From assembly GCA_037386965.1 (NCBI GenBank), contig JARRLN010000013.1, positions 1-39,569 on the forward strand: a DNA stretch of 39,569 bases, given 5' to 3'. The notes beneath the pieces are model-generated. The model was not told the origin of the DNA. It made no database searches and saw only the letters and a program-made list of their open reading frames with translations. The position numbers were made by a program, and so were the translations under genes. The DNA is from Nitrospirota bacterium (lineage in GTDB: Bacteria > Nitrospirota > Thermodesulfovibrionia > Thermodesulfovibrionales > JdFR-86). This document shows, in pieces, positions 1 to 39,569 of the stretch; the first letter of the stretch is position 1; every line of letters begins with the position of its first letter.

Positions 1-1
1 G

Positions 2-226
2 AAGTTGGAGCAATGTGTCAAGCTGTTAAACCACTGGAAGGCACTCGTCGACGATAAAAGATTCATTACCCGCAGGCCTGAGCACTTAAATAACCTCTGG
101 CGGACTATGACATTGAGCAGAGCATTGAAACGCAAAGGATATCACGAAGCGCCTCCTTCCAAAAAAGATGAAATGGTATTGAAGGAATACAAAAAGATTC
201 TTAAGAAAGGAAAAGGGACAAAGTGA
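2..226 (+). CDS. C-terminal fragment of an unrecognised protein, cut by the window edge
   Basis: The reading frame is already open at the first complete codon and runs to a TGA at 224-226, so this is probably the end of a longer gene. About 74 residues are visible. They are strongly basic towards the C terminus (Lys-rich, ending KKGKGTK) and contain no motif I can name. Base composition is clearly more AT-rich than the core of the window, as in the PKD gene that follows on the other strand. It could also be a short independent ORF starting at a TTG at base 5, but no ribosome binding site can be judged so close to the edge. Confidence 0.4.
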   Translation, partial: KLEQCVKLLNHWKALVDDKRFITRRPEHLNNLWRTMTLSRALKRKGYHEAPPSKKDEMVLKEYKKILKKGKGTK

Positions 227-294
227 CAAATGAATGAGGCCCGCACTTCTTCCTGTACATCGCAAAAGTGTCACCTTCCAATGACTGCGGCTCT

Positions 295-339
295 CCCCTC
301 CGAGTCCGCAAAATCGGAGCTTGCCACGAGAGCGTGGCA
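295..339. other. Two adjacent short hairpins downstream of the left-edge fragment
   Basis: CTCCGA pairs with TCGGAG in the first hairpin. TGCCACG, an AGAG loop and CGTGGCA (322-339) form the second. They lie about 70-110 bases after the stop codon of the left-edge gene. Neither is followed by a T tract, so they are terminator-like at best. Confidence 0.35.
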
Positions 340-408
340 TCCATCTATAATAGTGAATTGTGCAGATCAATAAAAAGTGTTAATTCTCTGTAAAAAGGAT
401 TATAGAAG

Positions 409-433
409 AGGGGCGGGCTCTCAGCCCGCCCCT
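409..433 (-). terminator. Terminator hairpin for the PKD protein gene
   Basis: A perfect 11-bp stem, AGGGGCGGGCT with AGCCCGCCCCT, encloses the 3-base loop CTC. It begins 9 bases beyond the stop codon of the minus-strand PKD gene. On that strand it is followed by a pyrimidine-rich but not uninterrupted T stretch. Confidence 0.75.
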
Positions 434-441
434 GAAGCTAT

Positions 442-3207
442 CTATGGCACGATGCAAATGGAGTCTGTTCCCTGGATGGCAGTGCCATCATATAGGTTGC
501 CTGTAAGCACTGCAGTTCCGCTTCCGCTGGTAAACGACCCGTCAGTATCTTGGATTTGGATGACGAGATCATCGAAGCCATCGCCATTGACATCCTCGAT
601 GTGGGAAAGGAGCTTGTTCCCTTTACCTACTGCCTTGACGGCAAGTCCCTCAAGCTGCACAGTAGAGGGATCTATGTTATTCACGTCAAAATCTGCGCTA
701 CCAAGAACAGCCACCGGGATCACACCGTGTCCATCATTGTTAAAGCAGTTTGGGTCGCTGCCGGGCTTGATGTCGATTGATACTGGCATAGTCTCCACAA
801 CATTAATAACTGTATCATGCTCATCCGAATCGCCGAATGTATTCGTAATCCTCAAGCTCACAACGCTAAGACCAAGGGTGCAGCTCGACCATGACGAAGT
901 CTCGCCAGTCGCATCATCATAATATCCGTCGTTGTCAAGATCCCACTCCCAGCTGATTAGCTCGCCATGCCAGGGGTGATTGGGATCAGGATACAACTGG
1001 CCGTTGGGGTCGTAGGAGCCCGAGCCGTCCAGCGTTATAGTTTGACATGCATAGGCTGTGTAAGGCCCATTTGCATCAGCGACTGGAGGCCAGGGCGGCG
1101 GCGTGATGTGTACTGTTAGGGTATCAGTATCAGTAAGAGCCGGAACATTGTCATCGGTTACTGTCAGAGTCACCGTGTAGTACTGAGTTGTGGTGCTCCA
1201 GTCTATTGTGCCATCGGGATTATAAACAGCGGGGAAGGCATGGGTTACTATCGGACCTGTAGCAGGTGCCGATCCATCGCCGAAGTCCCAAGTGTATTGA
1301 ATTATGCTGCGAGCGGGATCCGGATGGTAAGAGCCCGTTCCATCAAAAGCAATCTCAATTACCGGAGGATGACTGGACACACCAGTGCCGGCATCAGCTA
1401 TAGGGCCTGGCTGAACAACCGTTTTCTTCAAGGTCAGGATAGCCCAGGCGCTACTTAACGGATGTGATGACCAAGAAGCAGGTGGCCAAGATCCACCGGG
1501 ATTCTGGATATCGGTTAGTAACGCATAGCCCATGACAGCGTCTCCATACCAATCGAACCCTGAAGGGTCATTGATCGGATTTATCCTCTGGATGCCTAAC
1601 AAACGGAATCCCTTCATCACGGAATAAAAGGCATAATAACTGTTATGCTCCGGGTCTGTCTCCCAGTTCGTGGAGATGAAATCAACCGCATCCTGCACAC
1701 GGGCGGATGTAATTGTGTCGCCGACAAACTTCATTTCACAGAGAAGCCCACCCGTTTTTGCAATGTTGACCCAATCATTCGGGCCCATATAGCCCGATCC
1801 GCCACTATAATCATTCTGGATGTAGTCGATCCAGAGGTTCAGCTCGTCTTTGACAAACTGTGGAACAGCGAGACCCGCTGGACCGAAATTTACCTCAGCC
1901 GACTCCATGCCGATTACGGGCCACTGTGAGACTGAGTTATCCGATTCTCCATCATTGCCATGGTAGCGCCAGCCGCCTCTGAAAACTCCGGTATAGGGGT
2001 CACTCTGAGCATATGCGAAGTAGTCCACCATGTCTTGAGCGATGTCGAGATAGTTTCTGCCTGCTACATCCGGGATTCCGGTGGGGGCTATACATTCAGG
2101 GCAGCCGCTGCTTGCCAGTGCCATCAGGGCTATACCGCTTTCATACATTGAGTGATAGTAATCAGTGTAGCAAGCAATACCAAAGCCGTTGCCGTTTACA
2201 TCGGGATTGCCTAAGGGACAATAAGTAGAATCTTGGGATACCACAGAACTGTGCATCTGGCTTAAGAGGTAGTTTAGACCTCGCTGCACTGTTTCGACAT
2301 AAGGGTCCTGACCGGGGTCGCCATCCGGCAATGTGCCATGGATTTCGAATGCCTGGGTACTGGCCCCCGTAGCGGAGACTGACCACTGCACTTGTTCTGT
2401 CCATGTCATGGTTGTGGATGTTATTGCTGACACTGTAAATTGTTCGGTTCCAACCTCAACGTTACAGACAAAGTCCGAACTTGTGACATTCACCGTAAGA
2501 ATGCCTGTGCCGGAGTCATAGGTATATACTCCACTGGCAGTGTAGGTTCCCGTGCCGTCGCAATCAACGGTTCCAACTAGATTAAAGGTACCATCTGGGT
2601 TAAAAGTCAGGTGGAAAGAGTCTCCATCGCCGCTTTGGTGCCATGTCCCGGTGATATCACCGTCTGTTCCGCTGTCTCGTGTCCAACTTGTTTCATCAGA
2701 ATAATAGCCGTAAGGCCAGTAGCCGAAGGAAGTGCCGTCAGAAAGAGTCCCTCGCATCTGATTCTTGTGGAGCCGCCACAAACCCTCGTCAATGGCCACG
2801 TTTACCTTGACCTTGAGGTCTGAACCGTCTCTTATCTCTATCAGATAGTCGTCAGTGCCGGTTTCACCGCTTGTATCCGTCACCGTCAGCCTGGCAACGA
2901 ATATATCCCCGATGTTGCCGATGTAGGTATGTCGAGCCTGGATAACATAAGAGTTGCTTACGGTCCCCGTCACGACTGGTGAGCCATCCCCAAAATCCCA
3001 CTCATAGGTGGCCAGGGTCTCATCGCCATCGGGATCATGGGCGGTGCCTTTTAGCCTGATCTCCTTTCCACTCCATGTATCGTGGGGCACGGCGGGATTA
3101 AGAGCCGTAGCCGGAACACAAACCACCTCAGGCGGCGCAGCCACAACATAAGTAGATAAGGCGATGAGGCACAAGGAACTCAATATTATTAGCAAAATAT
3201 TTCGCAT
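442..3207 (-). CDS. Large secreted PKD-domain protein with an alpha/alpha-toroid-like middle
   Basis: The 921-residue product begins with a clear signal peptide (about residues 1-23, ending VVAA). Order of parts: a PKD-type Ig-like repeat (about 25-128, with YEWDFGDGS); a beta-rich lipocalin-like stretch rich in GTYT/TLTV (about 170-290); a Trp/Tyr/Gly-rich helical region resembling prenyltransferase or squalene-cyclase toroids (about 305-595, with GLNYLLS, GGWRY and GGSWPP); two further PKD repeats (about 605-805, with YTWDFGDGS and WEWDLDNDG); and a C-terminal IDIKPGSDPNC domain with the Ca-binding-like loop DVNGDGFDD. Such architecture is typical of exported surface or polysaccharide-associated proteins; catalytic function is not evident. 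Start chosen from the signal peptide and AAAGGAGAG 5 bases upstream of the ATG. The gene stands alone, with its own terminator, and is visibly less GC-rich than neighbours, which may indicate acquisition. Confidence 0.85.
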   Translation of the reverse strand: MRNILLIILSSLCLIALSTYVVAAPPEVVCVPATALNPAVPHDTWSGKEIRLKGTAHDPDGDETLATYEWDFGDGSPVVTGTVSNSYVIQARHTYIGNIGDIFVARLTVTDTSGETGTDDYLIEIRDGSDLKVKVNVAIDEGLWRLHKNQMRGTLSDGTSFGYWPYGYYSDETSWTRDSGTDGDITGTWHQSGDGDSFHLTFNPDGTFNLVGTVDCDGTGTYTASGVYTYDSGTGILTVNVTSSDFVCNVEVGTEQFTVSAITSTTMTWTEQVQWSVSATGASTQAFEIHGTLPDGDPGQDPYVETVQRGLNYLLSQMHSSVVSQDSTYCPLGNPDVNGNGFGIACYTDYYHSMYESGIALMALASSGCPECIAPTGIPDVAGRNYLDIAQDMVDYFAYAQSDPYTGVFRGGWRYHGNDGESDNSVSQWPVIGMESAEVNFGPAGLAVPQFVKDELNLWIDYIQNDYSGGSGYMGPNDWVNIAKTGGLLCEMKFVGDTITSARVQDAVDFISTNWETDPEHNSYYAFYSVMKGFRLLGIQRINPINDPSGFDWYGDAVMGYALLTDIQNPGGSWPPASWSSHPLSSAWAILTLKKTVVQPGPIADAGTGVSSHPPVIEIAFDGTGSYHPDPARSIIQYTWDFGDGSAPATGPIVTHAFPAVYNPDGTIDWSTTTQYYTVTLTVTDDNVPALTDTDTLTVHITPPPWPPVADANGPYTAYACQTITLDGSGSYDPNGQLYPDPNHPWHGELISWEWDLDNDGYYDDATGETSSWSSCTLGLSVVSLRITNTFGDSDEHDTVINVVETMPVSIDIKPGSDPNCFNNDGHGVIPVAVLGSADFDVNNIDPSTVQLEGLAVKAVGKGNKLLSHIEDVNGDGFDDLVIQIQDTDGSFTSGSGTAVLTGNLYDGTAIQGTDSICIVP

Positions 3208-3808
3208 CGCTTTTCTCTCCTTTGATAGGTAATCAAGATTCTTTGGCTTCTCCGCAAATGCATTTCAATGAATCTTCATCAGCACACCTCCCAGTGTCAG
3301 GGCATGAAGGTGCCTTCCCTTGGGACTAATTAAATGAAAAAGAATGAGGTTACAGCGTCTCAGCATTCTTTTAAGACCCCTTGCTTTCCGCTACCTCCTC
3401 GTGAAAGGTTCGACTTGTCGGGTGAGCTAATGCTTGAGGCCTATGAACTGAGCTTTATCCCCCCATACTCTCTCCCATTGTGCAACTATTACCATGCGTC
3501 AAATGGGTTGTCAACCTTTAATTTTAGATATGCTGAAAGCTGACACGACAAAGATAATTTTTGAAAAAGTAAATAAAAGTAATGCTTGAAAATTCCAATA
3601 ATTCAGGAAGTTAAGGATATACGAAGTTCAGAATGCAACCTTCGCGTTTCTCGAAATCTCTTTAGGCTTGACTTCTGGATGAAATCTTTAACGGTTTCGA
3701 TTTGTGATACGTGCAACCCTGTGGAGTTCGCATTCCAGGGACCCCGGAGCAACCGACAGCGCCTTTGCTGCGCCCAAAACGGCAAAAGGCCCGCCAAAGG
3801 CTTACCCT
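3208..3808. other. 600-base intergenic region upstream of the PKD gene
   Basis: No convincing gene. On the minus strand there is a promoter candidate at 3486-3514, followed by roughly 270 bases of possible untranslated leader before the PKD start. The leader contains small inverted repeats (for example CACCT with AGGTG near 3290) but matches no riboswitch I can name. The stretch nearest pgm (3604-3808) holds an imperfect CCCTG/CAGGG hairpin near 3717-3742 but no recognisable terminator for pgm. A plus-strand ORF of 69 codons at 3334-3543 has no ribosome binding site and a composition unlike a protein. Confidence 0.5.
3486..3514 (-). promoter_or_regulatory. Candidate sigma-70 promoter for the PKD gene
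   Basis: On the minus strand TTGACA (3509-3514) is followed after 17 bases by TAATAG (3486-3491). The -35 is a perfect match and lies within a GGTTG-T-CAACC dyad; the -10 is poor. It would imply a leader of about 270 nt. Confidence 0.35.
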
Positions 3809-5461
3809 CTACCCTACCCCCGCCTCGCGGAACGCGGCGTTCACTATCGCGCGGGCTTCGTCCTGGAGCTGCTCCAGGTGCTCCTCTCCCTTGAAGCTCT
3901 CGGCATATACCTTGTAAACGTCCTCCGTGCCCGAGGGCCGTGCGGCGAACCAGCCGTTCTCGGTGGCCACCTTGAGCCCTCCGATGTCGGCCTGGTTGGC
4001 CGGGGCCCTGGTCAGAATGCTTACGATGGGCTCGCCCGCCAGCTCCTTCGTGGTGACGTTTTCGGGCGAGAGCTTCTTGAGGACAGCCTTCTGCTCCGGC
4101 GTGGCCGGGGAGTCGATGCGCTTGTAGAGCGCCCTGCCGAACTGCTCCTCCAACTCGCCATAAAGGAGCGCAGGGTCCTTCCCCGTGACGGCGGTTATCT
4201 CTGCGGCCAGAAGGTCCATGATGAGGCCGTCCTTGTCCGTCGTCCAGACGGTGCCGTCCTTCCTCAGAAAAGACGCCCCCGCGCTCTCCTCGCATCCGAT
4301 GCCGTAGGAGCCGTCAAGAAGGCCGTCCACGAACCACTTGAAGCCCACCGGCACCTCGGCGAGCTTTCTGCCCAGGCTGGCGGCCACCCGGTCTATCATG
4401 GAGCTTGTCACCAGGGTCTTGCCCACCGCCGCCTCCCGGCTCCATCCGGGGCGGTTCCGGAAGAGATACCACACCGCCGCCGAGAGGTAATGGTTGGGGT
4501 TCATGAGCCCGCCGGACCGGGTGACGATGCCGTGGCGGTCGCAGTCGGCGTCGTTTCCGAAGGCGATGTCGAAGCGGTCCCTGAGGCCGATAAGCCCGGC
4601 CATGGCATAGGGGGAGGAGCAGTCCGTCCGGATTTTCCCGTCCTTGTCCAGGGGCATGAAGCCGAAGGCGGGGTCCACCCTCCGGTTGACCACCTCCACT
4701 CGCAGGCCGTAACGCTCGGCGATGGGGTCCCAGTAGCCCACGACGGAGCCCCCCAGGGGGTCGGCCCCCACGGTCAACCCCGCCCGGGAGATGGCCTCCA
4801 TCTCGATGATGTTTCCCAGGTCCTCCACGTAAGGGGTAACAAAGTCGTACTTTCGGGTCGTCTCCGCCTTGAGGGCCTTTTGGAAAAGCATCCGCCTGAC
4901 GTCTTTCAGGCCGCCCCGGAGGACCTCGTTCGCCCGCTCCTCGATGGCCCTGGTGGTCTCCGTCCCGGCGGGGCCGCCGTGGGGAGGGTTATACTTGAAC
5001 CCCCCGTCCTCGGGCGGGTTGTGCGAAGGCGTGATGACCACGCCATCGGCCAGGCCGGTGCTCCGCCCCCGGTTATGGCTCAAAATGGCATGGGAGACGA
5101 CGGGGGTGGGCGTGTAGCCCATGTCCTTGTCCAGCATCACCGTAACGCCGTTTGCCGCCAGGACCTCGAGGGCCGTGGCCAGGGCGGGCTCGGAGAGGGC
5201 ATGGGTGTCCATGCCGAGGAAGAGGGGCCCATCGGTGCCCTGCCGCTTCCTGTACTCGCAAATGGCCTGGCTCACCGCCAGGATGTGCCCCTCGTTGAAG
5301 CTGTTTTTGAGTGAGGACCCCCTGTGGCCCGAGGTGCCGAAGGAGACCCTCTCGGCGGGGTTCTCCGGGTCGGGGACGTTGGTATAGTAAGCGGTGAGCA
5401 GCCGGGGAACGTTCGCGAGGAACTCCGGCGGCGCGGGCTTTCCGGCAAGTTGGTGGACCAT
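3809..5461 (-). CDS. pgm: Phosphoglucomutase, alpha-D-glucose phosphate-specific
   Basis: Interconverts glucose 1-phosphate and glucose 6-phosphate in the cytoplasm, linking glycolysis to glycogen and envelope sugar synthesis. The 550 residues match the length of the E. coli Pgm type. Visible signatures: [10 protein letters not shown] near residues 41-50; the phosphoserine loop ITPSHNP with the catalytic Ser at 146; the metal-binding loop DADCDRHG; the sugar-binding GCEESAG; and the C-terminal phosphate-binding ARPSGTED. No catalytic residue appears lost. The start ATG is preceded by GGGAGGAGG, and a TATAAT-type promoter lies 43 bases upstream. The gene is monocistronic and divergent from the permease genes. 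Confidence 0.96.
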
Positions 5462-5503
5462 CTGCCTCCTCCCTTTTTGGACGGAATCCGAATTTCTGAG
5501 CAG

Positions 5504-5532
5504 ATTATAGCGGACCCGGATGCAAAGGTGAA
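5504..5532 (-). promoter_or_regulatory. Sigma-70 promoter of pgm
   Basis: On the minus strand TTCACC (5527-5532), a 17-base spacer and a consensus TATAAT (5504-5509). The start codon is 42 bases further, with a strong ribosome binding site, so pgm has a conventional leader. Confidence 0.6.
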
Positions 5533-5621
5533 CCGTGCGGGCCGCGAGGCGAGGTAGCGCCCTTCATAAGAGAAACAGAAGCCGCTTTTCCCGCACCTCG
5601 GCCGCGCCGGCCTTCATTCGC

Positions 5622-5651
5622 TTGAAAACGCGGCGATTTTGCCGTGATAAT
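5622..5651 (+). promoter_or_regulatory. Sigma-70 promoter of the permease operon, giving a leaderless mRNA
   Basis: TTGAAA (5622-5627), an 18-base spacer and GATAAT (5646-5651). Only 5 bases separate the -10 box from the ATG at 5657, so transcription should begin at or within a base or two of the start codon. No Shine-Dalgarno sequence is present. Confidence 0.6.
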
Positions 5652-5656
5652 AGTGA

Positions 5657-6640
5657 ATGCTCCATTACATCTCCAAAAGGCTCCTCATGATGGTGCCGCT
5701 TCTCTTCGGCATCACCATCATCACCTTCGTGGTCATCCACCTGGCGCCTGGCGACCCGGCGTCGCTTCAGGCGGAGATGTCCATCAAATCCTCGGCACAG
5801 GCCATAGAGAACCTGAGGAAGCTCTACGGCCTGGACAAACCCCTCCACGTCCAGTACATAGACTGGCTGGAGCGGGTGGTCAAGCTGGACTTCGGGACGT
5901 CCTTCGTCGACGGCCGGGACGTCACGGAGAAGATACTGGAGAGGGCGCGCGTCACTCTGGGGATAAGCGCGCTTTCCATCCTGGTCATCTTTGTCGTGGC
6001 CATCCCCATCGGCGTGCTCTCGGCGGTCAAGCAGTACTCGCTCTTCGACAAGATATCCACGGTCTTCGTCTTCGTCGGGTACTCCACGCCCTCGTTCTGG
6101 CTGGCGCTTCTGCTCATGATTCTCTTCGGGGTGAACCTGGGTATTCTGCCCATCTCGGGCCTTCAGAGCGTGGACACCTCGGGGATGAGCGGCCTTGAAA
6201 AGGTGCTCGACGTGGCCAGGCACCTGGTGCTGCCCGTCCTGGTGACCGCCTTCGGCGGCCTGGCAGGGATGAGCCGCTACAGCAGGACCAGCATGCTCGA
6301 GGTCATACGCCAGGACTACATCCGCACGGCCCGGGCCAAGGGCCTTTCCGAGCGGATGGTCATCATGCGCCACGCCTTCCGAAACGCCCTCATGCCCATC
6401 ATCACCATCCTGGGGCTCATGATTCCCTCCCTCATCGGCGGCGCGGTCATCTTCGAGACCATCTTCGCCATTCCGGGGATGGGCAAACTCTTCATAGACT
6501 CCACTTGGGCCCGGGACTACCCCACCGTGATGGGCATACTGGTCATCGGGGCCATCCTCACCCTTCTTGGGAACCTCATAGCCGACATCTCCTACGCCCT
6601 CGCCGACCCCCGCATACGGGTGAGCGGGAGGCGAAGATGA
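5657..6640 (+). CDS. ABC transporter permease, DppB/OppB family
   Basis: A 327-residue inner-membrane permease of the dipeptide/oligopeptide/nickel class. The N terminus begins with a transmembrane helix preceded by the family pattern YISKRLL and followed by HLAPGDP. A periplasmic part and five further hydrophobic segments follow. The cytoplasmic EAA-type loop ([10 protein letters not shown], then FRNALMP, about residues 217-244) would contact an ATPase. It overlaps the next permease gene by ATGA at 6637-6640, the usual dppB-dppC arrangement. No substrate-binding protein or ATPase gene lies next to the pair, so substrate cannot be deduced. The start is set by the promoter immediately upstream. 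Confidence 0.9.
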
Positions 6641-7491
6641 GGCTGGCCGGTATCATATGGCGCCGGTTCAAGCGGAACAAGCTCTCGGTTGCCGGGGCGG
6701 TCATGGTGGCCATGCTGGCCCTGGTGGCCCTGGGAGCACCCCTTCTGTCGCCCTACGACCCCAAGACCATCGACATAGAGAACGTCCTCTCCCCGCCGAG
6801 CGCGGCCCATCCGCTGGGGACGGACGACCTGGGGCGGGACGTCCTGTCAAGGATGATATGGGGCAGCCGGGTCTCTCTCTCCGTGGGTTTCGTGGCGGTG
6901 GGCATCGCCATGACCATTGGCATCTTCGTGGGCGCCCTGGCGGGCTACTTCGGCGGGAAGACGGACGCCGTCCTCATGCGCCTGGTGGACGTCATGCTCA
7001 CCTTCCCCACCTTCTTTCTCATCCTCGCGGTCATCGCCGTGGTCCCGGAACCAAACATCTACATCATCATGGCCGTCATCGGAGTGACCGGCTGGATGGA
7101 CGTTGCCCGGCTGGTGCGCGCGGAGTTTCTGACCCTGAAGGAGCGGGACTTCGTCGTGGCGGCCGACGCCATGGGAGCCGGGAGTCTGCGGATAATCTTC
7201 CGGCACGTCCTGCCCAACGCCCTTTCGCCCGTCTTCGTGGCGGCCACCTTCGGGGTGGCCGGGGCCATCCTGGTGGAGGCCGGCCTGTCCTTCCTCGGCC
7301 TCGGCGTGCAGCCGCCGGACCCCAGTTGGGGGAACATCCTCACCCTCGGGAAAAACAACATCGAGGTCGCCTGGTGGCTCTCCCTCTTTCCGGGCGTGGC
7401 CATCCTGCTGACGGTGCTCAGCTATAACCTGGTGGGCGAGGGCCTCCGGGACGCCCTGGACCCCCGGCTCTGGGAGTCCGACATCCGCTGA
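6637..7491 (+). CDS. ABC transporter permease, DppC/OppC family
   Basis: A 284-residue inner-membrane partner of the preceding permease. The start is the ATG overlapping the upstream stop codon; a longer in-frame extension begins inside the upstream gene and is unlikely. Family features: [12 protein letters not shown] before the first transmembrane helix, the PLLSPYDP segment, [15 protein letters not shown] around residues 55-70, and the EAA-type loop ([12 protein letters not shown], then HVLPNALSP). The C terminus carries the characteristic [14 protein letters not shown]. It is followed by a good rho-independent terminator, so the operon ends here with two permeases only; the remaining transporter subunits must be encoded elsewhere or shared. 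Confidence 0.9.
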
Positions 7492-7492
7492 G

Positions 7493-7511
7493 GGGCACCA
7501 GTGCCCTTTTT
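7493..7511 (+). terminator. Rho-independent terminator of the permease operon
   Basis: GGGCAC and GTGCCC flank a CA centre and are followed by five T residues at 7507-7511. The stem starts 2 bases after the dppC-like stop codon. The stem-loop GGGCACCAGTGCCC is repeated at 7608-7621. Confidence 0.75.
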
Positions 7512-7606
7512 GTGACCAGTCCCTTCTCCACCCTCAAATCAAGCCGTCCCTTGAGCAAGCCGCTTCGATGTCAGGTCGCTCAGGCCGTGGCCTGCGGGCC
7601 GCGCCC

Positions 7607-7622
7607 GGGGCACCAGTGCCCC
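7607..7622. repeat. Second copy of the ACCAGT-centred palindrome
   Basis: GGGGCACCAGTGCCCC, a 7-bp-arm palindrome around CA, identical in its inner 14 bases to the terminator stem at 7493-7506. It lies 3 bases beyond the stop codon of the minus-strand RDD gene and may act as that gene's terminator, although no T tract follows on the minus strand. Another GACCAGTC occurs between the two copies, at 7514-7521. Confidence 0.6.
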
Positions 7623-7625
7623 TAT

Positions 7626-9188
7626 TCACTGGCCCTTGTGCCCTCTTTTCATGACCACAACGGTGCCCGAGGCCAGGTCCCCCAGGCGCTGCCACCTCAG
7701 GGTGGCCCCTATGGCCACCGCGCCTACCATGTAGTAGAACATGGCGTCCACAATCCTCAGGACGTTGCGCAGAAAGCCCGGTCCCAGGGTGCAGGGGCTC
7801 CCGTCCTCCTTTCTGACCTCTATCCGCGTGAGCCACTTCCCCGGCGTCTTGCCCAACAGTCCCTCAAAGAGGCTGAAGTAAAGAAGTATTCCCAGAAAGT
7901 ACGCCAGGCCGCCCAGGAGCATGATGCCCATGAGCCTCATGGGGTCCGTCTTCGGGAACCCCCGAACAATGAAAATGCTGATCAGGGCGCTCAAGGGAAG
8001 AAGCGTGATGAGCATGTCCAGGGTATGGGCGACGAACCGCCGGAAGAGGCTGGCAAACTCCACCGTCCGCCCCTCCCCCACGGGCCAGCGCCTGAGCTTG
8101 TAGCGGTTGACAACGGCCGAGACGCCCAGGACGAAGAGGACCATGGCCGCGCAGAACACCCCGTTGGCCGCCAGGACTTTCCCCATCATGGCCGTGCCGA
8201 AGGAGGTGCTCAGGCGCTCCCGCTTGACGGCGCCACCTTTCCCGAGGACATGGAGCTCCACGCTGAAGGGCTCCATGGTCAGCAGGGCGATGTCCCCCCC
8301 GTACTGCGCCGCCAGAAACTGCATGGTAAAGGGTCCTCCGACGCCCACGTCCCGGGGCTCCGACCACACTTCTCCGTCAAAGGAGCGCATGGCGATGGCA
8401 CCGTCGGGGGCCTTTGTCAAGAGGACGAGCCAGTCTCCGAAGCGGAAAACATTGCTCCTGCCTACAACATCAAAAGAGCCCATGGCCCGCCAGGCTCCCG
8501 TCTCCGAACGGCGCCAGTGGGTAAGCACCTGGCCCCGGCGGGAGAAAAGATGAAGGGCATCCTGCCCCCATATCAGACGCATCCGGCAGAAGCTCGCGCC
8601 CCCAATCCCCTCCGGCAGCGAGGCCTCCTTGGACCCGCTTCCGGTGATGAGGGTGAGAGCCGGCGTCCCGTCGTGTTTGCTCAGGACCCAGAGCCCCGGG
8701 GGGCCGGCCGCCCCCTTCGCGCTGTCTCCCACCGCGGCGGACCGGTGCTCAGTCCAGGTCCGGCCGTCGTAGATGCGATAGCCGCCCTTATTGAGAAAAT
8801 AAGCCCTTCCCTTCCATTCGGTCACCGAGTCGAAGGGCTTCACTTGCACCGGCTCGGTGAAATTTCCTTCCTCGAATGCCTCCATGGTCGTGCGCTCCAC
8901 GGGCTTTTCCTCCCAGGACCGGGGCGGATTGACGCTCTCGGTGAAGACGAGAAGCTTCTTGCCCTCCAGGCTGACCATGTCCCGGGGGAACTCCATGTCG
9001 GGGAGGAAACTGAAGACGGCGAAGGGGAAAAGGAACATGAGGGCGAAGAGCACCACGTAAATGAAAATGCCCCCCGTGATGCCCGCGGCCGCGATGCCGA
9101 TGGCTATCTTGACGTTCTTCTGCTTTTCCTTCTCGATGTCGGGCCCGAGTTCCGGGGCTCCGGACTGCGGGCCGCCCTCAGAGAGCAT
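7626..9188 (-). CDS. RDD-family membrane protein with a large extramembrane region
   Basis: Start chosen at 9188 (MLSEGG), giving 520 residues; the longer frame lies inside pyrE and its extra residues look like shadow translation. A long hydrophobic stretch spans about residues 28-62. A roughly 270-residue region follows, with repeating Trp/Gly/Arg patterns (such as GRTWTEH and DGEVWSEPRDVG) that look like beta-propeller blades. A transmembrane helix lies near 335-357. The C-terminal RDD domain (about 378-515) shows RRFVAHTLDM, GLLGKTPGKWL, FLRNVLRIVD and QRLGDLASGT. RDD proteins are inner-membrane proteins often of unknown function, some with transport roles; no specific activity can be assigned here. 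It overlaps the 3' end of pyrE by 11 bases and is probably cotranscribed with it. Confidence 0.85.
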   Translation of the reverse strand: MLSEGGPQSGAPELGPDIEKEKQKNVKIAIGIAAAGITGGIFIYVVLFALMFLFPFAVFSFLPDMEFPRDMVSLEGKKLLVFTESVNPPRSWEEKPVERTTMEAFEEGNFTEPVQVKPFDSVTEWKGRAYFLNKGGYRIYDGRTWTEHRSAAVGDSAKGAAGPPGLWVLSKHDGTPALTLITGSGSKEASLPEGIGGASFCRMRLIWGQDALHLFSRRGQVLTHWRRSETGAWRAMGSFDVVGRSNVFRFGDWLVLLTKAPDGAIAMRSFDGEVWSEPRDVGVGGPFTMQFLAAQYGGDIALLTMEPFSVELHVLGKGGAVKRERLSTSFGTAMMGKVLAANGVFCAAMVLFVLGVSAVVNRYKLRRWPVGEGRTVEFASLFRRFVAHTLDMLITLLPLSALISIFIVRGFPKTDPMRLMGIMLLGGLAYFLGILLYFSLFEGLLGKTPGKWLTRIEVRKEDGSPCTLGPGFLRNVLRIVDAMFYYMVGAVAIGATLRWQRLGDLASGTVVVMKRGHKGQ

Positions 9189-9741
9189 CGCCGAAGTCCT
9201 CCATCCGAAGGAGGGAGTAAAGGGGACAGAGTTCCTCCACGTTCTCCCTGCCCCGCTGTTCCTGGCGGTCCAGGACCACCAGGGCGGCCAGCACCTCAAG
9301 GCCCGCCTCCCGGGCGGCGGTAAGGGCCTTGATGGTGGACCCGCCGGTGGTGAGGACGTCATCCACGATGACCACGGGGTCGCCTTCCCGCACGTTGCCC
9401 TCTATCTGCCTGCCCCTGCCGTGGTCCTTGGGCTCCTTACGGACCAGAAAGGCCTCGATGGGCCTGCCCCTCATGAAGGACGTGTAGGCCAGGGCACATG
9501 CCACGGGGTCGGCCCCCAGGGTGAGGCCGCCCGCTGCCCGCGGGCTGAGCCCCGCCTCCTCGAGCTTCTGATAGAGGAGGTTTCCGATGAGATATTGGCC
9601 CTCGGGGCACAGGGTGGTGAGCCTCAGGTCAAAGTACACCTTGCTCATCTTTCCCGAGGCAAGCCGGAAGACGGGCTTCTTGCTCCGGAGAAAGGAGCGC
9701 TCCCTGACGAGCCTGACGAGCCTTTCCCGGAGGTCCTCCAT
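9178..9741 (-). CDS. pyrE: Orotate phosphoribosyltransferase
   Basis: Transfers the phosphoribosyl group of PRPP to orotate, the fifth step of pyrimidine synthesis, in the cytoplasm. The 187 residues fit the family length. The PRPP-binding loop VVIVDDVLTTGG is at about residues 123-134. Upstream lie the conserved FRLASGKMSKVYFDLR segment, GADPVACALA and RKEPKDHG. The start at 9741 (MEDLRERL) is favoured over longer in-frame extensions because a good -10 box sits 7 bases upstream, so the extra codons would not be transcribed. It is divergent from the lytic transglycosylase gene and leads the RDD-protein gene. Confidence 0.95.
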   Translation of the reverse strand: MEDLRERLVRLVRERSFLRSKKPVFRLASGKMSKVYFDLRLTTLCPEGQYLIGNLLYQKLEEAGLSPRAAGGLTLGADPVACALAYTSFMRGRPIEAFLVRKEPKDHGRGRQIEGNVREGDPVVIVDDVLTTGGSTIKALTAAREAGLEVLAALVVLDRQEQRGRENVEELCPLYSLLRMEDFGDAL

Positions 9742-9748
9742 GGCGCTG

Positions 9749-9778
9749 ATTCTATCAAAGGGCTCCGGGAAAAGACAA
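9749..9778 (-). promoter_or_regulatory. Sigma-70 promoter of pyrE, leaderless
   Basis: On the minus strand TTGTCT (9773-9778), an 18-base spacer and TAGAAT (9749-9754). Seven bases separate the -10 from the ATG, and no Shine-Dalgarno sequence is visible. This fixes the pyrE start at 9741. Confidence 0.6.
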
Positions 9779-9809
9779 GGATACGGGTCACAGAAAATAT
9801 TCTTTATCT

Positions 9810-9839
9810 TTGACATGTTAACAAGCGGAATGCTAAGAT
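9810..9839 (+). promoter_or_regulatory. Sigma-70 promoter of the lytic transglycosylase gene, leaderless
   Basis: A perfect TTGACA (9810-9815), an 18-base spacer and TAAGAT (9834-9839). The ATG at 9845 follows after 5 bases. Two in-frame ATGs further upstream (9815, 9830) fall inside the promoter itself, so 9845 is the start. It is back to back with the pyrE promoter, the two -35 boxes being about 30 bases apart. Confidence 0.65.
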
Positions 9840-9844
9840 GGGCG

Positions 9845-10522
9845 ATGAAGAGACTGGGGCTTTCCCTGGTGCTTTTTCTGGTGCTTGCGCCCTGTGCAAT
9901 GGCCGACACGTACGTGTATGTCGACGATAACGGCGTGCTGACTTTCACCGACAGCCCCACGTCCGCCGACGCGGTGAAGGTCGTGGTGAACGAAGAGCCT
10001 CAAGAGGCTTTTACGAGGCCCTCGAGCAGGCCCGATTATCGCAACCTCATCGAGGAGGCCTGCGCACGGTACGGCATGGACCCCGACGTCATAAGCGCTC
10101 TCATCCAGGCGGAGTCGGCCTTTGACGCGCGGGCGGTATCGAGGAAGGGGGCCCTGGGCCTCATGCAGCTCATGCCGAAGACAGCCGAGCAGATGGGAGT
10201 GTATAATCTCCTGGACCCGGCGGCGAACATAGACGCCGGGGTGCGGTACCTGAAGGCCCTGTTGAGGAAATTCGACGGGGACCTGACCCTGGCCCTTGCG
10301 GCTTACAACGCCGGGCCCGGCGTGGTCCTCAAGTACGGCGCCGTCCCTCCCATCGAAGAGACCCAGCGGTACATAGAGAAAATCTTCTCCATTTATCGGG
10401 GCTCCCGGCTCCTGAAGGTATCAGAGCCGGAGGAAGTCTCCAGGGAGGTCTACCGGGTGGTGCTCGAAGACGGCACGGTCCTCTACACGGACTCCACCTA
10501 TTACCTTACCTATTCACAGTAG
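9845..10522 (+). CDS. Secreted lytic transglycosylase with an N-terminal DUF4124-like domain
   Basis: A 225-residue exported protein predicted to cleave peptidoglycan glycan strands in the periplasm. The signal peptide ends at about residue 20 (CAMA). The DUF4124-like segment TYVYVDDNGVLTFTDSP follows. The SLT domain then starts near residue 64, with the catalytic Glu90 in IQAESAFD, then GALGLMQLMP, AGVRYL and LALAAYNAGPG, all standard for soluble lytic transglycosylases. A short C-terminal tail repeats a DUF4124-like YRVVLEDGTVLYTDS. nadA starts 8 bases downstream, so the two may be cotranscribed. Confidence 0.92.
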   Translation: MKRLGLSLVLFLVLAPCAMADTYVYVDDNGVLTFTDSPTSADAVKVVVNEEPQEAFTRPSSRPDYRNLIEEACARYGMDPDVISALIQAESAFDARAVSRKGALGLMQLMPKTAEQMGVYNLLDPAANIDAGVRYLKALLRKFDGDLTLALAAYNAGPGVVLKYGAVPPIEETQRYIEKIFSIYRGSRLLKVSEPEEVSREVYRVVLEDGTVLYTDSTYYLTYSQ

Positions 10523-10530
10523 AGGTCTCC

Positions 10531-11523
10531 ATGCAGGACGCTGCTTTGAGAGATGAGATACTCAAGCTCAAGGACGAACGGCGGGCAGTCATCGTCGCCC
10601 ACAACTACCAACGCGACGAGGTCCAGCAGATGGCGGACTTCACGGGCGACTCCCTGGAGCTTTCCCGGAAGACGGCCTCGCTGGACTGCGAGGTCATCGT
10701 CTTTTGCGGGGTGAACTTCATGGCCGAGTCGGCCTCCATCCTCTCCCCCGAAAAGACGGTCCTCCTGCCGGAGCTGGGGGCCTGCTGTCCCATGGCCGAC
10801 ATGATACGCGTCGACGCCCCCCGCAAGGTCTGGAAGACCTTTCCCGGATACGAAGAGCAGCCCACCCTCATCTATCCCCCGGAGTTTACCCTGCGGGACA
10901 TGAAGGCCCGGCACCCCGGGGCCCCCGTGGTGGCCTACGTCAATACCACCGCCGAGGTGAAGGCCGAAAGCGACATCTGCTGCACCTCGGCCAACGTGGT
11001 GGAAGTGGTGGAGTCCCTGCCCGGGGACAAGGTCATCTGCGTGCCCGACAAGAACCTCTCCATGTGGGCCCAGCGCAACACGAAGAAGCAGGTCGTGGCG
11101 TGGGACGGCTTCTGCCACGTCCATGACAGGATAACGGCCAAGGACGTCCTGCACGCCCGCCAGGAGCACCCCGGGGCCGTTCTCATGGCCCACCCGGAGT
11201 GCCGTCCCGAGGTCCTGGACCTGGCCGACCACGTGACCAGCACCTCCGGGATGCTCCGCTATGCCAAGGCCTCCGACGCCCGGGAGTTCATCGTGGGAAC
11301 GGAAGTGGGGCTTCTCTACCGCCTCCGGAAGGACAACCCCGAAAAGCTCTTCCACCCCCTTCGGAAGGACATGGTCTGCCCCAACATGAAAAAGACCACC
11401 CTCAAGCGCGTCCTGAACGCCCTTCGGAACATGGAAAACGTCATCGCCGTCCCCGAGGAAATCCGCGTCCCCGCCAAGCGGGCCCTGGACAGAATGCTCG
11501 AGGTCACCGCCGCCAGGCGCTGA
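10531..11523 (+). CDS. nadA: Quinolinate synthase
   Basis: Condenses iminoaspartate with dihydroxyacetone phosphate to quinolinate, the precursor of NAD, using a 4Fe-4S cluster. The 330 residues are near the family length. Visible features: AHNYQRDEVQ near residue 23; the ACCPMADM segment (Cys86); the GFCHVHD segment (Cys195); and CPNMK (Cys283). These three match the positions of the cluster ligands in known NadA proteins. CTSAN and HPEC are also present. An AGAGGT Shine-Dalgarno-like sequence precedes the ATG. No nadB or nadC is adjacent. The gene ends convergently with lemA across a hairpin-rich spacer. Confidence 0.95.
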   Translation: MQDAALRDEILKLKDERRAVIVAHNYQRDEVQQMADFTGDSLELSRKTASLDCEVIVFCGVNFMAESASILSPEKTVLLPELGACCPMADMIRVDAPRKVWKTFPGYEEQPTLIYPPEFTLRDMKARHPGAPVVAYVNTTAEVKAESDICCTSANVVEVVESLPGDKVICVPDKNLSMWAQRNTKKQVVAWDGFCHVHDRITAKDVLHARQEHPGAVLMAHPECRPEVLDLADHVTSTSGMLRYAKASDAREFIVGTEVGLLYRLRKDNPEKLFHPLRKDMVCPNMKKTTLKRVLNALRNMENVIAVPEEIRVPAKRALDRMLEVTAARR

Positions 11524-11532
11524 GGGACCAGC

Positions 11533-11557
11533 CGCCGACCAGTCGGCGACCAGTCGC
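11533..11557. repeat. Two overlapping ACCAGT-centred palindromes between convergent nadA and lemA
   Basis: CGCCGACCAGTCGGCG (11533-11548) and GCGACCAGTCGC (11546-11557) share the ACCAGT core seen at 7493, 7607 and 23322. They are enclosed in a longer TGAGGG/CCCTCA pairing (11521-11567). Their place between convergent stop codons fits a bidirectional terminator, without a T tract. Confidence 0.55.
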
Positions 11558-11591
11558 GGCCGCCCTCAAAAAGAGACAAGGATAGCCGGCT

Positions 11592-12170
11592 CTACTGGAA
11601 GTTCACCTGGGGCACCTCCCCTTGCCCCTCCGGAAGCTCGTAGTACTCGGCCTTCTGCACGCCCGCCAGGGTGGCGAAGAACCGGCCATAGAAGGTCCGG
11701 ATATAGGTGTTCAGCTCCTGGACCGCGTCGTTATAGCGCTTCCGCTCCACGGCGATGCGGTTTTCGGTTCCCTCCAGGGAGTCCTGGAGCTTGAGGAAGT
11801 TCTCGTTGGCCCGAAGCTGGGGGTACTGCTCCCTCAGGAGAAGGAGCCTCGAGAGCGCCCTCTCGACCCCCTGTGAGGCCTCTATCTGCTCCCGGCGGTT
11901 CCCGGCCTGGAAGTACTTCGTGCGCGCGTCGGCTATATGCGTGAAAAGCTCCTTTTCGTGGGAGGCATAGCCCTTGACGGTCTGCACCAGGTTGGGGATG
12001 AGGTCATAGCGCCTCTTCAGCTGGTTTTCCACCTGCGCCCACTTTCCGCTGACGTTCTCGTCCATGGACACGACATTGTTATAGCCGCTGATGGCCCATC
12101 CTCCAAAGCCGATGACCAGGACGGCCAGGACGGCCACCGCAACGAGCCCCACCTTTGCTCCCTTGGACAT
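11592..12170 (-). CDS. LemA family protein
   Basis: A 192-residue inner-membrane protein. One transmembrane helix at about residues 7-28 is followed by the diagnostic YNNVVSMDENVSGKWAQVENQLKRR stretch and RYDLIPNLVQTVKGY, then a long coiled helical domain. The 12170 start is chosen because AAGGAGG precedes it at good spacing; the longer frame adds an Ala/Gly-rich shadow sequence. LemA proteins are commonly paired with TPM-domain proteins, exactly as here (the TPM gene lies 88 bases upstream in the same direction). Precise function in bacteria is not established. Confidence 0.93.
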   Translation of the reverse strand: MSKGAKVGLVAVAVLAVLVIGFGGWAISGYNNVVSMDENVSGKWAQVENQLKRRYDLIPNLVQTVKGYASHEKELFTHIADARTKYFQAGNRREQIEASQGVERALSRLLLLREQYPQLRANENFLKLQDSLEGTENRIAVERKRYNDAVQELNTYIRTFYGRFFATLAGVQKAEYYELPEGQGEVPQVNFQ

Positions 12171-12258
12171 TCCCGAAACCTCCTTCACGAGGGGGCCGAA
12201 CCCCGGCCCTCCTCTGGCTTTCTTCACGGCATTTTCTTGATGCCTTCCGGGGCTGCCT

Positions 12259-13050
12259 CTACCAGCCTCCCGAGGCGCCGCCGCCCCCGAAGCCTCCCCC
12301 GCCTCCGCCTCCGAAGCCCCCGAAACCGCCTCCACCGCCAAAGCCGCCCGAGCCGCCCCAGCCTCTGCGCGAGCCGCCCATGCCGGAGAAAAGAAGCATC
12401 AGCAGGAAAAGCCTCGGATGCCTTATGAACATGTACCCCGCCCCCAGGGCAAGGGCCAGGAGAAAAAGGGTCCCCAGAAGGCCGCCTTCCGGAGAGTGCT
12501 GTCTGCCGTATGCCCCTCCTCCCGCTGGAAGCCGCGGCATACCCGTAATCTGCACTCCCGCATCATCGGCGATGGCCTGGGCCACGGCCAGCACGGCCCC
12601 CGCTATCCCGCCCGTATAGTCTCCCTTGCGGAAGGCCGGGACGATGAACCGTCTTCCGATGGTCCCGAGGCGGCTGTCCGGCAGGATGCCCTCCAGGCCG
12701 TAGCCCGTCTCGAAGCGGTAGCTGTGCTCCTTCACAGCCACGGTAAACAGGAGGCCGTTGTCCTTGTCCTTCTGTCCGAGTTGCCAGCGCTCGGCCACAC
12801 GCAGGGAAAAGTCCTCGATGGGAATGCCCTCGAGGCTCTTCACGGTCAGGACCACCACCTGGGCCGTGGTCTTCTGCTCGAGCTCCTTCAGATAGCCGTC
12901 GAGCTTCGTCTCCGCCCCGTCCTCCACGATGCCAGCCAGGTCCACGACATAGCGCGGAGGGGTGGCGGGAATCTCATCGGCGAGTGCCGGCGGCGAGAGG
13001 ACCGGCAGCAAGAGGAAGAAAACGGCAAGGAGGCTAAAGCGCAATCTCAT
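12259..13050 (-). CDS. TPM-domain protein with glycine-rich C terminus (YgcG type)
   Basis: Start at 13050 (MRLRFSLL) gives 263 residues with a signal peptide ending at ALAD (about residue 25). The TPM domain (about 30-150) shows VVDLAGIVEDGAETKLDGYL, VLTVKSLEGIPIEDFSLRVAERW and DNGLLFTVAVKEHSYRFETGYGLEG, the hallmark sequences of the family. A hydrophobic segment near 195-225 (LLGTLFLLALALGAGY, then LFLLMLLFSG) is followed by a tail made almost only of Gly, Phe, Trp and Ser. TPM proteins are associated with membrane protein quality control and often sit beside lemA. It overlaps the upstream nucleotidyltransferase-like gene by 17 bases. Confidence 0.92.
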   Translation of the reverse strand: MRLRFSLLAVFFLLLPVLSPPALADEIPATPPRYVVDLAGIVEDGAETKLDGYLKELEQKTTAQVVVLTVKSLEGIPIEDFSLRVAERWQLGQKDKDNGLLFTVAVKEHSYRFETGYGLEGILPDSRLGTIGRRFIVPAFRKGDYTGGIAGAVLAVAQAIADDAGVQITGMPRLPAGGGAYGRQHSPEGGLLGTLFLLALALGAGYMFIRHPRLFLLMLLFSGMGGSRRGWGGSGGFGGGGGFGGFGGGGGGGFGGGGASGGW

Positions 13051-13783
13051 CCACGACCTTTCCGAGCGCCTCAGTGGCCCGGTAGTATGTCTCAAAAACC
13101 GTCTTTACCTCCTCCTGGGAGAGCTTGAGCTTCTCGTGCCTTCCCCTGAGAAGGCGCATGAATATGTCGCAGTCCACCCCGGTCACCCGGGCCAGCTCCC
13201 TGACGATGTCCTCATAGCGCTCCGGAGGGGCCTCGCCCTTGAGGTGGATGATTCCTCTGAAGACCGGCGCGTAGGACCTCATGGCCTTGACGTAGGTCTC
13301 CGTCAGGGTCCGGACGTCCCCCAGGGAAGAGATATAGCCCTGTCTCAAGCCGATGAGCCTCGTCTTCAGCTCCCGTTCACACTGCTGCCGGAGGTCGCCG
13401 TTGTCCACTTCTATCAGGGCAAAGACATCCTCGCCGTAGACGGTCTCGTGAATGAGGCGGAAGCTCAAGAACTCCACGGGGAAAACGTCCAGGGAGGCGG
13501 TGATGTACCCCGGGGTCATGATGAGGGGGGCCGCCACGCCGCGCTTCCGGTACTTCTTGCCCCTGGGCGCAAGGACTTCGAGGAACCGGAGGTCCATCTC
13601 CTTGAGGACAACCACGGAATTGACGTCCGAGGTCTGCTCGTTGAAGTCCGCCGTGAGGGCGCTGCCCACCACATGGAGGGAATGGATGTTGCCGTCCTCC
13701 TTCTCCAGCAGCTCCTCGAAAAACGGCACCACGCGCTCGGCCACGACGGGCCGGAGCCTTTCGGTCTTGAGCGATACGGACAT
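13034..13783 (-). CDS. Nucleotidyltransferase-like protein with altered active site
   Basis: A 249-residue cytoplasmic protein. Residues 36-60 (HVVGSALTADFNEQTSDVNSVVV, cited by position) resemble the start of a DNA polymerase-beta type nucleotidyltransferase fold: the GS pair at 40-41 and an SDVN at 52-55. The family's second Asp of the DxD pair is Asn here (Asn55), so catalysis may be lost or altered. The remainder is mostly helical, with no other signature I recognise. It leads the TPM-lemA operon and overlaps the TPM gene by 17 bases. GGGGAGG lies close before the ATG and a -10 box TATACT lies further upstream. Confidence 0.75.
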   Translation of the reverse strand: MSVSLKTERLRPVVAERVVPFFEELLEKEDGNIHSLHVVGSALTADFNEQTSDVNSVVVLKEMDLRFLEVLAPRGKKYRKRGVAAPLIMTPGYITASLDVFPVEFLSFRLIHETVYGEDVFALIEVDNGDLRQQCERELKTRLIGLRQGYISSLGDVRTLTETYVKAMRSYAPVFRGIIHLKGEAPPERYEDIVRELARVTGVDCDIFMRLLRGRHEKLKLSQEEVKTVFETYYRATEALGKVVDEIAL

Positions 13784-13826
13784 TGGCCTCCCCTCAGAAT
13801 CTCCGTTCTAGAGCCTGAATCCTCGT

Positions 13827-13856
13827 AGTATAACAGCCCCTGGCCCTCTCACGCAA
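13827..13856 (-). promoter_or_regulatory. Promoter of the nucleotidyltransferase-TPM-lemA operon
   Basis: On the minus strand TTGCGT (13851-13856), an 18-base spacer and TATACT (13827-13832). The ATG is 43 bases downstream of the -10. Confidence 0.45.
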
Positions 13857-13880
13857 AATCTCTCAACGAAGACGGCCACT

Positions 13881-15170
13881 TCAGCCGCCCATGAGGATGG
13901 AGGCGTCCCGGAAGAACGTGCCGGCGACGGCCGCGGTCATGAGGCAGGCCAGGGTGGCGGCCAGGAGGGCCTTGAACCCCAGGGCGGAAAGGTCCCGCGT
14001 GCGCTCCGGAACCAGCGCCGCTATCCCTCCCACGAATATCGCCAGGGAGGCCACATGGGCAAAGCCGCAGAGGGCATAGGCGGCAAGGAAGGCCGAGCGC
14101 GGCTCCAGGGCCCCTTGGCGCATGAGGACCGCCAGGTCCTGGTACGCCTTCACTTCCGTCACCACGGTCCGTTCCCCCAGAAGGTGGGCAATCTTCATCA
14201 CGTCGGCACGGGGGACCCCGATAGCCAGGGTGAACGGATAAAACAGATACCCCAGGAGCCCGCCCAGGGAAAACGTCTCTCGAAGGCCCAGAAGCCCGCC
14301 CAACCCGCGCAGCGCCGAATCCAGGAGGTCCACAATCCCCAGAAAAGCCAGAAGAAGCGCGGCAATTCCCACCACCAGCCGCACGCCGGCATTCGCCCCG
14401 TTTATGATGGCCTCCATGAGGGAGGACTCCCTCTGGTACCGGGGGCTTACCTCCATGCCCAGCGTCTCGGGCCTTCCCGTCTCCGGCACTAGGAGCTTCG
14501 ACATCACGATGGCCGCCGGGGCCGAGAGCACCGAGGCACTGACCAGGTGGCCCGCGATGGTGGGGAACTCCCCTCTCAGGATGAAGACATAAAAGGCCAG
14601 GACGCTGCTGGCGATGGTGGCCATGCCGGCCGTCAGTAACGTGCAGAGCTCCGAGCGGGTCATGCCGATCAGGTGCGGCCGGACGGTGGTGGCCGCCTCC
14701 ACGCCCACGAAGATATTGCTCGCCGCACAGAGCGACTCGGCCCCGCTGACTCCCATGAGCCTGGTGAAAAGCCGCGAGAATTGCCGCACCAGCCAACTCA
14801 TCACGCCGACGTAGTACAGGGCCGCCACCAGGCTGGAGAAAAAGACGATGGTGGGCAGGGCCTGAAAGGCCAGGATGAACCCCAGGGACTTCTCTCCGGC
14901 CTCCGTCGCCGCCCCGGGCGGAAGCGCCAGCCTTCCGAAGAGAAACCGCGTCCCCGCGGTGGCGCTCTCAAGCACCTTGACCACAAGGGAGTTTACAAGA
15001 AGGAAGAACTTTGTTCCCACCGGGACAAGAAAGATGAAGACCGCCACCAGCGCCTGAATCACAAGTCCCCAGAGGACCACCGCCCAGCTCACGGCCCGCC
15101 TGTGCTCCGAAAGGAGCCAGGCCACCCCCAGCAGAATGAATATGCCTCCGAAGCTTATGAGGTTTCCCAT
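13881..15170 (-). CDS. Concentrative nucleoside transporter, NupC/CNT family
   Basis: A 429-residue inner-membrane protein with many hydrophobic segments, taking up nucleosides by cation symport. Recognisable family sequences are GTKFFLLVNSLVVKVLES, FGRLALPPG, LPTIVFFSSLVAALYY, GVSGAESLCAASNIFVGVEAA and MATIASSVLAFYV, in the usual order. The C-terminal half contains NGANAGVRLVVGIAALLLAF and ALCGFAHVASLAIFVGG. Length is typical for bacterial CNT proteins. The start at 15170 lies 11 bases after a good -10 box. It forms a single-gene unit divergent from a small sigma-54-linked ORF. Confidence 0.93.
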   Translation of the reverse strand: MGNLISFGGIFILLGVAWLLSEHRRAVSWAVVLWGLVIQALVAVFIFLVPVGTKFFLLVNSLVVKVLESATAGTRFLFGRLALPPGAATEAGEKSLGFILAFQALPTIVFFSSLVAALYYVGVMSWLVRQFSRLFTRLMGVSGAESLCAASNIFVGVEAATTVRPHLIGMTRSELCTLLTAGMATIASSVLAFYVFILRGEFPTIAGHLVSASVLSAPAAIVMSKLLVPETGRPETLGMEVSPRYQRESSLMEAIINGANAGVRLVVGIAALLLAFLGIVDLLDSALRGLGGLLGLRETFSLGGLLGYLFYPFTLAIGVPRADVMKIAHLLGERTVVTEVKAYQDLAVLMRQGALEPRSAFLAAYALCGFAHVASLAIFVGGIAALVPERTRDLSALGFKALLAATLACLMTAAVAGTFFRDASILMGG

Positions 15171-15181
15171 AAAGGCCCTTG

Positions 15182-15210
15182 ACTATACTTCAGGGTGAGG
15201 CTTTTTTCAA
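15182..15210 (-). promoter_or_regulatory. Sigma-70 promoter of the nucleoside transporter gene
   Basis: On the minus strand TTGAAA (15205-15210), a 17-base spacer and TATAGT (15182-15187). The ATG follows 11 bases after the -10, leaving a leader of only a few nucleotides. Confidence 0.65.
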
Positions 15211-15256
15211 CGTATCATGTCCTTCCTCGCACCCTTCGGGACCAACCGGGCGCTTC

Positions 15257-15272
15257 TGGCATAGTGATTGCA
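15257..15272 (+). promoter_or_regulatory. Sigma-54 promoter upstream of a small ORF
   Basis: TGGCATAGTGATTGCA matches the TGGCACG-N4-TTGCW consensus at all defined positions except two inner ones, with GG and GC at the exact 10-base separation. The predicted transcript start (about 15283) is downstream of the first ATG (15278), which favours the ATG at 15308 for the small protein. Confidence 0.6.
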
Positions 15273-15307
15273 AGTAAATGGTGAATGAACTGCCGCGGGA
15301 ACGTGCA

Positions 15308-15490
15308 ATGGAGGAGAACCAGGCATTGACGGAAGAAGAAGCGCTGCGCATCGTCAGGGACCCGGAGCTCTGGAAAGCCCTTTCGAAAACGGAGAAAATC
15401 AGGGTCATGCAGCGCGCCATCGAGGTGGCCAAACGGGATATCAAAAACAGGATCATGAACCTTGCCGACCCGGACAGCCCCAACCGTTAG
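15308..15490 (+). CDS. Small helical protein of unknown function
   Basis: Sixty residues, highly charged and apparently all helical (EEEALRIVRDPELWKALSKTEK near the middle, cited only by its position, residues 10-31). No membrane segment, no cysteine and no known motif. The upstream in-frame ATG at 15278 would add 10 residues, but it precedes the transcript start expected from the sigma-54 element. A ribosome binding site is weak (GCGGGAA, about 9 bases before the ATG). Coding is supported by amino-acid composition and by the dedicated promoter rather than by homology, which I cannot test. Confidence 0.5.
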   Translation: MEENQALTEEEALRIVRDPELWKALSKTEKIRVMQRAIEVAKRDIKNRIMNLADPDSPNR

Positions 15491-15819
15491 TTCCCACGGG
15501 CTGATGTTTTCCCGCTCTTCCTGCGGGATATCCCTCTTTCGAGCTTGAAAACCCCCTGTTTCTCCTGCCAAAAGACCCACAGTTCTCCGCTCTTGAGATT
15601 TTCCTGTGGATGTAACGGCACACCGGGAGCACCCCTTCCCGTGCGAAGCACCACTACTATCATTGAATTATCAAGCACTTAGGCGAACGTCGGGATATCC
15701 ATGTCATCCTGGCATACTTTTTGATATCGGCATACTATGTACATCGAGAGCCGGCATAGACTCAAGCCTGCGAAGCCCCTGGGAGATTGCTCTCCTCAAT
15801 CTGATAAGCTGGAAGGGCC
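15491..15819. other. Intergenic region upstream of the radical SAM gene
   Basis: No gene seen. It contains a CCCGC/GCGGG dyad just after the small ORF (about 15510-15526), the palindromic nonamer GGGATATCC at two places, and near 15710-15725 a partial sigma-54-like element (TGGCATA, N4, TTGAT) whose -12 lacks the required GC. The first 60 bases may include the terminator of the small ORF, but no T tract follows a strong stem. Confidence 0.4.
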
Positions 15820-17091
15820 ATGTCCCGCATAAAGAAGGTTCTGCTCATAAACCCGAATCGCTATCAGTCGCCTCCGGTCATCCCCCTGGGGCTTGAGTAC
15901 CTGGCACACGCCCTGACCGGCGAGGGCCTGCAGGTACGCGTCCTGGACCTCTGTTTCGCATCCGACCCCATTTCGGAGGCGGAAAAGACGGTGGCCGATT
16001 TCGTCCCCGATGCCCTCTGCGTCACGGTGCGCAATGTCGACACCGTTCTTACGCCGGAAACGGAATTCTTTCTGCCCGACATCCGGGCCCTCATCGACCG
16101 CCTGCGTGAGCTGAGCCCGGCCCCCGTCATCATCGGAGGCGCCGCTCTGGCGGCCAACCCGGAGGGCATGAGGGACTTCCTCGGTGCGGACCTCGCCGTG
16201 GTTGGCCCGGGGGAGAAGTCTCTGCCGAAGGTCCTGCTTGGGGACGGGGGGCTCCAGAGCGCGGGAAAGGTCTTCAGGGGCGAGAGGCCGCCGGATGCCT
16301 TCCGCCGGCGCTGCGCCTACTTGGACTACGCCGCCTACAGGGAGCGCGACGGCATCGGGGGCTTCGAGACCCACAAGGGGTGCTCCTCGGGCTGCGTTTA
16401 CTGCATCGAGGCCCGCACCCCGGTGTTCCTCCGGAAGCCCGAGCAGGTGGTCTCGGAGCTGGAGGACCTCGTCGAGCACGGCAACACGCACCTGCATCTC
16501 TGCGACCCCGAATTCAACGAGGACCTGGAGGCCTGCCTCGCCTTCCTCGAAAGGCTCCTTGGGCGGGAGCTGCCGCTTCGCTGGGCGCTGTACATGAAAC
16601 CCGGAAACCACGGCGGCAGGTTCTTTTCTCTCCTGAAAAAAACCGGAGCCTACCTGATAACCCTTTCGGTGGACAGCTTCCAGAGGCCGGTCGATTACTG
16701 GAGGGACGTCGTGGATGTCGTGCGGGCGGCCCGGGCCGAAGGCCTGAGGCTAAGCATCGATTTTCTGACGGGCTTCCCCGGCGAGGACGAAGACCACCTC
16801 AAAAGGACGCTCCACCTCCTGCATGCAGCCGGCCCCGACGAGGTCGTGGTCAACGCCACCTTGCGCCTCTACCGGAGCCTTCCCTTGACCGGGCTCATCC
16901 AGAGAGACCCCTCACTGGGAAGATACCTGTTTGGGGCGACGAAGGACCCCACCTGCCTCACCCCCGTCTTCTACCGGCATGTGGAGCCCGGCCGGCTCAA
17001 GGAGCTTCTTGGAGGGGACGCCCTCTTCCGTATAGCGGGAGAAGAAAAGGCCGTCAACTACCAGAAGGCGGAGAGGCCTAGCCTCCGATGA
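15820..17091 (+). CDS. B12-binding-domain radical SAM protein
   Basis: A 423-residue cytoplasmic iron-sulfur enzyme. The N-terminal ~170 residues have the cobalamin-binding fold pattern of this superfamily ([41 protein letters not shown]) but no obvious DxHxxG, so B12 may not bind in the usual base-off mode. The radical SAM cluster motif CSSGCVYC gives Cys188, Cys192 and Cys195. The downstream SAM-domain landmarks [14 protein letters not shown] and [17 protein letters not shown] are typical of the B12-radical SAM class. The substrate is not predictable. Its last 14 bases overlap the convergent yjbQ gene. GGAAGGG precedes the ATG. Confidence 0.9.
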
Positions 17092-17497
17092 TCTTTACCA
17101 GGACCCGCTTCCTCCGGCGTCCGTCGAACTCCCCGTAGAAGATTTGCTCCCATGGCCCCAGGTCCAGCCTGCCCCCGGTGACGGCAACCACCACTTCCCG
17201 GCCCATCACCTGGCGCTTCAGGTGGGCGTCGCCGTTGTCCTCGCCCGTCCGGTTGTGGCGGTACTTCTCCAGGGGCTCGTGGGGGGCCAGCCACTGGAGC
17301 CAGTCCTCATAATCCTTCAACAGTCCTGGCTCGTCGTCGTTTATGTAGACGGACGCGGTGATGTGCATGGCGTTACAAAGGACAAGGCCCTCTCTGACGC
17401 CGCTTTCCCTCACGCACTCCTCCACCTGGGGAGTGATGTTGATAAAGGCCCTCCGGGTGGGCACGTTGAACCACAGTTCCTTCCGGTAGCTCTTCAT
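17078..17497 (-). CDS. yjbQ: YjbQ family (UPF0047) protein, secondary thiamine-phosphate synthase-like
   Basis: A 139-residue cytoplasmic protein, the standard family length. Family patterns: [26 protein letters not shown] (residues 39-64, cited by position), the [19 protein letters not shown] block, and the C-terminal [15 protein letters not shown]. These contain the conserved His and acidic residues. E. coli YjbQ has weak thiamine-phosphate synthase activity, but the physiological role is uncertain. AAGGAGG lies 6-7 bases before the ATG. Convergent 14-base overlap with the radical SAM gene. Confidence 0.93.
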
Positions 17498-17550
17498 GGC
17501 TCGCCTCCTTTTTATGCCCGCTCAGGGAATATTACCCGTGGGCACGGGGA

Positions 17551-17579
17551 TTGACAACCCCCCGGGTTCGCTCTACCGT
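17551..17579 (+). promoter_or_regulatory. Candidate promoter of the aldo/keto reductase gene
   Basis: TTGACA (17551-17556), a 17-base spacer and TACCGT (17574-17579). The -35 is perfect; the -10 keeps only the outer bases. The start codon lies 38 bases downstream with an AAAGGAG site. Confidence 0.4.
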
Positions 17580-17617
17580 GGAGAAAGGCGGCGCCGACCG
17601 CCCGAAAGGAGCAGAGC

Positions 17618-18610
17618 ATGGAATACACGAGCATACCCGGCGCCTCTCTCAACGGGCTTTCCCGGGTCGCCCTGGGCACATGGGCCATCGGCGGGTGGAT
17701 GTGGGGCGGCACCGAGGAGGAACAGTCCATCCGCACCATCGGGGCGGCCATCGAGCGCGGCATCAACGTCATCGACACGGCCCCGGTCTACGGGTTCGGC
17801 CGCTCCGAGGAGATTGTGGGCCGGGCCCTCAGGCGGCACATCCGCCGCCACCAGGTCTTCGTCTCCACCAAGACCGGCCTGGACTGGAAAGAGGGCATGG
17901 TCTTCCGGAACTGCTCCGCCGAGTTCCTCCGGAGAAACGTGGAAGACTCCCTCGGACGACTCGGCATCGAGTACATCGACATCCTCTTTGTCCACTGGCC
18001 GGACCCCGCAAAGCCCTTCGAGGAGACGGGCCGGGTCATGAGGGAGTTTCTCGATTCCGGAAAGGCCCGGGCAATCGGGGTAAGCAATTTCTCTCCCGAA
18101 CAGATGGACGCCTTCCGCCGGACTTGCCCCATACATGTCTGCCAGCCCCCCTACAACCTCTTCGAGAGAGGCATCGAGGCGGATGTCCTTCCGTACTGCC
18201 GGGAAAACGGCATCCCCCTCATGACCTACGGGGCCCTCTGCCGGGGGCTTCTCTCCGGAAAGATGGCCGGGGACCGGGAATTCGCCGGGGACGACCTCCG
18301 CAAGGTGGACCCCAAGTTTCAGGAGCCCCGTTTCAGCCGATATCTGGAGGCCGTCGAGAGGCTCCGGGCCCTGGCCGGGGAGCGCTGCGGCAAGGGGGTG
18401 CTCCCCTTCGCGGTGCGGTGGGTGCTGGACCAGGGCTCGGACATCGCCCTCTGGGGAGGCCGGCGGCCCGAGCAGATGGACGCCGTCCGGGAGGTGACCG
18501 ACTGGAGAATCGATGAGGAAACCATGGCGGAGATAGACCGCATTATCGCGGAAACAATCCCCGAGCCCGTGGGTCCGGAGTTCATGGCCCCACCGGCACG
18601 GCGGCCATGA
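17618..18610 (+). CDS. Aldo/keto reductase
   Basis: A 330-residue NAD(P)H-dependent oxidoreductase of the (beta/alpha)8-barrel AKR superfamily. The catalytic tetrad is intact: Asp53 and Tyr58 in NVIDTAPVYGFGRSE, Lys85 in VSTKTGLDW, His125 in FVHWPDP. AIGVSNFS and the C-terminal cofactor-site segment around IALWGGRRPEQMD are also typical, with the usual TIM-barrel spacing. It most resembles the YajO/Tas-like ion-channel-beta branch; the substrate is unknown. AAAGGAG precedes the ATG. The downstream gene has its own leaderless promoter 7 bases beyond the stop. Confidence 0.92.
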   Translation: MEYTSIPGASLNGLSRVALGTWAIGGWMWGGTEEEQSIRTIGAAIERGINVIDTAPVYGFGRSEEIVGRALRRHIRRHQVFVSTKTGLDWKEGMVFRNCSAEFLRRNVEDSLGRLGIEYIDILFVHWPDPAKPFEETGRVMREFLDSGKARAIGVSNFSPEQMDAFRRTCPIHVCQPPYNLFERGIEADVLPYCRENGIPLMTYGALCRGLLSGKMAGDREFAGDDLRKVDPKFQEPRFSRYLEAVERLRALAGERCGKGVLPFAVRWVLDQGSDIALWGGRRPEQMDAVREVTDWRIDEETMAEIDRIIAETIPEPVGPEFMAPPARRP

Positions 18611-18616
18611 CGGTGT

Positions 18617-18622
18617 TATAAT
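18617..18622 (+). promoter_or_regulatory. -10 element TATAAT giving a leaderless transcript of the HsdR-N-like gene
   Basis: Consensus TATAAT ends 5 bases before the ATG at 18628; no Shine-Dalgarno sequence exists. The -35 region is poor (CCGGCA at 18593-18598, 18-base spacing). Confidence 0.5.
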
Positions 18623-18627
18623 ATTGC

Positions 18628-19170
18628 ATGTCTCTCCATCCCGACCGGAAGAAACTCATCAAGGACAAGATGCGGAGCCACGAAGAGCGTGAAACCCTGG
18701 CCACCTCCGACGCCCGGAGCATCGTGAGCGAGCTTCTCCAGAGGAAAGGCTATCTCCCCGAGGACATCGAAAAGGACAGGGTCTTCACCGTCCGTGCCGG
18801 CCAGAAGGAGGACACCGCCTCGGTGGACTTCATCATCCGGCTCCGGGGAAAGCGCTACATGGCCATCAAGTGCTCCATGGCCCTTGTCTCCCGCGAGCGC
18901 CACGTCCTTGCCTTCAGCAGGGCCGTGGACGAGGACCAGATACCCTACTCGGTGATTACCGACGGCCTGCGGGCCAATCTCATGGAGACCTCCACGGGCC
19001 GCGTCATCTCCGAGGAGCTTGACGCCCTGCCCTCCCGCCAGGAGGCCATGGAAGAGGCTGCGCGGCTTCGGTACGGGCCCTGCCCCCCCGAGAGAAAGGA
19101 AAAGGAGACGCGGATACTTCTGGCCTTCGAGTGCGCCCGCTGCCAGAGCCCCCCATCGGAGCCCGCATGA
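18628..19170 (+). CDS. HsdR-N-terminal-domain-like protein
   Basis: A 180-residue cytoplasmic protein resembling the type I restriction enzyme R-subunit N-terminal domain: a helical start (ERETLATSDARSIVSELLQRKGY), then KDRVFTVRAGQKEDTASVDFIIRLRGKRYMAIKC (described by position, residues 49-82). In the nuclease fold the core would be an Asp (here Asp67) followed by an E-x-K; here the second strand reads AIKC, so the Glu is absent and nuclease activity is doubtful. It stands without any restriction-modification partner. The 3' end overlaps the histone-deacetylase-like gene by ATGA, so the two are translationally coupled. Confidence 0.75.
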   Translation: MSLHPDRKKLIKDKMRSHEERETLATSDARSIVSELLQRKGYLPEDIEKDRVFTVRAGQKEDTASVDFIIRLRGKRYMAIKCSMALVSRERHVLAFSRAVDEDQIPYSVITDGLRANLMETSTGRVISEELDALPSRQEAMEEAARLRYGPCPPERKEKETRILLAFECARCQSPPSEPA

Positions 19171-20087
19171 ACCGCGTGGGCTTCCTCTATGACGACATTT
19201 TCCTCGAACATGAGACCCCCTTCGGACATCCCGAAAACAAGGAGCGCCTGAGGGCAATTCTCAAGGCTCTGAGGGAGTCGGGCCTCTGGGACCACCTCGT
19301 CCATATAAAGCCCCGCAAGGCCACGGAAGACGAGCTCGCCATGGTCCACGCCAGGAGCCACATCGAGAAGATGAAGAACGGGCGTGGATACGCCGACCCC
19401 GACACCTACATCTCCGAACGGAGCTTCGAGGCCGCCCTTTATGCGGCGGGTGCGGTCCTCGAGGCCATAGAGCGGTGCAAGCGCGGCGAAATCAGGTACG
19501 CCTTCTGTGCCGTGCGGCCTCCGGGCCATCACGCCGAGGCGAACAGGGCCATGGGTTTCTGCCTGTTCAACAACGTAGCCGTGGGCGCCCGGCACGCGCA
19601 GAAGCTGGGCTACCGGAAGGTCTTCGTCGTCGATTTCGACGTCCACCACGGAAACGGCACCCAGCACGCCTTCGAGGAAGACGATACGGTCTACTACTTC
19701 AGCACGCACCAGTATCCCCACTACCCCGGCACCGGTGCCGCGGACGAGCAGGGCAAAGGAAGGGGAAAGGGCGCGACCGCCAACTATCCCATGCCGCCGG
19801 GCTCCGGGGAGAAGGAATACTTCACGGTCTACCGCGACATCCTGCCCGCGGCCGTCAAGGGCTTCGACCCCGACATCATCCTCGTCTCCGCGGGCTATGA
19901 CCTCCTGCGCCAGGACCCCCTCGCCCAGGTCCGCATCTCCGAGGAGGGCATCAGGAACATCGTCCACGGCATCCTCGTGGGAAAGGACGTTCCCGCCGTC
20001 TTCGCCCTGGAGGGTGGATACAACACGGAAGCCCTGGGGCGGGCCGTCGGCGTCACGGTGAGGGAGCTTCTGGAGTATTCGAATTGA
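19167..20087 (+). CDS. Histone deacetylase-family hydrolase (acetylpolyamine/acetoin utilisation type)
   Basis: A 306-residue zinc hydrolase, probably deacetylating small acetylated amines or proteins. Start at 19167 (MNRVGFLYDD), overlapping the upstream stop. Signatures: RPPGHHAEANRAMGFCLFNNVAVGA with the catalytic His pair, the metal ligands Asp and His in VVDFDVHHGNG, the third ligand in the AGYDLLRQDPLA segment, and the glycine-rich EGGYN near the end. All catalytic positions I can check are intact. The physiological substrate is unknown. The gene is coupled to the HsdR-N-like gene and followed after 27 bases by the pseudo-receiver gene. Confidence 0.93.
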   Translation: MNRVGFLYDDIFLEHETPFGHPENKERLRAILKALRESGLWDHLVHIKPRKATEDELAMVHARSHIEKMKNGRGYADPDTYISERSFEAALYAAGAVLEAIERCKRGEIRYAFCAVRPPGHHAEANRAMGFCLFNNVAVGARHAQKLGYRKVFVVDFDVHHGNGTQHAFEEDDTVYYFSTHQYPHYPGTGAADEQGKGRGKGATANYPMPPGSGEKEYFTVYRDILPAAVKGFDPDIILVSAGYDLLRQDPLAQVRISEEGIRNIVHGILVGKDVPAVFALEGGYNTEALGRAVGVTVRELLEYSN

Positions 20088-20114
20088 GAAGGAAAATCTG
20101 TTAATATAAGTCCC

Positions 20115-21902
20115 ATGCAGGGCAAGGGCATTCTCGTCATCGAGCAGGACTCGGAAGCCGTCTCCACCATAAAGGACACACTGGAGCGGCTGGGTTATCA
20201 CGTGCTGGCGTCGGCCGATGGAAGCACCGCGGTCGAGCTTGCAAGCGAGATGCAGCCCGCCCTCCTCCTGCTGAACCTCGCCACGCCGGGCAGCAGCGGT
20301 CTGGAGGCCTGCAAGCAAATCCACGGCAGCGAGTCCACGAAGACCACCCCCATCGTCCTTCTCACCGTGAGGGAAGGCAAGTTCGACCCCATCTATACAA
20401 AGCTCTACGGCATCGTCGACTTCCTGAAGAAGCCCCTGAACCCCGAGGGCCTTCTTGCCTGCGTGCGCACGCACGCCGGCGAGGCGGCGCCTCGTGCCCC
20501 GGAAGAGGAAGAAGCACCGGGGGTCTACAGTATCGACGAGGAAGAGGTCGATACGCTCAGCACCGAGGGGGCCGGAGCCATGGATGCGATGGGGGATATG
20601 ACCGACCTGGAAGAGGAGTCCCCCGGCCCGGGAAAGGCGGAGCCGGAGGGAGCCCCGGCGGAGTTCTCCCTGGAGGACTTCGATGAGACGCCGGAGGACA
20701 TCACCGAACAAACGGTCCCCGGAGAGCCCGCACGGGAAGAGCCGGCCTCCGGCGGCCCCGCGGAGTTTTCCTTCGAGGACTTCACGAGCGCCTCGACGGA
20801 GGCCGAAGAGGAGCAGGCCTCCGCGCCGTCCGGCGAGTTCACGGAAGAGTCCTTCTCGCTGAACTATGAAAGCGAGGAGCAGGAGAACCTCGAGCCGGGC
20901 GATGTCGTTCTGGGAGGACCTCTCCAGCAGGATGAAGAAGAGCCGGAGGAGGAGTTCTCGGTCGGGTCTCCCGAAGCACAGTCATCGGACGAAGAACTGC
21001 CGGAGCTCTCCGGGCAGGGAGACCTGGGGACTCCGGACGAGGGCCTGTCGGAAAAGGCCGGGGAAGAGGAAGAGCTGCCGGAATTCTCCTTCGAGTCAAC
21101 CCTTGACGACATGGAGGAGACGCCGCCGGGCCCTGAGCAGGCAGAAGATGACGACGAGCTTCTGAGAGCCTTCGACAGCAAAGAGCTTCCCGAGGAGGAG
21201 GCTCCTCCAGAGGAGCCGGCCGGAACGCCCGAGCCCGAGCCCGAATGGGAGGACCCTCTCAAGCGGGCCCGGTACAGCACGGCGCGGGTGCGGCCCTCGC
21301 GGGCAAAAAACCTTGTCCTGGCCTTTTTCATAATCCTTTTCGTCGGTGCCGGCGCGGCGGGCGCCACCTTGTATTTCTTCCCCGACCTCTTCCAGGGGGT
21401 GAGCTTCCCGGGGCTGCATTGGCTCAAGGGCGTGGCCGAAAAAGTATTGCCCTCCGAGCCGGAGGGCAGGGGTCCAAGCGCCGAAGAGCCTACCGCCTTG
21501 CCTGAGGAGAGCCAGGCCCCCCCTGCGGAAGAGCCGGCCCTGAACACTCAACCCGAGGCCGAGACCCAAGCCCCGGCACCCGAGAGGGCGGAGGCGCCTC
21601 CGGTCACTCAGGAGGAGGCGGCCCCACCACCGGCCCCGCCCGCCGAGAAGCCCTCGCGGCCCAGGGTTGTCCCCAAGAAGGCCCAGTATTACGTTCAGTT
21701 CGGCGTCTTCCGGGCCCGGGACAACGCCGTGAAGCTCCAGAGGCGGCTCTCGGGAAAAGGCATCCAGGTCTTCATACGCGAAGACGGAGGGATTCACTAT
21801 GTTCTTCTTGCCCAGGGGTTTTCATCCAGGGACGCCGCCTGGGAGAAGGCGGTCTCCATCAAGCGGACACAGGGGCTCGATACCGCCGTCTTCTCGGACT
21901 AG
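20115..21902 (+). CDS. Pseudo-receiver / acidic linker / transmembrane / SPOR-domain protein
   Basis: A 595-residue protein with unusual order of parts. Residues 4-118 form a response-regulator receiver fold (ILVIEQDSE, TPIVLLTV with Thr84, LKKPL with Lys106), but the phosphoacceptor position reads LLLLNLATPG with Asn54 in place of Asp, so it cannot be phosphorylated normally. About 270 residues of Glu/Pro/Ser-rich, probably disordered linker follow, with repeated FSFEDF/FSLEDF-like motifs (FSLEDF, FSFEDF, FSFEST). One transmembrane helix spans about 399-421, then a Pro/Glu-rich periplasmic stretch and a C-terminal SPOR domain (about 522-595, YYVQFGVFRARDNAVKL). SPOR domains bind denuded septal peptidoglycan, so a role linking a cytoplasmic signal to the cell wall or division site is plausible. 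No Shine-Dalgarno sequence; a TAATAT box lies 7 bases before the ATG. Confidence 0.88.
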   Translation: MQGKGILVIEQDSEAVSTIKDTLERLGYHVLASADGSTAVELASEMQPALLLLNLATPGSSGLEACKQIHGSESTKTTPIVLLTVREGKFDPIYTKLYGIVDFLKKPLNPEGLLACVRTHAGEAAPRAPEEEEAPGVYSIDEEEVDTLSTEGAGAMDAMGDMTDLEEESPGPGKAEPEGAPAEFSLEDFDETPEDITEQTVPGEPAREEPASGGPAEFSFEDFTSASTEAEEEQASAPSGEFTEESFSLNYESEEQENLEPGDVVLGGPLQQDEEEPEEEFSVGSPEAQSSDEELPELSGQGDLGTPDEGLSEKAGEEEELPEFSFESTLDDMEETPPGPEQAEDDDELLRAFDSKELPEEEAPPEEPAGTPEPEPEWEDPLKRARYSTARVRPSRAKNLVLAFFIILFVGAGAAGATLYFFPDLFQGVSFPGLHWLKGVAEKVLPSEPEGRGPSAEEPTALPEESQAPPAEEPALNTQPEAETQAPAPERAEAPPVTQEEAAPPPAPPAEKPSRPRVVPKKAQYYVQFGVFRARDNAVKLQRRLSGKGIQVFIREDGGIHYVLLAQGFSSRDAAWEKAVSIKRTQGLDTAVFSD

Positions 21903-21946
21903 CCTCCGCTTCGCCGGTCCTCCCCACGCAGATGCATGCGGATTCG

Positions 21947-23188
21947 TCAGGGAGCGGCTTGACCCTCGCCGACGTTTGAGCCGCCTCCCCGGATGAACTG
22001 TACCAAGGTAAATCCCACCAGGAAGAAAAGCGCGATGGCCAGGATGGCGGGCCTTTGGCTCCCCATGGTCACCGACAGGTGCCCGAAAAGCAGAGGGCCC
22101 AGCACGGCCGAGGATTTACCGGCCATGGAGTAAACCCCGAAGTACTCCGACTGATTGCCCTCGGGGATGAACTGCGCGTAGAAAGCGCGGGATGAGGCCT
22201 GCACCGTCCCCAGCCCCAGGCCGGCCACTGCGGCCACACCCATGAAGAAAGCCTTCCCCGCTGCGAAGAAGGCCAGGGCGCACACCGCCGTCCAGAGGAG
22301 GAGGGACCCCGTCAGCACCTTCTTGGGCCCCCAGTAGTCCATCGGCCGGGCCATGACAAAGGCCCCCACGAGGGCCGTGGCCTGCACAACGAGGTAGAGG
22401 CCAATGAGCTCTCCGGTCTCGAAACCCAGGGTGGTGGCGGCGAATACGCTGGAGAACACGATGACGGTGCTCACGCCGTCGGCGTAAAGGAGATAGGCCG
22501 CAAGGAACTTTGCCGCCTCCCTGTTGCGGAGGACTCCTTTCAGGGTCCGTCCCGTATGCCTGAAACCCCGCAGGGCCGAGCCCGTGAGCGAGGCCTTTTT
22601 CTCGTCGGGGGGGAGGAAGAGAAAAGCGGGCAGGGAGAAAAGGGCGAACATGCCGGCGACCATGAGCCAGACCTCCGCGAACAGACCCCGGCCGGCCAGG
22701 GGGATGGCCAGTACCAGGGAAATCATGGAGCCCGCATAGCCCACGCCGAAGCCCCATGAGGACACCCTGCCCTGATACCGGCGGGGGGCGATGGCCGGCA
22801 GAAAGGAGTTGTAAAAGACTACCCCCCCTTCCAGCCCTATGTTGGCCAAGACCATGAGGACAAACCCGGCAAGCACCATCCCCGGCTCAAGGACCCTGAA
22901 GGCCGCCACGCACGAGATGCACAGGACGGTAAAGGCCAGGAGAAACCTTTTGCGCAGGCCCGCGAAGTCCGCGAGCCCGCCGAGCAGGGGAGAAGAGAGG
23001 GCCACCGTCACCATGCTCAAAGAGACGGCCCTCCCCCACCACAGGTCGCCCAGGCCGTGCTCGTTTCCCACGATGTGGGTCGTGTAAAAAACGGGGAAGA
23101 CGACGGCCGCTATGACGGCCGAGTACGTGGAGTTGGCGAAATCATAGAGACACCAGCTGGCGACCTCCCTCCGGTTTAGGATGGCCAT
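21947..23188 (-). CDS. MFS transporter, UMF1 (Atg22-like) family
   Basis: A 413-residue inner-membrane protein with about 12 hydrophobic segments. The N terminus WCLYDFANSTYSAVIAAVVFPVF is diagnostic of the UMF1 family, supported by SPLLGGLADFAGLRKR, YNSFLPAIAPRRYQGRVSSWGFGVGYAGS (residues 124-152, by position) and a C-terminal YFGVYSMAGKSSAVLGPLLFG. Substrates of bacterial UMF1 proteins are mostly unknown; yeast Atg22 exports amino acids from vacuoles. GAGGAGGAG lies just before the ATG. Convergent with the SPOR gene, with only 44 bases between. Confidence 0.9.
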   Translation of the reverse strand: MAILNRREVASWCLYDFANSTYSAVIAAVVFPVFYTTHIVGNEHGLGDLWWGRAVSLSMVTVALSSPLLGGLADFAGLRKRFLLAFTVLCISCVAAFRVLEPGMVLAGFVLMVLANIGLEGGVVFYNSFLPAIAPRRYQGRVSSWGFGVGYAGSMISLVLAIPLAGRGLFAEVWLMVAGMFALFSLPAFLFLPPDEKKASLTGSALRGFRHTGRTLKGVLRNREAAKFLAAYLLYADGVSTVIVFSSVFAATTLGFETGELIGLYLVVQATALVGAFVMARPMDYWGPKKVLTGSLLLWTAVCALAFFAAGKAFFMGVAAVAGLGLGTVQASSRAFYAQFIPEGNQSEYFGVYSMAGKSSAVLGPLLFGHLSVTMGSQRPAILAIALFFLVGFTLVQFIRGGGSNVGEGQAAP

Positions 23189-23232
23189 TTCTCCTCCTCG
23201 ACGGGATTGCTGTGGCCGGTGGAAACGCTGTC

Positions 23233-23238
23233 ATTATA
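23233..23238 (-). promoter_or_regulatory. -10 element TATAAT of the UMF1 transporter gene
   Basis: Consensus TATAAT on the minus strand, 44 bases upstream of the ATG. No convincing -35 is seen at 16-18 bases; TGAACC at 18 bases is the nearest. Confidence 0.4.
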
Positions 23239-23321
23239 CTACGGGGAGCATGATGGGGTTCAGACACCAATGCCGGAGTCAAACGACGAAAGAAGGTCTT
23301 TCCGCTCTTTCAACGTGGAGA

Positions 23322-23350
23322 TACTAACCAGTTAGTACTAACCAGTCAGT
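23322..23350. repeat. Tandem ACCAGT-centred palindromes with 14-bp period
   Basis: TACTAACCAGTTAGTA is a palindrome with 7-bp arms around CA. It is immediately followed by ACTAACCAGTCAGT, so ACTAACCAGT is directly repeated at 14-bp spacing, and five T residues follow on the plus strand. It lies between the 3' end of the orphan receiver gene and the promoter of the UMF1 gene. It could be a repressor operator of TetR type, a terminator, or a member of the same palindrome family as 7493, 7607 and 11533. Confidence 0.5.
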
Positions 23351-23439
23351 TTTTATCTTCGCATTGAAGCCTTGAAAATACCTTATACTCCGTGCACCTT
23401 AGGACATTGGTACGTGAGCTGAAATGAACCGGTCGGGAA

Positions 23440-23468
23440 CTTTCCCTGAGGAGAGACGGCGAGGGAAA
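23440..23468 (-). terminator. Hairpin just after the orphan receiver gene
   Basis: TTTCCCT (23441-23447) pairs with AGGGAAA (23462-23468). It starts 4 bases beyond the minus-strand stop codon. No T tract follows on that strand, so efficiency is uncertain. Confidence 0.45.
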
Positions 23469-23471
23469 AGC

Positions 23472-23984
23472 TTACCGCGGCCTGACGGTGTCCCGGAGAG
23501 AATCGTCCCGGTGCTTCGTTAAAGCGGTCCCCTTTGCCGCCCGGACCATATGCCGAAGGGCCTTTCTCAGAGTGTTCACCGCTTCCCTGAGCTCGAAAGG
23601 TTTCTCGATGACGAATACGTTATCGCCCTGGGCGACGTCGTCCTTCCGGCCGGGGGTGCGGAGGAAGAGGACCATGGTGTCCGGATGGGTCCGGCGCATC
23701 TTGTCCAGCAGGGGCAGGGCAACGGCTTCGGAAAGCACGTCGTCGATGATAACGACGTCCGGGGAGTTGGATTGCACCAGGGAGAGAGCCTCATCCTCGC
23801 CCTCGGCCAGAAAGAGGTCCTCGGCGCACTCGTCCAGGAGCTTTACGAAATAGTGTACAAGCAGAGGGTTCCTGGCCACCAGAAGGACGGAGAACTTCGG
23901 CTGCTTCCGGCAGAAGTTCTGAAACTTGCGGCGGGATATCCACGAGCGAATGTCTCTTTGAAGGTCGTATAATTCGTCCGGCAT
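23472..23984 (-). CDS. Atypical stand-alone receiver-domain protein
   Basis: A 170-residue protein: a basic, aromatic N-terminal extension (residues 1-30), then a receiver domain at about 31-145. The phosphoacceptor Asp81 in VVIIDD, Thr110 in FLRT and Lys128 in IEKPF are kept. The metal-binding acidic pair that should sit after the first strand is replaced (LLVARNP, Ala37-Arg38), so Mg-dependent phosphorylation is doubtful. No output domain follows, only a short helical tail. The 23984 start has GAGGAGG at good spacing; the longer frame lacks one. It stands alone behind two candidate promoters, one a near-consensus sigma-54 element. Confidence 0.82.
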   Translation of the reverse strand: MPDELYDLQRDIRSWISRRKFQNFCRKQPKFSVLLVARNPLLVHYFVKLLDECAEDLFLAEGEDEALSLVQSNSPDVVIIDDVLSEAVALPLLDKMRRTHPDTMVLFLRTPGRKDDVAQGDNVFVIEKPFELREAVNTLRKALRHMVRAAKGTALTKHRDDSLRDTVRPR

Positions 23985-24027
23985 AGGCTGCCTCCTCACG
24001 GTCGTCACCCGGGCAGGGCTTTTGTGT

Positions 24028-24056
24028 ACTATACACATTATAGGGCTCGATAGCAA
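24028..24056 (-). promoter_or_regulatory. Sigma-70 promoter candidate of the orphan receiver gene
   Basis: On the minus strand TTGCTA (24051-24056), a 17-base spacer and TATAGT (24028-24033). A separate TATAAT at 24039-24044 has no -35. Confidence 0.45.
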
Positions 24057-24109
24057 CTTCTTTTCTACTAAATGCTAATACAGCACAGCTTATGCGTGTA
24101 TGTCTGCTT

Positions 24110-24125
24110 AGCAATCACGGTGCCA
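24110..24125 (-). promoter_or_regulatory. Sigma-54 promoter upstream of the orphan receiver gene
   Basis: The minus strand reads TGGCACCGTGATTGCT. It matches TGGCACG-N4-TTGCW at every defined position but one (C for G at position 7), with correct GG-N10-GC spacing. The predicted start is near 24099, giving a leader of about 115 nt before the receiver gene at 23984. Confidence 0.65.
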
Positions 24126-24367
24126 CATGCAAGTCATGCCCTGTAAGGGCCCGATATCCCGTCATACATTGTGCCTGCACGCCCCTGCCCGCTCCTTGGA
24201 CGTTTCTCTCTGGTAAGACGTGTCACAATAGTGTGTGGCAAGGGACGCATGGCACTAACTCTACGTGTGTGCTATGGCCATTCTTGCTACTTTGCGCTTG
24301 TATGCGTCCTTGTCTCTGCGGCTCGTCTTCTGAAGCATACGGCTCCCTTTCATCACGCACGAGGGCC
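24126..24367. other. Unexplained noncoding stretch upstream of the sigma-54 element
   Basis: No reading frame here looks like protein. The composition differs from the flanks, being rich in GTGTG, CATGC and TGCAC words. Small dyads include GCCCT/AGGGC near 24138-24150, GTGC-CT-GCAC near 24170 and CACA-N4-TGTG near 24225. If the sigma-54 element is used, an activator site would be expected here. A small RNA is another possibility. Confidence 0.4.
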
Positions 24368-24396
24368 TTGGCAGAGAAGGTCCGACGGGATATAAT
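24368..24396 (+). promoter_or_regulatory. Sigma-70 promoter of the Nudix gene, leaderless
   Basis: TTGGCA (24368-24373), a 17-base spacer and a perfect TATAAT (24391-24396). The ATG at 24403 follows after 6 bases and there is no Shine-Dalgarno sequence. This is the clearest leaderless promoter of the window. Confidence 0.75.
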
Positions 24397-24402
24397 GACT
24401 GC

Positions 24403-24948
24403 ATGAGGACGCCCGGAGAATACGAGGGAGAAGAATTCCTTGAAATCGTGGACGAGCAGGGAAACGTCCTCGGGACCGCACCGCGGGAGGAAATCCACGG
24501 CAACCCCGAGCTTTTGCACCGTGTGGTCCATGTGCTGGTCTTTAACCGCACGGGGGAGCTCCTCTTGCAGAAGCGCTCTCTACGGAAGGACGTCGCCCCC
24601 GGGCAGTGGGACACCTCGGTGGGCGGGCACGTGGAACCGGGGGAGGACGTCTATGACGCCGCCCGCAGGGAGATGCGGGAGGAGCTCGGGGCCGACTGTC
24701 CCGAGCTGGAGTACCTGTACTCTTACATCCATGCGAACCCCTACGAGTCGGAGCTTGTCTACACCTTCGCCTGCACCTTCGACGGAGCGATAACCTTCAA
24801 CCGGGACGAGATTCAAGAAATCCGCACCTGGAAAATCGGTGATATCCTGGAGGCCGTGGACAGGCCCCCGGCCCCCGGGAGGGAAGAGGCCGCATTCAGC
24901 GACAACTTCCGGCACGAGCTCCGCATGTACCTGAAAAGCCGCACGTAA
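24403..24948 (+). CDS. Nudix hydrolase
   Basis: A 181-residue cytoplasmic protein. The Nudix box occupies about residues 75-97 (GHVEPGEDVYDAARREMREELGA, by position) and contains the required Gly, the REMREE acidic core and the closing Gly. The upstream FLEIVDEQGNVLGTAPREEIHG, then LLQKRSLRKDVAPGQWDTSVGG resembles the YfcD/isopentenyl-diphosphate isomerase-like branch. Substrate is uncertain. The start is set by the promoter. Convergent with queE, 10 bases apart. Confidence 0.9.
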   Translation: MRTPGEYEGEEFLEIVDEQGNVLGTAPREEIHGNPELLHRVVHVLVFNRTGELLLQKRSLRKDVAPGQWDTSVGGHVEPGEDVYDAARREMREELGADCPELEYLYSYIHANPYESELVYTFACTFDGAITFNRDEIQEIRTWKIGDILEAVDRPPAPGREEAAFSDNFRHELRMYLKSRT

Positions 24949-24958
24949 AACCGCCCCC

Positions 24959-25591
24959 TCAGACCCCCCGGCGTGCCGGGCCGAAGACGTACTTATGAAG
25001 CTGAAGGTGAAGCCGCACCGGAAGCCGGTCCTCAAGCATCAGGCGGGCCAGCTCCCCGGGGTCGAAGACGCCGAAGACGGGGGAGAAGAGAACCGTGCTC
25101 TGTTCCAGCCCGCGCTCCCGGACGAACTGCCTGGCCCACGCGTAATCCTCCCGCCCCGTAAGGACGAACTTCAGCTCGTCCTGGGGCCTCAGGCGCCCCA
25201 GGTTCCCGAGGTCCATGCGGTGGGACATGCCGCTTCCCGGCGTCTTCAGGTCAACAATCACCTTGGAGGGGCGGCTCACCCCGCCGATGTCCACACTGCC
25301 GTTGGTCTCCACAAGCACCACGTGCCCCCTTTCGGCCAGGCGCGAGACGAGCTCCTCCACCCCCTCCTGAAGGAGGGGCTCCCCGCCGGTAAGGGCCACG
25401 TGCTGAAGGCCCCTTTTTTGCACTTCGTCGAGAAGCTCCTGCACGCTGCACTGTCGGCCTCCTTCGTAGGCATAGGTGGTGTCGCAGTATGAGCAGCGGA
25501 GGTTACAGCCCGAAAACCGGACGAATGTCGTGGGGAACCCCTGGCTCGTGGACTCCCCCTGGATGCTTGAGAATAGTTCGATAACCCTCAT
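24959..25591 (-). CDS. queE: 7-carboxy-7-deazaguanine synthase
   Basis: Radical SAM enzyme converting 6-carboxytetrahydropterin to 7-carboxy-7-deazaguanine in the queuosine/7-deazapurine pathway. Start at 25591 (MRVIELFSSIQGES), giving 210 residues, typical length. CNLRCSYCDTTYA supplies the cluster cysteines 29, 33 and 36. The substrate-site features SSIQGES, FVRFSGCN, LTGGEPLLQ and VETNGS are all present. The gene overlaps the upstream HAD-like gene by ATGA. Other pathway genes (queC, queD) are not in the window. Confidence 0.93.
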   Translation of the reverse strand: MRVIELFSSIQGESTSQGFPTTFVRFSGCNLRCSYCDTTYAYEGGRQCSVQELLDEVQKRGLQHVALTGGEPLLQEGVEELVSRLAERGHVVLVETNGSVDIGGVSRPSKVIVDLKTPGSGMSHRMDLGNLGRLRPQDELKFVLTGREDYAWARQFVRERGLEQSTVLFSPVFGVFDPGELARLMLEDRLPVRLHLQLHKYVFGPARRGV

Positions 25592-26311
25592 TGCTTCTTC
25601 GGACGGAAGGCCGGGTCCTCGGCCACCTCCTTCCAACTCCTTACTTTTCTTGCGCCCTCGGCCTGCTCGAAACTGAAAGCGTGAAGCCCCTGCTCCGCGG
25701 CCCCGGCGGCCACCTCGGGGTCTCCTATGACGGCCCGTACGGCAAAGCCCTTCTTCTTGATCCATCCCGGAAGCCCCCCGGCGTTCCAGTCAAGAAGGGG
25801 GGCTTCCGGGAAACCGTTCTCCCGAAGCCACTCCCTCAGGGCGCCCCGTCCCAGGGGCAGGGCCGTCACGTAGAGCACGGGAAAGGCCTCCGATATCTTT
25901 TTCACCGCCTCCACGCTTCCCCGCCGGGGCTCCTTCGTAAGCGGCCCCTTGAAAAGGGCGCCCTCCACATGGACCAAGACGATGCGCGCCCCTCTCTCAA
26001 GCACCAGGAGCAGGCCGGCCCCCTCGGCCTCTCCCGAGGCGGTCTTCACCGTGTGCAGCCCGGCCCGCCGGGGAACGAACTCCATATAGGCAATGCCGTC
26101 CGCGCCGGAGAGGGTCTCCCCCAGCCTCTTTCCGTCGACATAGAAAGTCACCTCCTCGCCCCCCCTGGCAAAGAACATCCCCTTCGTATGGGCCTCGAGC
26201 ATGACCGGCGAGCCCACTGGCGCCAGGCTGTCCGGCACCTGCACCTCCGCGGCCTCCGCCAGGGAGAAAAGGGACAGGACAAGCCACAGGGCAAGGGCAT
26301 ACCACAGGGGC

Positions 26312-26337
<26 letters not shown>
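25588..26337 (-). CDS. Exported protein with Ig-like and degenerate HAD-like domains
   Basis: A 249-residue protein with an N-terminal signal sequence (about residues 10-30). An Ig-like segment (about 31-113; PVMLEAHTKGMFFARGGEEVTFYVDGKRL by position) precedes a HAD-like domain (about 118-245) similar to the LNS2/App1 phosphatidate-phosphatase group (VLYVTALPLGRGALREWLRENGFPEAPLL by position, and VIGDPEVAAGAAEQGL). The nucleophile strand that should read DxD reads VHVEGAL (His123, Glu125), so phosphatase activity is probably lost. It overlaps selB by 26 bases and queE by 4, an operon linked by translation coupling. Function unknown. Confidence 0.75.
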
Positions 26338-28180
<1,843 letters not shown>

Positions 28181-28187
28181 GATTATG

Positions 28188-28193
28188 ATTATA
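28188..28193 (-). promoter_or_regulatory. -10 element TATAAT of selB, leaderless
   Basis: Consensus TATAAT on the minus strand, 7 bases from the selB ATG; no Shine-Dalgarno sequence. The best -35 is TTGCAA at a long 19-base spacing (28213-28218). Confidence 0.5.
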
Positions 28194-28221
28194 CATCACA
28201 AGCTTCGGGGGCTTGCAAAGG

Positions 28222-28270
28222 AGGCCCTCCGCCGGGGCGGCCCCGCCGCGCAGCACCGGCGGCGAGGCCT
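28222..28270. other. Large GC-rich hairpin in the spacer between divergent selB and the DUF948 gene
   Basis: AGGCC and CCGCCGG (28222-28235) pair with CCGGCGG and AGGCC (28256-28269), with a nested GGCG/CGCC stem. Four T residues follow on the plus strand. Its place between two divergent promoters is odd for a terminator; it may insulate the two transcripts or be a structured leader or RNA. Confidence 0.5.
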
Positions 28271-28326
28271 TTTCGAGCCCTTTACAAAAGGTGAGCACAG
28301 TAATACAATGCACGGAAACACTGTGA

Positions 28327-28332
28327 TATAAT
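28327..28332 (+). promoter_or_regulatory. -10 element TATAAT of the DUF948-ytxH-hypAB unit
   Basis: Consensus TATAAT, 12 bases before the ATG at 28345. GGTGGAGG lies between them but only 2 bases from the ATG. The -35 region is poor (TACAAT at 28304-28309). Confidence 0.45.
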
Positions 28333-28344
28333 TCGGTGGAGGTC

Positions 28345-28725
28345 ATGACAGAGACAATTCTGGTGATAATAGCCGTCCTGGTGGCCCTGGGGGTCGGGTT
28401 CCTGATAGCCACCCTCTTCGAGCTGAAGAGGACGGTGTCTCAGACGGCGCAGTTCCTGCGAAACACCGAGACCTCCGTCAATGCGGCCTTCAAGGAGATG
28501 GAAGAGACCCTGAAGAGCATACGCGCCATTACGGACGACATCGGTGCCGTCAGCGGCGACCTGAAGCGGTTTTCCTCCTCCCTCACCCTCGTGGCCCGCA
28601 ATCTGAGGGAACTGGGGGAGATGATGGGCGACCTGTCCACCGAGGCCTCCCTCCGGGTGGCGGGCATCAAGGTGGGGGTGCGCACCGCTCTGGACGTGCT
28701 TGTCAGAAATATCCTGAGGAGATGA
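28345..28725 (+). CDS. DUF948-type membrane-anchored coiled-coil protein
   Basis: A 126-residue protein: one N-terminal transmembrane helix (about residues 4-24, ILVIIAVLVALGVGFLIATL), then an amphipathic helix with repeated Glu/Lys/Thr patterns (FELKRTVSQTAQFLRNTETSVNAAFKEMEETL by position), the usual DUF948 layout. Function unknown; the family is often beside YtxH-type proteins, as here. The ATG at 28345 is preferred over a GTG at 28336 because the latter lies only 3 bases from the -10 box. It is the first gene of a plus-strand run continuing through hypA, hypB and the cytochromes. Confidence 0.8.
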   Translation: MTETILVIIAVLVALGVGFLIATLFELKRTVSQTAQFLRNTETSVNAAFKEMEETLKSIRAITDDIGAVSGDLKRFSSSLTLVARNLRELGEMMGDLSTEASLRVAGIKVGVRTALDVLVRNILRR

Positions 28726-28735
28726 GGAGGAGCTT

Positions 28736-29050
28736 ATGAAAGAGGAAGGCGGGTTCGGAGCTGGTTCGGTCATGTTCTCCTTTCTGCTGGGCGGACTGGT
28801 GGGGGCCGGGTTGACCCTCTTGCTCTCGCCCCTCTCGGGCCCTGAGGCCAGAAGAAGGCTGCATGAGTACGCCGACGAGTTCGAGGACAGGGCCGAGCGG
28901 TACGCTCACGATGCCACGGAGAAGGCGTCCGCCGCAGTGGAGAAGGGCAAGGACTACCTGGAGGACAAGAAGAGCGTGGTCAGCTCCGCGGTCGACGCGG
29001 GCAAAGAGGCGTACGACAGGGAAAGGAAACGGCAGAAGAAAGAGGCCTGA
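28736..29050 (+). CDS. YtxH-domain small membrane protein
   Basis: A 104-residue protein with a Gly/Leu-rich transmembrane helix at about 10-30 (FSFLLGGLVGAGLTLLLSP) followed by the YtxH-like GPEARRRLHEYADEFEDRAERY and a Lys/Glu/Ala-rich helical tail. YtxH proteins are linked to general stress in other bacteria, with no defined biochemical role. GAGGAGG lies before the ATG. The stop codon overlaps the hypA start by one base (TGATG). Confidence 0.85.
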   Translation: MKEEGGFGAGSVMFSFLLGGLVGAGLTLLLSPLSGPEARRRLHEYADEFEDRAERYAHDATEKASAAVEKGKDYLEDKKSVVSSAVDAGKEAYDRERKRQKKEA

Positions 29051-29397
29051 TGCATGAGTGTTCCCTTGCCCTCGGTATCCTGGACATAGCCCAAAAGCAG
29101 TGTCGCGACGCCGGTTACAGCACCATAGAGTCCATCGATGTACGCGTGGGAAGCGCCTCCGGGGTCCTGGCCGATGCCCTCGCCTTCGCCTTTGACCTCG
29201 TAAAAAGAGACATCCCCGGGGCGGGCGACGCCGTCCTGAGAATCACCGAAATACCCCTCGGGGGCGTCTGTGCCGAATGCGGCCGGCGGTTCAGCACGAC
29301 GGAGCAGTTCATTCTCGCCTGCCCGCACTGCGGAGGCGCGGACTTCCGCCTGGACGCGGGCCGGGAGCTGGACGTTACCCAGATAGAGGTGCAATGA
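29050..29397 (+). CDS. hypA: Hydrogenase/urease nickel chaperone HypA
   Basis: A 115-residue cytoplasmic Ni- and Zn-binding protein that inserts Ni into NiFe hydrogenase precursors together with HypB. The N-terminal Met-His-Glu (MHE), whose His2 is the Ni ligand, is intact. The structural Zn site is formed by Cys74/Cys77 (CAEC) and Cys91/Cys94 (CPHC). Length is standard. The gene overlaps ytxH by one base and is followed by hypB after one base, so expression is coupled. No hydrogenase structural gene is in the window. Confidence 0.95.
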   Translation: MHECSLALGILDIAQKQCRDAGYSTIESIDVRVGSASGVLADALAFAFDLVKRDIPGAGDAVLRITEIPLGGVCAECGRRFSTTEQFILACPHCGGADFRLDAGRELDVTQIEVQ

Positions 29398-29398
29398 G

Positions 29399-30061
29399 AT
29401 GAAGATTAACGTGGTTTCCCGCATCCTGGAGGCCAACGACCGTCTGGCCATGGAAAACAGGGAGGTGTTCGACCGGAGCGGCACCACCGTGGTGAACCTG
29501 ATGTCCGCACCCGGAGCCGGCAAGACCACCCTCCTTGCGCGGAGCATCGAGCGTCTGGGCAAGCAGATGCGCATAGGGGTGGTGGAAGGGGACATCCAGG
29601 GGACCTACGACGCCGAGCAGATAGGCGGCCTGGGAGTGCCGGTCGTACAGATCAACACCGGCGGAGCCTGCCACCTGGACGCCAGCATGGTACGCGAGGC
29701 CCTGGAGGGCATGGACCTGGGCGCCCTTGACATGCTGGTCATAGAGAACGTGGGCAACCTTGTCTGCCCGGCCGAGTTTCAGGTGGGTGAGCACGCCAAG
29801 GCCATGATTCTCAGCCTCAGCGAGGGGCACGACAAGCCGCTGAAGTACCCCCTCATGTTTCAGCAATCCCAGGCCCTGGTCATCAACAAGATGGACCTCC
29901 TGCCCCATGTGGACGCCGATGTTGGTAAAATAAAGAAAGACGCCCTTTCCCTGAACCCTGCGCTCAGGGTCTTCGAAGTCTCCTGCAAGACCGGGGAGGG
30001 GCTTACGGAGTGGACCGGGTGGCTCAAGGAGTTGCACGCCGCCCGCCTTCCATCACAATAA
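29399..30061 (+). CDS. hypB: Hydrogenase nickel-incorporation GTPase HypB
   Basis: A 220-residue SIMIBI-class GTPase partner of HypA. The P-loop SAPGAGKTT is at about 36-44; GVVEGDIQGTYDAEQ, the Ni/Zn-site TGGACHLDASMV, the ENVGNLVCP strand and the NKMD guanine-specificity motif follow. The N terminus lacks both the His-rich stretch and the CxxCxC-type high-affinity Ni site of some HypB proteins, so storage of Ni is unlikely. The start is one base after the hypA stop. Confidence 0.96.
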   Translation: MKINVVSRILEANDRLAMENREVFDRSGTTVVNLMSAPGAGKTTLLARSIERLGKQMRIGVVEGDIQGTYDAEQIGGLGVPVVQINTGGACHLDASMVREALEGMDLGALDMLVIENVGNLVCPAEFQVGEHAKAMILSLSEGHDKPLKYPLMFQQSQALVINKMDLLPHVDADVGKIKKDALSLNPALRVFEVSCKTGEGLTEWTGWLKELHAARLPSQ

Positions 30062-30095
30062 GAAGGCCGTACAGGCCGGAGAGGGGAGGAAGCAC

Positions 30096-30135
30096 CCGGC
30101 GCCGTGCCGGACGGGACGCAGGGAAGCCGTCCCGT
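30096..30135 (+). other. Two stem-loops in the spacer before the small membrane protein gene
   Basis: CCGGC/GCCGG (30096-30110) and ACGGGAC/GTCCCGT (30111-30135, loop of 11) lie back to back, the second ending 8 bases before the ATG. No T tract follows. They could be a processing or attenuation element inside the operon; no riboswitch class is recognised. Confidence 0.4.
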
Positions 30136-30143
30136 GACCGCAA

Positions 30144-30446
30144 ATGGAGCTTTCGCGCCAGAGAGGGAAAAAAATCATAACCGCCGGGGCCGTCGCCGGG
30201 GCCCTGCTGGCCATTACGGTGGCGCTGCTGATGGATGTCATTTACGCCGATGCCCTTCAGGGCACCTGGCGTGATGCCATAGCCCACGACCTCGGGGCGC
30301 TGCTCTCCCTGAACGTCTCTCCCGACAGTATCCTCGTCTACGGGCTCTTCCTTCTCGTGCTCCTTTTCCTCGGCTCCTTCGGGGCGTTCCTGGGCATGGT
30401 CTTCTCCTTCATCGTCTACCGCTTCCTCTCTTTCCTGGGGTCATGA
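30144..30446 (+). CDS. Small two-helix membrane protein upstream of the ten-CXXCH cytochrome
   Basis: One hundred residues with two hydrophobic helices (about 10-31 and 63-96) separated by a short polar loop. A basic N terminus (MELSRQRGKK) suggests both termini are cytoplasmic. No haem motif and no named domain. It overlaps the cytochrome gene by ATGA at 30443-30446, so the two products are likely made together and may form one membrane complex. No Shine-Dalgarno sequence is visible; a stem-loop ends just before the start. Confidence 0.7.
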   Translation: MELSRQRGKKIITAGAVAGALLAITVALLMDVIYADALQGTWRDAIAHDLGALLSLNVSPDSILVYGLFLLVLLFLGSFGAFLGMVFSFIVYRFLSFLGS

Positions 30447-31285
30447 AACACAAGACCAGCATCATCGTGCTTGTGGCCATCATCTCGGTCCTCGGTGTCG
30501 TCACGGCCTACAAGTACTACCGCTTCATGGAAGAAGACCCTGCCTTCTGCTCCCTCTGCCACATGACCGAGGAGGGCTACCGCTCCTGGGAGCAGAGCAA
30601 GCACTACACGCTCATCTGCCAGGAGTGCCACAGGATGAGCATGATAGAGGGCAACAAGCTCCTTGTGGCATACTACGTGGCCGGCAAAAAAGACATCGAC
30701 CAGAAGCACGGCCGCAAGGCCCCCTGGGAGGTCTGCCAGAACTGCCACAGCCGCGCCGCCACCCAGGGCTCCATCACTTTCCGGGAGAGCTACGGCCACG
30801 CCCGCCACGTCTTCATGCAGGGCATCTCCTGCCGGCAGTGCCACGTGGGAGAGATGCACCGCTTCAACGTCGATTCCAGCCGCTGCCAGAAATGCCACGT
30901 GGACAAGCTCGTCCACGGCATGGGCACGGCGGGGCTTCACTGCCTCAACTGCCACAGCTTCACGGAGGCTGCCGAGCACATGACCTCTTCGAAGCGCTGC
31001 TATGGTTGCCATGACGACATCCCCACCCGCGGGGTGATGTCCCAGCTGGAATGCTACGACTGCCACCACCCCCACCGCATCCTGACCGTCGAGAGCAAGG
31101 ACTGCCTCGGAGAGTGCCACGGCCCCGAGGTCAGGGCGGGCGTGCACGGCAAACACCTGGCCGTAACCTCCCTCACCTGCCTCGATTGCCATAAGCCCCA
31201 TACCTGGGTCGTCCGCAAGGAAGGGGCCAAGGGACTCTGCGACAGGTGTCACGAGTACAGAGACCCGGCCACCTTCATCTACTGA
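30443..31285 (+). CDS. Membrane-anchored cytochrome c with ten CXXCH sites plus one CX3CH
   Basis: A 280-residue protein with an N-terminal transmembrane anchor (about 5-26), the rest periplasmic. Ten CXXCH haem c sites are visible: CSLCH, CQECH, CQNCH, CRQCH, CQKCH, CLNCH, CYGCH, CYDCH, CLDCH and CDRCH. One CLGECH (Cys221, Cys225, His226) has a three-residue spacer and could bind an eleventh haem if the maturation system accepts it. The first site, CSLCHM right after the anchor, resembles NapC/NrfH-type quinol dehydrogenases, so it may take electrons from the quinol pool. It is coupled to the two-helix protein upstream and lies just before a sigma-54 promoter. Confidence 0.9.
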   Translation: MKHKTSIIVLVAIISVLGVVTAYKYYRFMEEDPAFCSLCHMTEEGYRSWEQSKHYTLICQECHRMSMIEGNKLLVAYYVAGKKDIDQKHGRKAPWEVCQNCHSRAATQGSITFRESYGHARHVFMQGISCRQCHVGEMHRFNVDSSRCQKCHVDKLVHGMGTAGLHCLNCHSFTEAAEHMTSSKRCYGCHDDIPTRGVMSQLECYDCHHPHRILTVESKDCLGECHGPEVRAGVHGKHLAVTSLTCLDCHKPHTWVVRKEGAKGLCDRCHEYRDPATFIY

Positions 31286-31310
31286 GACCTCCCCCTCTCC
31301 CAGCCTCGGC

Positions 31311-31344
31311 TTGCACAATTGCAAAACAATTTGCCCGAATGCAA
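31311..31344 (+). promoter_or_regulatory. Tandem enhancer-like dyads TTGC-N6-GCAA, 20 bp apart
   Basis: TTGCACAATTGCAA (31311-31324) and TTGCCCGAATGCAA (31331-31344) share TTGC-N6-GCAA with different centres. The dyad centres are exactly 20 bases apart, two helical turns. Relative to the start predicted from the sigma-54 element (about 31414) they lie near -96 and -76, the usual place for a NtrC-type activator. I infer they bind the regulator encoded at 34528-35892. Confidence 0.65.
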
Positions 31345-31387
31345 AGCCATAGTGCTCCTCTTTCTTTTCTTTCGCGCACTTCCGTGC

Positions 31388-31403
31388 TGGCACGGATGAT
31401 GCT
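31388..31403 (+). promoter_or_regulatory. Sigma-54 promoter of the membrane protein/cytochrome operon
   Basis: TGGCACGGATGATGCT differs from TGGCACG-N4-TTGCW at one base only. The GG-N10-GC core is exact. The predicted start at about 31414 lies 32 bases before the first gene, which has AAAGGAGG. Confidence 0.78.
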
Positions 31404-31445
31404 CCATGTATGGCAAGAGCGGACCCAAGCGAAAGGAGGCACACC

Positions 31446-31781
31446 ATGAAAGAGTCTCTGGCCACGAGAATGGGATTCATCGGGGCGGGCGTAGGGTTGG
31501 CTCTCTTTGCTGTTTTCGGACTTCTTCCGGGGGCGTTCCTCGGTGGGGTTCTGGGCCTGAACATGGCGAATCTGATTTTCGGGGCCGGGGCGGTTCCGTC
31601 GCTTCTGCCGAGGATTCTCATCGTCATCGGCATGCTGACGGGCGTGATGGTGGCGGGTCTGGTCTTCCTGGCCGCCGGAGGCGCCCTGGGATGGCTCGTC
31701 GGCCTGGCGACGGAGTCCGTAAAGGCAGCCCGGGCCCGGGCCCATGACAAGGCGGGTGGTCTTCCCGGCGAAAAGCGTTAA
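31446..31781 (+). CDS. Small membrane protein, first gene of the sigma-54 operon
   Basis: A 111-residue protein with two or three Gly/Leu/Val-rich hydrophobic segments (about 9-46 and 57-84) and a basic tail. The 31446 start has AAAGGAGG at ideal spacing; a longer frame starts inside the untranslated leader. It contains no haem site. It is related in pattern to the next gene (GLLPG near the first helix, RILI..G at the start of the second), suggesting tandem duplication. Function unknown; being led by the cytochrome operon's promoter suggests a membrane component or assembly factor of the electron-transfer complex. Confidence 0.75.
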   Translation: MKESLATRMGFIGAGVGLALFAVFGLLPGAFLGGVLGLNMANLIFGAGAVPSLLPRILIVIGMLTGVMVAGLVFLAAGGALGWLVGLATESVKAARARAHDKAGGLPGEKR

Positions 31782-31831
31782 GGGCACTTTACAATCTGCC
31801 CAAAAATAAAGAAGGTAAAGGAGGGATGCGG

Positions 31832-32179
31832 ATGAAGGAGGACAGGTTTTCCACGCTCAAGGCAGGCAGACGCGTGGGGGCCGTAGTCGGCGGGATAATT
31901 TTCGTGCTCCTGGGCATTGTTCCGGGCTTGTACTTCGGGAGCTACGCAACGGTTGTCCTGCTGTCTCATCTGACGGGGGGGCCTATCGAGACGGGGATTC
32001 TGACGCGGGCGCTTATCGCCTCGGGAATCATACTGGGACTTTTCTGCACCGCGGCGCTGAGCATCGTGGCGGGTTCCCTGGCCGGCATGGTCCTGGCCCT
32101 GGCGGGGGACGCGCTCACCTCGACCCTGTGGCCCCGGAGGAAGCAGCGGGAATCGCAAACCGCGGCCACCGTAAACTAA
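31832..32179 (+). CDS. Small membrane protein, paralogue of the preceding gene
   Basis: A 115-residue protein with a basic N terminus and two long hydrophobic regions (about 14-45 and 55-90). The alignment by eye with the previous product keeps GI/LVPG, a G-rich first helix, RALIASGIILG against RILIVIGMLTG, and a closing GSLAGMVLALAGDA against GGALGWLVGLATES. The 31832 ATG is chosen because AAGGAGG (31818-31824) is 7 bases away; the ATG at 31826 directly abuts it. No haem site. It is followed by the heptahaem cytochrome gene with AAAGGAG. Confidence 0.75.
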   Translation: MKEDRFSTLKAGRRVGAVVGGIIFVLLGIVPGLYFGSYATVVLLSHLTGGPIETGILTRALIASGIILGLFCTAALSIVAGSLAGMVLALAGDALTSTLWPRRKQRESQTAATVN

Positions 32180-32205
32180 AAAACGCGTAAAGGAGACATG
32201 CGTAG

Positions 32206-33162
32206 ATGAAAGCCACTCATACCTTTCTTCTGATGTGCGCAGCACTTCTCCTCTTGCCCATAGTGGCCGCGGCTGGTGTGAATTCCGGGTGCATCGTCTG
32301 TCACAACGCCAGCGTCGGCACCGTCACGGGTGAGAAGGGAGAGGTGAACCTCAGGGTTGACCCCGCACGGTTCGACAGGTCCGTCCACGGGTTCCTCTCC
32401 TGCACGGACTGCCACGAGAAGTACGCCGGCAACCCTCATGCGGCACCCTCGGGGTACGTAAGCCCCGAGGTGCAGAAAATAGCGCAGGAAGTGCGGCCCA
32501 AGGCACAGGCCGACCCCGTGGCCATGGCGGCCTGCTCCAAGTGCCATCCGGAAATCTATGAGAAGGTCCTGGGCAGCGTGCACGGGGAAAATGTGGTCGA
32601 GAAAGGCAAGACGGACGGCGCCCTGTGCGTGGACTGCCATGGAAGCCCGCACTACGTGCTGGCTTCGGACGCGAGCACGTCTCCCGTCAACCGGGCCAAT
32701 GTCGTGCAGACATGCGGTACCTGTCACCGAAACGGCGGGGTCGCCGCCTCCTACGATATCGAGGGAGACGTCATGAAGACTTTCGAGGAGAGCTTCCACG
32801 GCAAGAAGCTCGCCTTGGGCCACACGGGCGCCCCCACCTGCATCAACTGCCACGGCTACCATGACGTCAAGGCCAGCGACGACCCGACCTCTCCCGTGTT
32901 CGGCGCCAACAAGATAAAGACCTGCGGCAAATGCCATGAAGGGGCCAACCAGAAGTTCGTCGCAGCCATCACGCACCAGGAAGTGGGCCCCATTCCACAT
33001 TACGCGGAGAAGGGCCTTATCCTTCTGACCATGTCCGTCATCGCCTTTACGGTAATGCACGTCATCCTGGAGGCCTATGCGGACATCAGGGACACGTTCT
33101 TCCGCAGGGTCCCGGCTGAAGCAAAAAAGAAGAAGGAGGAAGAGGAGGAGGAAACCGCATGA
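32206..33162 (+). CDS. Heptahaem cytochrome c with C-terminal membrane anchor (CbcA-like)
   Basis: A 318-residue periplasmic cytochrome. The signal peptide ends near residue 23; seven CXXCH sites follow (CIVCH, CTDCH, CSKCH, CVDCH, CGTCH, CINCH, CGKCH). Many extra His residues (SVHG, SFHG, THQEVG) could be distal ligands. A single transmembrane helix near 275-297 and a Lys/Glu-rich cytoplasmic tail end the protein. The layout of a seven-haem protein tied by its tail to the membrane, coupled by ATGA to a cytochrome b gene, matches a quinol-oxidising bc-type complex like CbcBA of Geobacter as I remember it. I infer it passes electrons from the b subunit to periplasmic carriers. Confidence 0.9.
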   Translation: MKATHTFLLMCAALLLLPIVAAAGVNSGCIVCHNASVGTVTGEKGEVNLRVDPARFDRSVHGFLSCTDCHEKYAGNPHAAPSGYVSPEVQKIAQEVRPKAQADPVAMAACSKCHPEIYEKVLGSVHGENVVEKGKTDGALCVDCHGSPHYVLASDASTSPVNRANVVQTCGTCHRNGGVAASYDIEGDVMKTFEESFHGKKLALGHTGAPTCINCHGYHDVKASDDPTSPVFGANKIKTCGKCHEGANQKFVAAITHQEVGPIPHYAEKGLILLTMSVIAFTVMHVILEAYADIRDTFFRRVPAEAKKKKEEEEEETA

Positions 33163-33875
33163 AAAACGAACAGACCGAAGTCCAGAGATTTGACATACAT
33201 TTCAGGATCCAGCACGTCGTCATGTTCACCACGTTTCTCACCCTCTCCTTCACGGGCTGGGGCCTCAAGTACGCGCAGGTGGACGTCTCCCACTGGCTCA
33301 TCCGCCTTTTCGGCGGCCCGGAGACGGCGGGCATCATCCACAGGGTGGCCGGCGTCACCATGATCGCGGATTTCACGTACCATCTCGTGTACCTGGCGTA
33401 CAGGAAGTACAAGGGGCAGCTCAGGCTCTTCCGGAAGGAAACCACGATTATCCCCCTGCCCAAGGACGTCAAGGACGTCGTCCACAACTTCCTCTACTTC
33501 CTGGGCGTCGTCAAGACGAAGCCGCAGTTCGCCAAGTTCTCCTATGCCCAGAAGTTCGACTATTGGGCGGTCTTCTGGGGCATGTTCATCATCGGATTTT
33601 CGGGATTCTGCCTGGCCTTCCCCATCTTCATGTCGACTTTCTTCCCCCAGGCCATCAGCGGCTGGGTATGGCAGCTCCTGGCCATCATGCACAGCGACGA
33701 AGCGCTCCTGGCCATCGTGTTCATCCTGTTCTGGCACTTCTACAACGAGCACCTCAAGCCGGAGGTCTTCCCGATGAGCTGGGTCTGGCTGACCGGCCGG
33801 ATACCCCTGGCGGAACTGAAGCACAAGCATCCCCTGGAGTATGAACTGCTGTACAAGGACAACAAGGAAGAGTGA
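33159..33875 (+). CDS. Membrane cytochrome b, di-haem type (CbcB-like)
   Basis: A 238-residue inner-membrane protein with four hydrophobic helices, resembling the cytochrome b561/formate-dehydrogenase gamma class. Candidate haem b ligands are His19 in RIQHVVMF, the His in IIHRVAGV, the His in DFTYHLVY, and two His in the last helix (ILFWHFYNEH). It overlaps the heptahaem gene by ATGA (33159-33162), indicating a tight complex. It would oxidise menaquinol and hand electrons to the heptahaem subunit. A KEE-rich C terminus is cytoplasmic. Confidence 0.9.
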   Translation: MKNEQTEVQRFDIHFRIQHVVMFTTFLTLSFTGWGLKYAQVDVSHWLIRLFGGPETAGIIHRVAGVTMIADFTYHLVYLAYRKYKGQLRLFRKETTIIPLPKDVKDVVHNFLYFLGVVKTKPQFAKFSYAQKFDYWAVFWGMFIIGFSGFCLAFPIFMSTFFPQAISGWVWQLLAIMHSDEALLAIVFILFWHFYNEHLKPEVFPMSWVWLTGRIPLAELKHKHPLEYELLYKDNKEE

Positions 33876-33879
33876 GGAT

Positions 33880-34416
33880 ATGACGACACTCCGCACCATA
33901 ACGGCCGCGCTCTTCGTGGTGGCCCTTCTGGCAGGATGCAACTTCCTCGCTCCCGAGGCCGAAAGCAACCACAAAGTTGCCGACGCCAAGCCGGCCGCCG
34001 AGTCCGCCGCGCCCCAGGGGGGCGTTGCCGCCCTGCCCTGCTTCGGCTGCCACCCCTATGCCGCCTTCAACGAGGCCTTCCCCCACGAGACGCACGGCTC
34101 CATGGGGCTTCACTGCACCCAGTGCCACGGGATGAAGGCCCACAAGAGCAATACCATCATCGGCGAGACCTGTAACAACTGCCATAACATGGGCGTCATG
34201 CAGATGAAGACCTCGGCCATGCCGGCCTTCTTCGACCACGCGACGCACGCGGCCATGTTCGACTGCGGGAAGTGCCACCCCGAGTCCTTCCCCATGAAGC
34301 TCAACGCGGCGGCCATCTCCATGGCCGACATCTCCCGGGGCAAGTACTGCGGCGACTGCCACAACGGCTCGGTGGCCTTCGCCTCCGACAAGTGCGACCG
34401 GTGCCACACCCGATGA
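33880..34416 (+). CDS. Hexahaem c-type cytochrome lipoprotein
   Basis: Start at 33880 (MTTLRTIT), with GAGGAT just before; the longer frame lies inside the cytochrome b gene. The 178-residue product carries a signal peptide with lipobox LLAGC (acylated Cys20), so it is membrane-tethered, probably at the outer membrane since no Asp follows the Cys. After a Lys/Ala/Pro-rich spacer come six CXXCH sites: CFGCH, CTQCH, CNNCH, CGKCH, CGDCH and CDRCH. Single His residues in HETHGSMG and DHATHAAMF are candidate distal ligands, as in c7/c3-like cytochromes. It is the last gene before a strong terminator and probably the electron acceptor of the bc-type unit. Confidence 0.9.
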   Translation: MTTLRTITAALFVVALLAGCNFLAPEAESNHKVADAKPAAESAAPQGGVAALPCFGCHPYAAFNEAFPHETHGSMGLHCTQCHGMKAHKSNTIIGETCNNCHNMGVMQMKTSAMPAFFDHATHAAMFDCGKCHPESFPMKLNAAAISMADISRGKYCGDCHNGSVAFASDKCDRCHTR

Positions 34417-34455
34417 GGGAGGCCACCTGAGGAGGAAGGAGCGGTCCGAAGGACC

Positions 34456-34491
34456 AAAGGAGGAGGGCCCCTTTTGGGGCCCTCCTCCTTT
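34456..34491. terminator. Strong bidirectional terminator between convergent operons
   Basis: A perfect 16-bp stem (AAAGGAGGAGGGCCCC with GGGGCCCTCCTCCTTT) around a TTTT loop. It lies 40 bases after the cytochrome lipoprotein stop and 37 before the regulator's stop. A- and T-ends of the stem give T-rich 3' arms on both strands. Confidence 0.85.
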
Positions 34492-34527
34492 GCCTCGAAT
34501 CAGGGGGAAAGTTCTTCCCGGCCTGCC

Positions 34528-35892
34528 TCAGCTTCCTTTCTCGACGTTGATGCCGAGCTTCTTCATCTTTCTGTACAGGGTCGCCAGGTCTATCCCCAGC
34601 TCCCGGGCCGTCTCGTCCTTGTTCCAGTCATGGTGGGCGAGGCGCTCGAGGATGAGCTTCCTCTCGTAGTAGTTCAGGGCGTCCTTGAGCCCGGCGGCGT
34701 GGGCGGCCTGGTAGGTGCGGACCTTCTCCGGGAGGTCTTCGACATAAATCTTCTCTCCCGTCGAGAGCACCACGGCACGCTCCATGGCGTTTCTCAGCTC
34801 CCGCACGTTCCCGAACCAGGGATACTCCAGGATGGTCTGCATCGCGGCCTCATCGATGCCGTCGAGCCTCTTTCCATGCTCCTCGGCGAAGCGCTCCAGG
34901 AACGTGCTGGCCACAAGGATGATGTCCTCCTTCCTCTCCCTGAGGGGCGGTATCGTCACTTCTATCACGTTCAAGCGGTAGTACAGGTCCTCCCTGAACT
35001 CCCCGCCCTTGATGGCCTCGTCCAGGTTCTTGTGGGTTGCCGCGACGATGCGCACGTCCACCGTCCGGGGGCGGGTGTCCCCCAGGGGAAGCACCTCCCC
35101 CGTCTCCAACACGTGCAGGAGCTTGGACTGAAGAGCCAGGGGCATGTCCCCTATCTCGTCGAGAAAGACCGTCCCCCCGTCGGCGGCCTCCAGGAGGCCG
35201 GGCTTATCGGCGGTAGCGCCGGTAAAAGCACCCTTCCTGTAGCCGAAAAGCTCGCTCTCCAGGAGCGTTTCGGGGATGGCGGAGCAGTTGATGGCCATGA
35301 AGGGCTTGCCGCCCCGGGGGCTGTTCTGGTGGATGATCTCCGCCAGAAGCCCCTTGCCGGTACCGCTTTCGCCGAAGATGAGGATGTTGCTCTTCGTGGA
35401 CACCACCTTCTCCACCAGGTCGAATATCTCGCGGACCTGGGGCGAATCCCCGAGGAACTTGTTGCTCCGAAGGCGGTTGCTCCGCTCCCTCCAGAGGACC
35501 TGGTTTTCCATCTCCAGCCTCCGGCCGTTCAGGGATTTCCTGATCCTGTGCTTGACCTCGTCGTTGTTGAAGGGCTTGGTGATGTAGTCGTCGGCCCCCT
35601 TCTTCATGGCGTCCACCGCGTTCTCCACGGTGGCGTACGCCGTCATGAGGATGACGATGGCGCCCGGCGAAATGTCCTTGACCCTCTCCAGAAGCTCGAT
35701 GCCGTCCATCCCTTCCATCTTGAGGTCGGTCATCACCAGTTCGAAGTCCTTTTTACGGACCTTTTCCATGGCCTCCTCTCCGCTCTCGGCGGATTCGACC
35801 TCATAGCCCTCCCTGCTCAGGAGAAATTCCAGCGCGCGGCAGATGTCGCGCTCGTCGTCCACTATCAGGATCCTGTGCGCATTATTTTTCAT
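34528..35892 (-). CDS. Sigma-54-dependent response regulator, NtrC family
   Basis: A 454-residue transcription activator. Receiver domain (1-120): acidic pair Asp12/Asp13, phosphoacceptor Asp56 in MTDLKM, Thr/Ala and Lys positions (LMTAYA, TKPF) intact. AAA+ domain (about 145-370): Walker A GESGTGKG, the sigma-54-contacting GAFTGA loop, Walker B GGTVFLDEIGD and the arginine-finger region. A Fis-type helix-turn-helix closes the protein (about 410-450, DETARELGIDLATLYRKMKKLG by position). Everything needed for phosphorylation-controlled activation of sigma-54 is present. Its start overlaps the end of the kinase gene by 11 bases; it faces the cytochrome operon, whose promoter is of sigma-54 type. 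It parallels BccR of Geobacter in context. Confidence 0.96.
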   Translation of the reverse strand: MKNNAHRILIVDDERDICRALEFLLSREGYEVESAESGEEAMEKVRKKDFELVMTDLKMEGMDGIELLERVKDISPGAIVILMTAYATVENAVDAMKKGADDYITKPFNNDEVKHRIRKSLNGRRLEMENQVLWRERSNRLRSNKFLGDSPQVREIFDLVEKVVSTKSNILIFGESGTGKGLLAEIIHQNSPRGGKPFMAINCSAIPETLLESELFGYRKGAFTGATADKPGLLEAADGGTVFLDEIGDMPLALQSKLLHVLETGEVLPLGDTRPRTVDVRIVAATHKNLDEAIKGGEFREDLYYRLNVIEVTIPPLRERKEDIILVASTFLERFAEEHGKRLDGIDEAAMQTILEYPWFGNVRELRNAMERAVVLSTGEKIYVEDLPEKVRTYQAAHAAGLKDALNYYERKLILERLAHHDWNKDETARELGIDLATLYRKMKKLGINVEKGS

Positions 35893-37930
35893 TTATAGGC
35901 AACCTCACTCGGAACGTCGACCCCTTCCCCGCCTCGCTCTCGAAGGATATGTCGCCCCCGAAGCTCCTGACGATGGTCTGGCAGACCGAGAGCCCCAGGC
36001 CGGTTCCCTTGTCCTTGGTCGTGTAGAAGGGGTCGAAAATTCTGTCGAAATCCTTCTCGTCTATGCCCTGCCCGGTGTCGCGGAAGGCGATTTCCACCTC
36101 GCCCTCGTCTGTCCCGACGACGACGGCAAGCTGCCCCCCGTCGGGCATGGCGTCGGCCGCGTTGAGGATGAGGTTCATGAATACCTGCACGAGCTGGTTG
36201 CCGTCCACCCTCACCGGCGGAAGGTCGTCCGGCCCCTCCACGGTAATGGAGATGTTCTTCGTCCGCCGGTCGTATTTTACCAGCTCCACCGTGGAGGCCA
36301 GAAGCTCCTTGATGCTCAGGTGACGGACATCTTCCATGCGTGTCTTGGTGAAGCTGGCCATGTTCTTCACGATGGCCTCTATGCGGCCGATGTGCTTGTA
36401 TATGGTGTCTATGGCCTCCGCGGTAAACTCGTCGAACTCCATGCCCTTCAGAATCTGGACATAGGAGGAGATGGAGGTCAGGGGGTTTCCGATTTCGTGG
36501 GCTACTCCCGCCGAGAGGCGCGCCAGGGCGGTGAGCTTCTCCGACTGCATGAGCTGCTCTTCGGCCTTCTTCAGCTCCGTTATGTCCTGAAGGAGCAGGA
36601 GGGTCTGGATGCGTCCGTCGGGGGAATGCAGGGGGGTCAGGGACATCTGGAAGAAGCCCTTCTTCTTCTCCGTGTTCAGGGAGACGACCTGCTGTATCAA
36701 CCGGTCCTCGACCACGGCGTTTCTGATCTCCCCCGTGATGCCGGCGTTCTGCCAGATGTCCTCCAGCGTGCCCCTCTTCAACTGCTCGTCCGAGAGCCAT
36801 CCACGCAGCACCTTGTTCATCCACACGCACGTGCCGTCCTCGTCCAGGACAGCCATCCCCGCCTCGATGGAGCCGATGACGGCATCCAGCTTCTCCTTCT
36901 CGCTTCTCAGTTCCTTCGTCCTCTCCTGCACGACGCTCTCAAGCTCCAGGGCGTAGTCCCTCACCTTATCGGCATAGGTGGCCTTGGCCTCGGCCCTTAT
37001 CCTTCTTTTGTTTATGAGGACGATGAAGAACGCTCCCGCGATGGTAGAGGCGAAAATGGCGATAACGAGCATGGACTGAAGCACCATGCTGTCGGAGATG
37101 CTGGCCGTGACTTCGGAGTACGGGATGGAGACACAGACTATCCACCCCAGGCCCTCGATGCGCGAGAAGGCGATGAGCTTGTCTTCGCCGTAGGGGGCGA
37201 TGTAGGAGCTGAAGCCCACGTTGGGAGAGTTCAGGATTTCCTTCTCGGCGTTGAAGGATGTGTGACACTGGTAACAATAGTTGTCGTGCTTGAAGATGTT
37301 CTTGCCCACCATGTCGCTCTTGGTGGGGTGGTAGACAAGGGTGCCGCGGTCGTTCATAATCCAGGCGTACCCCCGCTCCCCCGCCTGCACGGGCGTGAGG
37401 AACTTGCCGGTGATGTCGTCTATGTTGACTTCCACGAGCACGGCACCCATAAGCACGTTTTTCCCGTAGATGGGCGTAACCAGCACGAGCTTCCGCTGGT
37501 CCTCGGTATTGTCCTCCATGTAGACCTCCCCCGAAGGAAGGTCCTTCACTTGCTCAAAGCTGTTTTCCGCCTGCTCTGCCACACCCACATCCCCGGTCGA
37601 GTAAACCCGGCGGCCGTCCCCGTCGTAGAGGGTCACATGGACGTTTATCTCGTTATCGAGTTTAGACAGGGCGAAGCGGGTGTACTCATCGAGGCCCTTG
37701 GGGTCCAAGCCCCTCTGGGCCAGGAGCCCGGCCAGGGAAACGGCTTCCGTCCTCAGGTGTTCAAGGGTGTCGCCCACGGAAGAGGCCACGGTCTTGGCGA
37801 TGATGAGCTGCTGCCGGTTGATCTGGGTGGCCATCTCGGACTCGTAACTCTGGTGGAAAAAGAAGTTCAGCGTGATGACGACGCTCACGATGAGCAGAAG
37901 GACTCCGATGAGGGTTATCTTGAATCTCAT
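35882..37930 (-). CDS. Histidine kinase with a haem c site in its periplasmic Cache sensor domain
   Basis: A 682-residue inner-membrane sensor kinase. TM1 is at about 5-25, TM2 at 283-306. The periplasmic part has the double-Cache pattern (LDEYTRFALSKL, then VTLYDGDGRRVYSTGDVG; YAWIMNDRGTLVYHPTKSDMVGKNIF by position). Inserted right after it is CYQCH (Cys219, Cys222, His223), a canonical haem c attachment site on the correct side of the membrane; His201 and His215 are possible distal ligands. A PAS domain (about 345-460) leads to the HisKA domain with His478 in AHEIGNP and the ATPase domain with NLILNAADAM, DTGQGI and GTGLGL. It is coupled to the regulator gene. The leader (37931-38040) is GC-rich, with only a weak TAAAAT-type -10 near 38025. 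Confidence 0.95.
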   Translation of the reverse strand: MRFKITLIGVLLLIVSVVITLNFFFHQSYESEMATQINRQQLIIAKTVASSVGDTLEHLRTEAVSLAGLLAQRGLDPKGLDEYTRFALSKLDNEINVHVTLYDGDGRRVYSTGDVGVAEQAENSFEQVKDLPSGEVYMEDNTEDQRKLVLVTPIYGKNVLMGAVLVEVNIDDITGKFLTPVQAGERGYAWIMNDRGTLVYHPTKSDMVGKNIFKHDNYCYQCHTSFNAEKEILNSPNVGFSSYIAPYGEDKLIAFSRIEGLGWIVCVSIPYSEVTASISDSMVLQSMLVIAIFASTIAGAFFIVLINKRRIRAEAKATYADKVRDYALELESVVQERTKELRSEKEKLDAVIGSIEAGMAVLDEDGTCVWMNKVLRGWLSDEQLKRGTLEDIWQNAGITGEIRNAVVEDRLIQQVVSLNTEKKKGFFQMSLTPLHSPDGRIQTLLLLQDITELKKAEEQLMQSEKLTALARLSAGVAHEIGNPLTSISSYVQILKGMEFDEFTAEAIDTIYKHIGRIEAIVKNMASFTKTRMEDVRHLSIKELLASTVELVKYDRRTKNISITVEGPDDLPPVRVDGNQLVQVFMNLILNAADAMPDGGQLAVVVGTDEGEVEIAFRDTGQGIDEKDFDRIFDPFYTTKDKGTGLGLSVCQTIVRSFGGDISFESEAGKGSTFRVRLPINEK

Positions 37931-38182
37931 GTCCCATCCCCCGTCTTCCCCGGCATCCCCTCCGGGCGGGCCCCCTGGGGGGACCCCGCTCGCGAGAAGG
38001 GACCTCTCCCTCCCCGCTTTTGTATTTTAACAATTATTCGGCTGCCGGTGCAGGAGACGGAGGGCGGAGGCGGATAGGACCACGCCGGCAGGGTTTCTGC
38101 CCCGCCGCCGGAAGGTGATACAATCTAATCTGGCCCGCGGGCAGGACGATAAGCGGCGGGAGTCCCGGAGGCCCGAGGGGGT

Positions 38183-38896
38183 ATGGACATACGCGTAGGA
38201 TGTTGCGGTTTCCCGGTGGCCAGAGAGAGGTACTTCGAAGCCCTCGGGGTGGTCGAGCTTCAGCGGACCTTCTACCAGCCTCCGAAGAGGGAGTCCACGC
38301 TTCAGAGGCTGCGCGCCTCAGCCCCGCTGGGCTTTGTGTTTACCCTGAAGGCCTGGCAGCTCATAACCCACCAGCCCTCAAGCCCCACGTACAGGAAGCT
38401 CAGGGAGCAGATACCCGCATCCAGGGAGAAGAACTACGGCTCCTTCCGTCCCACCCCCGAGGTCTTCGAGGCCTGGCAAAGGACAAAACGGGCGGCCGAG
38501 ATGCTCAACGCCAGGGTGGTCGTCTTCCAGTGCCCGGCGAGCTTCGCCTCCCGGGCGGAGAACAAGGGGAACATGAGGAAGTTTTTTTCCTCCGTTTCAA
38601 GGGACGGCCTCCTTTTCGCCTGGGAGCCCCGGGGCAGGTGGAAGGAAGGGGAGATACGGGAGCTTTGCGAGGAACTGGACCTCGTCCACGCCGTTGACCC
38701 CTTCACATCCCGGGCCGTGTGGGGAGCTTTCGGCTACTTCCGGCTCCACGGCATCGGGGGCTACAGGTACAGATACTCCAGAGAAGACCTGGAAAGGCTG
38801 AGAAACCTCGTCAGCCCGACCGGGGGCTACGTCATGTTCAATAACGTCTTCATGTTCGAGAATGCTCGAGAATTCAAGGCCCTTGTCGAAGGGTGA
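38183..38896 (+). CDS. DUF72 family protein
   Basis: A 237-residue protein with the family start IRVGCCGFPVARERYFEAL, then EL..TFYQPP, FVFTLKAWQLITH, VVVFQCPASF and FAWEPRGRW and a closing GYVMFNNVFMFENA. The fold is a TIM-barrel-like structure; no biochemical activity is established for the family. The upstream 250 bases hold a TACAAT box at 38119-38124 without a good -35. The gene stands between the kinase, from which it diverges, and the AT-rich right edge. Confidence 0.88.
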   Translation: MDIRVGCCGFPVARERYFEALGVVELQRTFYQPPKRESTLQRLRASAPLGFVFTLKAWQLITHQPSSPTYRKLREQIPASREKNYGSFRPTPEVFEAWQRTKRAAEMLNARVVVFQCPASFASRAENKGNMRKFFSSVSRDGLLFAWEPRGRWKEGEIRELCEELDLVHAVDPFTSRAVWGAFGYFRLHGIGGYRYRYSREDLERLRNLVSPTGGYVMFNNVFMFENAREFKALVEG

Positions 38897-38973
38897 GGAG
38901 CTGTTGAGAGTTCCGCCGTCGTGGAGGAAGAGGGAGCAAGTCACAGACAGGCCCCGTGTGATGATTTACACCT

Positions 38974-39411
38974 TCACATACCACGTTCTTCTCTCCATTT
39001 TTGTAAACCGAGCCTCAGTAATTTCAACAACCAATTGTAATCATCATCTCCCGGAAAGCCCTTCATAAAAGTTGAAGCCCGAAACTTATCTGAATATCTA
39101 TTCATTATCTCGTGGCTCTTATTAAGGAGCTCATCAATTTCTGTAAAACTTAAAGGGTTATCTTTTAGCAGTTTGTCATTTGCAAGCACAATATGTGTTC
39201 CCTTATGGGCAACGATATTATTTCTCCATATCATTAATTTCTTTACTAAAGAATTCTTGTTACTACTCGCGTATTCTATATCTTTCTCTAATTGATCTTT
39301 ACCGGGGATTCTATCGTCTTTTGCAAGAAGTTCCACAAAAGGATTATCGCTAAGCCTTTCACGGAAATGGTCAGTTTCAAAAAAATGCATATTCGCCTTG
39401 ATTGTTTCCAA
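38974..39411 (-). CDS. HEPN-like (AbiU2-type) protein, probably N-terminally truncated
   Basis: The frame encodes about 145 residues of a helical, Asn/Lys-rich protein with the motif RNNIVAHKG near residue 63, the R-X4-6-H signature of HEPN ribonuclease-like domains in toxin and abortive-infection proteins. The only upstream start is a TTG at 39411. In-frame codons before it (reading as NLYNF) look like continuation of the protein, but a TGA stops them about 11 codons further up, so the gene is likely a 5'-truncated remnant. Composition is strikingly AT-rich compared with everything to its left, pointing to transferred DNA. Confidence 0.6.
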   Translation of the reverse strand: METIKANMHFFETDHFRERLSDNPFVELLAKDDRIPGKDQLEKDIEYASSNKNSLVKKLMIWRNNIVAHKGTHIVLANDKLLKDNPLSFTEIDELLNKSHEIMNRYSDKFRASTFMKGFPGDDDYNWLLKLLRLGLQKWREERGM

Positions 39412-39569
39412 AAAGTTATAAAGATTTAACCTAAAAAACTTTTTTCAAAATAAAAAAATAAAAATACCATAATAATATTTTAAATATCATTTTGGTTGAT
39501 TATTTCTAGTTCCTATTTTTAAATCAAGATTAATTCTAGGTAAATTTTAAGAAAATTAGATTTAAGTTT
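39412..39569. other. Very AT-rich right edge
   Basis: Almost entirely A and T with homopolymer runs; no reading frame longer than about 20 codons on either strand and no recognised site. The abrupt change from the GC-rich core suggests the border of a genomic island or an inserted element continuing beyond the window. Confidence 0.5.

Follow-up and report, generated by a model that had tools for sequence, protein, structure and literature searches.

A Predicted Sigma-54 Promoter with Helically Phased Activator Dyads ahead of Small Membrane Protein and Cytochrome Genes in Thermodesulfovibrionales

Organization of the Locus

The window, by which we mean the whole stretch of 39,569 nucleotides that was analyzed, carries a forward-strand operon predicted to encode two small membrane proteins (p1 and p2) and, downstream of these, cytochrome subunits (cytcA, cytb, and cytcB), with genes for a response regulator and its partner histidine kinase on the opposite strand (Table 1). 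The preliminary description of this DNA had placed a sigma-54 promoter ahead of a cytochrome operon; cytochrome genes do belong to the operon, but its first genes are those of the two small membrane proteins.

The p1 protein has no family match in Pfam or NCBIfam. Its predicted structure is a helical hairpin (pLDDT 89), for which a fold search against the PDB gave no significant match, and homologs are found in 48 of 121 genomes. Together with p2 it represents a multi-copy family lacking a Pfam or NCBIfam model (window 31446–32179; G011 C14/C29, G060 C21/C118, G073 C4/C12). Relatives of cytb, with up to 75% identity, occur at many Nitrospirota loci.

Table 1. Features of the locus and of a related promoter elsewhere in the genome
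Feature	Position	Strand	Remarks
Distal activator dyad TTGCACAATTGCAA	31311..31324	.	10/10 match to TTGCA-N4-TGCAA; center ~ -96.5
Proximal activator dyad TTGCCCGAATGCAA	31331..31344	.	9/10 match to TTGCA-N4-TGCAA; center ~ -76.5
Place of IHF-like box (WATCAANNNNTTR)	31370..31382	+	Conserved in relatives, decayed in the window copy
Predicted sigma-54 promoter TGGCACGGATGATGCT	31388..31403	+	1 mismatch to TGGCACN5TTGCW
p1, glycine-rich membrane protein, first gene of operon	31446..31781	+	111 aa; RBS AAAGGAGG at 31432-31439
p2, small membrane protein	31826..32179	+	Distant p1 paralog (25% identity, E=8e-6)
cytcA, c-type cytochrome	32206..33162	+	7 CxxCH
cytb, cytochrome b561-type membrane subunit	33159..33875	+	PF01292
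cytcB, multiheme c7-type cytochrome, apparent lipoprotein	33880..34416	+	6 CxxCH; TIGR04257
NtrC-type response regulator	34528-35892	-	Receiver, AAA+ with GAFTGA, Fis-type HTH; recognition helix IDLATLYRKMKKLG
Partner histidine kinase	35882-37930	-	dCache sensor with CxxCH, PAS, HisKA, HATPase
C3 promoter	G000:C3:47558-47648 (L005 11558-11649)		Between a different NtrC-type gene (just upstream) and a function-unassigned gene

Architecture of the Promoter Region

The spacer ahead of p1 contains, as originally described, a sigma-54 site with a single mismatch to the consensus, preceded at about -76 and -96 by two copies of TTGC-N6-GCAA whose centers (31317.5 and 31337.5) are exactly 20 bp apart. 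The end of the proximal dyad lies 43 bp from the TGG of the sigma-54 site, which shows the GG (-24) and GC (-12) elements of such promoters at their fixed distance; the genome encodes one copy of rpoN. If G31390 is taken as -24, transcription would start at about 31414, some 32 nt upstream of the first-gene ATG (31446). In an alignment of dozens of promoters the GG, A, and TGC of the sigma-54 site are nearly invariant, and the paired dyads first read as TTGC-N6-GCAA proved real but are conserved in the refined form TTGCA-N4-TGCAA.

Copies Elsewhere in the Genome

A genome scan for paired dyads, which the preliminary description had proposed, yielded three sites in 2.54 Mb when up to two mismatches were allowed, versus none in the reversed control, and a longer pattern agreed. 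The two sites beyond the window (C91 and C3) share a dyad nearly identical to the proximal dyad of the window. C91 has dyads as in the window, followed 44 bp on by a sigma-54 site and then by a paralogous p1-p2 pair. At C3 a sigma-54-like site lies 42 bp from the dyads, and the function-unassigned gene downstream is followed by one for a HEAT-repeat-like protein; scored against a promoter model from whose building it had been left out, C3 reached 46 bits (E=1.5e-11).

Conservation among Relatives

The paired pattern, with at most one mismatch, was found in 18 of 121 related genomes and in none of the control. In almost every true case a TGGCAY-type site lies 42–45 bp downstream of the dyads and is followed by a p1 gene. 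Matches in G098 and G108, which lack a downstream sigma-54 site, look like chance. These, like the matches in G035 and G057, were set aside as chance or unrelated, since they are not followed by a p1-type gene with a correctly placed promoter.

Since loci fetched with the pattern or the model are biased toward matching sites, we quote conservation from loci fetched through proteins alone. Among 51 p1-type first genes collected independently of the motif, by p1 protein similarity or by cytochrome b alignment, 45 are preceded by a dyad pair scoring at least 17/20, a score that was not reached once in 1,500 shuffles of upstream regions from a wider locus set. The arrangement recurs at dozens of loci across the Thermodesulfovibrionales (Nitrospirota), and throughout the order the dyads, their spacing, and the sigma-54 site are kept jointly while the remaining spacer has diverged; the comparison with relatives suggested at the outset thus bore out the retention of both dyads. 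Full synteny, running from dyads and promoter through p1, p2, cytcA, cytb, and cytcB to the regulator and kinase, is seen in G010, G109, and the Nitrospirota loci L166, L170, L172, and L174. Distant operons that encode a related cytochrome b (Desulfosporosinus, Anaeromyxobacter, Acidobacteria, Bdellovibrionales) have neither dyads nor regulator, and two genomes with p1 homologs but no regulator ortholog (G001 and G055) have no dyads ahead of p1.

The promoter is almost always followed by p1 and usually by p2, with cytochrome genes downstream in only some copies; judged from these gene orders, the constant target of the predicted promoter is the p1/p2 pair of small membrane proteins, not the cytochromes.

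The spacing between dyad centers falls into two classes, 19–21 bp at 26 and 29–31 bp at 19 of the 45 protein-fetched loci, with almost no spacings outside them. In the wider set, the distance from proximal dyad to TGG is 42–45 bp in 53 of 56 cases. Paired upstream dyads on one helix face, as expected of an NtrC-type enhancer, are thus found with centers about 20 or 30 bp apart, and because these classes are one helical turn apart, they support the helical phasing originally proposed from the single copy in the window.

A further element, the IHF-like box, starts 17–18 bp before the TGG in most promoters when these are aligned on the sigma-54 site. With at most one mismatch to WATCAANNNNTTR, it is present in 32 of 61 promoters versus 5% of shuffles, an enrichment that does not represent a set of independent trials, since the promoters are related by descent. 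The window copy departs from the box at four positions even in its best match, its own paralog C91 at one; an IHF-alpha gene is present in the genome. IHF may act at the promoters of relatives. This would resemble IHF-assisted sigma-54 promoters, in which the IHF site lies between enhancer and promoter (PMC7962754), as the box does in the relatives; it differs in that the box is placed near -24, and in that most of it has been lost from the window copy.

The Candidate Regulator

The response regulator has the domains of a group I NtrC-type activator, with GAFTGA seen in the translation. The preliminary description had chosen it as the only complete NtrC-type activator in the window; since the genome encodes some 20 further sigma-54 activators, that circumstance is weak evidence, and the assignment draws instead on synteny, on co-occurrence controlled for family, and on a conserved recognition helix. 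Orthologs of the regulator separate clearly from paralogs (at least 55% versus 43–52% identity). Across 61 genomes, a full promoter match occurs in 29 of 32 with an ortholog versus one of 29 without (Fisher 7e-13), and the association holds within families (within-family permutation, 1 of 20,000). Across 30 aligned orthologs the recognition helix hardly varies, and it is unlike those of the genome's other activators; in many families the regulator gene adjoins the target operon. These comparisons make the window regulator the best candidate for the predicted reader of the dyads.

Exceptions run in both directions. Against the assignment, a search of G005, which carries the dyads, found no regulator ortholog (the genome is 90% complete and in 300 contigs), and G032, also without an ortholog, carries a weaker promoter-like site that narrowly misses the threshold. 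Regulator-positive genomes without a full promoter match are G021, G024, whose match is truncated at the end of a contig, and G036, in which a pair of dyads close to such an end has no recognized sigma-54 site. The regulator orthologs of G069 and G090 are split or broken.

The partner kinase has a single CxxCH in its Cache domain, retained in every ortholog aligned over the site. This conservation suggests a covalently bound heme and heme-based sensing by the kinase; the signal would probably be redox state or a heme ligand.

Proposed Mechanism and Alternatives

We consider it very likely that the spacer combines an NtrC-type enhancer with a sigma-54 (RpoN) promoter and is driven by the local kinase–regulator pair. 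The sensor kinase would phosphorylate the response regulator, whose dimers would bind both TTGCA-N4-TGCAA dyads on one helix face and assemble into an AAA+ oligomer. The oligomer would contact sigma-54 polymerase at -24/-12 by way of a short loop, assisted in most relatives by an IHF-like bend, so that an open complex could form and p1-p2-cytcA-cytb-cytcB be transcribed. More tentatively, and with less than even confidence, we propose an order-wide heme-sensing sigma-54 regulon, in which a kinase with a covalent c-type heme in its Cache domain would report redox state or a heme ligand, the core output would be the undescribed p1/p2 pair, cytochrome and cytochrome-maturation genes would have been recruited in some lineages, and enhancer sites would be limited to two or three helical turns.

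Enhancer and promoter could both be real and yet be served by another activator, for example the one beside C3. The genome has ample activators to choose from, the C3 copy closely follows another NtrC-type gene, and the dyads of G005 lack an accompanying ortholog. We regard this as unlikely, because it is the ortholog of the window regulator that tracks the promoter within families and adjoins the target operon in many of them, whereas the C3-adjacent regulator, one control activator, fails to do so; it is found in several promoter-negative genomes and is absent from most positive ones, and was rejected as a general reader.

Still less probable is that the dyads are operators of the Crp/Fnr type that modulate the promoter. 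The Crp/Fnr-type operator TTGAT-N4-ATCAA is likewise 14 bp long, with two 5-bp half-sites flanking a 4-bp center, and cytochrome genes are typical targets of Fnr-type regulators; such operators would, however, leave the near-constant pairing at 20 or 30 bp, the fixed distance to a sigma-54 promoter, and the co-occurrence with a sigma-54 activator to be accounted for. A chance origin of both the palindromes and the adjacent sigma-54-like site might be considered from the window alone, where the counts are only mildly unusual: TTGCN6GCAA occurs twice, at these dyads alone, against 0.54 expected, with two or more in seven of 100 shuffles, and one-mismatch sigma-54 sites are as numerous as chance predicts and by themselves not significant. 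Paralogous sites, order-wide conservation, and zero control matches refute such an origin, to which we assign a negligible probability. The preferred reading remains an NtrC-type enhancer served by the window regulator.

Relation to Known Systems

A close likeness in site sequence and regulator family is to LuxO, an NtrC-family response regulator that acts at sigma-54 promoters, with two site copies in V. fischeri (PMC10162802, PMC10328515), and whose upstream activating sequence at the Vibrio qrr promoters is TTGCAWWWTGCAA (PMC10162802). The half-site TTGCA/TGCAA is shared. The LuxO site is, however, 13 bp long with a 3-bp center, whereas the aligned promoters here have 14 bp with a 4-bp center; the LuxO target is a small RNA rather than membrane and cytochrome genes, and the phylum differs. 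The window regulator was rejected as a LuxO ortholog, scoring 368 bits against the NCBIfam LuxO model, below the cut-off of 800, and its dyads were rejected as members of the LuxO regulon, since their N4 center and 14-bp length depart from the 13-bp TTGCAWWWTGCAA site.

In Desulfovibrio vulgaris the sigma-54 activator DVU3142 is encoded beside the ohcBAC octaheme cytochrome complex, which it is predicted to control (PMC4641369). Compared by gene arrangement, both systems have a sigma-54 activator gene beside membrane cytochrome genes; DVU3142 differs in being a one-component regulator with a divergent gene, whereas the gene here is convergent, and the operons are different. Geobacter CbcBA is a pair of b-type and multiheme c-type cytochromes under the sigma-54 response regulator BccR. 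This inner-membrane cytochrome transfers electrons at low potential (PMC12307469). We set it beside the window cytochromes by description; p1 and p2 are not known from CbcBA. Within the collection of papers searched, nothing turned up on CbcBA with BccR, on sigma-54 activators with cytochromes in Nitrospirota, or on Thermodesulfovibrio sensor kinases.

The design is thus that of a standard NtrC-type enhancer; what is new is the pairing of motif and regulator and the target family, and the two-class spacing is informative as a natural experiment on the workings of sigma-54 enhancers. Regulation in this mostly uncultured order has been little worked out, and the analysis offers for its respiratory genes a specific, testable motif, a promoter map, and a regulator pair, by which the regulon may be read from genomes alone. 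It also flags an unstudied membrane-protein family as the predicted constant target and points to a possible heme-based signal.

Other Observations

In G010 (L047 7832-10701), one copy of the promoter lies ahead of genes for cytochrome c maturation (ResB and CcsA-type). Promoter copies that are identical or nearly so are often found at contig ends, which suggests recent duplicates that interrupt assembly.

A HEPN AbiU2-like ORF (38974-39411, minus strand) lies near the contig end, which is AT-rich. Other sigma-54-like sites occur in the window: TGGCATAGTGATTGCA (15257-15272, plus strand) stands immediately before a small ORF, and a perfect consensus, TGGCACCGTGATTGCT (24110-24125, minus strand), precedes by about 125 bp an ORF (within 23472-24056, minus strand) that resembles a single-domain response regulator, with a palindrome, TGTGTACTATACACA, between the two.
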